This document shows, one piece after another, positions 1 through 64,000 of a stretch of DNA of 64,000 bases (position 1 is the stretch's first letter; the number at the start of each line of letters is the position of its first letter). Position numbers and translations under genes: made by a program. The notes beneath the pieces were generated by a model. That model did not search any database, was not told the origin of the DNA, and saw only the letters and a list, made by a program, of their open reading frames with translations. The stretch spans positions 1 to 64,000 of the forward strand of contig DAHUZK010000011.1 in assembly GCA_027306605.1 (NCBI GenBank). Reading direction: 5' to 3'. This stretch comes from Acidimicrobiaceae bacterium. GTDB taxonomy: Bacteria; Actinomycetota; Acidimicrobiia; Acidimicrobiales; RAAP-2.

Positions 1-163
1 CCGCAGACCCGAAACCATCGATCACCTCGAGGCGAGAACCAGCGGCCGGTCCACGAGGGGGGAGCGGTGCAGTGGGTGGCCTGGAGCTGGCTCGAATAGA
101 CCATCCGCCAGCAGCGCCCGGGCTCGGACATGAAACCAGGACACGGGTCACCGGGCAGCGGTG

Positions 164-628
164 TCACGGAAGAAAGTGATCGAGCAGATCAGTGATCACT
201 CTCACGATCGTCGCGTCTGGACTGTCGGGCAGTGGAAACGGGTCCGAAGTCGGTCCGATCATCGGTTTGGATGGTGCTGACCCGCGGAAGCATTCGACAC
301 TTCTGGGCTGACGCTCCTCGTCAACGGTGAGCGCTATGCAAATGGGGTCAGCCGACACCCGCGTGCGTTCATCGACCCAGAGCATTGGGCGCCGCACGTC
401 CTGGATCTCAATACTTGAAGGGAACCCGTGTTCTCGGATTACGTCTGCGGTGCGGGTGAAAAGGGGGCCGTACCGCGGCCTTGTGAACGGCGGTACGTCA
501 AACTGCTCCCCGCTCCCTTCACCGTCAACCGGGACCTGAACCGTCTTTCGAGCCATGACGGCATGGAGCCGCCTAAAGGCTTCGTTGAGATCGTCGTCGG
601 CTCCGGTCACCTCTGTATTGTGGCGCAA
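164..628 (-). CDS. hypothetical protein
   Basis: An uninterrupted 154-codon frame with a TTG start preceded by a weak AGTAGG; a GTG at about 610 is an alternative start. I do not recognise the family. The product looks soluble, with no membrane segment, signal peptide or repeated motif, and it ends in a short amphipathic stretch (ITDLLDHFLP). It lies on the left side of a tRNA 3' fragment (706-750). If that fragment is an attachment scar, this gene belongs to the integrated element rather than to the ancestral chromosome. Codon use is less GC-biased than in the later genes, which fits acquired DNA but does not prove it. Confidence 0.5.
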   Translation of the reverse strand: MRHNTEVTGADDDLNEAFRRLHAVMARKTVQVPVDGEGSGEQFDVPPFTRPRYGPLFTRTADVIREHGFPSSIEIQDVRRPMLWVDERTRVSADPICIALTVDEERQPRSVECFRGSAPSKPMIGPTSDPFPLPDSPDATIVRVITDLLDHFLP

Positions 629-705
629 TTCAACCTACTAGTTATGCGTATTCGCAGGCCACGGTCCCTGGACTTTTGCGCGTAAGCGCACCGCATATTC
701 CGGCA

Positions 706-750
706 TGGCTTACAACCAGCAGGTCGGCGGTTCGAGTCCGTCAGCGCCCA
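706..750 (+). other. 3' half of a tRNA-Val(TAC)-like gene, probable attachment-site remnant
   Basis: The run reads as the second half of a tRNA. There is a 3-bp stem TGG/CCA closing the 7-nt loop CTTACAA (anticodon TAC), a 5-nt variable region AGGTC, a T-arm GGCGG-TTCGAGT-CCGTC, the 3' acceptor strand AGCGCCC and a discriminator A. The 5' half is absent: no GGGCGCT acceptor strand or D-arm precedes it, and the anticodon stem loses pairing beyond three base pairs. CCA is not encoded; CTCC follows. Site-specific integrases commonly duplicate a tRNA 3' end from the anticodon loop or T-arm onward. In that arrangement the element would lie to the left of this scar, with the intact tRNA outside the window. 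Confidence 0.65.
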
Positions 751-904
751 CTCCGAAAATTCGACAAACCAATTTGAGAAGTTTCGGCACTTGGCCATCT
801 CTTGAGCCGATGCGGCGCTCGACTGATCCGGACCTGGTGGCGAGCGGCGCGGTGTGACGCTGCCACATCGGCGGAGCGTTCACCTCATGGCGGTGTGCGT
901 CTAC

Positions 905-1348
905 TCAGCCGGGTTCTCTGGCTTGGTAGGCGGGCCATGGGCTGACGGTGGTGTTGCCGAACTCTTCCGGGGCCACATCCGCGACTGCTTTTGCGAACTG
1001 CCAGCGATGGCCGAAGGGGTCCTCGAGGGTGCAGTCGCGCTCGCCGTACTCGCGGTCGACGGGCGCTTCGAGCACGTCAGCCCCATGGTCACAGGCGCGG
1101 GCGAATACGGCATCGACATCTTCCACTCGGATCCGGACGAGATGGGTGTGACCGCCAGATTGTGGCGGGCGCCGTTCGCCACCGACATCTGCGACGATCA
1201 CAGCGCCGTCGTCGCCAACGGCCATCTGGGCGCGATGGCTCTCGCCGATGCGGGTGCGCTCGACGAAACCGAAGGCGGCGGTCAGGAACGCCACCGCGGC
1301 GCGCACGTCGGGGTAGACGAGGACCGGTACGACCGTGGCCGGCGGCAC
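905..1348 (-). CDS. VOC-superfamily (glyoxalase/bleomycin-resistance fold) protein
   Basis: 147 codons. The sequence has the paired beta-alpha-beta-beta-beta layout of PhnB/glyoxalase-like proteins: 'VPVLVYPDVRAAVAFLTAAFGF' opens module one, and 'VRVEDVDAVFARACDHGADVLEAPVDREYGERDCTLEDPFGHRW' is the typical second module ending in DPFGHRW. Proteins of this type bind a metal and a small ligand; the substrate cannot be read from sequence. It lies 12 bp downstream of a second VOC gene on the same strand, so the two are probably cotranscribed paralogues. A TetR gene is divergent to the pair and could control it. Confidence 0.85.
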   Translation of the reverse strand: MPPATVVPVLVYPDVRAAVAFLTAAFGFVERTRIGESHRAQMAVGDDGAVIVADVGGERRPPQSGGHTHLVRIRVEDVDAVFARACDHGADVLEAPVDREYGERDCTLEDPFGHRWQFAKAVADVAPEEFGNTTVSPWPAYQAREPG

Positions 1349-1360
1349 CGAGCGGTTGAT

Positions 1361-1786
1361 CTAAATGGATGGACCCCCTTCTCTCGGCGGCCAGTGCCCG
1401 AGCGGCCGTCCGATCTCCCAGTGATGGCCGAAGGGGTCGGCCACCCGGCCCAGTAGCCAACCGTGCGCTACCTCGACCGGGCGGACCTGGCGCGCCCCCT
1501 GAGCCACCGCTTGTTCGAGGACCGCGCTGGGGTCGTCGACGACGAGAAGCAGTCGCTCGGTCGCTCCGCCCAGGGTCTCGGGGCTGAAGTTGTGGTGTTC
1601 TGGCGACTCGTCCTCGACCCAGAACACGGTCTCGCCGACTGCCAGCTGAGCCACCACTTCTCCGTCTCCCTCGAAGCAGAAGACCTCGACGGCACCGAAC
1701 GCCTCACGATAGAAGGCGATCGCTTCACGTCCGCGTCGCACCGACAACTGCACCTGGACCCCGACGCCTGCCGCCTCTGCCGTCAC
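1361..1786 (-). CDS. VOC-superfamily protein, paralogue of the neighbour
   Basis: 141 codons. It begins 'VQVQLSVRRGREAIAFYREAFGAVEVF' and ends its second module with 'GRVADPFGHHWEIGRPL', the same architecture as the downstream VOC gene. It is the first gene of the pair and starts 87 bp from the divergent TetR start. The intervening DNA carries an imperfect palindrome. Function is probably ligand binding, or lyase/isomerase/dioxygenase-like chemistry, as in the wider family; nothing in the sequence fixes which. Confidence 0.85.
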   Translation of the reverse strand: MTAEAAGVGVQVQLSVRRGREAIAFYREAFGAVEVFCFEGDGEVVAQLAVGETVFWVEDESPEHHNFSPETLGGATERLLLVVDDPSAVLEQAVAQGARQVRPVEVAHGWLLGRVADPFGHHWEIGRPLGHWPPREGGPSI

Positions 1787-1848
1787 CGTCAGCCTTCCCG
1801 CCGTCGATTCACCGCCAGGTCAGATCCAGGCACGGCCTCTCCTGAGTT

Positions 1849-1867
1849 TAGCTATGGAGATAGCCTA
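1849..1867. promoter_or_regulatory. imperfect inverted repeat, candidate TetR operator
   Basis: TAGCTAT-GGAG-ATAGCCTA is an inverted repeat with one bulged base. It ends 6 bp before the TetR ATG, in the 87-bp gap between the VOC pair and the regulator. Position and symmetry suit autoregulation and control of the divergent genes. Confidence 0.4.
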
Positions 1868-1873
1868 GCCAAT

Positions 1874-2524
1874 ATGACCGGAGGCGCAAGAGCTGAGCGG
1901 CCTCGTCCCTACCGCTCTATCAAACGCCAGGAGCAGGCCCGTCGGACTCGCCGCCAGATCCTCGATGCAGCCAGCGAAGCGTTCCGTGCCTCCGGCTACG
2001 CCGGCACGACCATGAACGCCGTCGCCACCGCAGCGGGAGTGTCGGTCCCGACCGTCGAGCTCGTCTTCTCGACCAAGGCGTCCCTTCTCAAAGAAGCGAT
2101 CGACGTCGCTATCGCCGGGGACGACGAGCCCGTCCCGATCCTCGAACGCCCCTGGGTCACCGAGATCCAGGCGACGACGACCCCTGAGCAGTTCTTGGCA
2201 GGCGTCGCCCAGGTGCTGGTCGCCTCGGCCCAGCGGGCCGACGCCCTCGTGCTCGCCGCTTTCGAGGCGGCACGGAGCGACCGGCGGCTCGCACCACTCG
2301 CCGCTCAGCTCAAGGCGCAAAGGACCACGATCGCCTCCTGGATCGTCGATGGCGTCGCCACGCGTTGCCCGCTCCGGACTGACCGCGCCGAGGCGATCGA
2401 CACTGTCTGGCTCCTCATGGACCCTGCGCTCTTCGACCGGCTCACCACCGACCGTGGCTGGACCCCCCAACGCTATGGCGCCTGGTTTGCCGACTGCGCA
2501 CTCCGACTCCTCACCGGTCCGTGA
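1874..2524 (+). CDS. TetR/AcrR-family transcriptional regulator
   Basis: 216 codons from ATG 1874; the longer frame in the ORF track reads back through the VOC gene and is not real. The N-terminal region 'RRTRRQILDAASEAFRASGYAGTTMNAVATAAGVSVPTVELVFSTKASLLKEAID' is a classical TetR helix-turn-helix (about residues 20-70). It is followed by a variable all-alpha ligand domain. The gene is divergent to two VOC genes and probably regulates itself and them through the palindrome just upstream. The inducer is unknown. Confidence 0.9.
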   Translation: MTGGARAERPRPYRSIKRQEQARRTRRQILDAASEAFRASGYAGTTMNAVATAAGVSVPTVELVFSTKASLLKEAIDVAIAGDDEPVPILERPWVTEIQATTTPEQFLAGVAQVLVASAQRADALVLAAFEAARSDRRLAPLAAQLKAQRTTIASWIVDGVATRCPLRTDRAEAIDTVWLLMDPALFDRLTTDRGWTPQRYGAWFADCALRLLTGP

Positions 2525-2779
2525 CACCGGGTCGCTCCCACTTCACTACCGCTCCCCATCAGCCGAGCGAAGAACGGTGTTGGTAGCTGGCAGACCCAGG
2601 GGTTCGCCGTCGAGAACGGCCGTGAGCTGGTCGTTTCCGGATCCGGGGGTCTTCGTATGCTGCCACCCCAAGACCACAAATTTGCCTGTACGAACCACGC
2701 TCTGAGATCGCGTGTTCGGGCCGCCTACGGGGTCGCGGCTGGTGGTCGAGCCGGGTCGTTCGAGCAAGGACCGCCTAGG
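2525..2779. other. gene-poor interval
   Basis: About 255 bases between the TetR stop and the toxin-antitoxin operator. Short frames cross it on both strands (for example minus 2546-2929), but none has a recognisable domain, and they overlap the antitoxin gene. I see no gene here. Confidence 0.4.
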
Positions 2780-2808
2780 TGGTACCAAGCGTGGTATCGC
2801 AATGGTAC
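2780..2808. promoter_or_regulatory. triplicated TGGTAY motif, candidate antitoxin operator
   Basis: TGGTAC, TGGTAT and TGGTAC occur at 2780, 2792 and 2803, about one helical turn apart. The first copy forms the palindrome TGGTACCA. The cluster ends 16 bp before the antitoxin ATG, as expected for a ribbon-helix-helix antitoxin that represses its own operon. Confidence 0.5.
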
Positions 2809-2824
2809 TATTCCGAGCTTGGCG

Positions 2825-3094
2825 ATGAACCTTCGACTGAGTCCCGAAGCCGAGGAAGCCGTTCGACGCGAGGCGGAACGGACCGGGCGCTCGCAGCAAG
2901 AAGTGATCCGTGAGGCCGTTGGCCGCCATCTCGGCCTTGTGACGGGTGAGAGTGCCCGCAGCGAACTTGGCGTGCTGGTCTCCACGGGGAATGTCCGCCC
3001 ACCGCGGACGCCGTCTCGCAAGGTCGTCAGGCGTCTGAGGCTTCCGCCGGGGGTGACCAGCGCCGATCTTCTTGATCGGGGCGACCGGATCTGA
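2825..3094 (+). CDS. ribbon-helix-helix antitoxin of a PIN toxin pair (VapB-like)
   Basis: 89 codons from ATG 2825; the upstream extension in the track has no start signal and crosses the operator. The N-terminus 'MNLRLSPEAEEAVRREAERTGRSQQEVIREAVGRHLGL' is a CopG/MetJ-like beta-strand plus two helices, the DNA-binding part. The basic, proline-rich tail would bind the toxin. The stop TGA is followed after 1 base by the GTG of the PIN gene, so the two are translationally coupled. Confidence 0.8.
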   Translation: MNLRLSPEAEEAVRREAERTGRSQQEVIREAVGRHLGLVTGESARSELGVLVSTGNVRPPRTPSRKVVRRLRLPPGVTSADLLDRGDRI

Positions 3095-3095
3095 C

Positions 3096-3515
3096 GTGCG
3101 GGTCTATTTCGATAGCAGCGCTTTGATCAAGAGGTCGGTGCAGGAAGCCGAGTCCGACGCGGTGGAGGCAGCATTCGACCGCTACGTCGCTCAGGATGCC
3201 GTGATCATCTCGTCGTCACTGGCTTGGGTCGAGGTCAGCCGGGCACTGCGGACGCGGCTCGAGAGCGGTTCGTACGGCGAGGGCGAGATTCACGACGCCG
3301 TTGAAGGAGCGCTGGCCGGAGTGGCCGAGCGGCTCATCACCGGGGAGGTCATCGGTCTCGCCCGGCGTGTCGCTCCTCCGCTCTTGCGCACGCTCGACGC
3401 GATCCATCTCGCCACCGCGATCGTGCTCGACGTCGATGAGGTCGTCGTATACGACGATCGCCTGATCGACGCATGTCGCTCCAACGGCCTCACCACTGCT
3501 GTGCCCGGCCTCTAA
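3096..3515 (+). CDS. PIN-domain ribonuclease toxin (VapC-like)
   Basis: 139 codons using GTG 3096, which puts the first catalytic Asp at residue 6 (VYFDSSALIK), the usual place in VapC. The acidic residues are D6, E46 (LAWVEVSRAL), D101 (TLDAIHLATA) and D120/D121 (VVYDDRLIDAC), the complete set for Mg-dependent RNA cleavage. An ATG at 3072 would overlap the antitoxin and adds nothing recognisable. The upstream partner is the RHH antitoxin. The target RNA cannot be told from sequence; tRNA or rRNA is usual in the family. Confidence 0.88.
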   Translation: MRVYFDSSALIKRSVQEAESDAVEAAFDRYVAQDAVIISSSLAWVEVSRALRTRLESGSYGEGEIHDAVEGALAGVAERLITGEVIGLARRVAPPLLRTLDAIHLATAIVLDVDEVVVYDDRLIDACRSNGLTTAVPGL

Positions 3516-3683
3516 GGCCCGTGACTGGCCCGCCCGCCATTGACCACTGAGACCGCGGACGACAAAGGTCACCCGTGGTCGAGATCGATCACTGGGCCGG
3601 CGATTACCGCGGAGCGGTTCGTATTGTTGGAAGCAGAGACCACTGAGAAGGAGACCAGATCTCGCTATTCGAACTGCTACTCG

Positions 3684-3992
3684 TCAGCAGCCGAGCGCGT
3701 AACTGATCGCCGTGCAGACCCGTCGCATTGTGTCGTCGCCCACCTGTCCGACAGGACCGGTAAGCAATGCCTGCTCGACGGTGTGGAGACCGTCACAATT
3801 GATGACCGACGGTCGGTCCAGCCCGACTTCCAAGTGGTCGATGTCGACTTCTGCAGTGAGGCCACGGATAGAAGTGGTGACCTCGGCCACCGTCACGAGG
3901 CTGCGCGCGTCGAGCACCTCGGATCGGGTCAACAGCAGGACCGGCCGCTTCTTCTGACCAGCTTCGGCCAACCACACCTCGCCGCGTCTCAA
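3684..3992 (-). CDS. MazF/PemK-family mRNA interferase toxin
   Basis: 102 codons. 'MRRGEVWLAE', 'KKRPVLLLTRSEVLD', 'SLVTVAEVTTSIRGLTAEVDI' and 'SVINCDGLHTVEQALL' follow the MazF/PemK beta-barrel pattern, including the N-terminal RGEVW and the central RPVLLLT strand. These enzymes cut mRNA at short sequences. The start overlaps the stop of the antitoxin gene by 4 bp (ATGA). The 168 bp between it and the convergent PIN gene hold no gene. Confidence 0.88.
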   Translation of the reverse strand: MRRGEVWLAEAGQKKRPVLLLTRSEVLDARSLVTVAEVTTSIRGLTAEVDIDHLEVGLDRPSVINCDGLHTVEQALLTGPVGQVGDDTMRRVCTAISYALGC

Positions 3993-4198
3993 GGCTCACC
4001 CCACGCCTCAGCCTCGGTCCAGAAGGTGTCGGCACGTTCCGGTTGTCTCAGGTAGGCGTCCCGGTCAGCTCGCGCCAGGGCGGCACGCACCGCATCGGTG
4101 ACTCCTTGACGAGCAGCCGCCGAAATGTTGACGCCGAGTCGCCGAGCCCGCTCGGCCAACTCCTCGTCCAGCGTGAAGGTCGTTCTCGATGAGGCCAT
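3989..4198 (-). CDS. CcdA/MazE-like antitoxin
   Basis: 69 codons. The N-terminal half 'TTFTLDEELAERARRLGVNISAAARQGVTDAV' is ribbon-helix-helix-like. The acidic, aromatic tail 'RQPERADTFWTEAEAWGEP' is typical of CcdA-type antitoxins paired with MazF toxins in actinobacteria. It precedes and overlaps the toxin gene. Two identical palindromes lie immediately upstream, consistent with autorepression. Confidence 0.82.
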   Translation of the reverse strand: MASSRTTFTLDEELAERARRLGVNISAAARQGVTDAVRAALARADRDAYLRQPERADTFWTEAEAWGEP

Positions 4199-4204
4199 CC
4201 ATAT

Positions 4205-4239
4205 ATGCTAGCATCTGATGATGCAAATGATGCTAGCAT
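4205..4239. promoter_or_regulatory. paired ATGCTAGCAT palindromes, candidate antitoxin operator
   Basis: The 10-bp perfect palindrome ATGCTAGCAT occurs at 4205-4214 and again at 4230-4239. The centres are 25 bp apart, starting 7 bp upstream of the CcdA-like start. The interval is AT-rich compared with its surroundings and probably includes the promoter. Confidence 0.6.
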
Positions 4240-4436
4240 CAGTGAACTGACCAGCCGTCAGGTGCGTGCTTGGTGAAGGACTGAGGGCGTTCCCGCACCT
4301 CAGCGAAGTTCGAGTACGAGCGACGACGGCCCACGACGCTGCGGCATGGACCATCGGCCTGACCGTGGCGTTGGACGGGCAGCCACCGGCCGGGATTGAT
4401 GGTTTGCCCTATCTGCGGCAGTCTCCCGTCGAGCAG

Positions 4437-4484
4437 GCACGCACGACGACAAGCACGCACGACGACAGGCACGCACGACGACAA
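4437..4484. repeat. three 16-bp tandem repeats before the sulfatase
   Basis: The unit GCACGCACGACGACAR is present three times head to tail with a single variable last base. The array ends directly at the AGAGGAG ribosome-binding site of the sulfatase gene, so it is in the 5' leader or promoter. Copy number could vary by slippage. Confidence 0.85.
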
Positions 4485-4494
4485 GAGGAGACCG

Positions 4495-6864
4495 ATGGCA
4501 GACCCACTCGTCACCTATCCGGCGGACGGACCGTTTCCCGGAACGGTGGGACGGACGCTCGAAACCTCATCGCCCGCCTGGCCTGCCCGGCCGACACCCC
4601 CGCCGGACTCGCCCAACGTCGTGGTCATCGTGCTCGACGACGTCGGCTACGGGCAGCTCTCCGCCTTCGGCGGGCTGTGCGAGACCCCGAACCTCGACAG
4701 ACTGGCGAACCGCGGTCTGCGCTTCTCCAACTTCCACACCACCGCCCTGTGCTCCCCGACGAGGGCTTGTCTGCTGACGGGGCGGAATCACCACACGGTG
4801 GGACTGTCGTCCATCACCGAGCTCTCGCTGGGCTATCCCGCCCACAACGCCACGATGGGCTTCGAACACGGCATGCTCCCCGAGATCCTGGTCGCCGCCG
4901 GGTACAACACGTTCTGTGTCGGAAAGTGGCACCTGACCCCACCCGAAGAGACCACGTCGGCCGGCCCCTTCACCCGCTGGCCGCTCGGACGCGGGTTCGA
5001 GCGCTACTACGGATTCCTCGGTGGAGACACCGATCAGTTCCATCCCGAGCTCGTCTTCGACAATCACTCCGTGCGTCCCCCCGCGACACCGGCCGAGGGT
5101 TATCACCTCAATGCCGATCTTGCCGACCATGCCATCGACTTCGTCAAGGATGCGCACGCCGTCGCACCCGACAAGCCGTTCTTCCTCTGGTTCGCCACCG
5201 GCGCCGGCCATGCCCCTCACCAGGTGGAGCCCGAGTGGGTCGAGCCCTACCGAGGTCGTTTCGACATGGGCTGGGACGAGTACCGCCACCGGGTCTTCGA
5301 GCGCCAGATGGAGCTCGGACTGATGCCCGCGGGTACCGAGCTCTCGGAGCGAGATCCCGACGTGCCCGCGTGGGAGTCGCTCGGCGAAGACGCCCGCGCG
5401 CTCTACGCCCACCAGATGGAGGTCTACGCCGGCTTCTTGACCCAGACCGATCACCACATCGGGCGCGTGCTCGATTTCATCGAGAGCTTGGGCGAACTCG
5501 ACAACACGATCGTGGTCTGTGTTTCGGACAACGGAGCCAGTGCAGAGGGTGGCGAACACGGCGTGCGGAACGAAGGGCTCTTCTTCAACCTCGTGCCCGG
5601 AAAGCTGGAGGACAATCTCGAGGCCCTGGACGCCTGGGGCAGCGAGGACGTCTTCGGTCACTACTCGTGGGGATGGACGTGGGCCGGGGACACGCCGTTC
5701 CGCCGCTGGAAGCGTGAGACCTATCGCGGGGGCGTGACCGATCCGTGCATCGTGACCTGGTCCCGGGGTATCCCCGATCCCGGTCGCGTCCGGGCCCAGT
5801 ACCTCCATGCCATCGACCTCATGCCCACTCTCCTCGAGATCCTGGGTATCGAGCCGCCTGCCACCCTCAGGGGTGTTCCCCAGTCACCGATCCAGGGCGT
5901 CAGCTTTGCCGCGGCGATCGGCGACGGCAACGCACCGGATCGCCACCGAACGCAGTACTTCGAGATGTTCTCGCACCGCTCGATCTATCACGAGGGCTGG
6001 AAGGCGGTGTGCCCGTATCCCGGTCCCAGCATGTCCGAGGGCCTGGAGAGGGGCCATCCCTTCGGCACCCCCCTCAGCGAAGCGATCCTCGACGAGCTCG
6101 ATGCCAACGACTGGGAGCTCTACGACCTCACCACCGATCCTGCCGAATGCAACAACATCGCGGCGAGCCACCGCGACAAGCTCGAGGAGCTGAAAGCTCT
6201 CTGGTGGACCGAGGCTCGGCGCCACGGAGTTCTTCCCCTGGCCGCCACGGAGCTCGGTCGCCTCATCGCTCCTCGCCCCAGCGTGGGATCCCCTCGCCAG
6301 GTCTTCGAGTTCTACCCCGGCGGCTCGCCGGTTTCCTTCGCCGCCGCACCCCGTGTCAACAACCGTGCTCACTCCATCACGGCGTTCGCCGACATTCCCC
6401 AGGGAGGTGCCGAGGGAGTCATCTTGACTCAGGGAAACCGCCACGGCGGCTACGCCCTCTATATCTCCGGTGACCGTCTGTGCTTCGTCCACAACTATCT
6501 CAGCCTCGCCCGTTTCACGGTGAGAGCGGACGAGCCGGTGCCCCGCGGAGCGGTTGCGCTCCGGATGGAATTCGCGCCGACGGCACCAGCGAGCTTCGCG
6601 GGCGGTCGCGGGTGTCCGGCCGAAGTCCGTCTGTTCCACGACGAGCGAGTGGTCGGCTTCGGCGAGGTTCCCTACAGCGTCCCGGTCGTGTTCTCGACGA
6701 CCGGAGCAAGCTGTGGCTCTGCCTTCTTCGACACCGTCGACCCGGCCGCGTACCAGGCTCCGTTCACCTTCACCGGAGCTCTCGAAAAGGTCGTTCTCGA
6801 CATCAGCGGCACACTCACCGTGAATCCGACCGCGGAGTACACGCGTTTGATGGCCCAGCAATAG
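4495..6864 (+). CDS. arylsulfatase-type sulfatase (large, with C-terminal extension)
   Basis: 789 codons from ATG 4495, which follows AGAGGAG; the frame extends upstream only through the repeat array. Type I sulfatases hydrolyse sulfate esters using a formylglycine made from Cys in C-x-P-x-R; here it is 'ALCSPTRACLLTG', C86. The metal site starts at 'VVVIVLDDVGYG', and 'VGKWHL', 'GHAPH' and 'VVCVSDNGAS' are further active-site segments. The sulfatase core fills about residues 35-600, and about 150 residues follow as a beta-rich extension that ends the protein. No signal peptide is evident. The substrate is unknown. An SRPBCC gene follows 18 bp later. Confidence 0.92.
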   Translation: MADPLVTYPADGPFPGTVGRTLETSSPAWPARPTPPPDSPNVVVIVLDDVGYGQLSAFGGLCETPNLDRLANRGLRFSNFHTTALCSPTRACLLTGRNHHTVGLSSITELSLGYPAHNATMGFEHGMLPEILVAAGYNTFCVGKWHLTPPEETTSAGPFTRWPLGRGFERYYGFLGGDTDQFHPELVFDNHSVRPPATPAEGYHLNADLADHAIDFVKDAHAVAPDKPFFLWFATGAGHAPHQVEPEWVEPYRGRFDMGWDEYRHRVFERQMELGLMPAGTELSERDPDVPAWESLGEDARALYAHQMEVYAGFLTQTDHHIGRVLDFIESLGELDNTIVVCVSDNGASAEGGEHGVRNEGLFFNLVPGKLEDNLEALDAWGSEDVFGHYSWGWTWAGDTPFRRWKRETYRGGVTDPCIVTWSRGIPDPGRVRAQYLHAIDLMPTLLEILGIEPPATLRGVPQSPIQGVSFAAAIGDGNAPDRHRTQYFEMFSHRSIYHEGWKAVCPYPGPSMSEGLERGHPFGTPLSEAILDELDANDWELYDLTTDPAECNNIAASHRDKLEELKALWWTEARRHGVLPLAATELGRLIAPRPSVGSPRQVFEFYPGGSPVSFAAAPRVNNRAHSITAFADIPQGGAEGVILTQGNRHGGYALYISGDRLCFVHNYLSLARFTVRADEPVPRGAVALRMEFAPTAPASFAGGRGCPAEVRLFHDERVVGFGEVPYSVPVVFSTTGASCGSAFFDTVDPAAYQAPFTFTGALEKVVLDISGTLTVNPTAEYTRLMAQQ

Positions 6865-6882
6865 CGGGCCGCAGCCCCTAGC

Positions 6883-7356
6883 GTGGGGCCGGTGCCGCGT
6901 CGGCCGCTCATCACGCACCATGGCCACTACGAGTTCGGGAGGCCTCCTGCGGATCTCTGGCGTGCCCTCGAGGAGGTGGACCAGTTCGAGAGCTGGTGGT
7001 CGTGGCTCGAGGACTTCAGGATCGATGGCGGGTCCGTTGCCCGGGGCGCCGTGCTTCACGGCGTGGTCGCTCCACCGTTGCCGTACCGCATGCGCATCCG
7101 GGTGGAATTGAGCGAATGCGAGCCCTGCCGCCGCATCGGTGCTCTGGTCCATGGCGATTTGGAGGGGGAGGCACAACTCGAGATCGCAGAAGCGGGAACG
7201 GGTTCCGAGGTCGAGGTGAGCTGGACGGTCGAGATGATGCAGCGTCCCATGCGAGTGGCGAGCCGGTTCGCCCACCCGCTCATGCAGTGGGGCCACGACG
7301 CTGTGGTGGCCGTCACGGTCGCGGGGTTCCGGCGACGTCTCGAGTCGATGGAGTGA
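6883..7356 (+). CDS. SRPBCC-fold (polyketide cyclase/START-like) protein
   Basis: 157 codons from GTG 6883; GTG 6892 is equally possible. The pattern 'HYEFGRPPADLWRALEEVDQFESWWSWLEDFRID' at the N-terminus and a long C-terminal helix ending 'AVTVAGFRRRLES' is that of SRPBCC proteins, which hold hydrophobic ligands in a helix-grip pocket. The gene is 18 bp after the sulfatase and probably shares its transcript. It converges with the UbiA-like gene with no spacer: its stop codon ends at 7356 and the UbiA-like stop begins at 7357. Confidence 0.8.
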   Translation: MGPVPRRPLITHHGHYEFGRPPADLWRALEEVDQFESWWSWLEDFRIDGGSVARGAVLHGVVAPPLPYRMRIRVELSECEPCRRIGALVHGDLEGEAQLEIAEAGTGSEVEVSWTVEMMQRPMRVASRFAHPLMQWGHDAVVAVTVAGFRRRLESME

Positions 7357-8169
7357 TCAGGTCAGCCGCGCGACCGCCCACGACGCCGCCAGGAACACCA
7401 TGCCCCACGACAGCGCGTGCAGCGCCTTCTCCAGGGGCAGGAGCAAGCTCTGCTTGTCGATGGAAAGGATCGTCCCGTCCGACAGGGACGCCCTCGCCTC
7501 GATCGCGGCCGTGCGCCTCCGGAGGAAGCGGGCGGGGGTGCTCAAGTGGCGTTGCGCCGCCGAGACGAAGAACGCGGCAGCTGCGGCGAGCACAGGGGCC
7601 GGAGCCACGTCGCCGGTCTGGGCAACGTACGCCACGAGCACGGGGAAGGAACCCCAGGCCAAGGCGAAGGTGACGTCGGTATGCAGGCGTCCTCCCAAGA
7701 GCTCCAGGTTGTAGCCGACGGCGAGAACCGGTCCGATCACCATGAACGGAAGCAGAGCCCACCCCACCCGCCACACTCCGACCGCGCCCAGAACGACGGC
7801 TCCTGTCAGGCTCAGCACGCTCAGCACGACCAGCACCGGCTTCGAGATCCGGGTGCCGAGCGGACGGCCGTGCAGCTCGTCGAGAGCATGGGCGCCGATG
7901 CCGACCGCCAGGAAGAAGGCCAGGAGCGTCGCCAGGAGGTACGGCACGCTGACCCGTGTGGCCAGGCATGCGCCGAACACGACGTAGGCGAGATGCCACG
8001 CCGTGTAGGGAGGATGGAGCAACGTCCACCAGTCGCGCCAGCCCCCCGGTCGTGCCGCGTAGAAGGACGGCCGTCCCACGCGTTCCGTGTCGGCCGGTGC
8101 CAGCGGCGTCTCGGTATCCCGAGGTCCCTCGGGATGGGGTGCGGGCGGCGGTGCCGGATCGTCAAGCAC
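7357..8169 (-). CDS. UbiA-superfamily-like integral membrane protein
   Basis: 270 codons from GTG 8169, overlapping the methyltransferase stop by 8 bp, so translation is probably coupled. After a proline-rich cytoplasmic N-terminus there are about seven hydrophobic segments. 'LHPPYTAWHLAYVVFGACLA' and 'HALDELHGRPLGTRISKPVLVVLSVLSL' sit where UbiA-type prenyltransferases have helix 1 and the first Asp-rich motif. However, the usual NDxxDxxxD is reduced to 'ALDELHGRPLGTRIS'. It may still transfer prenyl groups or may be a non-catalytic relative. Genomic context (UbiE-like methyltransferase, GGR-like reductase) favours prenyl-lipid or quinone metabolism. Confidence 0.6.
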   Translation of the reverse strand: MLDDPAPPPAPHPEGPRDTETPLAPADTERVGRPSFYAARPGGWRDWWTLLHPPYTAWHLAYVVFGACLATRVSVPYLLATLLAFFLAVGIGAHALDELHGRPLGTRISKPVLVVLSVLSLTGAVVLGAVGVWRVGWALLPFMVIGPVLAVGYNLELLGGRLHTDVTFALAWGSFPVLVAYVAQTGDVAPAPVLAAAAAFFVSAAQRHLSTPARFLRRRTAAIEARASLSDGTILSIDKQSLLLPLEKALHALSWGMVFLAASWAVARLT

Positions 8170-8896
8170 GCCGGCGGGTGCCCCACATCACCAGTCCGCC
8201 GCCGAGGCTCATGATGCGAAAGCCGACGTCGTCGAACCCGGCTCGGCGCCACGCGTCCTCCAGGAAGGGCAATGGATACTTCCTGTAGTGCTGGGAGATG
8301 TTGGGGCCGAGGAAGCGCCCGACGTCGAACCAGTCCTTTCCGCCGGTGACCAGGCCTCCGAGTGGGAGGACCATTCGGGTGTAGAGCCACCACATGAAAC
8401 GCCAGAACGGGTTGGGGGGGAGGAAGAAGTCCAGGCTGGCCATGACGCCACCCGGCTTGACCACGCGCGCGAGTTCACGCAGGGTGGTGGCGGGGTCGTC
8501 GACGTATCGCAGGAGGTAGGTGAACATCAGCGCGTCGAAGGCGCCGTCGGCGTACGGCAGCTGCTCGGCTTGTCCGACGACGAGCGCGATCCTCCGGCTC
8601 AAGCCGTGCCGGGCGACGTTCACCCGACCTTGTGTCAACATCGCCTCGGTCAGATCGACGCCGACGATGTCGCATGAGGTGCGCTCGGCCAGTTCGATGG
8701 CGACCCCGGCCGTCCCCGAGGCGACATCGAGAACCCGGACCCCGGCCATGGGCGCCACCCTGTCGATCAATGCCGTGCGCCAACGGCCGTTCTGACCCAT
8801 GGAGAGAATTTCGGCCAGCCGGTCGTAGCGCTGCGGCAGCGGTGTGAACAGGCCCTGGGCAAAGCGGTTCCGATCACCGCCCACATACCGCAGCAT
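8162..8896 (-). CDS. UbiE/MenG-like class I SAM methyltransferase
   Basis: 244 codons from ATG 8896, which has a strong GAGGAGG 6 bp upstream; the ORF track frame runs on into the divergent gene and is too long. SAM motif I is 'VRVLDVASGTAGVAIEL', motif II/III is 'EQLPYADGAFDALMFTYLLRYV', and 'LRELARVVKPGGVMASLDFF' is the post-motif typical of UbiE/MenG (quinone C-methyltransferases). The C-terminal 'GPNISQHYRKYPLPFLEDAWRRAGF' also fits. It is cotranscribed with the UbiA-like gene and divergent, over 57 bp, from a GGR-like reductase. The exact substrate is inferred only. Confidence 0.8.
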   Translation of the reverse strand: MLRYVGGDRNRFAQGLFTPLPQRYDRLAEILSMGQNGRWRTALIDRVAPMAGVRVLDVASGTAGVAIELAERTSCDIVGVDLTEAMLTQGRVNVARHGLSRRIALVVGQAEQLPYADGAFDALMFTYLLRYVDDPATTLRELARVVKPGGVMASLDFFLPPNPFWRFMWWLYTRMVLPLGGLVTGGKDWFDVGRFLGPNISQHYRKYPLPFLEDAWRRAGFDDVGFRIMSLGGGLVMWGTRRRA

Positions 8897-8953
8897 GGAT
8901 ACCTCCTCGGGTGGGAGGATCTCACTGTAGATCCCGCAACGAGAGGGAGCACC

Positions 8954-10234
8954 GTGAGCCGATCTCGCCTCGACGTGGCAGTTGTGGGGAGCGGGCCGGC
9001 TGGGAGCGCGGCTGCGCTCGTGCTGGCCCGTGCCGGGGCTCGGGTCGCGTTGGTGGACAAGGCTTCCTTTCCCCGCGACAAGGCGTGCGGTGACATCGTC
9101 GGTCCGCGGGGCCTTCGCGTTCTGAGCGAACTGGGATTGGACCGCCCTGCCGGTCGCGATGTCGGCGACGTTCTGGTGATGGGGCCGACCGGTCGGCGCG
9201 TCCGGCTGCCCTCGGTGGAGGGCCTGACGTATCCGGGCCATGGAACCGCGATCACCCGGGTGGAGTTCGACGCGTTCCTACGCGATGCGGCGGTGATGGC
9301 AGGGGCCATGCCTGTCCGTGGTCGGGCCGAAGAACCTCTGTGGGACGGAGGGCGGATCGACGGGTATCGGCTCGCCGGCGGGCAGCGGATCCACGCCGAT
9401 TTCGTGATCGGGGCTGACGGTGCGACGAGCCATGTCGCCCGTAGCGCTGGCCTCGTCGACGAGAAGAAGGCCTTGTGGGGATTCGCCGTCCGGTCGTACG
9501 TGTCCACGAGCGTGGAGCTTCCGCTCATCGTCTTCTGGGAGCCGGCGCCGTGGCGCGCCGTCCCCGGGTACGGGTGGGTCTTCCCCGGTCCCGGGGGCGG
9601 GGCGAACGTCGGCTTCGGCCTGGCCACGCTCTCGGATCGCACGGCTGGGACCAGGGCTGCCCGCGCCTTCCCTCACTTCCTCGAGCACCTTTCACGGCAC
9701 GGCTTCCTGGCGGAGGCACCCGATCGGAGTGTGGGCAGGCCACTGGGAGGGTGGCTGAAGATGGGCCTGATCGGGACGAAGCCTGCGGCCGGGCGGGTGC
9801 TGCTGATCGGCGACGCGGCCGGCCTCGTCAATCCCCTGCAGGGAGAGGGCATCGCGCAGGCGCTCGGAAGCGGGCGACTGGCTGCCGAGGCCATCGTCGG
9901 CGCGCCGGCCGATGCGGCCGGCCGCTACCGGACGAGCCTCGCCGCGGCGCACCTCCCCTTCCACCGCGTCGCCGCCACGTTGCAGGTGGTGATGGCCGGT
10001 CGTCCCCGAGCCGTCGCCTCGCTCAGCCGACTCCTTGCTGTGGTCGGCCAGTTGGATGCATTCGCCGGCGGGTGGTCCATCTTCTGGAACGAACTGCTCG
10101 AGGGCGCACCGGCGAACCTCCACCGAACGGTGGCGCGCCTCATGACCTGGGCCGGGCAGATATCGACGGCCCCCACCTCTTCGGCGGCGTGGTTCGCCGA
10201 CACGCTGGCGAACGGTTCGCGTCTCCGGAGCTGA
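8954..10234 (+). CDS. geranylgeranyl reductase-family FAD enzyme
   Basis: 426 codons from GTG 8954 with GAGGGAG upstream. The Rossmann start 'DVAVVGSGPAGSAAALVLARAGARVALVDK', then 'FPRDKACGDIVGPRGLRVLSELG' and the second FAD motif 'GRVLLIGDAAGLVNPLQGEGI', identify the GGR/MenJ group, which saturates double bonds of polyprenyl chains. The role is probably reduction of a menaquinone or lipid side chain at the membrane. It is divergent to the UbiE-like and UbiA-like genes and may share a bidirectional promoter in the 57-bp gap. Confidence 0.85.
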   Translation: MSRSRLDVAVVGSGPAGSAAALVLARAGARVALVDKASFPRDKACGDIVGPRGLRVLSELGLDRPAGRDVGDVLVMGPTGRRVRLPSVEGLTYPGHGTAITRVEFDAFLRDAAVMAGAMPVRGRAEEPLWDGGRIDGYRLAGGQRIHADFVIGADGATSHVARSAGLVDEKKALWGFAVRSYVSTSVELPLIVFWEPAPWRAVPGYGWVFPGPGGGANVGFGLATLSDRTAGTRAARAFPHFLEHLSRHGFLAEAPDRSVGRPLGGWLKMGLIGTKPAAGRVLLIGDAAGLVNPLQGEGIAQALGSGRLAAEAIVGAPADAAGRYRTSLAAAHLPFHRVAATLQVVMAGRPRAVASLSRLLAVVGQLDAFAGGWSIFWNELLEGAPANLHRTVARLMTWAGQISTAPTSSAAWFADTLANGSRLRS

Positions 10235-10288
10235 CGGTTTCGCGGCCCCGCACCGGGCAGGGGAAGTCCCATCTTCGGCCCGTCTTTG

Positions 10289-10317
10289 TTGACACCCGGA
10301 GCGTAATGAAGTAAGCC
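10289..10317 (+). promoter_or_regulatory. candidate sigma-70-type promoter
   Basis: TTGACA at 10289-10294, a 17-bp spacer and TAAGCC at 10312-10317, about 95 bp upstream of the PQQ-propeller gene. The -35 is perfect; the -10 lacks the final T. Confidence 0.4.
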
Positions 10318-10412
10318 TTGCTGGCTGAGTAGCGGATTGTCCCTGTCACGATCAGTGGCGGCGGTGGACAGATGGCGGCGGCGATGCGTCAAGCGAGGAG
10401 GGCCTTGGCGTC

Positions 10413-12458
10413 GTGAGAGCATTCTTGAGTCGCCCCGGGGCGAGGCGGGTACCGGCGACTGATCGCAGGAGCCCGCGGACCCTGATTCTGGCGTCTGTGC
10501 TGCTGGTTGGGCTTCCTCTCTTGACGACGGGCTGCAACTGGCCCGCTTATCTGTTCAGTCCCGCTCACAGTTCGGACAGCGCGGGAGAATCCGCGATCAA
10601 CACGAGCACCGCCGCTTCCCTGAGTCCCGCATGGAATGTCACGCCTCCCGGAAATCTTGGCGGCGAGATCTTCTCGAGCCCCACTGTCTACGACGGCGGG
10701 GTCTACTTCGGGTCGGCGAACGGAACGTTCTACGACGTCAACGAAGCCACGGGGGCGGTCGTCTGGAGTCATTTCACCACCCAGTTGGCGGCAACGACGT
10801 GCCCCGAACCCCAGGCGGGCGCGCAGGGCTTCGTCTCCACCGCCACGATCGCGAACGATCCGACGACAGGTGCTGCAACTGTGTATGTCGCCGCACCTGA
10901 CGGCTACCTCTATGCATGGGATGCCAGTACCGGGAGCTTGCGTTGGCGAAGCGTCATCGCGATACCGTCGAACACGGTCAATGACTACTTCAACTGGTCC
11001 TCGCCAACGGTTGCCAACGGCAAGATCTATGTAGGAGTCGCTTCTGCCTGTGATGATCCCCTGGTCCAGGGAGGCGAACGGGCTTATGACCAGGCGACCG
11101 GAAACCTGCTGGCCAGCTTCAACACGACTCCTGCAAACGATCTGGGCGGCAGCATCTGGAGCAGTGCCATGGTCGCCAGCGATGGATCGGTTTACGTCAC
11201 GACAGGTAATTCGAACAACACTGGTGGAGCACCGGGATACTCGGAATCGGTCGTCGAGCTCAACCCTCAGACCCTCCAGCCCGAGGACTCCTTTGCAGTT
11301 CCGGAGGCACAACAGGGTACCGATACAGACTTCGGCGGATCGGCAACGGCGTGGACGGCTGATCGCGCAGGGGTCTCGACGCCGATGGTCGGGGCCTGCA
11401 ACAAGAACGGCTACTACTACGCCCTCAACCCTTCGGACTTGGCTGCCGGGCCGATCTGGGAAGACATGGTCGCCCAAGGGGGACCCAACGGTGAATGCCT
11501 TGCGGCCGCCGTGTGGGATCAAGGGAACAATCGCCTGTACCTCTCCGGCGCTGCCACGAGCATCAATGGCACGCAATACAACGGATCGGTTGAAGCGGTC
11601 GATCCCGCCACCGGCACTCCAGTCTGGCGGACGGGTTTCCCGGCAGCCGTTTGGGGCACGCCGACGTTGGACGGGGCCGGTGTCCTTGCCGTCGGAACCA
11701 TCGGAAGCAACGGAGCGCAGAACGGTGCCTATCTCCTGAACGCGGCGACAGGTCAGATCCTTGCCACCATAAGCACGGCCGATGCCGGGGTCTTTGCCCA
11801 ACCTGTCTTCGCCGACGGTTACCTCTTCGTCGCCACCGCCGGCCAAGGGCTCTGGGCATACCGACCCAGCACCCTGACGACGAGGGTGCACATTCCGCAG
11901 GATGGTGCGTCCTACTCCTCCGACAGCACGATCCTCGCTGCCGGCGCATCCGCCAACGCGTCGCGGGTGGAGTTCCAGCTGAGCGGAGGAAGCCTCAACG
12001 ATGCGCTGATTGCCTCGGGGACTTCGACGGTGTGGGGCTGGCTTGCCTCTTGGGACCCAAGCAGCGTTCCTGACGGGGATTACATTCTTCAGAGCGTCGC
12101 CTTTGATGCGAATGGGAACAGCAGTGCCAGCCCACCTGTCTGGTTCGCGGTCGATCACTCCCCGCCGACGACGAGCGTGGCGCTTCCCTCGGCCGGGGCT
12201 TCCCTGTCCGGCAGCCAATATCTCGATGCTCTCGCCAGCGACAACCTCGACTCGTTGTCGAAGGTCGAGTTCGTGCTGACGGGGCAAGGGCTCGACAAGA
12301 GCGTCATCGCCGTCGCTGGCGCGAGCGACATCGGATGGTTGACCCTTTGGAACACCACCACGGTTCCCGACGGGACGTACACGCTGCAGAGCGAAGCCAT
12401 CGACGCGGCCGGCAATGTCGGCTACAGCGCAGGCACCACCGTGACGGTAACGAACTAG
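10413..12458 (+). CDS. secreted lipoprotein with PQQ-like beta-propeller and two Ig-like repeats
   Basis: 681 codons from GTG 10413, with GAGGAGG about 10 bp upstream. The N-terminal signal ends in a lipobox 'LLTTGC', so the protein is probably anchored outside the membrane. About residues 45-490 form repeated blades such as 'IFSSPTVYDGGVYFGSANGTFYDVNEATGAVVW' and 'VYVAAPDGYLYAWDASTGSLRW', the PQQ/BamB-type propeller. Two tandem domains of about 95 residues follow, each with 'VEFxLxGxxLxxxxIA' and 'WDPSSVPDGDYILQSVAFDANGN'-like ends, resembling Ig-like/Bacterial-Ig folds. There is no sign of enzyme residues; a scaffold or ligand-binding role is likely. Confidence 0.8.
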   Translation: MRAFLSRPGARRVPATDRRSPRTLILASVLLVGLPLLTTGCNWPAYLFSPAHSSDSAGESAINTSTAASLSPAWNVTPPGNLGGEIFSSPTVYDGGVYFGSANGTFYDVNEATGAVVWSHFTTQLAATTCPEPQAGAQGFVSTATIANDPTTGAATVYVAAPDGYLYAWDASTGSLRWRSVIAIPSNTVNDYFNWSSPTVANGKIYVGVASACDDPLVQGGERAYDQATGNLLASFNTTPANDLGGSIWSSAMVASDGSVYVTTGNSNNTGGAPGYSESVVELNPQTLQPEDSFAVPEAQQGTDTDFGGSATAWTADRAGVSTPMVGACNKNGYYYALNPSDLAAGPIWEDMVAQGGPNGECLAAAVWDQGNNRLYLSGAATSINGTQYNGSVEAVDPATGTPVWRTGFPAAVWGTPTLDGAGVLAVGTIGSNGAQNGAYLLNAATGQILATISTADAGVFAQPVFADGYLFVATAGQGLWAYRPSTLTTRVHIPQDGASYSSDSTILAAGASANASRVEFQLSGGSLNDALIASGTSTVWGWLASWDPSSVPDGDYILQSVAFDANGNSSASPPVWFAVDHSPPTTSVALPSAGASLSGSQYLDALASDNLDSLSKVEFVLTGQGLDKSVIAVAGASDIGWLTLWNTTTVPDGTYTLQSEAIDAAGNVGYSAGTTVTVTN

Positions 12459-12531
12459 CGTCCACTGAACCTGGGCAGATCGAGGGCTTGGTCGGCCTGG
12501 TATTCGCGTCCCATGCGGCGCTCAACGGTGC

Positions 12532-13536
12532 TCAGCCGATAGACAGCACGGCGACGAAATCGCGGGTCCAGCCCGCCTCGCACTGGTCGGCAGGGCGGTT
12601 CTGCCCAGGGATCTGTGCCACCAGCGGGCCGCCCGGAGTCGCTGCGGTGTCCATCTGCACCCATTCGGGATTGATGTCCAACTCCATCGCCCTGACGGCT
12701 CCCGCGTCGATCAACGCCGTGGCCAGGTCGACCGGAACGGCCGACATGCTCGCTGCGTAGAGCAGGTCGCCCGCAGCGTCCTCGCCCAAGGCGCTCCGGG
12801 CCACGTACGCTCCTCCGCCGAGCGTCGCACCCCACGCGGAGACGTTGTCGATCTGCGGGCTCGGTTGGCCGCCCTCGACGAGGGGGGAGAGGTTCTGGCG
12901 GACACTGGCCACGTTGACGCCTGGTGGGGGCACGTCCTGGCCCCAGGCTCCGACGGAGCCGCCGCCGGCGGTGTCGATGACCAGGCTCGCCAGCCCGCTC
13001 GTCAGGGGCATCAGGACTTGGCCGTCGACCTCGAATCCTCCTGCCCCGGTGTTGGCCTTGAAGCCTCCGTTGAAGCACCCCAGGAGAAGGGGCTGCTCGG
13101 CCGCTCCGATCGCCGGGCCCGAGTCCGGGCCGATCACTGCCTGGCCCGTGGGCGGGTCCTGGCTCCCGACGTGCAGGCTGTAGTCCACGTGGTCGTGCAG
13201 GAATCGCACGACCGTGATCTGGGTCCCATCGGTCTGTGGGTAGGTCCGCTCGTCGATCGCGATGCCCCGTGGACCCGTGCTGAGGGTGCTCCAGCCCGGC
13301 TGCTCCGGGGCGAAGGTGGTGGTCGTGGGGGCGGCGGTCGTCGTGGTGGTGGTGGGTCGAGACGTCGTCGTGGCGGCGCGGGCCGCGTCATGGGCGGGGC
13401 GGCTCGACGGTGCGGACGTCCTCGAGGCCGCCGCGCCGCCACCGGTGGGCGCACTCGTCGCGCAGGAGCTGGCGAGCACTGCGGCGACGGTGGTCGCGGC
13501 CAGGGCGATCGTCAGTCGGTTGGGCCGCCCGCGCAT
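12532..13536 (-). CDS. phosphodiester glycosidase (NAGPA/DUF2233)-like secreted protein
   Basis: 334 codons from ATG 13536 ('MRGRPNRLTIALAATTVAAVLASSCATSA'); a TTG six codons upstream is possible. The N-terminus is a signal with a lipobox-like LASSC, followed by a Ser/Thr/Pro/Ala linker. From about residue 90 the domain shows 'LLLGCFNGGFK', 'VSAWGATLGGG' and 'RAMELDINPEWVQM', the pattern of the NAGPA/phosphodiester glycosidase domain (exopolysaccharide-modifying or uncovering-enzyme-like). The substrate is unknown. The minus-strand order NAGPA-like gene after an ABC exporter is suggestive but the 133-bp gap argues for its own promoter. Confidence 0.75.
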   Translation of the reverse strand: MRGRPNRLTIALAATTVAAVLASSCATSAPTGGGAAASRTSAPSSRPAHDAARAATTTSRPTTTTTTAAPTTTTFAPEQPGWSTLSTGPRGIAIDERTYPQTDGTQITVVRFLHDHVDYSLHVGSQDPPTGQAVIGPDSGPAIGAAEQPLLLGCFNGGFKANTGAGGFEVDGQVLMPLTSGLASLVIDTAGGGSVGAWGQDVPPPGVNVASVRQNLSPLVEGGQPSPQIDNVSAWGATLGGGAYVARSALGEDAAGDLLYAASMSAVPVDLATALIDAGAVRAMELDINPEWVQMDTAATPGGPLVAQIPGQNRPADQCEAGWTRDFVAVLSIG

Positions 13537-13577
13537 CGGGTCCGGTCGCTTCAATGCCGTGGCCGCATCGGCTCTGA

Positions 13578-13608
13578 CCTGGACTTTGTCCTGGACATCG
13601 ACCCGGAC
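13578..13608. repeat. three CCYGGAC direct repeats at 12-bp spacing
   Basis: CCTGGAC, CCTGGAC and CCCGGAC start at 13578, 13590 and 13602. They lie 42-72 bp upstream of the NAGPA-like ATG, a promoter-like position. They could be regulator half-sites or chance in GC-rich DNA. Confidence 0.35.
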
Positions 13609-13669
13609 GTCGATTCGAACCCCGGGCGGAGGAGTGGCACCGGCGTCAGGATATCCGCTCCTCCCTGGC

Positions 13670-14545
13670 CTATTCGGTCTTCGACAGCCCGCGCACTGCC
13701 AGGACGAAGAAGATGGCTGCGAAGCAGAGGACGATGAGCAACTCCAACCAGGTCGGCAGCGGCCAGCCGAACCACGTGACGGTCGTCGAGAAGTGCCTCT
13801 TGGCCACCGCCGACATGTGCTGGGCCTCGAAGATCACCTGGCGGAACGGCGCGATGGCATAGGTCAGTGGGTTCAACCGTGTGATGAAGGCGAGCCACGG
13901 TGGAAGGCCGTTGAGGGGGAACAGCGCGCCGGACAGGAAGAGCATGGGCAACAGGAGCATCTGCATGACGACCTGGAAGGACTCCATCTTGGAGATCCGG
14001 CTTGCCACGAACACGCCGAACGTGGTCATGGCCACGGCCATGAGGAGCTCGAGGCAGATCATCTGCACTACCAACAGCGCGGTGAGCTCTATTCCGACCA
14101 GGGGGGCGAGAACCAGCATGATGGTCCCCTGCATGGCGGCTACCGTGGCTCCGCCGAACATCTTGCCCAGCACGAGGGTGGAACGCTGGACCGGAGCAAT
14201 CAGCATCTCGCGCAGGAACCCGAACTCGCGGTCCCACACGATGGAAAGTGCGGAGAACATCGCCGTCATGACCACGCTCATGGCCACGACCCCGGGATAC
14301 ACGAATTCGTGGAAGTTGAAGCCACCGACGGTTCCGACCAGCCCGCTCATGCCGTAACCGAGCACGAAGAGGAACAGCACCGGCTGGATGAGACCGCTCA
14401 AGATCCGAGTTCGAGTACGTACGTAGCGAATGAGCTCACGCTCCCAGACCATGCCGACGACCCGCAGCTCGGCGACGGCGCCGGAGCTCTGTCTGACCGG
14501 GGTCGTCACCATCCCCGCCCGAGCCGGCGATGCGGCGACCGTCAT
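13670..14545 (-). CDS. ABC-2-type transporter permease (DrrB-like)
   Basis: 291 codons from ATG 14545 (MTVAASPARAG), which has AGGAGG about 10 bp upstream; the track start is 24 codons earlier inside the ATPase gene. Six hydrophobic segments span about residues 50-290, and 'VWDREFGFLREMLIAPVQRSTLVLGKMFGG' is the EAA-like coupling segment of ABC-2/DrrB permeases. It starts 7 bp after the ATPase stop, so the two form an exporter of the daunorubicin-resistance type. The cargo (drug, lipid or polysaccharide) is undetermined. Confidence 0.9.
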   Translation of the reverse strand: MTVAASPARAGMVTTPVRQSSGAVAELRVVGMVWERELIRYVRTRTRILSGLIQPVLFLFVLGYGMSGLVGTVGGFNFHEFVYPGVVAMSVVMTAMFSALSIVWDREFGFLREMLIAPVQRSTLVLGKMFGGATVAAMQGTIMLVLAPLVGIELTALLVVQMICLELLMAVAMTTFGVFVASRISKMESFQVVMQMLLLPMLFLSGALFPLNGLPPWLAFITRLNPLTYAIAPFRQVIFEAQHMSAVAKRHFSTTVTWFGWPLPTWLELLIVLCFAAIFFVLAVRGLSKTE

Positions 14546-14552
14546 GACGTCC

Positions 14553-15587
14553 TCACCTCCTGTGGGCTCCATGCGCGCGGGCGAACATCGGTACGCCTCC
14601 CTCCCCGTGCTGATCACGTATCTCGCGGCCGGTGTAGTGAAGGAACACGTCGTCGAGAGTGGGACGGTGGACCCGCACGGTGTGCACAGGTACTCCTGCT
14701 GTGGCCACGAGCGGACCCACGGCCGCTTCCTCGTCCTCGACGTAGACCGTCAGGCCGTTCTCCGCACGCCTCACTCGGTATCCTGCAACGCGGAGGGCGG
14801 TGAGTGCACCGTCGTCGTCCGCGGTCTCGAGCGTGATGGTGTCGCTGCCCACCGAACCTTTGAGGGCGTCCGGCGTATCGAGAGCGATGATCTCGCCGTG
14901 GTCGATGATGGCGATGCGCGCCGCGTTCTCTGCTTCGTCCATGTAATGGGTCGTCAGGAAGATGGTCACCCCTTCCTCGTGGCGGAGGCGGTGGATGTCC
15001 TCCCAGATGAGTGCCCTGGTTTGCGGATCGAGTCCGACCGTGGGCTCGTCGAGGAAGAGGACGCGGGGCGTGTGCAGCATGCCACGGGCGATCTCGAGCC
15101 GGCGGGCCATGCCTCCTGAGTACGTCGAAACGAGATCTCTCCGTCGATCCGACAGGGCCACCAGTTCCATGACGCGGCTGATGCGGCCATCGACCTGGCT
15201 GGAGGGTACGCCGTAGAGGACGGCGTGGAACCGGAGGTTCTCCTCCGCCGTGAGTTGATCGTCGAGGGTCTGTTCCTGGAAGACGAGTCCGATGTGGCGG
15301 CGCACGTGCCGCGCTTCGGTGACGACGTCGTAGCCCCCGACCGTCGCCGAGCCGGAGGTCGGCCTGGCCAGCGTGCACAGAATGCTGATGGTGGTGGACT
15401 TTCCCGCACCGTTGGGGCCCAAGAAGGCGAAGATCTCACCCTGTGCCACTTCGAAGCTGATGTCGTTGACCGCGATGAGCTCGCCGAACGACTTGGTCAC
15501 ACCGCGCACCTCCACGGCCGGGGGCGTGTCGCCTCGGCCGGGGACGGCCGGATCACGCTCGACCCCGGAGCTGACAACCGCGGCCAT
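14553..15587 (-). CDS. ABC transporter ATP-binding protein (DrrA-like)
   Basis: 344 codons from ATG 15587, with GAGGA 6 bp upstream; ATG 15599 and earlier starts are possible. Walker A 'GPNGAGKST', Q-loop 'GLVFQEQTLDDQLTAEENL', signature 'YSGGMARRLEIARGMLH', Walker B 'RVLFLDEPTVGLD' and H-loop 'TTHYMDEAEN' are all intact. The C-terminal 80-residue extension with 'VHRPTLDDVFLHYTGREI' is the DrrA-type tail. It is coupled with the downstream permease. Confidence 0.92.
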   Translation of the reverse strand: MAAVVSSGVERDPAVPGRGDTPPAVEVRGVTKSFGELIAVNDISFEVAQGEIFAFLGPNGAGKSTTISILCTLARPTSGSATVGGYDVVTEARHVRRHIGLVFQEQTLDDQLTAEENLRFHAVLYGVPSSQVDGRISRVMELVALSDRRRDLVSTYSGGMARRLEIARGMLHTPRVLFLDEPTVGLDPQTRALIWEDIHRLRHEEGVTIFLTTHYMDEAENAARIAIIDHGEIIALDTPDALKGSVGSDTITLETADDDGALTALRVAGYRVRRAENGLTVYVEDEEAAVGPLVATAGVPVHTVRVHRPTLDDVFLHYTGREIRDQHGEGGVPMFARAHGAHRR

Positions 15588-15824
15588 GCGTGTCCTCATC
15601 CCTCGGCAGCCATCATCTCCTTGCCGTGGCGCCGGCACGCCGGAACGCCGCGACGCTTCTTGACCCATGTTCGAGCCGGCCACGGTGACGGACCAGGGTC
15701 CTTCGTCCCATCGTGGGCAAGTCGTGACGGGTTGGTGACTTAAGACCCTGTCAGACCGTAGGGGCCGGTCTCACGCTGAAGGCAACCGAGGTCGCATGTG
15801 CCTCGCGGGTGAGGAGGCCGTGAC

Positions 15825-17009
15825 GTGCGCGTTCTTGTACTCGGAGGGGATGGCTACCTCGGGTGGCCGACGGCACTGCATCTTTCGGCAGTGGGCCACC
15901 ACGTCATGGTGGTGGACAACTTCGCGCGGCGAGGCTACGACGACGAGCTCGGCGCCACGTCGCTCGTACCCATCGCCCCCCTGGACCGGCGTATCGATGC
16001 GTGGCGTGCCGTTTCGGGTCGCACGATCGAGAGCTGTGCCGGAGATCTCGTGGATCCGGTCTTCACACACAATGCGATCGAACGCTTCGGTCCCGACGCG
16101 ATCGTGCACTTCGCCGAGCAGCGATCGGCGCCCTACTCCATGATCGACCAGGCGCACGCCGTCTACACCCAGACGAACAACGTGGTGGGGACGCTGAACG
16201 TGCTCTACGCCATAGCCGAGCTGAATCCGGCGATCCATCTGATCAAACTCGGCTCGATGGGCGAGTACGGGACGCCGAACATCGACATCGAGGAAGGATG
16301 GCTCGAGGTCCACCACAACGGTCGTCGCGACAGGATGCTGTACCCGAAGCGCCCGGGATCCTTCTACCACCTGTCCAAGGTCCACGACAGCCACAACATC
16401 GAGTTCGCCTGCCGCACCTGGGGCCTGGCGGCCACCGACCTCAACCAGGGCATCGTCTACGGGCAGGAGACGGAAGAGACCCGGCGTCATCGGGATCTCT
16501 CGACCCGCTTCGACTACGACGCCGTCTTCGGGACCGTGCTCAACCGCATGGTGGTCCAGGCCGTCTGCGGCCATCCGCTCACCGTCTACGGAACGGGGGG
16601 GCAGACCCGCGGCATGCTCGACATACGCGACACCGTCGAATGCATCCGTCTTGCCTGCGAGCACCCGGCCGGCCCCGGGGAGTTCCGGGTCTTCAACCAG
16701 TTCACCGAAGAATTCTCCATTCGGAGCATTGCTTCGATGATCCAGCGTGCTGCCGGCGACGGTGCCAGCGTCGTCATGATCGACGACCCGCGAGTGGAGG
16801 CCGAGGAGCACTACTACCATGCCGCGCACTCGGCCCTGCTCGACCTCGGACTTCAGCCCCACTATCTCGAGGACACACTCGTGGAGTCGTTGCTCTCCAT
16901 CGCCCGGCGCCACCGCCACCACGCCGACGCCAGTCTCTTCGTGCCGAGCGTGCAATGGCGCGCCACTGCAAGTCCCGTCGGTCCCCGTGCCCACACCCTC
17001 GTCGCATGA
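15825..17009 (+). CDS. sqd1: UDP-sulfoquinovose synthase (SQD1-like)
   Basis: 394 codons from GTG 15825, preceded by GAGGAGG. SQD1 makes UDP-sulfoquinovose from UDP-glucose and sulfite. The extended-SDR fold opens with 'VLVLGGDGYLGWPTALHLS'. 'HFAEQRSAPYSMID' and 'KLGSMGEYGTPNIDIEEGWLEVHHNGR' are highly distinctive of SQD1, and the catalytic YxxxK is 'SFYHLSKVHDSHN'. Length matches the family (about 390-400). No SqdX/SQD2 glycosyltransferase is adjacent; instead a GtrA-like gene overlaps the stop codon by 4 bp (ATGA) and a GH5 gene follows. The sulfosugar may go to SQDG or to another glycan. Confidence 0.92.
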   Translation: MRVLVLGGDGYLGWPTALHLSAVGHHVMVVDNFARRGYDDELGATSLVPIAPLDRRIDAWRAVSGRTIESCAGDLVDPVFTHNAIERFGPDAIVHFAEQRSAPYSMIDQAHAVYTQTNNVVGTLNVLYAIAELNPAIHLIKLGSMGEYGTPNIDIEEGWLEVHHNGRRDRMLYPKRPGSFYHLSKVHDSHNIEFACRTWGLAATDLNQGIVYGQETEETRRHRDLSTRFDYDAVFGTVLNRMVVQAVCGHPLTVYGTGGQTRGMLDIRDTVECIRLACEHPAGPGEFRVFNQFTEEFSIRSIASMIQRAAGDGASVVMIDDPRVEAEEHYYHAAHSALLDLGLQPHYLEDTLVESLLSIARRHRHHADASLFVPSVQWRATASPVGPRAHTLVA

Positions 17010-17530
17010 CGGTCATGGCGCGCCTCCCCGCCGTCGCGCTCGGTCGTGAAAAGCGCCCGGCATCGGTCCCGTGGACCACGAGCCGGGCGAAGCGTTGGTG
17101 GCGCTACGCCGTCACCTCCGTCGTCGCCACCGCCGCCAGCGAGACGACGCTGCTCCTGGTCTACGGCTTCCACCTGATGGCGGCCTCGTGGGCCGCCGTG
17201 GTCGCGAGTCTGGCCGGGAGTATCCCGTCCTACGCCTTGAGCCGGTATTGGATCTGGCCCGAGGCCGATCGCCGTCGTCCGGGGCGCCAGGCTGTCGCGT
17301 ACTGGGTCGTGGCGCTCGTGAGCCTCGGACTCTCGAGCCTCGTGACGGGTCTTGCGGCCGCCAACGGACCCGCCGCCGGTACGGCGCGGCTCTGGGTGGT
17401 GGGGTTGGCGTACATCGGGACCTACGGTGGTCTGTGGATCTTGAAGTTCGTCGTCTACCAGAAGCTCTTGTTCCATCCAACGGAGTTGCCGCTGAACGGC
17501 ATGGCAATTGACGAAGCCGGCATGCCCTGA
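17006..17530 (+). CDS. GtrA-family small membrane protein
   Basis: 174 codons from ATG 17006, overlapping the sqd1 stop; a second ATG lies 9 bp on. Four hydrophobic segments are visible (starting 'WWRYAVTSVVATAASETTLLLVY', then 'AASWAAVVASLAGSIPSYALSRYWIW', 'AVAYWVVALVSLGLSSLVTGLA' and 'LWVVGLAYIGTYGGLWILKFVVYQKLLF'). This is the GtrA layout, and 'SYALSRYWIW' echoes the GtrA NxxxxxxxW motif. GtrA proteins are thought to help flip polyprenyl-linked sugars for glycan decoration. Tight coupling to sqd1 suggests the sulfosugar is handled at the membrane. Confidence 0.8.
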   Translation: MTVMARLPAVALGREKRPASVPWTTSRAKRWWRYAVTSVVATAASETTLLLVYGFHLMAASWAAVVASLAGSIPSYALSRYWIWPEADRRRPGRQAVAYWVVALVSLGLSSLVTGLAAANGPAAGTARLWVVGLAYIGTYGGLWILKFVVYQKLLFHPTELPLNGMAIDEAGMP

Positions 17531-17540
17531 CGCGGGTCGG

Positions 17541-19265
17541 ATGCGTGCATCGGCACGTGTCCGCACCCGACCGAAGAGGCGAGCACGGTCGTCTTCGGCT
17601 TGGCTCCTGGTGGGCGGACTCCTCGCCGCGGCCGCCGTGGCAGCGGTCGTCGGCATGAGGACGGAGCAGGCTCCGTCCCGCTCCGAGACACTGTTGCCTT
17701 CGCTGGCGTCCCCGATCGAGCCGGCGCCGAGCGTCGGCGGCCGGCCTCCGGTGCAAGGACCCCTTGGCGCTCCCGGTGGCCCCTTTCTGTACGACGACGC
17801 TGGGCGCGTCGTCTTCCTCCGCGGCGTCAACGTGGTCTACAAGCATCCGCCCTACGAGGTCTTTCCGGACCCGGGAAAGGCCTGGAATTTCGACGCGGCC
17901 GATGCCTCCCTGATGGCCCGCTTGGGCTTCAACGTGGTCAGACTGGGGATGACCTGGCGTGGGCTCGAACCTGGCACGGCGCCGGCGAACGACCCCGCCA
18001 TCTGCCGCAAGGGTCCGCCCGGTGACCCGCATCAATTCGATCAGGCTGTGCTCGACCGCTACCTCGCGAGGCTGAAGCAGACCGTTGATCTACTCGGCCG
18101 CTACCACATCTTCACGATCCTCGACATGCACCAGGACGTCTACAACGAGATGTTCGACGGCGAAGGTGCACCCAACTGGGCGGTCTGCACCGATGGGGTC
18201 CCCAGCGTGGATCCGCCTGGTCGCTGGTCGCTGGAATACGCGACAGCCGCAGCCGGCATCGCCTACCGCCATTTCTGGGACAACGACGTGGTCGGCAACC
18301 TGCAGGGGCAGTACGACCTGACCTGGGGCAAGGTGGCCGAATACTTCCACCACGATCCCTGGGTGGCCGGCTACGACCCCTTCAACGAGCCCTTCTCCGC
18401 CTCCCTGGTGCGATTGGGCGACGAGCACTTCGATGCCCAGCTCCAGTGCTTCTACACCGGGCGGGCGCATCCCAGCCGGGCCAAGAACGGGATCCTCCTG
18501 CAATGCCCGGCCTCGGACCCTTCCGAAGGCGTGATTCCGACGATCCTGGCCGGCGATCCCGGACACTTGGTCTTCGACGAGCCCGACAACTTCGCCAGCC
18601 GTGGCTTTCCCACCTTCCTCGGGCCGATGGACTTCCCCCGCCTCGTCTACAACGTCCACATCTACTGCGGTGCCCGCAGCCCCAAGACCGGCAATCCGAC
18701 CGACCTCGGGGCCTGCGTCTCCCAGGAGGTCCGTTCCCTGACCCTCAGGGCCGAGGACCGGCCGGAGATGACCTCACCGGCCCAACCCGGAGGCCCGCCG
18801 TGGTTCGTCAGCGAGTTCGGCGCCACCTCCGAACCTTCGCTGGTGGCCACATTCGCCGCTCAGGCGAACGCGCATCTCGTGGGGTGGGCCTTCTGGTCCT
18901 GGCGGTACTACGCCGATCCGACCGGCAGCGCGGCCGAGTCGTTGCTCATGGCTGACGGGAGGCTCCGATCGACGGCGCGGGCCTTGTCGCAGACCTATCC
19001 GGAGGCTGTCGCCGGTCGACCGACCTCGATCTCCTTCGACGAGGCGACGGGGGCCTTCCGGCTCCGCTACGTCCCGGATCGTTCCATCCGTTCCCCGACG
19101 GTGGTCGTCGTGCCGACCGGAGTCCACTATCCCGCGGGCTACTGCGCCAGCGTCGCGGGGGGGAGAGTCGTGTCGGGATCCAACAGCGAGCTGCTCGTCG
19201 TGCGCAACGCACCCGGTGCCGCGACCGTCCAGGTGAGCGTCTCGGCCGGTCCGTGTCGCGGCTGA
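17541..19265 (+). CDS. GH5 glycoside hydrolase, endoglycoceramidase-like, membrane-anchored or secreted
   Basis: 574 codons from ATG 17541, 10 bp after the GtrA-like stop; the TTG at 17508 in the track is less likely. A basic N-terminus and one hydrophobic segment (residues about 20-42) precede the enzyme. GH5 features are 'GFNVVRLGMTWRGLEPG', 'FTILDMHQDVYNEMF', the acid/base Glu in 'GYDPFNEPF' (E283) and the nucleophile Glu in 'FVSEFGAT' (E425). 'LDMHQDVY' and the 'W..VAxxF...P.VxGYDxxNEP' spacing are closest to endoglycoceramidases, which release glycans from ceramides. A beta-rich domain of about 80 residues closes the protein. The actual substrate could be another glycolipid. Confidence 0.82.
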   Translation: MRASARVRTRPKRRARSSSAWLLVGGLLAAAAVAAVVGMRTEQAPSRSETLLPSLASPIEPAPSVGGRPPVQGPLGAPGGPFLYDDAGRVVFLRGVNVVYKHPPYEVFPDPGKAWNFDAADASLMARLGFNVVRLGMTWRGLEPGTAPANDPAICRKGPPGDPHQFDQAVLDRYLARLKQTVDLLGRYHIFTILDMHQDVYNEMFDGEGAPNWAVCTDGVPSVDPPGRWSLEYATAAAGIAYRHFWDNDVVGNLQGQYDLTWGKVAEYFHHDPWVAGYDPFNEPFSASLVRLGDEHFDAQLQCFYTGRAHPSRAKNGILLQCPASDPSEGVIPTILAGDPGHLVFDEPDNFASRGFPTFLGPMDFPRLVYNVHIYCGARSPKTGNPTDLGACVSQEVRSLTLRAEDRPEMTSPAQPGGPPWFVSEFGATSEPSLVATFAAQANAHLVGWAFWSWRYYADPTGSAAESLLMADGRLRSTARALSQTYPEAVAGRPTSISFDEATGAFRLRYVPDRSIRSPTVVVVPTGVHYPAGYCASVAGGRVVSGSNSELLVVRNAPGAATVQVSVSAGPCRG

Positions 19266-19277
19266 GACCCGAGGCTC

Positions 19278-19466
19278 TCATCTGAGCTGCAGGACGTGAT
19301 AGACGACGAAGGCCGGCCACACGACCGACTTCATGATCGCCAGCAGCACCAGCCAGAACGTCCCGGAGTGGGTGTGGATGTAATAGACGAGAGCTCCGAT
19401 GAAGCCGAGGAACCAGATCCCCCCCGCCCCACCGCCAGCCATCCTCTTGTTGCCTTCGTTCGCCAT
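19278..19466 (-). CDS. small two-segment membrane protein
   Basis: 62 codons with GGAGGG just upstream of the ATG. After a short polar, Gly-rich start it has two hydrophobic segments, 'GIWFLGFIGALVYYIHT' and 'GTFWLVLLAIMKSVVWPAFVVYHVL'. The type is common in actinobacteria and has no known function. It converges with the GH5 gene, leaving only 12 bp between stops. Confidence 0.7.
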   Translation of the reverse strand: MANEGNKRMAGGGAGGIWFLGFIGALVYYIHTHSGTFWLVLLAIMKSVVWPAFVVYHVLQLR

Positions 19467-19568
19467 GTGCCCTCCAGATGTCCTCTGGAAGGGTGGTCAC
19501 GTCCAGGGGTGCCGGGCCAGGGTCGAAGGTCACCAGTGACGGTCCGTCGAAGCGGGTCCGGCTCGGGC

Positions 19569-20159
19569 TCAGGCACCGACCGCGACGAGTCGCCACCATG
19601 CGGCGCCATCGCCGGGGTCGACGCGCCCGAGCACCCGTGGATCCTTCAGGACGTCGTCCCGGTGGAAACCGGGCACTGTTCTGTAACGGATCGTGCCGGG
19701 GACGCAGACCAATTCGAGCACACGCCAGAGCGACCGGGCGTAGAACTGCGCACCCCCCGGATCGGTCCATTCGTACACGCCGCGGTAGCGATCCAGTTCG
19801 TCGCGGTCCACCCAGAGCTTGGACACGAAGCCGGGAAAACCGAGGAACATCGGCGTGTTCAGGATGCACTCCCACAGGAACAGGTTGTGCCAGCGACCCC
19901 TGAGGAGCCGCAGCCGGAACTCGACGACCAAGAGGCACGGGTCCCGAGGCTGCGCGTGGTCGACGACTGTCTCCCTGAAGACCTGACCTGTGGTGCCGTC
20001 GCCGAAGTGCAAGCGCAGGCCGCAATTCCGTTTCGGTAGATGCATCTGCCGCCGGGCCATCAACCGTGCACTCCGCGCCACACTGTGTGCGGTGGCCCGG
20101 GCCGCGGTGGCAACGGGCAGCGCGTCGTGCGGATCGGCACTCGGGGCGAGAGGAGCCAT
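19569..20159 (-). CDS. hypothetical protein, possible YdhR-like alpha/beta-barrel fold
   Basis: 196 codons. I do not recognise a named family. 'CLLVVEFRLRLL...LFLWECILNTPMFLGFPGFVSKLWVDRDELDRYRGVYEWTDPGGAQFYARSLWRVLELVCVPGTIRYRTVPGF' alternates strands and helices in a way that recalls small monooxygenase-like dimeric alpha/beta barrels (YdhR). This is a fold impression only. The N-terminal 40 residues are basic and poorly structured, so the true start may be MARRQMHLPKRN at about 20058. It stands alone between the small membrane protein and the HAD gene. Confidence 0.55.
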   Translation of the reverse strand: MAPLAPSADPHDALPVATAARATAHSVARSARLMARRQMHLPKRNCGLRLHFGDGTTGQVFRETVVDHAQPRDPCLLVVEFRLRLLRGRWHNLFLWECILNTPMFLGFPGFVSKLWVDRDELDRYRGVYEWTDPGGAQFYARSLWRVLELVCVPGTIRYRTVPGFHRDDVLKDPRVLGRVDPGDGAAWWRLVAVGA

Positions 20160-20195
20160 GTACCCGGGTGTCCCGAGAGGTCCTGGGTTACCGCG

Positions 20196-20831
20196 TCAAC
20201 CGAAGCTCAGTCCGAGGATCCCCCCGAGCTCGCGCAGCGCGGCGTCAGGGTCGGCAACCTTGATCGTGTGCATGCCGAGGGCCCTGGCGGGTTTGAGGTT
20301 GACCCCGAGGTCGTCGAGAAACACAGCTTGCGCGGGGGAGACGCCGAGGGCCTCGCAGGCCAGCTCGTAGAAGCGCGGATCGGGCTTGCGCACGCCGAGG
20401 ACACGCGACTCGAGGACGGCGTCGAAGAGCGCGTAGACCTCGGCCACCTGTTCCGAGAGCCGGCGTTCGGTCGAGACGAAATTGTTCGTCAGGCACGCCG
20501 TCTTGTACGACCGGCCGCAGGCTTCGACGGCAGCGACCATACGCGGGCGGATGTCACCGGCCAGCATCTCGAGGATCCGGCGGCCGTCGATCTCGTGCCC
20601 CAGTTCCCGCGACTCGGCCGCCCACTGGGCCCCGAACGCTTCGAGGTCGATCTGACTGCGCTCCAGCCGCGCCCATGCGTTGTCGTCGGGATTGGTGGCG
20701 TTGACCTTCCGGATGAAGCCGGCCGGCAATCCGTGGGCCTCCTCGAAGTGCGCAAACGCCTCGAACGGGCTGGACGAGATCACGCCTCCGAAGTCGAAGA
20801 GGACAGCGCGGATGGCCGTGTCGTCGCGCAT
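20196..20831 (-). CDS. HAD-superfamily hydrolase with variant motif I
   Basis: 211 codons. Motif I is 'AVLFDFGGVISSSPFEAF' (nucleophile D13), motif II 'ACLTNNF', motif III Lys in 'VLGVRKPDPRFYE' and motif IV 'AVFLDDLGVNLKPARALGM', a complete HAD-IA layout. The second Asp of the DxD motif is Gly (DFGG), as seen in a subgroup of HAD proteins, including ones related to epoxide hydrolase N-terminal phosphatases and ACAD10. The start codon overlaps the stop of the upstream SDR by 1 bp (TGATG). It is the last gene of the sulfatase/sulfotransferase operon. Confidence 0.88.
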   Translation of the reverse strand: MRDDTAIRAVLFDFGGVISSSPFEAFAHFEEAHGLPAGFIRKVNATNPDDNAWARLERSQIDLEAFGAQWAAESRELGHEIDGRRILEMLAGDIRPRMVAAVEACGRSYKTACLTNNFVSTERRLSEQVAEVYALFDAVLESRVLGVRKPDPRFYELACEALGVSPAQAVFLDDLGVNLKPARALGMHTIKVADPDAALRELGGILGLSFG

Positions 20832-21577
20832 CAGCTCGCGGTGAGCCCGTTGTCGATGGTGTAGACGGCTCCGGTGACCGAGCGAGCTTCGTCCGAGGCG
20901 AGGAATGCGAACAACGCCGCCACCTCCTCGGGCTCGGCCAGTCCGCGCAGGCCGCCCATGCGCCCGGCCAGGTCCGCATCCATGTCCGCCGGGAAGCCGG
21001 CGTTGGCGGCGATGTCGGTGTTGGTCCCGGCGGGTGCGATGGCGTTGACCCGCAGGGGTGACTTGAGGTACTCGACGGCCAGCGAACGCGTGAGCTGGAT
21101 CACGCCTCCCTTGCTCATGCAGTACGCGGCCGAATAGGGGATACCTTGGATCCCGGCGTTCGAGGCGATGTTCACGATGTTCCCACCGTGCTCGAGCAGA
21201 TGGGGGATGGCGGCCTGCGCCAGGTAGAAATATGCATCGAGGTTGACCGCCATCAGTCGGCGGTAGCGCTCACGCGACATCTCGGGAGTGTGTGCCGCGG
21301 CGTAGATGCCCGCGACGTTGCCGAGGACGTCGAGCCGCCCGAGTCGTGAGATGCACGCGCTCACCGCGGCCGGACAGGCATCCGCCTCTGCCAGGTCGGC
21401 CCGATAGGTGATCAGCATGCCCGAAGCTGCCTTGCTCGTCTCGACGAGGCCTTCGTGATCGACGTCGACGCCGAAGACGGTGGCGCCTCCGTCCGCCAGT
21501 CGCAGGGCGATGGCACGACCGATGCCGGCGCCCGCGCCGGTGACGAGCGCAACGCGGCCGTCGAATCTGCCGGGCAC
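20831..21577 (-). CDS. short-chain dehydrogenase/reductase
   Basis: 248 codons from GTG 21577. The NAD(P) site is 'ALVTGAGAGIGRAIAL', followed by 'LGNVAGIY' in place of NNAG, Ser in 'NIVNIASNAG' and YxxxK in 'SAAYCMSKGGVIQLTR'. It is a classical SDR of unknown alcohol/ketone substrate. The gene is fifth in a six-gene minus-strand run; 87 bp separate it from the upstream SDR and it is coupled to the HAD gene. Confidence 0.92.
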   Translation of the reverse strand: MPGRFDGRVALVTGAGAGIGRAIALRLADGGATVFGVDVDHEGLVETSKAASGMLITYRADLAEADACPAAVSACISRLGRLDVLGNVAGIYAAAHTPEMSRERYRRLMAVNLDAYFYLAQAAIPHLLEHGGNIVNIASNAGIQGIPYSAAYCMSKGGVIQLTRSLAVEYLKSPLRVNAIAPAGTNTDIAANAGFPADMDADLAGRMGGLRGLAEPEEVAALFAFLASDEARSVTGAVYTIDNGLTAS

Positions 21578-21664
21578 AGGCGCAATGTAGCACCGTGAGG
21601 TGCAGACGCATTGACGGCCCGGGCTCCTGGAACCCGCGGATCGGGTGCTGCCGTCGTCCGTGCG

Positions 21665-22468
21665 TCAGACGAAATCGGATCCTCCGTCGACGTTGACGCA
21701 GGCACCGGTGACGTAACCGTTGCGCTGCGAGACGAGGTAGGCCGTCAGCGAGGCGACCTCGTCGGGGAGGCCTGCCCGGCCGAGGTCGGCCGGCTGGTGG
21801 AACGTCTGGTCGATCCAGCGCATCACGTCGTACGGATCGCCGGCGTCGAGGCCCTCGGTGGCGAAGACGTCCTTGAGGTTCTCCGTGAAGCTGGCCGTGA
21901 CGATGGAACCGGGACAGACCGCATTGACGAGGATGCCGTCCGGTGCGAGCGACTTGGCGAGGTTCTTGGCCACGCTCGTCAAGGCCGCCTTCGATGCCGT
22001 GTAGGCGACGAGGATCGGGCTCTGGCGCTGGATCGAGTGTGCGGAGAACATGGCCACGCGAGCCCAGGACGCAGCGCGCAGGAGGGGGAGCGCGGCGCGT
22101 ACGGCGCGCACGGCTGACATGGTGCCCAGAGCGAAGGCCTCCTCCCAGTCGGCGTCGTCGAGTTGCTCGAAGCGGCCTGCCCCCGGCCCGATCGTGTGCA
22201 CCAGTACGTTCAGCGAGCCCCAGCGGTCGCCGATCTCGGCGAAGGCGGCAGCGATCGAGGCCGGGTCCCGCATGTCGACACCGAGGCCGACGGCGTCGGG
22301 ACTTCCGGCTGCTCGCAGGGCGTCGACCGTCTCGTCCAGGGCTTCGCGCCCGCGTGCCATCACCGCGACCCGCGCCCCCTCCGCGGCCAGCACCTCGGCC
22401 ACGGCCCGGCCCATTCCCTTGCTGCCGCCGGTCACGGCAGTGGCGGCGCCGGTCAGCCCCAGGTCCAT
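21665..22468 (-). CDS. short-chain dehydrogenase/reductase
   Basis: 267 codons with a strong AAGGAGG before the ATG. The cofactor motif is 'AAVTGGSKGMGRAVAEVLA', 'VARGRE' and the acidic turn follow, and the catalytic residues are Ser in 'ARVAMFSAHS' and Tyr/Lys in 'VAYTASKAALTSV'. The NNAG motif is replaced by 'VHTIGPGAG'. The insert 'FTENLKDVFATEGLDAGDPYDVMRWIDQ' is typical of steroid/terpenoid-type SDRs in actinobacteria. Substrate unknown. It starts 36 bp after the sulfotransferase stop. Confidence 0.9.
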   Translation of the reverse strand: MDLGLTGAATAVTGGSKGMGRAVAEVLAAEGARVAVMARGREALDETVDALRAAGSPDAVGLGVDMRDPASIAAAFAEIGDRWGSLNVLVHTIGPGAGRFEQLDDADWEEAFALGTMSAVRAVRAALPLLRAASWARVAMFSAHSIQRQSPILVAYTASKAALTSVAKNLAKSLAPDGILVNAVCPGSIVTASFTENLKDVFATEGLDAGDPYDVMRWIDQTFHQPADLGRAGLPDEVASLTAYLVSQRNGYVTGACVNVDGGSDFV

Positions 22469-22504
22469 GTGGTCCTCCTTCGTCGTGGGTCCCGTGGGGT
22501 CCCG

Positions 22505-23650
22505 CTACGCCACGGCTTCGTACGAGTCGAGGTACGGCGCGAATCGCCGCCGGACCCGGTCGGCGTCGAGGCCGAAGTCCGCGAGGTCGTACCTGTGTTG
22601 CCCGTGCGAGCCCGGCGTATGGCCCGTCGCCCATCGCGTGACGGCCCTCCTGGACGCGTCGGGGAAGCCGATGTCGATGTGCTCGAGGGCCTCGCCGAGG
22701 GCGCCGACCGGGTCGACCTGGAGGTGGGCGAAGGCGACGTCGGCGAACCGTTCGTCACCGACCCGCGAACGGAAGTCCATGGCCCGGGACACTGCGAGCC
22801 ACCAGCGGTCGAGCTGCTCGGCTCCGAGCTCGACGGCATCGTCGCGTTCGCTGCTCCAACTGCGCGTGTAGTGGATCAGGCTGCACACCGATCCGAGCAC
22901 CTTTGCGGGGTCCCGGTGGCTCCAGAGGAACCTGGCGTTCGGGTAGGCCTCGAGCAGAGCGTCGAGGGCGAACATGTGTACCGGGGTCTTCAGGTGCCAG
23001 AGCGTCGGTGGACAATGCCACTGCAGGAGCCGGAGGACGCGACGGTGGTAGAGATAGGTGGCGCGCATGTCGCAGTCCGTCACCCATGCGAGGTACGACG
23101 GCACCCGGCCGAATCCGTCGAAGTGCACGGTCCGGAAGCTCATGCCGAGGAGATCCTGGCACTCAGTGGCCGTGGTGGCCTCTTGGTGGTGCATGCCTCG
23201 CATGAGCGGGAACATCTCGTACATCATGGCGAGCCCCGCTTCGGCCTCGGCGATGCGGGGATCCGTGCGTTCGGTGGCCGCTTCGGGCGGCGGACACGGC
23301 GACGAGGACTCCCACATCCGCAAGGATCGGAACTGCGGGTCCGCCGCCACCAGCTGGCTGAGCGCCGTCGTCCCGGTTCGCGGGAGCCCGATCACGAAGA
23401 CGGGACCGTCGATCTCCTGCCTTTCGATCTCGGGATGCCTGCGGTAGGTGTCCTCGATCTGCAGCCGAGAGGCCAGCAGGCTCGTCAGCCGGATCCGCTG
23501 CATCACTTCGCCCGTCTCCGTGAGCTCCGCCTCTTCGTTGAACGATTGCACCAGGCGCCCGAGACCCTCGCGGAAGTCCGTCGCGCCGAAGTCGATCAGC
23601 CCGGTCTGGACACGGGCGTCACGTTCGATCTCGTCGGCGTCCAGTGTCAT
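22505..23650 (-). CDS. PAPS-dependent sulfotransferase family protein
   Basis: 381 codons from ATG 23650, which has AGGAGG 8 bp upstream; the track start 116 codons earlier lies in the neighbouring gene. The 5'-phosphosulfate loop is 'PVFVIGLPRTGTTALSQLVAADPQFRSLRMWE'; the 3'-phosphate site is around 'ARFLWSHRDPAKVLGSVCSLI'. These enzymes usually move sulfate from PAPS to hydroxyls of lipids, sterols or sugars. The start overlaps the DUF1214 stop by 4 bp (ATGA). Sitting next to a sulfatase, it suggests sulfate removal and addition on related molecules. Confidence 0.88.
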   Translation of the reverse strand: MTLDADEIERDARVQTGLIDFGATDFREGLGRLVQSFNEEAELTETGEVMQRIRLTSLLASRLQIEDTYRRHPEIERQEIDGPVFVIGLPRTGTTALSQLVAADPQFRSLRMWESSSPCPPPEAATERTDPRIAEAEAGLAMMYEMFPLMRGMHHQEATTATECQDLLGMSFRTVHFDGFGRVPSYLAWVTDCDMRATYLYHRRVLRLLQWHCPPTLWHLKTPVHMFALDALLEAYPNARFLWSHRDPAKVLGSVCSLIHYTRSWSSERDDAVELGAEQLDRWWLAVSRAMDFRSRVGDERFADVAFAHLQVDPVGALGEALEHIDIGFPDASRRAVTRWATGHTPGSHGQHRYDLADFGLDADRVRRRFAPYLDSYEAVA

Positions 23651-24873
23651 CGGGCAAACCTCCTGCTGACGGCGAGCCGCCGTGCGGCGATCACAGCCCG
23701 GCGCTCTTCCGGAGTGACCCGGTGCGTTCCGGCAGGCAGGACTGCATCGACATCGCCGAACGCGACGACGCGGGTCGCGGGTATCGGCGCGGACTCGGTT
23801 CGGACGCAGCGCAGGATCACCGGGCCCGCACCGTGCCCCGCGGTGTCCAGCCAGTTGGCGACGCCCGGATCGTCGTGGGCCACGACTGCCCGGACCACAC
23901 CGTCGTCGTCCACCGCGGCCTGATGTCCGTTGATGCTGCTCTGATGGCGCGCGTAGTCGATCGTCTCCCACCAGGGGTTGCCGAGCGAGAAGCTCCAATA
24001 GAGACCCTGCGGCGGTCTCACCTCGATGATGAGCGCCTCGTCGGGTTCCAGCTGCCAGGAGCCGATGACCGGTCGGTTCTCGGCCGCCGCCCCCATTGCC
24101 GTTCCGTCCAGAGGGGGGAGGAAGGTGTTCGGCGTCTCGGGGCGCGCGAATTGGAGGAAGAATTCCAGGTTGGCCAGGACGAAGTCGCCCAGGGCAACGA
24201 GCTGGCGGGCGACGACGGCCCGCGGGTCGACGGGCGGGCGGTCAGGCGTCGTCGAAGCGGCACCGATGCGCTCGATGGAGAGGGTCGACGCTTCCTCGGT
24301 GTCCCAGTCGTAGAAGAAATGGCGCACGACGAGGCCGGTGGCGTCACCGGCGATCGGCAGCCAGTTCCCGTCGTGGGCCTGCTCGGAGAGGACGAGCTCG
24401 ACCTCTCCGTTCGGTCCGAGGTCGAGCTCGTCGAGCAGCACATTGGCGGACGAGGCCATGCCTGCCATGGACTGCAGCCCGACGTAGCGGGCCGAACCGC
24501 GGGAGCCCCAGAGCCGGTAGCTCTCGCCGCCTCGCAGCGGCGCTCCCGTATAGATGCAGTCGGGGCAGTCCATGCCCCACTTGTAGACGGCATCGACACC
24601 GGACGGCTTGACGTCCAGCACCGGATCGGCCTCGGCGCGCAGGCCCTGGTCGATGCCGGTGCCCAGGAGGACCAGCAGGTGCCGGAACCCTGCCGCCACG
24701 TCGACCGGGCTGCGCGCCGTCTCGTCGGACAGCACGACGTCGGCCGACCTGCGCAGGGCGTCGAGGAGGTGCGACCAGGCCCGTCCCGACAGGAGATCGT
24801 CGGCCGCCGCATCGCCGGCGCGCGCGGCCTCGCTCACCGAGTGGGGCATCCACGACGGGTTGACGAACGTCAT
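23647..24873 (-). CDS. DUF1214-domain protein
   Basis: 408 codons from ATG 24873, overlapping the sulfatase stop by 4 bp. The C-terminal part 'EALIIEVRPPQGLYWSFSLGNPWWETIDYARHQSSINGHQA...DPGVANWLDTAGHGAGPVILRCVRT' matches the DUF1214 pattern; the N-terminal half has 'YKWGMDCPDCIYTGAPLRGGESYRLWGSRGSARYVGLQS'. DUF1214 has no established biochemical role that I know of. No signal peptide is seen. Being translationally coupled between a sulfatase and a sulfotransferase, it may bind their shared substrate. Confidence 0.8.
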   Translation of the reverse strand: MTFVNPSWMPHSVSEAARAGDAAADDLLSGRAWSHLLDALRRSADVVLSDETARSPVDVAAGFRHLLVLLGTGIDQGLRAEADPVLDVKPSGVDAVYKWGMDCPDCIYTGAPLRGGESYRLWGSRGSARYVGLQSMAGMASSANVLLDELDLGPNGEVELVLSEQAHDGNWLPIAGDATGLVVRHFFYDWDTEEASTLSIERIGAASTTPDRPPVDPRAVVARQLVALGDFVLANLEFFLQFARPETPNTFLPPLDGTAMGAAAENRPVIGSWQLEPDEALIIEVRPPQGLYWSFSLGNPWWETIDYARHQSSINGHQAAVDDDGVVRAVVAHDDPGVANWLDTAGHGAGPVILRCVRTESAPIPATRVVAFGDVDAVLPAGTHRVTPEERRAVIAARRLAVSRRFAR

Positions 24874-26336
24874 CCGCCCGTGAAGACGCTCGGATGGGGC
24901 CGCGCCGGGGGCGTGCGGAAGAACGGCCTCACGTGGGCCTCCATCATCTCGTCGATCGCCGGCGCTGCCTGGGGATCGGCTACCAGGTTGCGATCCTCGT
25001 GCGGATCTTCCGCCAGGTCGAACAGCTGGCACGGTGTGCCGGCGTCCTCGTCGACGACGAGCTTGTACCGGTCGGTTTCGAAGGCGGCGAAGCCCCAGTT
25101 CTCGCTGACCGCCACGATGCGGTCCGTGTCGGCCCCGCCGCACACCGTTCCCAGGAGCGATCGCCCCTCGCTGCCGGGCACCGCGGGCGCTCCGGCGATC
25201 TCGCGAACCGTTGCCGGCACGTCGAGGTGCTCGACCAGCGAGTCGACCACGGCCGCCGTGCATCCTCCTGGCGGTCGGATCACGAGGGGCACGCGCACCG
25301 CTGGTTCGTAGAGGACGCACTTGGACATGAGACCGTGGCTTCCCGCCATCTCGCCGTGATCGCTCGTGTAGATCACCCATGTCTCGTCCGCGACGCCTTT
25401 CCGCGCCAGGGCATCGACGATCAGCCCGACTGCGTGGTCGATGACAGAGATGTCGGCGGCGTAAGCACGCCGCATCCCACGGATGGCGTCCTCGGTCATC
25501 GTCTCGGAGTCCGAGAGCGACAGGAAGGCGTCGAGAAGCGCGCCGTAGCGACCGGTGCCTTCGACCACGGGCCGGGTCGTCGACGTCGGCATCGAGATGT
25601 CGACGTCGCGGTAGCGTCGACGCGCCTCTTCCGGAGCATCCCACGGGTCGTGGGGCCCGGGAAAACCGACGAAGAGGAAGAACGGTTCGGGGCGGCCGTA
25701 CGACTCGATCCACCGCACGGCCTGCTGGCCGTGCCAGGTGTCGACGTAGGCGTGCAGCGGCAAGGGCACCGGTGTGGAATCCCACATGGGTACGCACTTC
25801 GTGGCGTTCTGCCCGTCCTCGTTCTCGCCCTGGTAGCTCCGGTCGGCGATGTGTCTCCTGTAGGCCTCGAGCAACCCCTCCTGTTCGAGGTGATCGCTGT
25901 AGCGCGTCGAGACCTTCGGCATGAACTTGTCGCCCGTCTCGAAGACCTCGGCGAACCCGAGGGCCACGAGCCGGCCCGCCATGTCGTCCACGTGCGCCAC
26001 CGGCAGGTTCTCGTCGAGGTACAGGTGTGCCTTGCCCAGGAGCGCCGTGTGGTAGCCCGCTTCACGGAGCGATCGGGCGTAGGTGGGGCTTTCCGGCGCG
26101 ATCTCCTCCCAGTTGGTGAAGACGCCGTGATCGCGGACGTAGCGCTCGGTCATGAACGAGGCGCGCGCCGGCATGCAGAGCGGTCCCTGGCACGAGACCC
26201 TCGAGAACCGCACCCCCTCCGAGGCCAGCGCGTCCAGCGAGGGTGTCAGCACAGACGGATCCCCGGCGCATCCCATCATGTCGGCGCGGTGCTGGTCCGA
26301 CATGACGAGCACGATGTTCGGTGATCCGGTGTTCAT
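24870..26336 (-). CDS. type I sulfatase
   Basis: 488 codons from ATG 26336 (MNTGSPNIVLVMSDQHRADMMG); a start 10 codons upstream is possible and neither has a good Shine-Dalgarno. The formylglycine site is 'GPLCMPARASFMTERY' with C54 in C-x-P-x-R. Metal ligands are near 'VMSDQH' and 'VIYTSDHGEMAGSHGLMSK'. Its length and SDQHRxDxxG start resemble choline-sulfatase/phosphonate-monoester-hydrolase-like cytosolic enzymes. It is the first gene of the operon with DUF1214, sulfotransferase, two SDRs and HAD. Confidence 0.92.
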   Translation of the reverse strand: MNTGSPNIVLVMSDQHRADMMGCAGDPSVLTPSLDALASEGVRFSRVSCQGPLCMPARASFMTERYVRDHGVFTNWEEIAPESPTYARSLREAGYHTALLGKAHLYLDENLPVAHVDDMAGRLVALGFAEVFETGDKFMPKVSTRYSDHLEQEGLLEAYRRHIADRSYQGENEDGQNATKCVPMWDSTPVPLPLHAYVDTWHGQQAVRWIESYGRPEPFFLFVGFPGPHDPWDAPEEARRRYRDVDISMPTSTTRPVVEGTGRYGALLDAFLSLSDSETMTEDAIRGMRRAYAADISVIDHAVGLIVDALARKGVADETWVIYTSDHGEMAGSHGLMSKCVLYEPAVRVPLVIRPPGGCTAAVVDSLVEHLDVPATVREIAGAPAVPGSEGRSLLGTVCGGADTDRIVAVSENWGFAAFETDRYKLVVDEDAGTPCQLFDLAEDPHEDRNLVADPQAAPAIDEMMEAHVRPFFRTPPARPHPSVFTGG

Positions 26337-26557
26337 GGGAGGCCGATCATCGCACCTCTGTTGCAAGGGATCGAGCGGACGTCGGTCGGCGGCCGGGCGT
26401 GGCGTAATTCCTGCTCAGGAGCTCGGTGGCCGCCACCGATCCGGACCGGGCGGCGCCGGGCCCGTCCCCGGTGCGGCGGCTCCGCCGAACGGTCGATGGA
26501 CAACGTTGAGCAAAAGCCCCTTGTGAGCAGGTCGATTTCTGCCGAAGACACGGGGCG

Positions 26558-29500
26558 GTGGGCAAGCGGATGCGCGACTTCCATCGGCGTGCCGGTGCAG
26601 CGCGCCGTCTCACGGCCTGGTCGCTGCTGGCCGTACCCGCGGCCCTCCTGGTGGCGCTGGTCGTGGCCCTGGCCGGGGGAGCCGCTCCGGCTTCTGGCGC
26701 CGGGCCCGGGCTCCAGCCGCTGCACGGACGCCAGGGCCAGGTGCCCCCGGGTGCCACGTCGCTCGGCCCGGCGCCTTCGTCGACGGTGCTTCCGCTGACG
26801 GTCACGCTTCAGCCGCGCGATCCGACCGGACTGGCCGCAGAGGCTGCTGCCGTCTCCGATCCCGCTTCCCCCCGGTACCACCACTTCCTCACCCCGCGCC
26901 GGTTCGCCGCGCGGTACGGGCCGACACCCGCCACCATCGAGCAGGTCACCGCCGCCCTGCGCAGCGCAGGCCTCTCGGTCGGCGCGCCGTCGGCGACCGG
27001 CCTGTCCTTGCCGGTCTCGGGCCGCGTCGCCCAGGTCCAGTCGGCCTTCTCCACGCCCATCGACCGCTACAAGCTGTCGTCGGGGAAGACCGGCTACCGC
27101 AACAGCGCGGTCCCCAAGCTGCCGGCGAGCGTCGCTCCTCAGGTCGAGGGGATCATCGGACTCGACACGCTCAGCCCACCGCGTCCCACGGCCAGTCTTC
27201 CGCTTCCGGCCGCAGCACCCGGCCACGGCGTGGGCCCCTCCTCGCCCGTCATCCCCCCCGCCCCCGCCCCCGCCGGCTCCGCCGCCGCCGTCGCCCCCGC
27301 CGGTTCCGCCGGCACCCCGGCGCTGGCGTCAGGACAGCCGGCCCCGGCGGCCGGCAACTGTGCCACCTCCATCAGCACCGTCCAGTCGACGTACGGGGCT
27401 CTCGATGCGCCCCAACTCGCGCAGGCCTACTCGTTCGGCTCGCCCTACTCGTCGGGCGATTACGGTGCCGGCACCACGGTGGCTCTGGTCGAGCTGTCCG
27501 GCGCCGGGTACTCCACCAACGACATCGCCGCCTTCGCCGCCTGCTACGGCATCAGCCTGTCCAGCGGACAGGTGACCCAGAGGGTGGTGAGCGGTGGCGG
27601 CGCGACGGGCAGGGGGACGGTCGAGGCGGAGCTCGACATCGAGACCGTTCTGTCCATGGCGCCCAAGGCCGACATCGAGGTCTACGAGGGCGGGCCCTCC
27701 GCCGACCTCTACGACGTCCTCAGCAGTGTCGTGAACGACGACTCCGCCAAGATCGTGAGCGTCAGCTGGACCAACGGCTGTGAGGCCTATGTCGGATCCG
27801 CCATGCAGAACGCCGAGAACACCCTGCTGCAGACGGCGGCCGTCGACGGCCAGTCGGTCTTCGTGGCCTCCGGCGACCAGGGGTCGGAGGGCTGCAACGT
27901 CAACGGTGTCATCTCGGCGCCGACCGGAGGGTCGCCCGTGGCGCAGGCGGTCGACACCGCCACCGGAACCCTGTACGTGGCCAACCGCTCCGGCAACACG
28001 TTGAGCGTGGACGGCGAGGGCACGACCACGAACCCTTCGGGCTTCTCGACGGCCGGCTCCGTGACCACCGGGACGGCGCCCGACGCCGTCGCGCTCGCAT
28101 CGGGCGCAGGCAAGGTCTTCGTCGCCAACGCCTCGTCGAGCTCGCTCACGGCTGTGTCGACGTCGACCTGCAACCAGGCCAACACGAGCGGTTGCGCATC
28201 GCCGACCCAGGTCGCATCAGGCGGCCATCTGTCCGGACCGACCGCGCTGGCCGCCGACGGGTCCACTCTCTACGTGGGCAACGCCAACGGGACCGTCGCC
28301 GTCTACAACGCCGGCACCGACGCCTACGTGGCCACGGTGGCCCTCCCGACGGGGTCCGTGCCCAGCGCCCTCACCGTCGACACCGGCAGCGGGGTGGCGT
28401 ACGTCGCCGATGGCGCCAACAACAGGATCGCGTACTTCGACACCGCCACGTGCAATGCCGGCGTGACCACCGGCTGCGCCACCACGCCCTCCACGGTGGC
28501 GGTCGGCAACGACCCCGTCGGTCTCGCCGTCGACGATGCCGTCGGCAACCTCTACGTGGCGAACGCCGGCAGCGGTGGTGGTGTCTCCGTGGTCAGCCTG
28601 AGCACCCACACCGTGACGACGACGGTCTCCACCGGCCAACCCTCCGTGACCGGGCTGGCCGGCACGGGCGTCGTCCGGTCGGTGGCGCTGTCCCCGGACG
28701 GGCGTGCGGTGCTCGCCGTCCTCGACGGGCTGAGTTTCCCCGGCGACGTCCTGGCCACCATCGATCCGACGACCGGGGCCATCACCGCCACCGTCAACCT
28801 CCAGACCGGGAGCGACACCATGGGCGCGCTGGTCAGCGACAGCAGCCGCAACCTCGTCTGGGTGACCGACCAGACCGCCGGTGACGACGTCGTCCAGAAC
28901 CTCAACCTCGGCGTGTCGGATCCGGCCAGCCAGCCGATGGTCACCTCCGTCGGCGGTACCTCCATCAGTGCCCTGGGGCCCGCCCCGACCGAAAGCACGT
29001 GGAACGACCAGCTGCACTACGCCGAAGGCGCCGGTGGAGGCGGAATCTCGCGGACCTTCGCCATGCCGGCCTTCCAGCAATCGCTCGGTACGGTGGCGGG
29101 GAGCAGCGGTACGCCCTGTGGCAACGTGAACGGGGATTGCCGGGAGGTCCCCGACGTGTCGGCCGACGCCGACCCCAGCACCGGGTACGTGATCTACGAC
29201 AGCGTCAACGGGTATGGCTGGACTGCGATCGGCGGGACGAGCGGGGCCGCGCCCCTCTGGGCCGCCGTGCTCGCCGTGGCCTCGTCTGCCGACGGCAACA
29301 CCGTCGGCTTCGGGGACCTGAACCCGATCCTCTACGAGCTGGCCCAGAAGTCTCCCGGTACGTACCTGAACGACGTGACCACCGGCAACAACGATCTGAA
29401 CGGCACCGACGGCCAGCAGTTCGCTGCGACGAGCGGCTACGACATGGCGACCGGGCTCGGCACGCCGGTGACCTCCGCGCTCGCCACCGGCCTGAGCGCG

Positions 29501-32389
29501 GTCCCGCTCGACGTCGCCGTGTCGGGGACACAGCCCTACGGCGGTTCGCCCACCTTCACCGCCACTCCCGACTTCGGCGGGTCGACCACCATGCCCTACG
29601 GCGTGGTGATGGTGAGCGCAGGGTTCACCTGTACCGAGGTCGGGACGTCGACGACCATCTCGCCCTCTCTGCCGGTGGGGAGCAACACGCTGGTGACCTC
29701 GTCCTGCAGCGGCATCAGCCTGAGCGGTGCCAACGCCGGCGGCTACAACCTGGTCCTGACCAGCGCCACCGGGGACTTCACGGTCAGCCCGGCCCCGGTC
29801 CAGGTGTCCGTGAGCGGGACGCAGACCTACGGCGGTTCGCCGTCGTTCACCGCGAGTGCCTCCAGCCCTCCGAGCGGCGTCACCGTGGACACGAGCGCCG
29901 TGACCTGCACCGAGGTCGAGCCCTTCAAGTTCATCACGCCCGGCCTGGCCGCCGGGAGCTACACCTTGTTCTCGGGCTCGTGCTCCGGGGTGACACTCAG
30001 CGGGACCGACGCCGCGGACTACGCCCCGTTCTATGTCAGCACGACCGGCAACTTCCCCGTGGCGCCGGCATCGCTCACCGTCACCGGCTCCAGCCCGGCC
30101 ATGACCTACGGCAGCGCGCCGCCCACCATCACGCCGCTCTACAGCGGCTTCGTCAACGGCGACACGGGGTCGTCGCTCAGCACCCAGCCGACGTGCTCGA
30201 CCACGGCCACGCAGACGAGCCCGGTGTCCGGCTCCCCTTATCCCTCCTCGTGCAGCGGCGCCGTCGACCCGAATTACGTGATCGGGTACAGCGCGGGCTT
30301 CGTCACGGTCACCCGGGCACCGCTCACGGTCACGGCGTCGAGCCCGACCATGACCTACGGCAGCGCGCCGCCCACCATCGCGCCGCTCTACAGCGGCTTC
30401 GTCAACGGCGACACGCCGGCCGTGCTCAGCACCCAGCCGACCTGCTCGACCACGGCCACCAGCACCAGCACGCCGTCGACCTATCCATCGTCGTGCTCCG
30501 GCGGGTCCGCCGCCAACTACGCCCTCTCCGACGAACCGGGCAGCGTCACCGTGGGCAAGGCCCTCCTGACCGTGACCGCTTCGAGCGGCACCATGCCCTA
30601 CGGCAGCGCACCGCCCGCCATCACGGCTTCCTACAACGGGTTCGTCAACGGGGACGGGCAGTCGTCCCTCTCCGCGCTGCCTTCGTGCACCACCGTGGCC
30701 ACCAGCGGGAGCGGGGTGGCCGGGTCACCGTATGCCACCTCGTGCTCGGGAGCCGCCGCGGCGGACTACACGTTCTCGTACGTGGCCGGCACGGTCACGG
30801 TGACGAGGATGCCCCTGACCGTTACCGCGTCCGACGGAACCATGACCTACGGCAGCGCGCCGCCCGCCATCACGCCGCTCTACAGCGGATTCGTCAACGG
30901 CGACACGGGGTCGTCGCTCAGCACCCAGCCGGCGTGCTCGACCACGGCCACGCAGACGAGCCCGGTGTCCGGCTCCCCCTATCCCTCCTCGTGCAGCGGC
31001 GCCGCCGACCCCAACTACTCCATCACCGACGACCCGGGGACGGTCACGCTCACCCGGGCACCGCTCACGGTCACGGCCTCCAGTCCGACCATGACCTACG
31101 GCAGCGCACCGCCCACGATCGCGCCGCTCTACAGCGGGTTCGTCAACGGCGACAGCGCGTCGTCGTCGCTCGGCACCCAGCCCACCTGCTCGACCACGGC
31201 CACCAGCACCAGCACGCCGTCGACCTATCCGTCGTCGTGCTCGGGCGGGTCCGCCACCGACTACGTCCTCTCCTTCCAGCCCGGCCTCGTCAGCGTGATG
31301 CCGGCGCCGATCACCGTCACGGTCGTGGGTTCCCAGAACTACGGCAGCGCGCCGACGTTCACGGGGACGACCACGACGCCGCCCGTGGGGGTCACCGTCG
31401 ACGCGGGGAGCATCACCTGCAGCCAGGTCGCGCCCTCGACCACCATCACGCCGGGCATGGTCGGAGGGAGCTACACGCTGGTGCCCGGCTCGTGCCGGGG
31501 CGCGACGCTGAGCGGTTCGAGCGCCGGTGACTATGTGGTGGTCTATGTGGCCGCGGCCGGGAACTTCTCGGTCTTCGGTGGGCCGCCAACCCCACCGCCA
31601 CCAGCCCCGCACGGCTATTGGCTGGTCGGCTCCGACGGTGGCATCTTCACCTTCGGCTCGGCGCACTTCTTCGGGTCGACGGGAAGTCTCCGTCTCCAGC
31701 GGCCGGTGGTCGGGATCACGCCGACCGCAGATCAGGGCGGATACTGGCTCGTCGCGTCCGACGGTGGCATCTTCGCCTTCGGAGATGCCGGCTTCTTCGG
31801 TTCCATACCCGGTCTCGGTCTGGGACCGGCGGGCTCCGGCCCGCACGCGCTGAACGCTCCGATCGTCGGTATGGTGCCCTCGGCCGACGGTGGTGGCTAC
31901 TTCATGGTCGCCTCCGACGGAGGGGTGTTCGCCTTCGGCGACGCGCAGTTCGAGGGTTCGTGCCCGGGGATCGGGGGCTGTAGCGGCGCCGCCGTCTCGG
32001 TCGTCCCCGACGCTTCCGGGCGCGGCTACTGGCTGGTCACCAGGACCGGCAACGTGTACACGTTCGGCGACGCGCCCTATTACGGGGCACCCGGACCGCA
32101 GGCCTCGCCCATCACCGCTGCCGTGCGCAGTGCGGACGGGGCCGGCTACTACGTCCTGCTGGCCGACGGAACCGTGGACGGTTTCGGCGATGCCGTCCCG
32201 CGTGGCGGCCCGGTCGGGGCGGTGGGAGGTCTGAGCCCGGCCTCGGCCATCTTCACCGACAAGGGCGGGGGAGGCTACTGGGTGGCCTCCGCGACGGGAG
32301 CCGTCTTCACCTACGGCGATGCGCCGGCGGACGGCTCCATGGCGGGAACACCCCTCAACGGGGCGATCATCGCCGGAACGGGCTTCTAG
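26558..32389 (+). CDS. giant secreted sedolisin-like (S53) protein with inserted propeller, MBG repeats and C-terminal wall repeats
   Basis: 1943 codons from GTG 26558 (ATG 26570 possible). In order: a signal segment (about 20-50); a pro-kumamolisin activation domain (about 75-205, '[24 protein letters not shown]'); a Pro/Ala linker; an S53 catalytic domain from about 267 with E356/D360 in 'EAELD', oxyanion D440 in '[10 protein letters not shown]' and nucleophile S895 in '[10 protein letters not shown]'; five MBG-type repeats (about 1170-1585) flanked by related modules; and a C-terminal array of '[22 protein letters not shown]' units (about 1684-1943). D440 and S895 are about 340 residues further apart than in kumamolisin because a YVTN propeller is inserted. 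Probably an extracellular acid-type endopeptidase or adhesin. Confidence 0.9.
27905..28915 (+). other. YVTN/NHL-like beta-propeller inserted in the peptidase domain
   Basis: Residues about 450-786 of the giant protein have blade signatures '[21 protein letters not shown]', '[23 protein letters not shown]', '[23 protein letters not shown]', '[24 protein letters not shown]' and '[24 protein letters not shown]', plus weaker blades. The S53 sequence breaks off after '[12 protein letters not shown]' and resumes at '[18 protein letters not shown]', a segment that normally follows closely. Confidence 0.8.
30061..31310 (+). repeat. five MBG-like repeats with a 741-bp higher-order duplication
   Basis: Each repeat of about 82 residues carries '[30 protein letters not shown]' and ends near a conserved 'YPSSCSG'. 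The repeats begin their MTYG motif at 30101, 30350, about 30593, 30842 and 31091. Repeats 1 and 4, and 2 and 5, are nearly identical, and both pairs are exactly 741 bp (247 codons) apart. This shows a block of three repeats was duplicated in frame. Confidence 0.88.
31600..32386 (+). repeat. C-terminal wall-type repeat array ([17 protein letters not shown])
   Basis: At least six imperfect repeats of about 40 residues with a 'GGYWLVxSDGGIFxFGDAxFFGS' core; later units degrade (for example '[17 protein letters not shown]'). The type is widespread in extracellular proteins of Acidimicrobiia and probably folds as a propeller or surface-binding domain. Confidence 0.8.
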
Positions 32390-32462
32390 CGACGGGGCGC
32401 CAGGCCGACGCGGCACGGCGCCGGCTGGAGCCCCGCAGCACGGATCGGGCACACTGGTCGCC

Positions 32463-34117
<1,655 letters not shown>

Positions 34118-34142
<25 letters not shown>

Positions 34143-34888
34143 CCGCTCGTCCAGAGCGCGGAAACCGGCTCGTAGGCCGTGAGGCAGGGCGGCCCGTCGG
34201 CCACCCAGACGCGGGGAGCCACGCTCTCGGCCACGGGCACGCGCACGATGCAGGACGAGCGGGTGCCGAAGGCCTCGAGGTGGACGCAATTGGCCGCGTT
34301 GGGGCGCTCGTCGCCATCGGGCAGCCGGTGGTCGGCCAGCACGCCGCGGAAGGCGGCCACCACCTCCTCGCCGCGTGCCGGTTCCCCCAGCGCGGCCCGC
34401 ACCAGGTCGACCTTGCCCGACGGCGTCCCGTACGCGCTGTTCTCGAGCACGTGGAGGCCGGGGGGCAGCGCCCTGGCGGTGCCGCCGCTCTCGTCGGTGA
34501 AATCGACGAAGTACAGCGAGGCGCGGTCACCGACCAGGAGCCACGAGCCGTTGTAGTCCCGGGGGCGGAAGCGTCCGAGCAGATCGTCGACGGCGGTGGC
34601 CGCTGTTGTATGGCGGGCCAGCGCCAGCGGGAGCTCGCCGCGAGAGCGTCGCGTCGGGTCCTTGGCCTCCCCGAGCGGCTGGTTCGTGAGCCCGGCACAG
34701 ACGCCGTGCTCGTTCACCGCGAGCCAGGTGCCCCCCGACAGCTCGTCCCGGCCTCCGAGAACGCGCGGTGGACCCGGCTCGAGCACGGTCACCGCCGTGG
34801 AGGGGCGCTCGAGGACCTCGTCGCGGTTGGCCCCGACGATGAGTGGTTCGTCGGCCACGAGCCGTGAGGCGACGACGAGGAGGCACAC
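34118..34888 (-). CDS. NRDE (TANGO2-like) family protein
   Basis: 256 codons. It starts '[30 protein letters not shown]', with the conserved Cys2 and the NRDE motif that names the family. '[27 protein letters not shown]' continues the Ntn-hydrolase-like core. TANGO2 relatives are linked to heme or lipid handling, but a reaction is not proven. The gene converges with ettA, overlapping by 25 bp. Confidence 0.88.
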
Positions 34889-34979
34889 GGGATCACGTTA
34901 CCGAGCGGTCGTCGGGTTCCCACCTCGCCCGCGGCGGCTCGCCGTTCGTCCCGGACAGTGCCAGGGGCTACCGTGCGGC

Positions 34980-35576
34980 ATGCGCCGGGGCGCCGTGAAC
35001 GATCGCTGGGGACAGAGCGGAGTGCCGCGCGGCGCCGCCTATGACGAGCGCTTCGCGCAGCTGGCGGCCTCGGGTGCCGACGTGCACGGTGAGGCCGCGT
35101 TGGTCGATTCCTACCAGCCCGGCTCGGTGCTCGATGCGGGGTGTGGCACCGGGCGGGTGGCCATCGAGCTCTCCCGTCGCGGCCGTCGGGTCGTCGGCGT
35201 CGACGTCGACCCCACCATGCTCGAGACGGCGAGAGCGAAGGCCCCCGCGCTGGAGTGGGTCGAGGGCGATCTATCCGATGGCGCGCTCGACCTCGGGCGC
35301 ACCTTCGAGTTGGTCCTCCTGGCGGGCAACGTCCTGCTCTTCGTGCCGCCCGGCACCGAGGGGCTGGTCATCGCCAACGCGGCGCGCTGGCTCGCTCCGG
35401 GAGGCCGCCTCGTCGCCGGGTACTCCCTCCGTCCCGGAGGCCTCCAACCGGCCCAACACGATGCCTTCGCCGCCGGTGCCGGCCTCGAGCTCGAGTCCAG
35501 GTGGTCGACCTGGGATCGGCAGCCCTTCGTGGACGGTGACGCCTATGCCGTCACCGTCCACCGCCGGCCGGCCTGA
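34980..35576 (+). CDS. class I SAM-dependent methyltransferase
   Basis: 198 codons from ATG 34980; the nearby GTG 34995 is an alternative. Motif I is 'SVLDAGCGTGRVAIELSRRGRRVVGVDVDPTML', followed by 'LEWVEGDLSD' and 'LVLLAGNVLLFVPP', a full small-molecule methyltransferase core. The substrate is unknown. It stands before the Lrp-type regulator, separated by 85 bp that include a promoter-like region. Confidence 0.85.
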   Translation: MRRGAVNDRWGQSGVPRGAAYDERFAQLAASGADVHGEAALVDSYQPGSVLDAGCGTGRVAIELSRRGRRVVGVDVDPTMLETARAKAPALEWVEGDLSDGALDLGRTFELVLLAGNVLLFVPPGTEGLVIANAARWLAPGGRLVAGYSLRPGGLQPAQHDAFAAGAGLELESRWSTWDRQPFVDGDAYAVTVHRRPA

Positions 35577-35622
35577 CGAAAAGGGCTCCGCGCAACGGAG
35601 TAGCAACCGAGGAGCCGCTTGG

Positions 35623-35637
35623 TGCACTGAATGTGCA
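35623..35637. promoter_or_regulatory. TGCAC-N5-GTGCA inverted repeat upstream of the Lrp/AsnC gene
   Basis: A perfect 5-bp inverted repeat with a 5-bp spacer, centred about 32 bp before the regulator's ATG and overlapping the expected -35 position. It suits binding by a dimeric regulator, most simply autoregulation. Confidence 0.5.
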
Positions 35638-35654
35638 GGGGAACCCGGTCTCGT

Positions 35655-35660
35655 TAGGCT
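35655..35660 (+). promoter_or_regulatory. candidate -10 element suggesting a leaderless Lrp mRNA
   Basis: TAGGCT (TAnnnT type) ends 7 bp before ATG 35668. Transcription starting at the usual distance would begin at or next to that ATG, and there is no Shine-Dalgarno sequence. Leaderless messages are common in actinobacteria. Confidence 0.4.
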
Positions 35661-35661
35661 T

Positions 35662-36147
35662 ATGGGCATGGGAACAGAGGAACTCGATCCGATAGATCAT
35701 CACATCATCGAATTGCTGTCTCACAATGCACGTCGCACGATGGCCGACATCGGCGAGCAGGTCTCCCTCTCCGCATCGGCTGTGACCAGGAGGATCGAGC
35801 GGCTCGAGCGGACCGGGGTCATCGCCGGCTACACGGTGGTGGTCGACCATCGCAAGGCGGGCCGCCCCATCCAGGCCTTCACCGAGGTCCGCTTCGCCGG
35901 CACGGCCGACCTCCAGGAGATCAAGGACACCGCCATGCAGCTCTCGGAGGTCCAGGCCGTCTTCACCACGGCCGGCGATCCCGACGCCTTGGTCTGGCTC
36001 CAGGTTCCCGACGTCGAGCGGCTCGGCCACGTGATCGAGCAGCTGCGCCGGCGGGGCCGTGTGACCGGTACCAAGACGCTGATCGTCCTCGACACCTGGT
36101 CACGTCATCGGGCCCTGGAGGCCAACGGCCTCCCGGCCCGCACCTAG
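35662..36147 (+). CDS. Lrp/AsnC-family transcriptional regulator
   Basis: 161 codons from ATG 35662; ATG 35668 two codons later may be the true start. The winged-helix 'LDPIDHHIIELLSHNARRTMADIGEQVSLSASAVTRRIERLERTGVIAGYTVVVD' is textbook Lrp/AsnC. The RAM ligand domain follows ('VQAVFTTAGDPDALVWLQVPDVERLGHVIEQL'). Such proteins sense amino acids or related molecules. Targets are unknown; the upstream inverted repeat suggests autoregulation. Confidence 0.93.
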   Translation: MGMGTEELDPIDHHIIELLSHNARRTMADIGEQVSLSASAVTRRIERLERTGVIAGYTVVVDHRKAGRPIQAFTEVRFAGTADLQEIKDTAMQLSEVQAVFTTAGDPDALVWLQVPDVERLGHVIEQLRRRGRVTGTKTLIVLDTWSRHRALEANGLPART

Positions 36148-36149
36148 GC

Positions 36150-37163
36150 GTGGGGCCCCGGGCGGCACGGGGCGCCGCAGCGCTGGCGGCGGCCGTCGTG
36201 ATGCTCGCCGCCGCGGGCTGCGCCTCGAAGCCCGGGAGCTCGAGCGCTCCGACCACGGCGAGCACGCCACGAGCCACCACCTCGACCGTCCCGCCGCCCG
36301 CGGGCGCGTGGTCCAAGGCGCTGCGGGTGGCGTCGGGCGCGGACCTCTCCGTCGTGTCGTGCCCCGCCGCCGACACGTGCGTCATCGGATCGGCTGCGGG
36401 TCAGACCTACCGGCTCTTCTTCGAGAAGGTCCAGGCGCTCGGTTCGCCGGTGCCCGATCCGTCGCCTCAGGGCAAGGCCTTCGTCTCCTGCGCCACAGCG
36501 GGATTCTGCGCCGCTGCACCGAACCTGAACCAGGTCGCCTTCTTCGACGGATCGGCCTGGCAGGCCCCGTCCACCCTTCCGGCCGCGCAGGGCATCACCG
36601 CCGTCGACTGCACGGGCCCCACCTTCTGCATCACCGTCGACGGCGAAGGTAACTCGTTCGCCTTCGACGGGCAGGGCTGGTCGGGCAATCTCGGTGCCTG
36701 GGGAGCGGCCAACCAGATCTCGTGCACGTCGCCGAGTTTCTGCATCGCCGCCGAGGGCGGTCCCTCCGTCTTCGACGGGAGCTCGTGGACGCGTCCGAGC
36801 AACGTCGACACCCAGGGTCAGCTCAACTCCGTCTCCTGCGCCACCCCGACCTTCTGCGTCCTCGTCGACAGCAGCGGCGACGTCGTGACGTGGAACGGCT
36901 CGGGGTTCAGCGCGCCCGCACCCATCGCCACCGAGCCCCCGCTGACCGGAACCGACGCCTCGGGCTTGACGTCCGTCTCCTGCCCGACCACCGACTTCTG
37001 CCGTGCCGTCGACTCCATCGGCCGGGTGTTCGGTTGGAACGGGACCTCGTGGAGCTCGGGCACGCTGATAGACAACGGCCACGCGCTCACGAGCATCTCG
37101 TGCGCCAGCACCACCTACTGCGTGGCGGTCGACCGCGCCGGCAACGCCTTCGTCTCCGACTGA
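36150..37163 (+). CDS. secreted lipoprotein with Cys-pair propeller-like repeats
   Basis: 337 codons from GTG 36150, 2 bp after the Lrp gene. The signal 'AAALAAAVVMLAAAGCASK' ends in a lipobox; a Ser/Thr/Pro linker follows. Seven repeats of about 40 residues carry an (I/V)SCxxxxxCxxxD core, for example 'VSCPAADTCVIGSAAG', 'ISCTSPSFCIAAEG', 'VSCATPTFCVLVDSSG' and 'ISCASTTYCVAVDRAG'. Each pair would form a disulfide outside the cell in a beta-propeller-like fold. No enzymatic motif is visible. The role could be surface binding. Confidence 0.8.
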   Translation: MGPRAARGAAALAAAVVMLAAAGCASKPGSSSAPTTASTPRATTSTVPPPAGAWSKALRVASGADLSVVSCPAADTCVIGSAAGQTYRLFFEKVQALGSPVPDPSPQGKAFVSCATAGFCAAAPNLNQVAFFDGSAWQAPSTLPAAQGITAVDCTGPTFCITVDGEGNSFAFDGQGWSGNLGAWGAANQISCTSPSFCIAAEGGPSVFDGSSWTRPSNVDTQGQLNSVSCATPTFCVLVDSSGDVVTWNGSGFSAPAPIATEPPLTGTDASGLTSVSCPTTDFCRAVDSIGRVFGWNGTSWSSGTLIDNGHALTSISCASTTYCVAVDRAGNAFVSD

Positions 37164-37187
37164 GGGCCGGGTCGCCGGGCGGTCCGG

Positions 37188-37793
37188 CTACCAGGGATCC
37201 AGCGGCGGCGCCTCCCCCCGGCCGATCACCCACGCCAACAGGGCGCCGGCGTCGGTGCGCTCGGCCAGCCGGGGCAGTTCGCGGGGCAGCCAGGCGGCCA
37301 CCAGGTCCGGTGGAAGGAGGACCGGGCCGAGGCCCAGGTCGCCATGGTGCACGACGACCTCACGCCACCGAGAGAAGACGGCGTCACGGGAGGTCTCGAC
37401 GAACCCGCGCGACGTGCGCGACGGGGCCTCCCACGCCGCATCCGGCAGTCCCGCCATGGTCCGGGCCACCGCGGCCGAGGAGCGGGAGACGTCGGCCACC
37501 AGCTCCGCCGCCGGCCGGTCCGCACCGGCGTCGATCTCCGAGCGGCGTTGCTCCAGCCCGCCGGGGTACTGGTCGCGCACCTCGCCGGCCGCCGCCCCTT
37601 CCAGCCGCCACACGACGCTGTCGGCGTTGCGCGCGATGTGCGTGAGCACGTGCCCGACCGTCCAGCCCGGTAGGCGGCTCGCCCCTCGTGCCGCCGTGTC
37701 GTCGAGGTCCGCCAACGCTTCGTCGAGGTCCTGCTGGGCCGTCAGGCAGCCGGCGATCCACCTGTCGGGTCTGCCCGAGCCGGCGGGGCTCAC
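37188..37793 (-). CDS. maleylpyruvate isomerase/DinB-like mycothiol-dependent family protein
   Basis: 201 codons from GTG 37793, which overlaps the upstream stop as GTGA; the track frame is much longer and runs antisense to the PLP gene. 'LPGWTVGHVLTHIARNADSVVWRLEGAA' with its first metal His, 'YPGGLEQRRSEIDAG', and 'WREVVVHHGDLGLG' with the last His, are the MDMPI N-terminal (DinB-like) metal site. These proteins use mycothiol or act as metalloenzymes of unknown type. It is coupled to the S1P-lyase-like gene. Confidence 0.85.
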   Translation of the reverse strand: MSPAGSGRPDRWIAGCLTAQQDLDEALADLDDTAARGASRLPGWTVGHVLTHIARNADSVVWRLEGAAAGEVRDQYPGGLEQRRSEIDAGADRPAAELVADVSRSSAAVARTMAGLPDAAWEAPSRTSRGFVETSRDAVFSRWREVVVHHGDLGLGPVLLPPDLVAAWLPRELPRLAERTDAGALLAWVIGRGEAPPLDPW

Positions 37794-39184
37794 CGAGTCG
37801 GGATGGTGGACTGGCCGTCGAGCATGTCCGCCATGACCGTGCGGATGAACTCGTCCGCCTCCGCGGTCATGCCCCCGGCCACGCCGCCGTAGATCGCGCC
37901 CGATCGGGGTGCTTCGCCGGTGTGTTGCTCGGCGTAGGCGACGGCCTCCGCCAGATCCGCGGCGAAGGCGTCCACCACACCCGGCTGCGTCTGCGGCCGC
38001 GTCACCGCCATGTGCAGCGCGTTGGGGTATTGCTGCCCGTTGAAGCGCCAGCCCCGGGTCCGCATGAAGTCGTTCACGTGATAGATGTCGAAGGCGTCCG
38101 AGGTGAAGGAGAACAGGAAGGTCGGGCGTCCCATGAGGCGCAGTTCGGGGTGCGCGCTGACCGCCTCCTGCATGGCGAAGGACGTCTCGAAGATCTGGCG
38201 GGCGTAGTCCAGGTAGCCCTCGTGCCCCAGCTGCACCATGGCGGCCCACGTGGCGGCGAGGAGTCCGCCCGAGCGCGAGCCTTCGATGCCCGGTGAGGTG
38301 TACTTCCCGCCGCTCCAGTCGGTCAGGTAGAAGTACTGCGCGTTGCGGAGCTCCTTGGAGCGGAAGGTGAGCACGGACGAACCCTTGAAGGCGTACCCGT
38401 ACTTGTGGGTGTCGGCCGAGATCGAGGTCACCCCCGGCACGGTGTAGTCGAAGGGCGGTATGGCGTAACCCAGTTCCCGGCCGAAGGGGAGAATGAACCC
38501 GCCGAGGCACCCGTCGACGTGGAGGCCGACGCCCCGCTGCAAGGCGAGGTCCGAGAGCGCGCCGATGGGGTCGACGGTGCCGTAGCCGTAGTTGCAGGCA
38601 GAGCCGATCAGCGCCACCGTCTGGTCGTCCATGTGGTCGCGGACCCAGTCCACGTCGACGCCGGTGCTGACGGGATCGATCGGGGCCCGGCGCAGCTCCA
38701 CGCCGAAGAGATGGCATGCCTTGTCGAAGGCGGGGTGTGCCGTCTCGGGCTTGATGACGTTGGGCCGCGTGATGGCGCGTGACTGCGCACCGTGCTCCCG
38801 GTAGGCCAGGATCGCGTGCAGGATGCTGCCGGTGCCGCCCGTGGTGACGAGGCCGCACGGATCGTCGCCAGCGGCGCCAGCCGTGTCGCCGCCCTGGAGC
38901 CCCAGGGTCATGGCGATGATCTCGGCCTCGAACTTGGTGGCACTCGGGCACATGTCACGCTGCAGCACGTTCACGTGGGCGAAGAGCCCGAACGCCTCGT
39001 TCATGAAGCGGTAGTGGTCGTGGTCGCCGCAGTACATGGTGCCCGAGCACTTCCCGGTCTCCCAGAAGGCGTCCTCCTCCCGCGCCATGGCATGGAGCTG
39101 TGCCAGGACGTCCTCCCTGCGCATGCCCGTCTCGGGCAACGTCCGGTTGATCTCGAAGCGGTCGGCGTAGGGGTAGTCGCTCAT
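37790..39184 (-). CDS. sphingosine-1-phosphate lyase-like PLP-dependent lyase
   Basis: 464 codons. The PLP lysine is K261 in 'VTSISADTHKYGYAFKGSSVLTF', with D224 in 'LHVDGCLGGF' contacting the cofactor nitrogen. 'GKCSGTMYCGDHDHY' and 'LFAHVNVLQRDMCPSATKFEAEIIAMT' at the N-terminus match S1P lyases, where yeast Dpl1 has SCDTHKYGFAPKGSS. Glutamate decarboxylases read SxHK here, so the gad label that group II proteins often receive fits less well. It may cleave a long-chain phosphorylated amino alcohol. The soluble form lacks a membrane anchor. Confidence 0.82.
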   Translation of the reverse strand: MSDYPYADRFEINRTLPETGMRREDVLAQLHAMAREEDAFWETGKCSGTMYCGDHDHYRFMNEAFGLFAHVNVLQRDMCPSATKFEAEIIAMTLGLQGGDTAGAAGDDPCGLVTTGGTGSILHAILAYREHGAQSRAITRPNVIKPETAHPAFDKACHLFGVELRRAPIDPVSTGVDVDWVRDHMDDQTVALIGSACNYGYGTVDPIGALSDLALQRGVGLHVDGCLGGFILPFGRELGYAIPPFDYTVPGVTSISADTHKYGYAFKGSSVLTFRSKELRNAQYFYLTDWSGGKYTSPGIEGSRSGGLLAATWAAMVQLGHEGYLDYARQIFETSFAMQEAVSAHPELRLMGRPTFLFSFTSDAFDIYHVNDFMRTRGWRFNGQQYPNALHMAVTRPQTQPGVVDAFAADLAEAVAYAEQHTGEAPRSGAIYGGVAGGMTAEADEFIRTVMADMLDGQSTIPTR

Positions 39185-39200
39185 GGTGGTTCGAGACTAT

Positions 39201-39281
39201 TCAATCGATCGGTCCCATGGACCCCGGTCAATCGATCGGTCCCGTGGACCCCGGTCGATCGATCGGTCCCGTGGACCCCGA
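39201..39281. repeat. three 27-bp tandem repeats in a divergent promoter region
   Basis: The unit TCAATCGATCGGTCCCRTGGACCCCGG occurs three times without gaps, with three single-base differences. Each carries ATCGATCGG and the hyphenated palindrome GGTCC-NNN-GGACC. The array begins 17 bp from the S1P-lyase-like start and ends 56 bp before the SulP start. Confidence 0.9.
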
Positions 39282-39337
39282 CTCCCGACAGGGCCCGGCT
39301 CCGCGACGAGGTGGTCGGGCTCCGCGATGATGGCGCC

Positions 39338-41062
39338 GTGCGAGGGCCTCTCCTGTTCCCGTCGCTGCACGGCTACCGGCGTGCCTGGGCCGGGGCGGAC
39401 CTGGTGGCCGGCATCACCCTCCTCGTGATCGCCGTGCCCGAGCAGCTGGCCACCTCGCGTCTGGCCGGCATGCCGCCCGTCACGGGTTTCTACGCGTTCG
39501 TCGCCGGGACCGTGTTGTTCGCCCTGCTCGGCTCGAACCCCCAGATGTCGGTCGGGGCCGACTCTACCATCGCGCCGCTCTTCGCCGTCGGTGTCGCGGC
39601 CCTCGCCGCCACCAGGTCGGCACACTATGTCGAGCTGGTGAGCATCCTCGCCGTCATGGTGGGTGTTCTGGTGGCGCTGGTGGGGCTCCTGCGGCTGGGC
39701 TGGATCGCCGAGTTCCTCTCGGCGCCGATCGTCGCGGGCTTCCTCTCCGGTGTCGCCGTGATCATCATCGTGCACCAGCTTCCGGATCTCCTCGGGATCC
39801 CCGCCGCTTCGGGGAGCAACGCCAACCGGATCGGCTCCATCGCCCTGCACCTCGACGAGGTCAACGGTTGGACGCTGGGCATCGGGCTCTGCGTGTTGGC
39901 GATCATGGTCGTCAGCGCCCGCGTCGACCGCCGGATCCCCGGCGCGCTCGTCGCAACCGTGCTGTCCACGGCCGTGGTGGCGGCCGCCGGGCTGCAGTCG
40001 CGCGGCGTCGCCGTGCTCGGACCCGTCAGGGCCGGCGCGCCGCACCTGGGTCTCGATGCGCTGTCGTGGTCGGCCGTGGTGGACCTGGCGCCGCTGGCGG
40101 CCGTCGTTGCGCTGGTGGTGGTGACACAGTCGGCGGCGACCACCCGAGCCTTCGCCGAGCAGGGCGGCTACGACGTCAAGGCCAGCCGCGACTTCCTCGC
40201 CGTCGGTGCGGGCAGCGTGGTCGCCGGGCTGGTCGGTTCCTTCCCGGTTGACGCCAGCCCGCCACGGACCGGGGCGGTGGCCGCCGCCGGGGGACGCACT
40301 CAGGCCGGGGCTCTCGGCGCCGCCCTCGCGGTGGTCCTGCTCATCCCCTTCTCAGACGGGCTGCGTGACCTGCCGCTGGCCACACTGGCCGCCATCCTCA
40401 TCTTCATCGCCCTGCGCCTCTTCGACGTGCGCGGGCTGCAGTCCATCGTGCGTTTCAGCCTGGTCGAGTCCGCCCTGGCCGCCGTCACGCTGCTCACGGT
40501 CGTCCTGGTCGGAGTGGAGCAGGGCATCGTCGTCGCGGTCATCCTCGCCATCCTCGACCGGATCCGGCTCAGCGCCCGGCCCCAGCTCCACGTGCTCGGC
40601 CGGCTGCCGGGCAGTACCAGCTGGGCGCCGCTCTCCGCCGGGTCCGGAGCGGCGCAGGTGCCGGGGGTCTTGGCCGTGCTCTTCGCCACCCCGCTCTGGT
40701 ACGCCAACGCGGTGCACTTCCGCGAGGAGGTGGCCGCCGCGTTCAGGCGCGCCGAAGGTACTCCGCGAGCCCTCGTGTTGGACACCATCGGGATGACCGA
40801 CCTCGACTTCACCGGGTCGCGCGAACTGAGCCGCGTGCTCGACGCCTGCGAACGCGATCACATCGTCGTCGGCGTGGCGCGGGCCGGGGAGAGGGTCGTC
40901 GCCTCGCTCCGGCGCAGCGGTCTGGCCTCACGTATCGGCACCGACCACTTCTACGCGTCCGTCGACGAGGCGGTCACGGCGCTGGCGGCGGCGGCACCGC
41001 CGGATGCACTGCCGCCGGATGCACCGCCGCGGACGGCGCCTCCCGACCTGCCGCCGCGCTGA
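39338..41062 (+). CDS. SulP (SLC26)-family anion transporter with STAS domain
   Basis: 574 codons from GTG 39338; the track start lies far upstream through the repeats. Residues about 1-400 hold some ten hydrophobic segments including the SulP signature region 'LATSRLAGMPPVTGFYAFVAGTVLFALLGSNPQMSVGADSTIAPLFAVG'. A C-terminal STAS domain carries 'LVLDTIGMTDLDFTGSREL', with the usual phosphorylatable Ser/Thr position. A short Pro/Ala repeat ends the protein. SulP proteins move sulfate, bicarbonate or other anions; sulfate is attractive here given the sulfatase and sulfotransferase genes but unproven. Confidence 0.9.
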   Translation: MRGPLLFPSLHGYRRAWAGADLVAGITLLVIAVPEQLATSRLAGMPPVTGFYAFVAGTVLFALLGSNPQMSVGADSTIAPLFAVGVAALAATRSAHYVELVSILAVMVGVLVALVGLLRLGWIAEFLSAPIVAGFLSGVAVIIIVHQLPDLLGIPAASGSNANRIGSIALHLDEVNGWTLGIGLCVLAIMVVSARVDRRIPGALVATVLSTAVVAAAGLQSRGVAVLGPVRAGAPHLGLDALSWSAVVDLAPLAAVVALVVVTQSAATTRAFAEQGGYDVKASRDFLAVGAGSVVAGLVGSFPVDASPPRTGAVAAAGGRTQAGALGAALAVVLLIPFSDGLRDLPLATLAAILIFIALRLFDVRGLQSIVRFSLVESALAAVTLLTVVLVGVEQGIVVAVILAILDRIRLSARPQLHVLGRLPGSTSWAPLSAGSGAAQVPGVLAVLFATPLWYANAVHFREEVAAAFRRAEGTPRALVLDTIGMTDLDFTGSRELSRVLDACERDHIVVGVARAGERVVASLRRSGLASRIGTDHFYASVDEAVTALAAAAPPDALPPDAPPRTAPPDLPPR

Positions 41063-41101
41063 CGGACCGCCCACCGCCCACCCGGCGCCGGGGGCGCTCC
41101 T

Positions 41102-41917
41102 TCAGGAGCCGAGGTCGATCTCGGCCCGCACCGGCCGGTGGTCCGAACCCGCATCGGGCAGCACGGCTCCCGAAATCGCGCGCAGGGACCCGCGCACCAA
41201 GATGTGATCGATCTGGCTGTGTGGTCGCCAGGCCGGCCAGGTCCTGCCGCGCACGGCACGCCGCCACCCCGGCATGAAGAGGCGGACCAGGGGCCCCCAG
41301 GTGTTCATGTCTCCGGCCAGCACGGCGTCGGGGCGCGCCGCCGTCCGGAGCGCGGTGCGCAGATCGGTCCAGTTGCGGTGCGATCCGGCGAGAAGGTGCG
41401 ACATGTGCGTGCCGACGACCGAGATCTGCCTGCCCTCGACGGTGAGATCGACAACCAAAGCGGCACGCTCGACGAGGTCGGCCCGAAGGACCCGCATGGG
41501 GACCAGCTGCGTCGCCTCGACGGCGATGCCGGATCGCACCAGGACGGCGATGTCGAAAGTCCCCGGTTCGGCATCGCAGTAGCGCGGCAACGAGCGGACT
41601 TTGGGAGAGAACTGGCGCACACCCTCGAGGTACAGCGTACGGTTTCGGACGGACCACACGGGCCGGCCGCCCCACGTCTCGCCGCGGCGCTCCTGGGGAG
41701 TGATACGCCGTCCCCGGCCGATGGTGTGCGTCAGCGCGCGGTAGCCGAGCGCGGCGGCGGCGGCCTCGGCCTGTCCCTGCGGCGCGCCATCGGCGGTCCA
41801 GGACTCTTCGACCATGACGACGTCGGCGTCGAGCGCGGCGATGGCGGCGACGTGGTCGAAGGGATGGCCCCACCCGTCCATTCCGCAGTGCATGTTGAAG
41901 TTGGCGACACTGAGCAT
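41102..41917 (-). CDS. endonuclease/exonuclease/phosphatase-family protein
   Basis: 271 codons from ATG 41917. 'MLSVANFNMHCGMDGWG', 'VVMVEESW', 'VVGTHMSHLLAGSHRNWTDL', 'AVLAGDMNTWG', 'HSQIDHILVRG' and 'SDHRPVRAEI' are the six EEP catalytic segments (Asn, Glu, His, Asp/Asn, Asp, His). It may act on DNA, lipid phosphates or sugar phosphates. It is divergent, over 51 bp, from the aminotransferase gene and convergent with SulP. Confidence 0.9.
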   Translation of the reverse strand: MLSVANFNMHCGMDGWGHPFDHVAAIAALDADVVMVEESWTADGAPQGQAEAAAAALGYRALTHTIGRGRRITPQERRGETWGGRPVWSVRNRTLYLEGVRQFSPKVRSLPRYCDAEPGTFDIAVLVRSGIAVEATQLVPMRVLRADLVERAALVVDLTVEGRQISVVGTHMSHLLAGSHRNWTDLRTALRTAARPDAVLAGDMNTWGPLVRLFMPGWRRAVRGRTWPAWRPHSQIDHILVRGSLRAISGAVLPDAGSDHRPVRAEIDLGS

Positions 41918-41968
41918 GTGGGCGCCGACGATAGGCCGGGGCCGGGCGGCGCAGGTACCATCGTCGCG

Positions 41969-43150
41969 GTGGCAACAGCGGCGGACGCGTACCTGGCCCG
42001 GCGCCTGCGTCCGTTCGCCACGACGATCTTCGCCACCATGTCGGAGCTGGCCACCGCGACCGGCGCCGTCAACCTCGGGCAGGGCTTCCCGGACACCGAC
42101 GGCCCTTCGGCCCTGCGGGAGGCCGCGGTGGCGGCCATCCGTGAGGGGCGCAACCAGTACCCGCCGGGCAACGGCATCCCAGAGTTGCGCCGGGCCGTCG
42201 CCGCGCACCAGCGGGACTGGTACGGGCTCGCGCTCGATCCGGAGACCGAGGTGCTCGTCACCGTGGGCGCCACCGAGGCCATCGCCGCCACCGTGCTCGC
42301 CCTGTGCGAACCGGGTGACGAGGTCGTCATGTTCGAGCCCACGTACGACTCCTACGCCGCCTGCGTGGCCATGGCGGGCGCGGTGCCGCGTCTCGTTCGC
42401 CTGCACCCCCCGGGGTGGACCTTCGACCCCGGCGAATTGGCCGCGGCCGTCACCTCGCCGCGCGCCCGGTTGGTGCTGTTGAACACGCCGCACAATCCGA
42501 CGGGCAAGGTGTTCTCACCGGACGAATTGGCGCAGGTGGCCGCCCTGTGCCGGGACCGGGACCTCCTGGCGGTGACCGACGAGGTCTACGAGCATCTCGT
42601 CTTCGACGGCACGCACGTGCCGCTGGCGACCTTGCCGGGGATGCGCGACCGCACGGTCACCATCTCCTCGGGCGGCAAGACCTTCTCGTTGACGGGGTGG
42701 AAGGTGGGATGGGTGAGTGCCGCCGCGCCGTTGGTCGCCGCGGTCCGGGCGGCCAAACAATTCCTCACGTACACCAGCCCGGCCCCCTTCCAGGTGGCGA
42801 TGGCCCACGGGCTGGCCCTGCCGCCCGGCGAGCTGCAGCGGCTCGCCGACGAGCTGGCGGCCAAGCGCGACCTGTTGTGCGAGGGCCTGGAGCACCTCGG
42901 CTACCGGGTCTACCGTCCGCCCGCCACCTACTTCGCCACGACCGACATCGGCCCGGTCGCTCCGGGTCTCGGCGCGGAGGAGTTCTGCCTGGCGCTGGCC
43001 GCCCGCTGTGGAGTCGTCGCCATCCCGAGCTCCGTCTTCTACGGCCCCGGCGACCCGGCTGCGGGCCGCACGCTCGTGCGCTGGGCCTTCTGCAAGCGCG
43101 AGTCCGTGCTGCGCGACGCCCTGGCCCGTTTAGCATCGTGGGTGCCATGA
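41969..43150 (+). CDS. class I/II PLP-dependent aminotransferase
   Basis: 393 codons from GTG 41969; the track start is too far upstream. 'TTIFATMSELATATGAVNLGQGFPDTDGP', 'NQYPPGNGIPELRRAVAAHQ', 'NTPHNPTGKVF', the PLP lysine in 'SSGGKTFSLTGWKVGW' and the Arg in 'LVRWAFCK' are all present. The group includes methionine, kynurenine and N-succinyldiaminopimelate aminotransferases (actinobacterial DapC-like). First gene of a six-gene operon; its stop overlaps the PhzF-like start (ATGA). Confidence 0.92.
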   Translation: MATAADAYLARRLRPFATTIFATMSELATATGAVNLGQGFPDTDGPSALREAAVAAIREGRNQYPPGNGIPELRRAVAAHQRDWYGLALDPETEVLVTVGATEAIAATVLALCEPGDEVVMFEPTYDSYAACVAMAGAVPRLVRLHPPGWTFDPGELAAAVTSPRARLVLLNTPHNPTGKVFSPDELAQVAALCRDRDLLAVTDEVYEHLVFDGTHVPLATLPGMRDRTVTISSGGKTFSLTGWKVGWVSAAAPLVAAVRAAKQFLTYTSPAPFQVAMAHGLALPPGELQRLADELAAKRDLLCEGLEHLGYRVYRPPATYFATTDIGPVAPGLGAEEFCLALAARCGVVAIPSSVFYGPGDPAAGRTLVRWAFCKRESVLRDALARLASWVP

Positions 43151-43950
43151 ACATCCCGGTCGCCTGGGTCGACGCCTTCAGCGACGTGGCCTTCGCCGGC
43201 AACCCCGCCGGCGTCTGCCTCCTCGAGGAGGCGCTCGACGAGACCCGCATGCAGTCGATCGCCTGCGAGCTCGGCATCGCCGAGACGGCCTTTCTCACCC
43301 CGAGCCGCCAGCCGTCGACCTTCGGCCTGCGCTGGTTCTCCCCCGTGACCGAGATCGACCTGTGCGGGCACGCCACGCTGGCCTCGGCCCACGCGCTGCG
43401 CCAGTCGGGAGTGGTCGACGGGCGCGGTCCGCTGAGCTTCCACACCCGCTCGGGGCTCCTGCGCGCCGCCTTCGAGGGCGACCGGATCGAGTTGGACCTC
43501 CCGGCCGATCCGGTCGTGCCGGGCCCGCTGCCGGGACCGCTGGCGGGGGAGTGGCCGGGATCCGTGGCCGCCAGCGGCACCACGTCGCTCTTCACCTTCG
43601 TCGTGCTGTCCTCGGCGGAGGCGGTGCGCGCCTACGTGCCCGACCTGGACGCCATCGCGGCGACCGGCTCCAAGTCGCTCCTGCTCACCGCCGCCGCGCC
43701 CGGTCCGGGCGCCGATTTCGACTACGTCCTGCGCGTCTTCGGGCCCAACGTCGGCATCGACGAGGACCCCGCCACCGGTTCGGCCCAGTGCGCGGCGGGC
43801 CCGTACTGGTCGGAGCAGCTCGAGCGCACCGCGCTGGTGGCTCGCCAGCTGTCGGCCCGCGGTGGCACGCTCTACGTCCGCCCGGACGGGGAACGGGTCC
43901 GCATCGCCGGTCACGCCACGACCGTCCTCGTCGGCGAACTGGTGTGCTGA
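43147..43950 (+). CDS. PhzF-family isomerase/epimerase-like protein
   Basis: 267 codons from ATG 43147. The fold is the diaminopimelate-epimerase type with two halves. 'VDAFSDVAFAGNPAGVCLL', the catalytic Glu E46 in 'LGIAETAFLTP', 'TEIDLCGHATLASAHAL' and 'GIDEDPATGSAQCAAGPYW' are the family hallmarks. PhzF itself isomerises a phenazine precursor; most relatives have unknown substrates. Coupled to the aminotransferase, so the two may act on the same amino compound. Confidence 0.92.
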   Translation: MNIPVAWVDAFSDVAFAGNPAGVCLLEEALDETRMQSIACELGIAETAFLTPSRQPSTFGLRWFSPVTEIDLCGHATLASAHALRQSGVVDGRGPLSFHTRSGLLRAAFEGDRIELDLPADPVVPGPLPGPLAGEWPGSVAASGTTSLFTFVVLSSAEAVRAYVPDLDAIAATGSKSLLLTAAAPGPGADFDYVLRVFGPNVGIDEDPATGSAQCAAGPYWSEQLERTALVARQLSARGGTLYVRPDGERVRIAGHATTVLVGELVC

Positions 43951-43961
43951 GGAGGACGGAG

Positions 43962-44501
43962 ATGGGGTTCTCCACGGCCGACCTGCGTGCCCTGGTCGCG
44001 GGCCACGAGCCCTCGACGCCACGGGAAGCGACGGCCGCGGCGCGCTTCCTGGCCGAGCTCGAGCGGTTGGACTCGCCCTGTGACGAGCACGCCGACCCGA
44101 CCCACGTCACCGCGTCGGGCATCGTGGTCGGGCCTCGCGGCACGGTCCTGCACCGACATCGGCGCCTGGGCATCTGGATGCAGCCCGGCGGCCACATCGA
44201 CCCCGGCGAGAGACCGGAGACGGCGGCGCGCCGGGAGGCCATCGAGGAGCTCGGCCTTGCCGTCGCTCACCCGCCGGCGGGTCCGCTGCTCTTGCATCTC
44301 GACGTGCATCCGGCGGCGCTCGGACACGTCCACCTCGACCTCTGCTACCTGCTGCTGGGCGAGGACGCCGATCCGCACCCACCCGAGGGTGAGAGCCCGG
44401 AGGCGCGGTGGTGCGGGTGGGACGAGGCCATGGCCCTGGCTGATCCGGTGTTGGCCGATGCGCTGCCCCTCGCCCGCAAGGCCTACGAGGCCCAGCCATG
44501 A
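43962..44501 (+). CDS. Nudix hydrolase
   Basis: 179 codons from ATG 43962, preceded by GGAGGACGGAG. The Nudix box GX5EX7REUXEEXGU is 'GGHIDPGERPETAARREAIEELGL'. It would split a nucleoside diphosphate linked to another group. The stop overlaps the next start by 4 bp (ATGA), within the aminotransferase-PhzF operon. Confidence 0.93.
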   Translation: MGFSTADLRALVAGHEPSTPREATAAARFLAELERLDSPCDEHADPTHVTASGIVVGPRGTVLHRHRRLGIWMQPGGHIDPGERPETAARREAIEELGLAVAHPPAGPLLLHLDVHPAALGHVHLDLCYLLLGEDADPHPPEGESPEARWCGWDEAMALADPVLADALPLARKAYEAQP

Positions 44502-45226
44502 GCGACCGCGACCGCGACCTCGAGCGGCTCCTGGCGGTGCAGGACCTCGACACCTCGATCGTGCAGCTGCAGCACCGGCGCGACGGCCTGCCCGAAGCCC
44601 TGGGCCTCTCGCGGGTCGAGGCGCAGCTGCGGGCCCTGGCCGCCGAGGAAGCGGACGCCGCGGCGCGGCGTGCTTCTCTCGCCGCGTCGCAGACGGAGCT
44701 CGAAGAGCAGATCGCCGCTCTCACCGAGCGCCGCAAGGCCATCGAGCAGCGCATGTACGCCGCCACCAGCTCGTCGGGCCGCGACCTCCAGGCCATGAGC
44801 GACGAGGTGCGGCACCTGACGGACCGCCGAGCCGAGCTGGAGGAGCAGGAGCTGGCGGTGATGCTCGACCAGGACCCCGTCGAGGCGGAGCTGGCCGCGC
44901 TGCGTGCGCGGGGGGCTCCGCTCGAGCAGCGAGCAGAGGAGCTGCGGGCCCAGGTCGCCCAGGCCCAGAGCGAGATGGACGGCGAGCTGGCCGAGGCCAC
45001 GGCGGCCCGCGCCACCGAGGCGGCGCAGCTGCCCACCGGGCTGGCCGACCGCTACGAGACGTTGCGCGCCCGCCTCAAGGGGACAGGAGCGGCGCGACTG
45101 ATCGGGAACCGCTGCGACGGGTGCCATCTCGAGCTCTCCTCGGTGGAGGTCGAGAAGATCCGCGCGCTCCCGCCCGGCGGGATCGCCACCTGCGAGCAGT
45201 GCGGTCGCATCCTCGTGCCGGTGTGA
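44498..45226 (+). CDS. coiled-coil zinc-ribbon protein (CdsZ/DUF164 type)
   Basis: 242 codons. A long helical hairpin (about 5-190, rich in Ala, Glu, Arg and Leu) is followed by a C4 zinc ribbon, 'NRCDGCHLEL' and 'ATCEQCGRILVP'. This is the actinobacterial family found near NIF3 and histidine-phosphatase/RNase H genes. Members appear to act as nucleic-acid- or protein-binding adaptors. The next gene is a histidine phosphatase, as in other actinobacteria. Confidence 0.9.
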   Translation: MSDRDRDLERLLAVQDLDTSIVQLQHRRDGLPEALGLSRVEAQLRALAAEEADAAARRASLAASQTELEEQIAALTERRKAIEQRMYAATSSSGRDLQAMSDEVRHLTDRRAELEEQELAVMLDQDPVEAELAALRARGAPLEQRAEELRAQVAQAQSEMDGELAEATAARATEAAQLPTGLADRYETLRARLKGTGAARLIGNRCDGCHLELSSVEVEKIRALPPGGIATCEQCGRILVPV

Positions 45227-45236
45227 GCGCCGCCCC

Positions 45237-45845
45237 GTGTTGATCCTCGTCCGCCACGGCGAGTCGGTGGCCAACGCGCAGGGCCTGCTGCTCGGACGGA
45301 CCGACGCCGAGCTGACCGCCCACGGCCGCGCCCAGGTGGCGGCGGCGCGGGCGCTCCTGGCGGGTCCCGTCTCCGAGCTGCGCACGAGCCCGTTGGCCCG
45401 TGCTCGCGACACGGCGGCGCTGCTGGGGTTCGGCGCGCCCGTCGCCGTGGACGATCGCTGGATCGAGATCGACTACGGGGCGTTCGAGTGCCAGGCGCTC
45501 GGTGCGGTGCCGGCCGAGGTGTGGCAGCGCTGGCTCACGGACCGGCACTTCCGGCCAGAGGGGGGCGAGACGTTGGCGGAGGTGGACGCCCGTGTCACCG
45601 TCGCCTGCGAGGAGCTCTTCGCCGAGGACGGCACCGGGGCGCGGCGCCGCGACGGCGACGTCGTCGTCGTGAGCCACGTGACGCCGATCAAGGCGGCCGT
45701 GGCCTGGGCACTCGGGTCCCTCGACCTCTACTGGCGCCTGCACCTGAGGACGGCCTCGGTGACGCGGATCGGATGGGGCCGCGGGGCGCCGGTCCTCCAC
45801 AGCTTCAACGAGGTCGGGCCGGAGGTGGCGCCCGCGTCGCGCTGA
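45237..45845 (+). CDS. histidine phosphatase-family (phosphoglycerate mutase-like) protein
   Basis: 202 codons from GTG 45237. The RHG motif with its catalytic His is 'LILVRHGESVANAQG', followed by 'SPLARARDTAALLG', the Glu in 'EIDYGAFECQAL' and the second His in 'VVVVSHVTPIKAAVAWALG'. It is a phosphatase of the CobC/GpmB group with undetermined substrate. It lies 10 bp after the zinc-ribbon gene; in mycobacteria a similar domain is fused to RNase H next to the CdsZ gene. Confidence 0.9.
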   Translation: MLILVRHGESVANAQGLLLGRTDAELTAHGRAQVAAARALLAGPVSELRTSPLARARDTAALLGFGAPVAVDDRWIEIDYGAFECQALGAVPAEVWQRWLTDRHFRPEGGETLAEVDARVTVACEELFAEDGTGARRRDGDVVVVSHVTPIKAAVAWALGSLDLYWRLHLRTASVTRIGWGRGAPVLHSFNEVGPEVAPASR

Positions 45846-45861
45846 GCGCCACAATCACGAC

Positions 45862-46509
45862 GTGCCCGACACCCCCCCGACCGTTGCCGCGCTGCGACCC
45901 GCGCCGCCCTCGGGCGAGGAACCCGTGCACCGCCGCACCATCGAGGTCGAGGTGTTCTTGCGTGGGGAGTACTTCTTGGTCGTGGGAACGCTCCGGGACC
46001 GGCGGCCGTGGGCCAGCGGGGCCCTGGGCCCGAGGGAGCTGCATGCCATGGAGCTGGCCATCGTGGTGCGCCGTGTCGACATGACCATCGTCGACGCGGC
46101 GGCGGACATGACGACCTTCCCGCACGCGGAGTGCACCGAGATCGAAGCGGAGTTCCGTGACCTGATCGGACTGTCGGTGACCCGCGGCTACACCGCTGCG
46201 GTCCAGGAGCGGTTCGGCCGCCAACGCGGCTGCAGTCACCTGGAGTTCCTGGCTCGGGCCATCGGGCCCGTCGTCGTGCAGGGCCTGACGTCGTCGGGAG
46301 CCTTCGAGGCGGAGATGGGGATCGGCGTCCATCCGATGAGCGAGGGCGGTTTCGGCTTCCTCGCCGACACCTGTCACGTGTGGACCGCGGACGGCCCGGG
46401 CGCGCAGAAGATCGCCGCAGGCTGGCGGCCGGGAATCCTGGAGTACCCGGCCCCCTCCGTCGCCGAGGTCCGCCTTCGGCTCGCCGAGGAGGCGGACGGG
46501 CCGACCTGA
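45862..46509 (+). CDS. DUF2889-domain protein
   Basis: 215 codons from GTG 45862, 16 bp after the phosphatase. 'VHRRTIEVEVFLRGEYFLVVGTLRDRRPWASG', 'LAIVVRRVDMTIVDAAADMTTFPHAECTEIEAEFRDLIGLSVTRGY' and 'RQRGCSHLEFLARAIGP' match DUF2889, which has no established activity. The conserved Cys/His in 'PHAEC' and 'GCSHL' might bind a ligand. Probably the last gene of the operon. Confidence 0.8.
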   Translation: MPDTPPTVAALRPAPPSGEEPVHRRTIEVEVFLRGEYFLVVGTLRDRRPWASGALGPRELHAMELAIVVRRVDMTIVDAAADMTTFPHAECTEIEAEFRDLIGLSVTRGYTAAVQERFGRQRGCSHLEFLARAIGPVVVQGLTSSGAFEAEMGIGVHPMSEGGFGFLADTCHVWTADGPGAQKIAAGWRPGILEYPAPSVAEVRLRLAEEADGPT

Positions 46510-46535
46510 GCGGCGTGCCGCCGCCGGGGCGGGCG

Positions 46536-48221
46536 TCAGGGCGTCGTTCGGGGTGCAGAGGAAGAGGAAACGACGCGGCCGCCCTCGAGGGCCACGGTCG
46601 CGTCGCACCGGGCGGCCTCGCCGGGCCGGTGGGTGATCACCAGCACGCTGCGCCGCCCGGCCGCGGCGAGCACCCCGTCGATGACCTCGTCGGCCAACGC
46701 GGCATCGAGCCCGCTGGTCGGCTCGTCGAGCACCACGACGTCGCCCGGTGCCAGGAGGGCACGGGCCACGGCGAGCCGGCGCCGTTCGCCTCCGGAGACG
46801 GCAATCCCGTCCTCGCCCACCGGCGTGTCGAGTCCTGCCGGCAGCGAGTCCACCCACCGGTCCAGCCGGGCCGAGCGCAGCACCTCGAGCAGGTCCTCCT
46901 CCGTGGCGTCGGGCCGCACCAAGAGCAGGTTCGTGCGTACGGTGCCGGCGAAGAGGCGCGCGTGCTGGTCGGCCAGCGCGAAGGCCGTCCGCACCGACCG
47001 GCCGGACAGTCGTTCCACATCGGTGCCGGCGAGCGTCAACGTCCCTTCCTCGAGTGGCCAGAAGCGCAACAGCGCGTGCACCAGGCTGGTCTTTCCCGCG
47101 CCGCTCGAGCCGGTGACGGCGACGCGGCCACCGGCAGGGAGCTGCAGGGTCACGCCGTCGAGCGCGCGCGGCAGGCCCGGTCCGTAGCGGATCGAGGCAC
47201 CGCAGAACGCGACCTCGGGCACGCCGGGCGACCGCGCTGCGGGAGCTTCCGGGTCGTGCACGGGCACGGCCACGTCCTCCAGGGCGAAGAGCCGGTCTGC
47301 TGCACCGCGCACGGCGAGGGCGCGGGCCACGGCGATCGGCACGCCGGGCACCGTCTCGAACGCGGCCAGCGCCGCCAGGGGCAGCACGGCCACCATGACC
47401 TGTCCGATGCGGTGATCGTGCACGGCGGCGACGCCGAGCGCGAGCGTCGCCGTCACCGCCACGGCCAGGCAGAGCTGGATCACCACGCCCGCCCCCGTGG
47501 CCAGGCGGGCGTGCCGGCGCTCCAGCGCGTCGGCTCGAGCCGCCGCTGCCTCGATGCCCGCCAGGGCGGCCGCATCGGCTCCGAAGGCCAAGAGCTCGGG
47601 GGCCCCCGTGAGCAGGTCGACCACCCGTGCGGCGATCTCCCCGCCGACGGCGGCGATCTCGTCGTCACCGCTGCGACGCCACGTCAGGAGCGCCGGCACC
47701 GTCAGTGCCACCGCCAGGGGGAGGCCGAGCGTGAGCGAGGCCCAGGGGGTCACCAGCCCGACGGCGACCGTCGCGATCGCGGCGGCGCCCGCGGCCACGG
47801 ACACCGGCAACAGCGTGCGCAGGTAGAGATCCTGCAGGGCGTCGACATCGTCGATGGCCCGCGCCAGGAGGTCGCCGCTCCGCCACCCGGCCAGGGCCGC
47901 GGGCACCCGCGGGGTCAAGCAGTCGTAGAGCCACACCCGCCAGCGCGTCAAGGCCCGCAGGGCGGCGTCGTGACCGACGAGCCGCTCGGCGTAGCGCAGC
48001 GGGCCACGAAGAAACGCCAGCACCTCCACCGTGGCCAGGATGCCGACGAGCGCCCCCAGACCCGGCCGCAGCGCGGCGCGCCCGACGACGTACCCCGAGC
48101 CCGCCAGCAGGCCGATGGTCGCCGCGGCGGATGCCAGCCCGAGCAGGCCCGCGCCCGCCAGTCGCGCCCGCGGCGTCGCCGGGTCCGCCAGGACGCGCCG
48201 AAGCGAGCGACGGGAGCTCAC
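46536..48221 (-). CDS. cydC: thiol reductant ABC exporter subunit CydC-like
   Basis: 561 codons from GTG 48221. Six membrane segments (about 20-300) include 'EVLAFLRGPLRYAERLVGHDAALRALTRWRVWLYDCLTP', the typical CydC segment. The ATPase has Walker A 'GSSGAGKTS', signature 'VSGGERRRLAVARALLA' and 'DVVVLDEPTSGLD'. CydDC exports cysteine/glutathione-type thiols and is needed for cytochrome bd; no cydAB is in the window. Starts 7 bp after cydD. Confidence 0.9.
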   Translation of the reverse strand: MSSRRSLRRVLADPATPRARLAGAGLLGLASAAATIGLLAGSGYVVGRAALRPGLGALVGILATVEVLAFLRGPLRYAERLVGHDAALRALTRWRVWLYDCLTPRVPAALAGWRSGDLLARAIDDVDALQDLYLRTLLPVSVAAGAAAIATVAVGLVTPWASLTLGLPLAVALTVPALLTWRRSGDDEIAAVGGEIAARVVDLLTGAPELLAFGADAAALAGIEAAAARADALERRHARLATGAGVVIQLCLAVAVTATLALGVAAVHDHRIGQVMVAVLPLAALAAFETVPGVPIAVARALAVRGAADRLFALEDVAVPVHDPEAPAARSPGVPEVAFCGASIRYGPGLPRALDGVTLQLPAGGRVAVTGSSGAGKTSLVHALLRFWPLEEGTLTLAGTDVERLSGRSVRTAFALADQHARLFAGTVRTNLLLVRPDATEEDLLEVLRSARLDRWVDSLPAGLDTPVGEDGIAVSGGERRRLAVARALLAPGDVVVLDEPTSGLDAALADEVIDGVLAAAGRRSVLVITHRPGEAARCDATVALEGGRVVSSSSAPRTTP

Positions 48222-48228
48222 AGGATGC

Positions 48229-50001
48229 TCACGGGATGCTCACCGCCGGCAAGGTGGCGACCGGCAAGGCGATGACGGCGTCGAAGCGCCCCAGCAGAAC
48301 CGGGGCGTGCGACGCCACCACGACGGTCCGGCCCTCCAGCCAAGGTTCGATCGCCGGTGCCAGCTCCGCCACCGTCGGCGGGTCGAGCGATGCCGTGGGC
48401 TCGTCGAGCAAGAGGATCGGCGCCGGGCGGAGCAGGGCGCGGGCCAACCCGACCCGCTGGCGCTCGCCCGCGCTGAGGGTGAGCCCGTCGTGGCCGAGCG
48501 CGGTGGCCAGGCCCTCGGGCAGGGCGGCCACGAGCTTGGCCAGCCCCACCGCGGCGAGGATCCGGTGCAGCTCGGGATCGGTGGCGCGGGGTGCCCCCAG
48601 CCGCAGGTTCTCCGCGATCGAGGCCTGGAAGAGGTGGGGACGCTGGGGCAGCCACGAGAAGTGGCGGCGCCAGCTCTCGGCGCTCTCCTCCTCGGCGTCA
48701 CGACGCCCGACCCTCAGCGTCCCTGCCTCCGGCTCGACGAAGCGCAGCAGGGCGGCCAAGACCGTCGACTTGCCAGCGCCCGACGGGCCCGTCAGCGCCA
48801 CCCGTGCACCGGCCGGCGCATGGAAGGTGACCGAGCGCAGCGCCGGCAGCTCCCGGTGGGGATAGGCCACGCTCAGCCGGTCCACTTCGAGGGCGGCCGA
48901 GTTGGTGGCCGAGTTGGTGGCCGAGGCGGTGGCCGAGCCGGTGGCCGAGGCGGTGGCCGAGGCGGAGGCCGAGCCGGCGTCGGCGTCCGCGGGCACCGGC
49001 GCCGACCCGGCGGGGCCCGCCGTGTCGAGCACGCCCAGGATCCGGGCCGCCGCGGCCTGGCCTTCGGTGCTGGCGTGGAACTCGGCGCCGGCCCGACGGA
49101 GCGGGATGAAGATCTCCGGTGCGACGAGGAGGACGGCCATGGCCGTCTGCAGGTCGAGTTGGCCCCACAGCAGACGGAGGCCCACGACCATGGCGACGAA
49201 TCCGACGCCGAAGCCGGCGATCATGTCCATGGCCAGGGCAGAGAGGAACGCCACGCGCAGGGTGCGCACGGTGGCGGCGCGGACGCCCTCGGTGGCCGCC
49301 GCGACCTCCCGGCGACCCTGCTCCTCACGGCCGAAGGCGCGCAGCGTGGCCAGGCCCTCCACCAGTCCGAGGAAGTGGCCGGCCAAGGAGCCGAGACGAC
49401 GCCACTGACGCTGGGAGCGCCGGGTCGCCTCTCGCCCGAAGTACACCATCGTCAGCGGGATGGCCACGACGAGCGCGATGACGACGACCAGGGACAGCCA
49501 ATCCTGGGTCGCCACCCACACCAGCAAGAGCGCGGGCACGACCGCTGCCGCGGCCGCCTGCGGGAGGTACTGCCCGTAGTAGACGTGGAGGGCGCGCAGA
49601 CCCCGGGTGGCGGTGAGGGAGAGTTCGCCCGGCCGTTCGCCCGACAGCCAGCCCGGGCCGAGGGCCAGGGCGTGGCGCAGAAGGTCACGGCGGAGCCTGG
49701 CGACGACGCCGTCGGCCGCCCCGCCGGCCGCCAGGTTGCCCACCGCATGCACCACCGCCCGGAGGATCAGGGCCAGGCCGACCACGACCAGCCAGGGCAG
49801 GAGCGACCACAGCGTGACGTGGTCCAGGAGGGACCGTGCGACCACGTGGGCCAGGGCGACGGCTTGGACGACGACGACCAGCGCGCTCACGGCGCCGAGC
49901 AGCAGCGCGACGCCCGCCGCCCGCCGCAGTCCCGGCACCCGGGCCGCGAGTGCAGGGTCGACCAGGCGCGGGCGTCCTGGGCGAGAGGCGGGAGCGCTCA
50001 C
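48229..50001 (-). CDS. cydD: thiol reductant ABC exporter subunit CydD-like
   Basis: 590 codons from GTG 50001, overlapping the thiolase-like stop as GTGA. The membrane domain contains 'RPGELSLTATRGLRALHVYYGQYLPQ' and 'MAVLLVAPEIFIPLRRAGAEFHASTEGQAAAARIL', typical of CydD. The ATPase has 'GPSGAGKST', 'LSAGERQRVGLARALLR' and 'PILLLDEPTASLD'. Between the two domains is an Ala/Ser/Thr tract encoded by 12-bp repeats, which looks like a lengthened flexible linker. Confidence 0.9.
   Translation of the reverse strand: MSAPASRPGRPRLVDPALAARVPGLRRAAGVALLLGAVSALVVVVQAVALAHVVARSLLDHVTLWSLLPWLVVVGLALILRAVVHAVGNLAAGGAADGVVARLRRDLLRHALALGPGWLSGERPGELSLTATRGLRALHVYYGQYLPQAAAAAVVPALLLVWVATQDWLSLVVVIALVVAIPLTMVYFGREATRRSQRQWRRLGSLAGHFLGLVEGLATLRAFGREEQGRREVAAATEGVRAATVRTLRVAFLSALAMDMIAGFGVGFVAMVVGLRLLWGQLDLQTAMAVLLVAPEIFIPLRRAGAEFHASTEGQAAAARILGVLDTAGPAGSAPVPADADAGSASASATASATGSATASATNSATNSAALEVDRLSVAYPHRELPALRSVTFHAPAGARVALTGPSGAGKSTVLAALLRFVEPEAGTLRVGRRDAEEESAESWRRHFSWLPQRPHLFQASIAENLRLGAPRATDPELHRILAAVGLAKLVAALPEGLATALGHDGLTLSAGERQRVGLARALLRPAPILLLDEPTASLDPPTVAELAPAIEPWLEGRTVVVASHAPVLLGRFDAVIALPVATLPAVSIP
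48895..48978. repeat. seven 12-bp repeats encoding a flexible CydD linker
   Basis: GGCCGAGNYGGY-type units repeat seven times on the plus strand. On the coding (minus) strand each encodes four residues, giving GSAS-ASAT-ASAT-GSAT-ASAT-NSAT-NSAA. Units differ at one or two bases. The copy number probably varies between strains without shifting the frame. Confidence 0.85.
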
Positions 50002-51464
50002 AGGCTGAATGTCGTGTCCTTTACCTCGACCGGCCGCCCGATCACGCCCTCGGTCGCGGCGAGACGGGCGGTGCCGGCATCATCGCAGGTCGCGGCCGTT
50101 CGTTGCCCGTCGGGCAGTTCGGCCACGACCACCGTCCGCACCGGATCGAGACCGAGCTCGCCCCCGTAGGTGACCGTGAACGACGTGACGAGAGCCGGCG
50201 TCGGCGTCGTCGGGGGTGCCGCCGCCACCGGAACGACCGCCGTGGCCTCGGCCGCCTCCGGAGCCAGATCTCTCACCAGCGGTGGCCCCGCCGGGGGCGT
50301 GGCCGACCAGACCCCGAGACCGGGTTTGGAGAGCATGCCCGAGACCGTGGTCACGAGCCCGAGCTCGCCGGGCGCTGCGCGCAGGCGGCCGCCGAGCGCG
50401 ACGAGGGACATGAGGACGTAGTGGTTGAAGGGACCGCCGGCGAAGGACATGCCTCCGATCAGGGTCGGCGTGCCCGCAGGGTCGAGGCCGAGCTCGCGCT
50501 GTTGCACGCGGACGGCGGCGGGAAAGCACGAGTAGAGCTCGACCAGCTCGAGGTCACCCAGGTCGCGGCCGAGGTGCTCTCGTGCGACCCGACCGAGCAC
50601 CTCCATGGCGGGCCAGCGCGCCAGGTCGGCCCGCGCCGTGAGGCTGACGGCGCCGGAGCAGTGCAGCGCCACGTGGGGGAACAGCCAGCGGTCCCGTGGG
50701 ACCCCGACCTCGGCCGCCTTGGCGGCGGAGCACACGAGGAGCGCCGATGCCTGGTTCAGCGTCCATTGACTGGCGTGCCATTTGTTGTACGGGAAGGCGA
50801 GGGGTCGATTGCCCGGCGCCGGGGTGGCGATGTCCTGTGCGCTGCGGGGTCGCCCGAAGGCGGCATCGGGGTTCTTGACGGCCACCTCGTTGAGTCGTGC
50901 CCAGAGCGCGGCGATGTCGGCGCGCTGCGCGCCGATGTCTCGCCCTTCCCGCGCCCCCAACGCGTTCTCGATCATGGCGTACTGCTGCACGGGCGGCCAG
51001 ACGATGCCCGCGGCCACCTCGACCGGTGCCACGAAATCGGGCGGCCTGGCGAGCACGTCGTCGGGTGGCCCCGAGGTGTCGACCTCTTCGGACCCGGAGT
51101 CGCGTGCCCAGGCCCGCGCCTCGGCTCCGACCACGGCCACCGCGTCGTAGGTTCCGCCCGCCACCGCGGCCAGGGCGTAGGTGATCACCTCCTGTTGCGA
51201 GACGCCGACCTCGCAGCGCACCGTGCGCGCCGTGGGCGCACCCACCTGTTCGGCGACGGTCCGTGCCGGGTCGGAAAGAGACCACGAGCCCTGCGGCACG
51301 ACCACGCACTGGATCGAACCGAGCAGCCGCGGGACGCCGGCGTCGGCGGCGGCCTCCCGGACGGCAGCGGTCATGAGTTCGGCCACCGGCGCCGCCAGCG
51401 CGGTCTTGCCGAGACCGACGACGACGGGCGTCGCTGGGTCGAGGGGGAGGGGGGGTCCGGCCAC
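49998..51464 (-). CDS. thiolase-like protein lacking the usual nucleophilic Cys
   Basis: 488 codons from GTG 51464; the track frame is longer and antisense to the divergent gene. The thiolase fold is seen in 'AVAGGTYDAVAVVGAEARAWAR', 'ELYSCFPAAVRVQQRELGL' and 'GGMSFAGGPFNHYVLMSL'. A C-terminal extra beta domain ('GELGLDPVRTVVVAELPDGQRTAATCDDAGTARL') is the TLP1-type addition. Where thiolases carry the active-site Cys the reading is 'TVRCEVGVSQQEVI', so the canonical position is not Cys, although a Cys is 4-5 residues away. It may bind acyl-CoA without thiolysis. It is coupled to cydD. Confidence 0.78.
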   Translation of the reverse strand: MAGPPLPLDPATPVVVGLGKTALAAPVAELMTAAVREAAADAGVPRLLGSIQCVVVPQGSWSLSDPARTVAEQVGAPTARTVRCEVGVSQQEVITYALAAVAGGTYDAVAVVGAEARAWARDSGSEEVDTSGPPDDVLARPPDFVAPVEVAAGIVWPPVQQYAMIENALGAREGRDIGAQRADIAALWARLNEVAVKNPDAAFGRPRSAQDIATPAPGNRPLAFPYNKWHASQWTLNQASALLVCSAAKAAEVGVPRDRWLFPHVALHCSGAVSLTARADLARWPAMEVLGRVAREHLGRDLGDLELVELYSCFPAAVRVQQRELGLDPAGTPTLIGGMSFAGGPFNHYVLMSLVALGGRLRAAPGELGLVTTVSGMLSKPGLGVWSATPPAGPPLVRDLAPEAAEATAVVPVAAAPPTTPTPALVTSFTVTYGGELGLDPVRTVVVAELPDGQRTAATCDDAGTARLAATEGVIGRPVEVKDTTFSL

Positions 51465-51488
51465 GACGGTCGATGCTACGGTCCGGCC

Positions 51489-52340
51489 ATGGCGTCCAGC
51501 GAAGCGGGCCGGTGGCAGGCGGCGCTCGACGGTTACACGAAGGAATCCTTCGATGCCGAGGGCGTGCGGCGCGCCGTCTACCGGACCGGAAGCGGACCCG
51601 CCGTCGTGGTGGTCAGTGAAATGCCCGGGATCACGCCGATGGTGGCGCAATTCGGGCGTCGGGTCGCGGCTGCCGGTTGCACCGCCGTGCTGCCGCACCT
51701 CTTCGGTGACCCCGGACGGCCGGCCTCCCCTGGCTACATGCTGCAGTCCCTGGGGCCCGCCTGCATCTCGAGGGAGTTCACCTGCTTCGCCCTGCGCAAG
51801 ACGAGCCCGGTGACGTCGTGGTTGCGTCGCTTGGCGGCGTCCGAGCACGACCGCTGCGGTGGTCCAGGTGTCGGTGTGGTCGGCATGTGCTTCACGGGCG
51901 GTTTCGCTCTGGCCATGATGGTCGACGACGTGGTCCTCGCCCCCGTCCTCAGCCAGCCGTCGCTGCCGTTCCCCGTCAGCCGGCGCCACAAGGCCGACAT
52001 CGGGATCTCGGACGCCGACCTCGCCCGCGTCAAGGAGCGCACGGCGTCAGGCACCTGCGTGCTCGGCCTGCGCTTCTCCAACGACCCCTTCTGCTTCCCG
52101 GAGCGCTTCGCGACGCTCCGGCGCGAGCTGGGTGACGCCTTCGTCGCCGTGGAGATCGACTCCGCCCCCGGCAACCCGCACGGGCACCCGAAGAACGCCC
52201 ACTCGGTGCTCACCGAGCACCTCGTGGACCGGCAGGGGTCCCCGACGCGGGCCGCCCTCGACCAGACCCTCACCTTCTTCCGCCAGCGGCTCGCCGTGGG
52301 CCAAGGCCCGGGCCCGCGGCCCGAGGGGCTGGGCCCGTAG
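51489..52340 (+). CDS. dienelactone hydrolase-family protein
   Basis: 283 codons from ATG 51489. The alpha/beta hydrolase nucleophile is C134 in 'VGVVGMCFTGGFALAMM', with an Asp in 'LRFSNDPFCF' and His in 'GNPHGHPKNAHSVL', matching the DLH Cys-Asp-His triad. 'VVVVSEMPGITPMVAQFGRRVAAAGCTAVLPHLFGDPG' is the usual first half. It probably hydrolyses a lactone or ester. Divergent from the thiolase-like gene across 24 bp, so the two probably share control. Confidence 0.9.
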   Translation: MASSEAGRWQAALDGYTKESFDAEGVRRAVYRTGSGPAVVVVSEMPGITPMVAQFGRRVAAAGCTAVLPHLFGDPGRPASPGYMLQSLGPACISREFTCFALRKTSPVTSWLRRLAASEHDRCGGPGVGVVGMCFTGGFALAMMVDDVVLAPVLSQPSLPFPVSRRHKADIGISDADLARVKERTASGTCVLGLRFSNDPFCFPERFATLRRELGDAFVAVEIDSAPGNPHGHPKNAHSVLTEHLVDRQGSPTRAALDQTLTFFRQRLAVGQGPGPRPEGLGP

Positions 52341-52423
52341 CGACGCCGCGGCAGACGTGATGGTTCTGTGAGGGACCACCCCGTTCGGGCCATCGGCGGC
52401 GCCGGAGATGGAAGGCTAGGTCC

Positions 52424-53101
52424 GTGAGTTCGGACAACGGGACCGTGGTCGTCGTCGAGGACGACCCCCACATCGCCGATCTGGTGGATCTGTACCTCCG
52501 GCGCGAGGGGTACCGGGTGCTGCTGGCGGGGGACGGCGAGCAGGGCCTCGAGCTTTGCCGCCGCGAGGGGCCCTCCATGGTGGTTCTCGACGTCGGTCTG
52601 CCCGGGAACCGGGATGGGTTCGAGGTCTGCCGCGAGATCCGCAACCGCAGCTCGGTGCCCGTCCTCTTCCTCACGGCGCGCGACGACGAGTTCGATCGGG
52701 TCCTCGGTCTCGAGCTCGGAGCCGACGACTACCTGGTGAAGCCGTTCTCACCCCGCGAGCTGGTGGCCAGGGTGCGGGCCATCTTGCGCCGCACCCGCGA
52801 GGGGCCGGCTCCGCAGGACGTGGTCACGGTCGGAGACTTCGAAGTCGACCTCCGGCGCCGCGAGGCGCGGCACGCCGGGGAGGTGGTGGCGCTCACCACG
52901 CGGGAGTTCGATCTGCTGGCCTTCCTGGTCGACAACACCGGCCTGGCGCTGTCACGTCAGCAGCTGCTCGACGGTGTCTGGGGTCCCGACTGGTACGGCG
53001 ACGAACGGACGGTGGACGTCCACGTGGCACAGCTGCGCAAGAAGCTCGGCGCGGACCTGCCCCTCGCCACCGTGTGGGGCGTCGGCTACCGGTTCGGCTG
53101 A
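52424..53101 (+). CDS. OmpR/PhoB-family response regulator
   Basis: 225 codons from GTG 52424. The receiver domain has the acidic pocket E12/D13, phospho-acceptor D56 ('VVLDVGLPGNRDG') and K106 ('DDYLVKPFSP'). The C-terminal winged helix ends 'DERTVDVHVAQLRKKLG...WGVGYRFG'. The sensor kinase begins 4 bp after its stop. Targets unknown. Confidence 0.95.
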   Translation: MSSDNGTVVVVEDDPHIADLVDLYLRREGYRVLLAGDGEQGLELCRREGPSMVVLDVGLPGNRDGFEVCREIRNRSSVPVLFLTARDDEFDRVLGLELGADDYLVKPFSPRELVARVRAILRRTREGPAPQDVVTVGDFEVDLRRREARHAGEVVALTTREFDLLAFLVDNTGLALSRQQLLDGVWGPDWYGDERTVDVHVAQLRKKLGADLPLATVWGVGYRFG

Positions 53102-53105
53102 CCCC

Positions 53106-54566
53106 GTGCGCCGCCGCTTGCTGTTCGCCATGGTCGGCCTGGTCGCCGTCGTGCTCGTGATCGCCGGCGCCGGCAGCTTGATCCTGACCCGCAACGCGGC
53201 GCGCAACCAGGCCGAGCAGCAGCTCGTCTCCGAGGCCCAGTCGCTCACGTCCTCCAAGCTCGGGTCGCGGTCGCTCGGTGCCCTGCGCATCGTGCGACGC
53301 ACCCTCACGCTCGAGAACGCCGACGTGATCGTGATCAACCGCCTGGGCAACGTGGCCTCGGTCGGCAAGGGCTCCACGGGGCTTCCCGACGGCCTCACGG
53401 CGAACGACGTCGACATCGCCGCCGTGCAGGCGGGCCGGACGACCTCGGGGCGCAAGGGCAATCTCGTCTTCGCGGCGTCGCCGGTGGTGATCTCCGACCA
53501 GCTCCGCGCCCAGCTGGACCAGCGCCATCCCCGGATCCCCTTCGAGGGAACCTTCGCCGTCCTCCTCACCCGCGACGTCGGCGACCTGGGACCGAGCTGG
53601 GGCTACTTCATCGTGGCCGGTGGCGCTGCACTCCTCGTGGCCGCGGTGGTGGCCTGGCAGATGAGCCGGCGCATGGCGCGGCCGCTCGTCGAGGCCATGG
53701 AGGTCACCGGGCGCATCGCCTCGGGGGAGCTGGCCAGCCGGGTCCCGGTGCGGGTGCACGACTACCCCGAGTTCGCCTCCCTCGCCGGTTCCGTCAACCA
53801 CATGGCCCAGAGCCTCGAAGACGGCCGGGCCCGGGAACGCCAACTGCTCCTGGCGGTCTCCCACGACCTGCGGACGCCGCTGACGTCGATCCGCGGCTTC
53901 GCCGAGGCCATCAAGGACGGGGCCATCGAAGACAGCGGGCAGGCGGCGGACGTCATCATCGCCGAGTCGCGGCGCCTCGAGCGGCTGGTCGGCGATCTGC
54001 TGGACCTGACCAAGCTCGAGGCACACGAGCTGTCGATCTCGCTGCGCCCGACCGATGCGGCCGAGGTCGTGGCCACGACGGCCGAGGGGTTCCGTCCCGC
54101 CGCGGCGAGGTCGGGGCTCCGGATCCGGGTGCAGGTGGCGGGCTCTCCGCCTCCGGAGCTGCCGGCGGTGTCCGCGGATCCGGACCGGCTGGCCCAGCTC
54201 CTGGCCAACCTGCTCGAGAACGCCCTGACCTTCGCCCGCTCGACGGTGGTCGTCGCCGTGTCCGGCGACGCCGACGGCGGTGGGTGCCTCGTCACGGTCG
54301 ACGACGACGGCCCGGGGATCGCGCCCGGCGACCTGGAGCGGGTCTTCGAGCGCTTCTACCGGGCCGACCGCGGGCCCAACCGCCGGATGGGATCGGGCCT
54401 CGGCCTGGCCATCGTCTCCGAGCTGGCGTCGGCGATGGGGGGACGCGTGCGGGCCGAGTCACCGCTCGGCGCGGGCGGCGGCACGCGCTTCGTCGTGACG
54501 CTGCGCCCCTGGAGCGGCCCCAGGGGGGTCGCCAGCCCCGAGCCGTCACTGACGGGTGAGGGCTAG
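53106..54566 (+). CDS. membrane sensor histidine kinase
   Basis: 486 codons from GTG 53106. Two membrane segments (about 5-28 and 165-188) bracket an extracytoplasmic domain of about 135 residues with no recognised fold. HAMP follows ('SRRMARPLVEAMEVTGRIASGELASRVPV'), then the H-box 'LLAVSHDLRTPLTSIRGFAEAI', N-box 'LLENALTFA', G1 'DDDGPGIAPGDLERVFERFYR' and G2 'GSGLGLAIV'. It is cotranscribed with the response regulator. Its stop codon shares CTAG with the convergent LLM gene. Confidence 0.95.
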   Translation: MRRRLLFAMVGLVAVVLVIAGAGSLILTRNAARNQAEQQLVSEAQSLTSSKLGSRSLGALRIVRRTLTLENADVIVINRLGNVASVGKGSTGLPDGLTANDVDIAAVQAGRTTSGRKGNLVFAASPVVISDQLRAQLDQRHPRIPFEGTFAVLLTRDVGDLGPSWGYFIVAGGAALLVAAVVAWQMSRRMARPLVEAMEVTGRIASGELASRVPVRVHDYPEFASLAGSVNHMAQSLEDGRARERQLLLAVSHDLRTPLTSIRGFAEAIKDGAIEDSGQAADVIIAESRRLERLVGDLLDLTKLEAHELSISLRPTDAAEVVATTAEGFRPAAARSGLRIRVQVAGSPPPELPAVSADPDRLAQLLANLLENALTFARSTVVVAVSGDADGGGCLVTVDDDGPGIAPGDLERVFERFYRADRGPNRRMGSGLGLAIVSELASAMGGRVRAESPLGAGGGTRFVVTLRPWSGPRGVASPEPSLTGEG

Positions 54567-55474
54567 CCCTCGAGGAAGGTCGCGCCGAAGGCCTGCACCC
54601 ACTCGACCGGCCCCGGCGCGCGGGACCACGGCGCGCCGACGATCGTCCAGTCGATTCCCATCTCGTCCAGCTCGCCCAGGCGCTGGCGGATCTGTTCGGC
54701 GTCGCGTTGGAAGTCGGCCAGGCTCGGGCCCTGGTAGCCCATGATCAACTCGAGCTGCCCGAAGCGCTCGCCCGCGAACCGCTCGAGCGTGTCCAAGCGC
54801 TCGCGCAATTGCTCCTGGTTGGTCACGGGCGGGGTCCGGGCCGTCTTGGCCACCGAGGCCGGGGCCGTCATCGGCATCCAGCCGTCGGCATGGGTGGCGG
54901 CGCGCCGGAGCGCGGCGTCCGAGTTGCCGCCCATCCAGATCGGGACCCGGTGATGCCGAGGGGCCGGGAGGGCGCGGACGTTGCGCGCCGAGAAGTGCCG
55001 GCCCTCGAAGTCGAACGCTTCACCGCTCCAATGGAGCTTCATGACCTCGAGCGCCTCATCGAAGAGGGCGTTGCGTTCCTCGAAGTCGACCCCGAGCGCG
55101 AAGTACTCGGACTTGAGGTACCCGGCGCCCGCACCCATGTAGAAGCGACCCTCGGACATCCGATTGAGGGTGGCGGCGCTCTTGGCGAGGAGCAACGGGT
55201 TCCGGTAGGGGACGACGCTCAGGTTGGTCACCAGCGCCAGGGTCTTCGTCACGCCGGCGGCGGCCGAGAGCGCCACGAAGGGATCGAGGCTCTGGTGCCC
55301 GCCCGACTCCAGCCAGGTGCTGCTCGGTGCCGGGTGTTCCGTCAGCGCGATGCCGTCCCAGCCGGCCGCCTCGGCGGCCGCGGCCAGGTCGGGAACGGCG
55401 CCCGCCTCGAGCAGGTCCATTCCGCTCCCGCTGGCCTCGGGGTACTGAAGGATGAAACGCACGCCGCGCACCAT
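54563..55474 (-). CDS. LLM-class (probably F420-dependent) oxidoreductase
   Basis: 303 codons from ATG 55474; the upstream frame is antisense to the PhyH gene. The (beta/alpha)8 luciferase-like pattern shows in 'GWDGIALTEHPAPSSTW', 'TNLSVVPYRNPLLLAKSAATLNRMSEGRFYMGAGAGYLKSEYFALGVDFEERNALFDEALEVM' and 'VPIWMGGNSDAALRRAATHADGW'. This subgroup in actinobacteria usually takes F420; the cofactor is inferred. Divergent from the PhyH gene over 154 bp. Convergent stops with the kinase share 4 bp. Confidence 0.9.
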   Translation of the reverse strand: MVRGVRFILQYPEASGSGMDLLEAGAVPDLAAAAEAAGWDGIALTEHPAPSSTWLESGGHQSLDPFVALSAAAGVTKTLALVTNLSVVPYRNPLLLAKSAATLNRMSEGRFYMGAGAGYLKSEYFALGVDFEERNALFDEALEVMKLHWSGEAFDFEGRHFSARNVRALPAPRHHRVPIWMGGNSDAALRRAATHADGWMPMTAPASVAKTARTPPVTNQEQLRERLDTLERFAGERFGQLELIMGYQGPSLADFQRDAEQIRQRLGELDEMGIDWTIVGAPWSRAPGPVEWVQAFGATFLEG

Positions 55475-55628
55475 AACGGCTCGTGGCGGTACCGACAGGG
55501 AGCGGGGCCCACGGGGGAGGTTCGGCCGTCTCGGAGCCGGGCGTGCGCCGTGACACGGTTTTGGAGGATCATCGGCGCATGCAAAAACGCGGGGGCGTGC
55601 TGCCGGGTCGGTCGCGGGCGGCGTTCGG

Positions 55629-56534
55629 GTGGCGGTGATCCCGCCGGAGCAGCGGGAGCAATGGGAGCGGGACGGGTGGAGCCTCCTCGAAGGATTCCTT
55701 CCTGCCGAGACGGTCGCCGCCGCGCAGGCCGCCCTGCCCGCGCTGTTCCCGACGGCCGAGGAGTTCGCCGCCGATGCCGATCCGGTTCGCAACGCGCCCT
55801 TCCGGGACGACTCGCACCGGGTCATGCCGCGCTTTCCCTTCGAGAGCGACGCCCTGAACCAGCTCGTCGTCCACGACCGCGTCCTCGATCTGGCCGAAGC
55901 GCTGCTGGCCCTGCCCGGCGCCGACCTCCGGATGTACCAGGCCATGGTGAGCGCCAAGTACTCGGGGGGTGCGCCGAGCGACGAACAGCTCTTGCACGCC
56001 GACTTCGGCAACCACACCCTCGTCGTGCCGCGCCACGAGCCCGGCTACCAACAGTTGGAGATGTTCTTCTACCTCAGCGAGGTCACCCCCGAGACGGGGG
56101 CGACCCGCCTGGTCTCCCTGCAGCGCACCGGGGGAGTACCGGTCGAGCGCACCTACCTGAGCGTCGAGGACTACCACGGCGTCTATGCACAGGAGGTGGC
56201 GGCGTCGGGGCCGGCCGGTTCCGTCCTGGCCTACCGTCCCGACGTCTATCACCGAGGCGTCCGCATGACGGCGCCGGGTGCGGCCCGCTTCATGCTGCAC
56301 GTCTCGTACAAGCCGGCGGCGAGCGACTGGCTGAATTCGTTCGGTCTGCCCGATGCCGGCGAGGACCTGGCGTGGTACCGCTTCGTGGGGACGGCCAGCG
56401 AGCGTCAGCTGACCGCCCTCGGCTTCCCGGCGCCCGGCCATCGGTACTGGACCCCCGAGACCCTGTCCGGTGTGGCGGCGCGCTATCCGATGCTCGACCT
56501 CTCACCGTGGCGTCCGGCCGCCGCGAGGTCCTAG
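55629..56534 (+). CDS. phytanoyl-CoA dioxygenase (PhyH)-family protein
   Basis: 301 codons from GTG 55629 (GTG 55635 possible). The Fe(II)/2-oxoglutarate triad is H123-x-D125 ('LLHADFGNH') and H208 ('YRPDVYHRGVRMT'), with an Arg four residues after. 'REQWERDGWSLLEGFLPAETVAAAQAAL' is the family's N-terminal start. It would hydroxylate a carbon of an unknown lipid or terpenoid. An SDR gene follows 6 bp later, so the alcohol product may be oxidised next. Confidence 0.9.
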   Translation: MAVIPPEQREQWERDGWSLLEGFLPAETVAAAQAALPALFPTAEEFAADADPVRNAPFRDDSHRVMPRFPFESDALNQLVVHDRVLDLAEALLALPGADLRMYQAMVSAKYSGGAPSDEQLLHADFGNHTLVVPRHEPGYQQLEMFFYLSEVTPETGATRLVSLQRTGGVPVERTYLSVEDYHGVYAQEVAASGPAGSVLAYRPDVYHRGVRMTAPGAARFMLHVSYKPAASDWLNSFGLPDAGEDLAWYRFVGTASERQLTALGFPAPGHRYWTPETLSGVAARYPMLDLSPWRPAAARS

Positions 56535-56540
56535 GCAACC

Positions 56541-57326
56541 GTGGCACGTCTCGACGGCAAGGTCGCCATCGTGACCGGTGGTGGCGGCGGTATCGGCGGA
56601 GCATCGGCACGGGCACTGGCCCGCGAAGGCGCCGCGGTGCTGGTCGTCGACGTCGACGCGGCGGCGGCGGCGGCGACAGTCGAGACGGTGACGGGCGCCG
56701 GCGGGACTGCCGCGGCGTACCGAGCAGACCTCTCGGACGAGGCGCAGGCGGAGGCGGCCGTGGCCGAGGCCACGTCGCTGTTCGGCGGCCTCGACGTCCT
56801 GCACAACAACGCGGCGCTGACCGATTCGGCGTTCCTGTCCGAGGACCGTGCCGTGACGGAGCTCTCGGTCGAGGTCTGGGAGCGGACGTTGGCGGTGAAC
56901 CTCCGCAGCCAGATGCTCATGTGCAAGCACGGGGTTCCCCCGATGGTGCAGCGCGGGGGTGGGTCCATCGTCAACATGTCGTCGGGGGCGTCGTTCAAGG
57001 GCGATCGGACCCGGACGGCCTACGGGGTGTCGAAGGCGGGCGTCAACGCCCTGACCCTCTACGTCGCCACCAGCCACGGCAAGCAGGGTGTCCGCGCCAA
57101 CGCGATCGTGCCCGGGCTGGTCCTCACCGACGCGGTGCGGGCCCATCTCGACGAGAAGACGCTGGCCTCGCTGGGCCGGGCGACCCTGACGCCGGCGGTG
57201 GGCCAGCCCGACGACGTCGCGGACGTGGTCGTCTTCCTGGCTTGCGACGAGTCCCGTTACATCACCGGTCAGCTGATCTGCGTCGACGGAGGTATGTCGG
57301 CCCATGTCGGCCTGGCCGAGAGCTGA
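56541..57326 (+). CDS. short-chain dehydrogenase/reductase
   Basis: 261 codons from GTG 56541. Motifs are 'AIVTGGGGGIGGASARALAREGAAVLVVDVD' (acidic turn favouring NAD), 'DVLHNNAALT', Ser in 'SIVNMSSGAS' and YxxxK in 'TAYGVSKAGVNALT'. It follows the PhyH gene and converges with another SDR, leaving only 6 bp between stops. Confidence 0.92.
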   Translation: MARLDGKVAIVTGGGGGIGGASARALAREGAAVLVVDVDAAAAAATVETVTGAGGTAAAYRADLSDEAQAEAAVAEATSLFGGLDVLHNNAALTDSAFLSEDRAVTELSVEVWERTLAVNLRSQMLMCKHGVPPMVQRGGGSIVNMSSGASFKGDRTRTAYGVSKAGVNALTLYVATSHGKQGVRANAIVPGLVLTDAVRAHLDEKTLASLGRATLTPAVGQPDDVADVVVFLACDESRYITGQLICVDGGMSAHVGLAES

Positions 57327-57332
57327 ACGTCG

Positions 57333-58145
57333 TCAGCGAGGCCCGAGGACGTACTCGTCGGTGTCAGGATGGTGGTACCAGCCGCTGGCGGCCTGGGTCC
57401 CGCCGTCGACGTGGATGGTCTGTCCGGTGATGTAGCTCGAAAGGTCGGAGGCGAGGAAGACCGCGGCCCCGGCCATCTCGTCGACGTGTCCCGCCCGGCC
57501 CATGGGTACGGTCAGCCCGAAGCGCTCCTGGGTCCCCTCGGGGTCGGGTGCGATGGCGGCGAGACCTTCCGTCCAGGTGATGTCGGGCGCCAGGGCGTTC
57601 ACGCGGATACCGTGCCGGGCGAGCTCCAGGGCGGCCGTCTTGGTGTAGTTGATGACGCCGGCCTTTGCCGCCGCGTAGGCCGCGTAGCCCGGCGCAGCGC
57701 GGACCCCTTCGATCGAGGTCACGCTCATGATGCTGCCGGCGACCCGGTGAGCCACCATGACCCTCGCCACCCGCTGGGTGCAGAGGATGACGTGCTTGAG
57801 GTTCGCCCGGTAGAGCGCGTCCCAGCCGTTCTCCGAGGTCTCGAGCAGCGGCGAGGCGAAGACGCCGCCGGCGTTGTTGACGAGGATGCCGACCGGCCCG
57901 AGCTCTCCGACCGTTCGTTCCAGTGCGGCGTCCACCTGTGCCGCGTCGCGCACGTCGACCTCGAGGCCGAGGCCGCCGACCTCCGCGCCGGTGGCGGCCG
58001 CGGTGTCCGCATTGCGCTCCCAGACAGCCACCCTGGCCCCGAAGGCGGCAAAGCCGTTGGCGATGCCCCGCCCGATGCCGGAGCCCCCGCCCGTGACGAC
58101 GGCCACGCGGTCGGTCAGCAAGACGGCCGAGGGGTCGATTGGCAT
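57333..58145 (-). CDS. short-chain dehydrogenase/reductase
   Basis: 270 codons from ATG 58145 (MPIDPSAVLLTDRVAVVTGGGSGIGRG); the track start is 68 codons upstream in the divergent gene. 'LVNNAGGVFASP', Ser in 'SIMSVTSIEGV' and YxxxK in 'AAYAAAKAGVINYTK' complete the SDR core. The C-terminal 'DGGTQAASGWYHHPDTDEYVLGPR' is distinctive of an actinobacterial subgroup. Divergent from the carboxymuconolactone decarboxylase-like gene across 75 bp. Confidence 0.92.
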   Translation of the reverse strand: MPIDPSAVLLTDRVAVVTGGGSGIGRGIANGFAAFGARVAVWERNADTAAATGAEVGGLGLEVDVRDAAQVDAALERTVGELGPVGILVNNAGGVFASPLLETSENGWDALYRANLKHVILCTQRVARVMVAHRVAGSIMSVTSIEGVRAAPGYAAYAAAKAGVINYTKTAALELARHGIRVNALAPDITWTEGLAAIAPDPEGTQERFGLTVPMGRAGHVDEMAGAAVFLASDLSSYITGQTIHVDGGTQAASGWYHHPDTDEYVLGPR

Positions 58146-58220
58146 GAGGTGCGACAGTACAGTAGGCAAGGAGTCGACGAAGAAGCTTCGGGGACGACAC
58201 CGGAGCGGACTGGGGGTGAC

Positions 58221-58802
58221 GTGCCGAGAATCGAGCCGATACCGCTCGAGCACATGGCGGAGGAGCCGCGCCGCATCATCGAGGAGGGCGTGGCCGAGGG
58301 CCTGTACGCCACACCCGTCCCGTTGCAGATCTTCGCCTACAAGACGCAACAGATCCTCATGACCAACGCGGCTCGCACGACCTGGGGGTCAAAGTCACTG
58401 CTCGGTGGACGGATCCTCGAGCTCTTGCGAATTCGGAGCGCGCAGCTGGGGGAATGCCAGCCGTGCATGCAGTCGAGGAAGCACGACTCCATCACCGAGG
58501 AGGACGTCGCCTGTCTCGTCGCGCCCGGGGGTTCCGAGCTCAACGAGCAGGAGCGCCTCGCCATCGAGTTCCTCGATCTGCTCTCCGCCGACCATCACGC
58601 CATCGACGACGACTTCTACCGGCGGCTCGGCGAGCACTTCACCGCCGCACAGATCGTCGAGCTGGGTTTCGCCTGCGCCAACTCCATGGGTCTGCACCGC
58701 TTCATCCACACCCTCGACGTGTTCGGGACGTCCGAGCCGGTGATCCGCTTCAGCCCGGACCAGGTCGACGCCGCCATCGACGAGCCCGCACTGCACTCAT
58801 GA
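58221..58802 (+). CDS. carboxymuconolactone decarboxylase/AhpD-like protein
   Basis: 193 codons from GTG 58221. The helical fold carries 'LLELLRIRSAQLGECQPCMQSRKHDSITEEDV', in which the C-x2-C ('ECQPC') and the His seven residues after the second Cys are the AhpD-like redox/decarboxylase site. 'LNEQERLAIEFLDLLSADHHAIDDDFYRRLGEHFTAAQIVELGFACANSMGLHRF' completes the family. The stop overlaps the next start by 4 bp (ATGA). Redox or decarboxylase function is undecided. Confidence 0.88.
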   Translation: MPRIEPIPLEHMAEEPRRIIEEGVAEGLYATPVPLQIFAYKTQQILMTNAARTTWGSKSLLGGRILELLRIRSAQLGECQPCMQSRKHDSITEEDVACLVAPGGSELNEQERLAIEFLDLLSADHHAIDDDFYRRLGEHFTAAQIVELGFACANSMGLHRFIHTLDVFGTSEPVIRFSPDQVDAAIDEPALHS

Positions 58803-59800
58803 CCCAGACCGTCCTCGTGACGGGCGCCACCGGCCTGGCAGGGGCCAACATCTCCAAGCAACTGGTCGAGCGGGGGGACACGGTGCGCGCCCTGGCCCGG
58901 GCCACGGCAGACACCGGCCCGCTGGCCGCGCTCGGGGTCGAGATCGTGACGGGTGACGTCACTGATGCCGACGCCGTCATGCGCGCCACCCGGGGATGCG
59001 ACGCCGCCATCCACTGCGCCGCTCTCCTCGGTGGTGCCAGCCAGGACCTGGCCGATTTCGAGGCGGTGAACGTGCAGGGCACCAAGAACGTGCTCGATGC
59101 CGCCGAGGCGGTCGACCTGCGCCGCGTCGTCGCCGTCAGCACGGGGACCTTTTTCGACACCACCGGCGGCCTGGACCGCGAGGACGCGCCGGTGTCCGAG
59201 AATCCGAGCCGGGATCCCTACACGGTGACGAAGATGGCAGCCTTCCTCGATGCCATGGCACGAGCCGAGAAGGGCCGTGACGTCGTCAGCACGCACCCGG
59301 GGGCCATCTTCGGCCCGTCACCGGTGGCGAGCAACGCCCTGGGGCGGACGAGCTTCAACCGGGTCCTGCTCTCGGCCGCCCGTGGCCGTATCGAGCGCTA
59401 TCTCAAGTTCCCGGTGAGCTGGGTCTTCGGGGAGGACATCGCCCGCGGCTGCATCCTGGCCCTGGACAAGGGGGTGTCGGGGGAGCGCTACATGCTGGAC
59501 GGCCGGCCCGAGGATGTCGTCAGCACCGCCGACGCCTGCACCCGCATGTGCAGGCTCGCCGGCCTGGACCGGGTGGTCGTCGATGTCGAGCCGTCGGACG
59601 ACCCGGAGCTGCTGGCGGTGTTCGGGCCGACGCTCATCGCCATCGCCGCCAAAGCAGAGAAAGCGGCCAGGGCTGGTGGCGAGCGCAAGAAGCTGGAGGA
59701 CTCCAAGACCCATCAGCGCCTCGGCTACCGCCCCATCACCCTCGACGAGGGGCTCGGGCGCACGCTCCAGTGGTTCCGTGACGTCGGCAAGGTCGGCTGA
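58799..59800 (+). CDS. NAD-dependent epimerase/dehydratase-family protein
   Basis: 333 codons from ATG 58799. 'VLVTGATGLAGANISKQLVERGDTVRALAR' is the extended-SDR cofactor site; 'AAIHCAALLGG' and the YxxxK-like 'DPYTVTKMAAF' follow, then 'GRDVVSTHPGAIFGPSP'. The group includes 3-beta-hydroxysteroid dehydrogenase-like and dihydroflavonol reductase-like enzymes. It is coupled to the AhpD-like gene; a substrate of sterol or terpenoid type is possible. Confidence 0.9.
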   Translation: MTQTVLVTGATGLAGANISKQLVERGDTVRALARATADTGPLAALGVEIVTGDVTDADAVMRATRGCDAAIHCAALLGGASQDLADFEAVNVQGTKNVLDAAEAVDLRRVVAVSTGTFFDTTGGLDREDAPVSENPSRDPYTVTKMAAFLDAMARAEKGRDVVSTHPGAIFGPSPVASNALGRTSFNRVLLSAARGRIERYLKFPVSWVFGEDIARGCILALDKGVSGERYMLDGRPEDVVSTADACTRMCRLAGLDRVVVDVEPSDDPELLAVFGPTLIAIAAKAEKAARAGGERKKLEDSKTHQRLGYRPITLDEGLGRTLQWFRDVGKVG

Positions 59801-59806
59801 ACGGGG

Positions 59807-60277
59807 TCAGGATGCGTCCGGCCGCCGTCGGCCCCGAGCGGCGATGACCGCATCGGCAATCGCGCACGAGGCGCCGAAGACGATCTCGTTGGGCAGCCGT
59901 TCGGGCGCCTCGTTCTGAGCCCACGTGTGGAGGCGCCGAACGGCCCGGGGGAACGGGTTGCGCCCCCAGAAGTAGAGGGCGGGTTTGTCGGCGTCGAGCA
60001 AGGTGGCTCCGGCGATGGCGGCCAGCGTGGCCACGCGGGCTCTGGGGTGGACGGCGACCGTCGCTCCCACGGTGACGGCGAGCCCCAGCATCCCGTCGCG
60101 GCGGGCATAGGCGAGGAAGCGGTTCCGCCCTTCGGGGTCCTTCATCTCGCAGCCCCAATGGGGAACCATGTCGAGCACGAGGTGTGAGGCCAGGCCGACC
60201 GCGAAGGCGGTCAAGGGACGCCGTTCGAAGGCGCGCCCGATCACGACCCCCGACAGCACATGGTTGGTGGCGAACAC
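59807..60277 (-). CDS. YdjM-like predicted membrane metal-dependent hydrolase
   Basis: 156 codons. 'MFATNHVLSGVVIGRAFERRPLTAFAVGLASHLVLDMVPHWG' has the conserved His of the N-terminus and the HxxxD...H region of YdjM/LexA-binding-membrane-like proteins. Later hydrophobic stretches ('LGLAVTVGATVAVHP', 'VATLAAIAGATLL') suggest three to four membrane segments. Function is uncertain. It converges with the epimerase gene with 6 bp between stops. Confidence 0.75.
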   Translation of the reverse strand: MFATNHVLSGVVIGRAFERRPLTAFAVGLASHLVLDMVPHWGCEMKDPEGRNRFLAYARRDGMLGLAVTVGATVAVHPRARVATLAAIAGATLLDADKPALYFWGRNPFPRAVRRLHTWAQNEAPERLPNEIVFGASCAIADAVIAARGRRRPDAS

Positions 60278-60565
60278 CCTTCTCGTCCTAGTCCTCGGTC
60301 CCGCTCGTCACCGGGACACGGCGCGCCGCCGAGCACCCGTTGGCTGCTCTGAGCTGGAAGAACGCCACTCGAGACGAAGGGCGGGCCGGCTGGCTGGGGC
60401 GCCTGCGGACGGCAAGAACCCGGCGCTGGGGAATTTCCTCAAGTATCCTGGGGATCGTACCGAGAGGCTCCTGTGGTGACAGGCGCCGCATCTGGGGTTT
60501 TCCCGAGCGGGTCCCCGGGTATCGCGGACTTGGCATCGGGGAGCGGGAGCCCGCTGGGGGGTCGG
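60278..60565. other. intergenic interval
   Basis: About 290 bases between the divergent YdjM-like and zinc-ribbon genes. It probably contains both promoters. A TATCCT (60443-60448) is a plausible -10 for the plus strand. No coding sequence is convincing here. Confidence 0.4.
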
Positions 60566-60793
60566 ATGATGCAGAAGCAACGTCACGGTGTGTGTCACCG
60601 CTGTGGTTGGGCCGGGCCGGTCGCCAAGGTCTCCATGGCGACCCGCAGGCGCCTCGGTTCCGGGTGGACCTTCGGACGGCTCTGTCCCGAGTGCTTCGAT
60701 ACCTTGACGGGCCAGCCGCCGGCGCGGACCTCCGTCCCGACGGCGACCACGAGGCGCCTCACGCTTCGCACCACGGAGTTGCTCCACCGCTAG
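60566..60793 (+). CDS. small zinc-ribbon protein
   Basis: 75 codons from ATG 60566 (a longer frame starts at 60473). Two Cys pairs, 'CHRCGW' and 'CPECF', about 30 residues apart would bind one zinc. The rest is basic ('ATRRRLGSGW'). The size and motif suggest nucleic-acid binding; no family is recognised. Confidence 0.6.
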   Translation: MMQKQRHGVCHRCGWAGPVAKVSMATRRRLGSGWTFGRLCPECFDTLTGQPPARTSVPTATTRRLTLRTTELLHR

Positions 60794-60901
60794 GGATCGC
60801 CGCTCGGAGCCGCTCCGCCCGGTACCTCACCATCGCGGGGTCTCTCCCATCGCGGGATCTCTCCACGCGGGGAGGCGGTGTCGGGCGTCAGCGGATGTCG
60901 A

Positions 60902-61846
60902 TCAGCCGAATTCCTCACCCAGTTGGAGAAGGGCGCCGTCCGCCTCGGACCAGGTCGCCTCCGCGGCGTTGCGGGCCGCCTTACGCTCGCGCACGACCTT
61001 GCGCTTCAGGCCCTTCCGCTCGGAATGGATGGTGCGCAGGACGCGGATGCCGTCCGAGATGGCGTTCAGGTTGCTCGCCCCGAAGTGGCGGGCCGTCTCG
61101 AAGCTGGGGATCTCGGTGACCCGGAGACCCTCCTTGGCGATCCGCACGTTGATGAGCGTCTCGACCTCGAAACCGTCGCCCCAGAGCATCGCCCCGTCCT
61201 CGCCTCGCAGGTCCGTCGCCGGCAGGCGCATGGCATCGAGGCACTCCCGGCGGAAGGCGTTGTAGCCGTAGCACAGGTCCGTGTAATTGGTCCCGTAGAG
61301 CACGTTGACGATCTTGTTGAGCCAGAAGTTGCCGATTCGCCGGATGAAGGTGATGTCGTCGCTCCCGCCGCCCGAGACGAAGCGGGAACCCTTGGCGAAA
61401 TGGGCGCCACGCCGCAGGGCATCGATGAAGCGGGGGATCTCACCGGGGTCGTTGGAGCCGTCGGCGTCGATCATGACGATGAAGTCACCCTTGGATGCCG
61501 CGAAGCCGCAGGCGAGAGCGTTCCCCTTGCCCCCGCGCGTCTGGTTCACGATGGTGATGTCCGGCCGGAGCGACTGGGCCACGGCGATCGTGTCGTCGGT
61601 CGAGTTCCCGTCGACCAGGATGAGCTCGCAGTCCTCGGGGAGCTTCTGGAGGACGTGAGGGAGGTTGCGGGCCTCGTTCTTGGCCGGGATCACGATGCTG
61701 ACGGTCGGTTCGGCCGCCTGCCCCACCGGAAGCTCGCCCTCCGCCTGTACCCCTCGGGGCCCCGTCTCGGATCCGCCCGAGGGAGGCTCGAAGCCTGTCG
61801 TCTCCACCGCCATGGCACCCGCCTTGCTGCTGCCCACCAGAGTCAT
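60902..61846 (-). CDS. GT2-family glycosyltransferase
   Basis: 314 codons from ATG 61846; GTG 61897 and ATG 61813 are alternatives and none has an ideal ribosome site. From 'TVSIVIPAKNEARNLPHVLQKLPEDCELILVDGNSTDDT' to 'GDFIVMIDADGSNDPGEI' and 'KGSRFVSGGGSDDITFIRRIGNFWLNKIVNVLYG', this is a GT-A fold with the DxD-like DAD motif. It resembles dolichol-phosphate-mannose-synthase-like and undecaprenyl-linked transferases, but lacks C-terminal membrane helices. Divergent from the GMC-like gene. Confidence 0.88.
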   Translation of the reverse strand: MTLVGSSKAGAMAVETTGFEPPSGGSETGPRGVQAEGELPVGQAAEPTVSIVIPAKNEARNLPHVLQKLPEDCELILVDGNSTDDTIAVAQSLRPDITIVNQTRGGKGNALACGFAASKGDFIVMIDADGSNDPGEIPRFIDALRRGAHFAKGSRFVSGGGSDDITFIRRIGNFWLNKIVNVLYGTNYTDLCYGYNAFRRECLDAMRLPATDLRGEDGAMLWGDGFEVETLINVRIAKEGLRVTEIPSFETARHFGASNLNAISDGIRVLRTIHSERKGLKRKVVRERKAARNAAEATWSEADGALLQLGEEFG

Positions 61847-62100
61847 GTCCCTCGTCCAGGTTTCGCCAAAAATTCGCCAAGTTCGCGGACCGAACACTCG
61901 GTAGTAGTGTCAGCCGCCCTTCGATCATGACAATCGGTCGCGCGCCCAGGTAGAGCCGATCGAACCTAATCAGGACGCCAATTCCTGACGAAGTGTCAAC
62001 TCCGGGACACATTGCGAATCCTTTCACAATTTCCGGACAACAACTGAGATGGGCCTGAGAGAATCGGGCCCCTGACAAGGCATGGGAGGTGGAGCTCGAA

Positions 62101-63693
62101 ATGGGCACGGCGCTGATCATCGGATCGGGTCCCGCCGCAGCCGGTGTCGCCCTGGCTCTGACCGCGCAGGGCTCCCACGAGGTGACCGTGATCGACGTGG
62201 GGACAACGCTCGAGCCCGACCTCCGGTCGGTGCTGACCCGCCTGGGGGAGGCCGACGAGGACTCCTGGTCGCCGGCCGACCTGGCACGCATCGGGCTCCA
62301 GCCGGTGCCGGCACGGCGCGGGCTCCTTCCCGAGAAGCGCGCCCACGGGTCGGACTTCCCCTTTCGAGACGTCGGGCAGCGCCAGGGTGTCGAGGCCGGC
62401 GGCCCGGCCAACGACGCCGTCGTGTCGGGCGCCTACGGCGGGTTCTCCAACGTCTGGGGCGCCCAGATCATGCCGTTCTCGAAGGCCACGTTCGACCGCT
62501 GGCCCCTCTCCATGCTCGACATGGAGCAGCACTACCGGGTGGCGCTGAGCGAGATGACGTTGGCGGGCGAGGAGGACGACCTCGCGGAGCTCTTCCCGTT
62601 GTTGGTTCCAGCTCGGTCGCTGCCACCGCCGGCAGAGCGGACCGAGCGGGTGTTGCGTCGTTACGGGGAACATCGGGCACTCGTCCAGTCGCACGGCATC
62701 ACGCTCGGTCGGGCCCGGCTGGCGTTCAGGGCCGACGAGTGCACCCGCTGCGGGCTGTGCATGACCGGCTGTCCCTACGAGCTGATCTACTCCAGCGCCC
62801 ACACCTTCGACCGCCTCCGGGCACGGAACCGGATTGCCTATCGCAACGGGTTGCTGGCGCTGCGGCTCGAGGAGATGGGGGGTGTGCCCCAGGTCGTGGC
62901 CCGGGACACCCGGTCCGGGCGCCTCGAGCGGATCAGCGCCGACCGGATCTTCGTGGCCTGCGGCGGGATCGGCACGACCCGGCTCGTGCTCGGGTCCCTG
63001 GGTCTCTTCGACGAGCCGACCTACCTGCAGGAGTCGGTGCAGTTCGTCGTGCCCGCTGTCTCGCTGCGACCCGTCGGTGATCCCCGGACAGCTCGGAATT
63101 TCACACTGAACCAGTTCAACCTTCTCTACGACGCCAGCGGCGAGGGCCGCGACCTCTGCCAGGTCCACTTCTACGACTACAACCCGGCCTACCTCGGATC
63201 GCTGCCGCCGGCCCTGCTGCGCAAGGGTGCCGGCCCCGCGCTGGCCGCCGTGCTGCGACGGGTCTCGGTGGGCCTCGGATACGTGCCGGGCTGGGCATCG
63301 CCGAGGGTCGAGCTCGTCGCACGCCGGTCCCGCACCGAGGATGCGCTTCCCGGGCTGGAGGTCGGGCGCCAGGGCGCGGACGGATGGCCTCCGATGCTGC
63401 GCGGCCTGGTGCTCGCCATGCTCAAGGCCGCACCGGCGCTGGACCTGTGGCCGGTCGTGCCGATGGTCTCCGTCTCGGCCGCCGCCAAGAGCTACCACTT
63501 CGGGTCGAGCTTCCCCCACGCCGACAGCCGCGGGGCGCGCGTGACCGACCGGACGGGCCGCCTGGCGGCCTGGGAGCGCATCCACCTGGTGGACGCCTCG
63601 GTCTTTCCCGACGTGCCGGCCACGACCTTCACCCTGACCGTCATGGCGAACGCTCACCGCATCGCCAGCGAGACGCTCGAGGCGGCCCGGTGA
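62101..63693 (+). CDS. GMC-type FAD oxidoreductase with a 4Cys cluster motif
   Basis: 530 codons from ATG 62101, preceded by GGAG and a spacer of 6; GTG 62089 is possible. The FAD site is 'ALIIGSGPAAAGVALALTAQGSHEVTVIDVG'; 'GGFSNVWGAQIMPF' and the C-terminal 'IHLVDASVFPDVPATTFTLTVMANAHRIA' are GMC-like. C214, C217, C220 and C224 in 'CTRCGLCMTGCPY' form a CxxCxxCxxxCP motif, usual for a 4Fe-4S cluster. The role is probably oxidation of a sugar or alcohol in a polysaccharide- or lipid-modifying cluster. The stop overlaps the next start (GTGA). Confidence 0.82.
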   Translation: MGTALIIGSGPAAAGVALALTAQGSHEVTVIDVGTTLEPDLRSVLTRLGEADEDSWSPADLARIGLQPVPARRGLLPEKRAHGSDFPFRDVGQRQGVEAGGPANDAVVSGAYGGFSNVWGAQIMPFSKATFDRWPLSMLDMEQHYRVALSEMTLAGEEDDLAELFPLLVPARSLPPPAERTERVLRRYGEHRALVQSHGITLGRARLAFRADECTRCGLCMTGCPYELIYSSAHTFDRLRARNRIAYRNGLLALRLEEMGGVPQVVARDTRSGRLERISADRIFVACGGIGTTRLVLGSLGLFDEPTYLQESVQFVVPAVSLRPVGDPRTARNFTLNQFNLLYDASGEGRDLCQVHFYDYNPAYLGSLPPALLRKGAGPALAAVLRRVSVGLGYVPGWASPRVELVARRSRTEDALPGLEVGRQGADGWPPMLRGLVLAMLKAAPALDLWPVVPMVSVSAAAKSYHFGSSFPHADSRGARVTDRTGRLAAWERIHLVDASVFPDVPATTFTLTVMANAHRIASETLEAAR

Positions 63694-64000
63694 CGGGAGA
63701 GCGGTCCGTCGTCGCCATCACCGGTGCCACCGGCTACCTGGGCTCGGTCCTCGTCGACGCTTTCGAGTCGGCCGGCTCCACGGTCCGTCGGCTGGTGCGG
63801 TCTCCGGTGCCCGGGAGCAGCGACGGCTCCTTCGCACTGGGCTCCACCCCGCCACCGGGGACGCTCGACGACGTGGAGCTCCTGATCCACTGCGCCTACG
63901 ATCTGGGGCTGACCAAACGGGCCGACATCTGGGAGACCAACGTGTTCGGCACCGTCGCCTTGTTCGACCAGGCGCGGGCGAGCGGAGTCCGTCGGACGAT
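63690..64000 (+). CDS. NAD-dependent epimerase/dehydratase-family protein, cut by window end
   Basis: The first 103 codons from GTG 63690, which overlaps the GMC stop as GTGA. The cofactor site is 'VVAITGATGYLGSVLVDAFESAGSTVRRLVRS', then 'DDVELLIHCAYDLG' and 'NVFGTVALFDQARASGV'. It is an extended SDR; the remainder, including YxxxK, lies outside the window. It probably modifies a nucleotide sugar with its two neighbours. Confidence 0.85.
   Translation, partial: MTGERSVVAITGATGYLGSVLVDAFESAGSTVRRLVRSPVPGSSDGSFALGSTPPPGTLDDVELLIHCAYDLGLTKRADIWETNVFGTVALFDQARASGVRRT

Follow-up and report, generated by a model that had tools for sequence, protein, structure and literature searches.

Among iron-sulfur GMC enzymes, the best studied are sugar dehydrogenases that are linked to cytochromes and valued in biosensors. 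The fructose dehydrogenase of Gluconobacter japonicus is a membrane complex with a c-type cytochrome and a small subunit, and the bacterial pyranose and C-glycoside oxidases, which oxidise sugar ring hydroxyls, use oxygen and carry no cluster. In the glucose dehydrogenase of Burkholderia (BcGDH), Cys212, Cys218 and Cys222 hold a [3Fe-4S] cluster that lies 12–13 Å from FAD N5 and acts as an electron relay towards a cytochrome subunit (PMC6719666). A two-enzyme precedent comes from mycobacteria, where DprE1/DprE2 act as the decaprenyl-phospho-ribose 2'-epimerase by flavin oxidation and subsequent NAD(P)H-dependent reduction by the partner (PMC9993113). Here, a GMC gene from an Acidimicrobiaceae bacterium was compared with these systems. 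The window is the whole stretch of DNA analysed, comprising 64,000 nucleotides of contig DAHUZK010000011.1, and its features are listed in Table 1.

Table 1. Coordinates of the GMC gene, its Cys motif and the adjoining genes in the window.
Feature	Position	Strand	Remarks
GT2 glycosyltransferase	60902..61897	-	Divergent from the GMC gene; weakly AglJ-like, below that model's cut-off
Shine-Dalgarno-like GGGAGG	62084..62089	+	11 bases 5' of the GMC ATG; sequence reading
GMC-type FAD oxidoreductase gene	62101..63693	+	530 aa; ATG 62101, stop 63693
Putative cluster-ligand motif C214-x2-C217-x2-C220-x3-C224, then Pro225	62740..62772	+	From translation
SDR gene, 5' part (PF01370)	63690..64000	+	GTG start; ends near contig base 64556, beyond the window

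The open reading frame enclosing the GMC gene spans 62089–63693, and the ATG chosen within it is a good start behind GGGAGG. The protein carries GSGPAAAG at its N-terminus, within a Rossmann FAD motif at residues 5–17 (LIIGSGPAAAGVA), and a PF05199 GMC_oxred_C domain (26.7 bits, above the Pfam cut-off of 24.6). The catalytic pair, His466 and Asn517, is kept in 93/93 and 92/93 aligned homologues, respectively. Moreover, the 50 best Foldseek matches of the AF2 model (mean pLDDT 93.7) were all GMC structures. The C-terminal domain, the FAD motif, the His/Asn pair and the fold place the protein in the GMC oxidoreductase superfamily, and the FAD-dependent GMC enzyme described in the first-pass annotation was borne out. 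Because the Rossmann strand stands at the very start of the protein, no signal peptide is apparent, and the dehydrogenase is probably cytoplasmic. An identity as MftG/mycofactocin dehydrogenase was rejected, the matches being weak, limited to the C-terminal part and far under the cut-off, and PDB matches to G-protein chains were due to chance.

By translation from ATG 62101, the motif runs from codon 62740–62742 (C214) to codon 62770–62772 (C224), with the sequence DECTRCGLCMTGCPYELIYSS, and the first-pass placement of the four Cys was exact. When six Cys, the total of this protein, were placed at random in 530 residues, none of 200,000 trials gave CxxCxxCxxxC, and the motif is not a chance occurrence. 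The four-Cys CxxCxxCxxxCP pattern is that of a [4Fe-4S] ferredoxin-type site, and the Pfam Fer4 profile scored 20.6, just under its cut-off of 21.1, with its best stretch at residues 211–229. C214, C220 and C224 were found in all 92 readable homologues (29–69% identity) and C217 in 87 of them, across about ten phylum-level groups; a 93rd alignment row, L076, was left out of these counts for a stop near the motif. Conservation of the Cys in close homologues, which had been proposed as a check, thus held for three positions and nearly held for C217, which is replaced by Glu in actinobacterial L007 and by Val in four Mycobacterium sequences. The latter (L003, L058, L062 and L065, from M. paraense and relatives) represent a natural three-Cys state and keep the SDR partner. 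The conserved, putative cluster-binding motif of the first-pass annotation therefore stands, but its 4Fe-4S label is not established, since the fourth Cys is exactly the variable one and the subfamily also has natural members with three Cys. L076 comes from a Dormiibacterota bin. An in-frame stop codon interrupts its GMC reading frame close to the motif, an SDR gene lies after it, and the interruption reflects a pseudogene or an assembly error. For a rough count, the 30 best PF05199 loci from this bacterium's order were passed through a simple frame filter, which gave a candidate frame in 21: a three- or four-Cys motif was present in 3 of these 21, suggesting that most ordinary GMC proteins lack it. 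Other GMC branches also have three- or four-Cys versions, as weak matches.

The family profile found BcGDH as its best relative in the PDB (6a2u/8hdd, E about 5e-15). In the profile alignment, C214, C220 and C224 pair one-to-one with BcGDH Cys212, Cys218 and Cys222, the three-Cys cluster site of DET-type FAD dehydrogenase catalytic subunits, and C217 aligns with Asn215. The protein thus shares with the alpha subunit of the B. cepacia enzyme (6A2U, 8GRJ) the GMC fold, the His/Asn catalytic pair and ligand Cys at equivalent positions with the same C-x5-C-x3-C spacing. However, the two are only about 16% identical, and the fourth Cys is in a new place: that of BcGDH itself, Cys213, forms a disulfide to its small subunit and is missing here. 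The top nine PDB matches of the AF2 model were BcGDH, which ranked first, and fructose dehydrogenase, the large subunit of the latter (7W2J, 8JEJ) having the GMC fold with a TM-score of about 0.7 and a profile match that takes in the Cys region. Pyranose and C-glycoside oxidases (7QF8, 7DVE, 8QVE, 9FL2) ranked next, and the leading fold matches are sugar-oxidising enzymes, with the exception of one choline oxidase chain. The combination of GMC and iron-sulfur, initially taken as unusual, is therefore of a known kind, with the same site and three of the four Cys equivalent, and the enzyme described here is a four-Cys variant. Homology with BcGDH also supports the earlier suggestion that electrons may pass from FAD to the cluster, given its FAD–cluster distance (PMC6719666), and the FAD-side stretch Trp119-Gly120-Ala121 is conserved in the family.

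Several features of the cytochrome-linked complexes are missing from this locus. No hitchhiker subunit (PF13618) is encoded beside the GMC gene, the sole one detected in the genome (81% complete) lying on contig C5 beside a second GMC gene, and none was detected in 28 of 39 genomes or records that hold a relative of the GMC enzyme. The CxxCH motif of c-type or multiheme cytochromes was found in 0 of 482 neighbouring genes. The same 482 genes included no linked electron carrier gene; a ferredoxin-like motif matched only two, one of which is a fragment of the broken GMC gene of L076. In addition, the histidine for covalent FAD (His105 in BcGDH) aligns with Val118, a position occupied by V, T, L, A or I, and never by His, across the family alignment. 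In place of the adjoining hitchhiker and cytochrome genes of BcGDH, the locus has an SDR gene, and the enzyme departs from the standard cytochrome-linked type. The second GMC gene (L123; contig C5, 51292–53462) reads CNNCGFCAFFGCP and adjoins the PF13618 hitchhiker gene; this locus represents a more canonical iron-sulfur GMC complex in the genome.

The SDR gene (288 aa), which starts with GTG, shares its first 4 bases (GTGA) with the end of the GMC gene, and a 4-base overlap is frequent across loci. According to gene calls, the same SDR family lies directly 3' of the GMC gene on the same strand at 61 of 85 loci. With the SDR genes overlooked by the gene caller and recovered by tblastn (at least four loci: L040, L068, L091 and L092), the count rises to at least 65 of about 85. 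Paired loci are distributed over nine phyla, among them Actinomycetota, Pseudomonadota, Verrucomicrobiota, Planctomycetota and Acidobacteriota, the remaining groups being Myxococcota, Chloroflexota, Dormiibacterota and Melainabacteria. GxxGxxG, Ser106, Tyr118 and Lys122 of the SDR are conserved, with an intact Y/K pair, and the SDR should therefore be an active oxidoreductase; a conserved Arg36 that follows the second strand suggests NADPH as the cofactor. In fold, the SDR comes closest to NDUFA9-like atypical SDRs, to sugar epimerases and to SimC7, a ketoreductase. The first-pass "epimerase" is a conserved neighbour and likely a functional partner, but the name is a family label only, since these structures are as much atypical SDR (NDUFA9-like, SimC7) as sugar epimerase.

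By tblastn, the SDR is absent beside the GMC gene in a Geodermatophilaceae/Pseudonocardia branch (L043, L044, L046, L047, L050, L051, L052 and L060) and at two Mycolicibacterium loci, indicating that the pair is not obligatory there. At several loci of this Geodermatophilaceae/Pseudonocardia branch, aldo-keto reductase-like, zinc-alcohol-dehydrogenase-like and transporter-like genes (named by eye) lie nearby, and the GMC enzyme of the Geodermatophilaceae/Pseudonocardia branch perhaps has a different use. Several long open reading frames (729–1669 aa) were considered as GMC–SDR fusions and rejected, because blastp placed GMC at the C-terminal end only and detected no SDR; their N-terminal extensions probably reflect read-through of a high-GC frame.

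The adjoining GT2 glycosyltransferase is of the same family as the upstream, same-strand neighbour in relative L024. It had been one of the two neighbours behind the earlier substrate proposal; in this genome it is divergent and hence not co-transcribed with the GMC gene. Farther along, the contig encodes glycosyltransferases of families GT4 and GT2, two GH16 proteins, a GNAT protein and, judged by its relatives and without a Pfam match, a flippase-like protein, and the GMC loci of relatives likewise sit among GT2, flippase-like and GH16 genes. The setting of the GMC–SDR pair is therefore one of surface-polysaccharide genes. Together with the sugar-oxidising enzymes among the leading fold matches, these surroundings support the sugar part of the substrate originally proposed, but the polyprenyl part is speculation. 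A whole-genome search of 397 genomes of the phylum gave six strong relatives, and 80 named loci came from the collection scan. The enzyme occurs patchily, in 8 of 395 genomes of the class, and in the tree four Mesorhizobium sequences (L031, L033, L034 and L036) fall inside an otherwise actinobacterial group that has starred branches, suggesting that the pair moved between phyla. This nesting and the patchy presence point to an accessory trait spread by transfer.

We lean, with modest confidence, towards a scheme in which an iron-sulfur GMC dehydrogenase oxidises a sugar hydroxyl and the partner SDR re-reduces the product in surface-glycan synthesis. The GMC enzyme would act on a hydroxyl of a free, nucleotide-linked or lipid-linked sugar, with His466/Asn517 accepting the proton and the hydride passing to FAD. 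From FAD, electrons would be passed singly to a cluster on C214, C220, C224 and probably also C217 as fourth ligand, and from there to a separate carrier, which is the main gap in the scheme. The adjoining NAD(P)H-dependent SDR would then turn the ketone back into a hydroxyl, most likely of the opposite configuration, and the pair would form a two-enzyme redox epimerase or sugar-editing module. The sequences directly support the motif and its conservation, its match to a proven cluster site, the predicted fold and the conserved pairing of the genes. Cluster occupancy, electron transfer and the sugar substrate are what we infer from homology, fold and setting, and epimerisation as the net outcome is the less secure suggestion. 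The FAD enzyme and the SDR are encoded together at the loci studied here, but the likeness to DprE1/DprE2 is one of logic, and homology is not claimed. DprE1 has another flavoprotein fold and, unlike the GMC enzyme, no iron-sulfur cluster. A bolder and more tentative proposal, which we hold to be possible but doubtful, is that a four-Cys iron-sulfur GMC enzyme and a dedicated NAD(P)H SDR form a widespread, undescribed sugar redox-epimerase module in at least nine phyla and that this module arrived independently at the DprE1/DprE2 logic. In surface-glycan synthesis, it would reverse the configuration at one hydroxyl of a sugar linked to a lipid or nucleotide, with an iron-sulfur relay replacing direct flavin re-oxidation.

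The same enzyme and cluster could also operate without epimerisation, a keto sugar, aldehyde or uronic-type residue staying in the glycan and the SDR serving another step. The separation of the pair or lack of the SDR in several branches, and the SDR genes that glycan clusters commonly carry, would fit this alternative, yet one SDR family directly 3' on the same strand at so many loci in nine phyla exceeds the expectation from loose clustering, as judged informally, and we regard it as somewhat unlikely. The type of cluster is a separate matter, because the favoured scheme is also compatible with a native [3Fe-4S] cluster of the BcGDH kind that lacks C217 as a permanent ligand. C217 is the sole variable Cys and corresponds to Asn215 of BcGDH, and the C217V members retain the SDR partner. 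On the other hand, CxxCxxCxxxCP is the classic [4Fe-4S] spacing, C217 is widely kept and a Fer4-type profile comes close to its cut-off on the motif, so that we consider a [3Fe-4S] cluster rather unlikely.

It is quite improbable that the cluster has a structural or oxygen/redox-sensing role and carries no catalytic electrons, with FAD re-oxidised by oxygen or quinone. Most GMC relatives do use oxygen or quinone, and no carrier gene is linked; against this, the equivalent BcGDH cluster is an electron relay at 12–13 Å from FAD, and the FAD-side Trp119-Gly120-Ala121 is conserved. Four Cys by themselves can bind zinc, but a zinc site or a chance motif, already disfavoured, is hardly credible in view of the random placements, the conservation and the one-to-one alignment with a proven iron-sulfur site.

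No published 4Fe-4S GMC enzyme was found in open papers, which is weak evidence as most subscription papers fall outside that scope, and a review of iron-sulfur flavoenzymes mentions neither GMC nor glucose dehydrogenase. A paper on EtfD was rejected as a GMC precedent, "GMC" being a strain name and author initials in it. Likewise, a search of open papers, a scope that leaves out most subscription journals, found no four-Cys branch that stands alone and is paired with an SDR among glycan genes. Relative to the known iron-sulfur GMC enzymes, what is new is the SDR partner. If the scheme is true, this stand-alone, apparently cytoplasmic four-Cys branch with its SDR would bring iron-sulfur GMC chemistry into glycan biosynthesis. 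Moreover, a single site that occurs naturally with either three or four Cys would offer material for how [3Fe-4S] or [4Fe-4S] is chosen, and the GMC–SDR pair would be a candidate source of the unusual stereochemistry of some sugars in surface polysaccharides.
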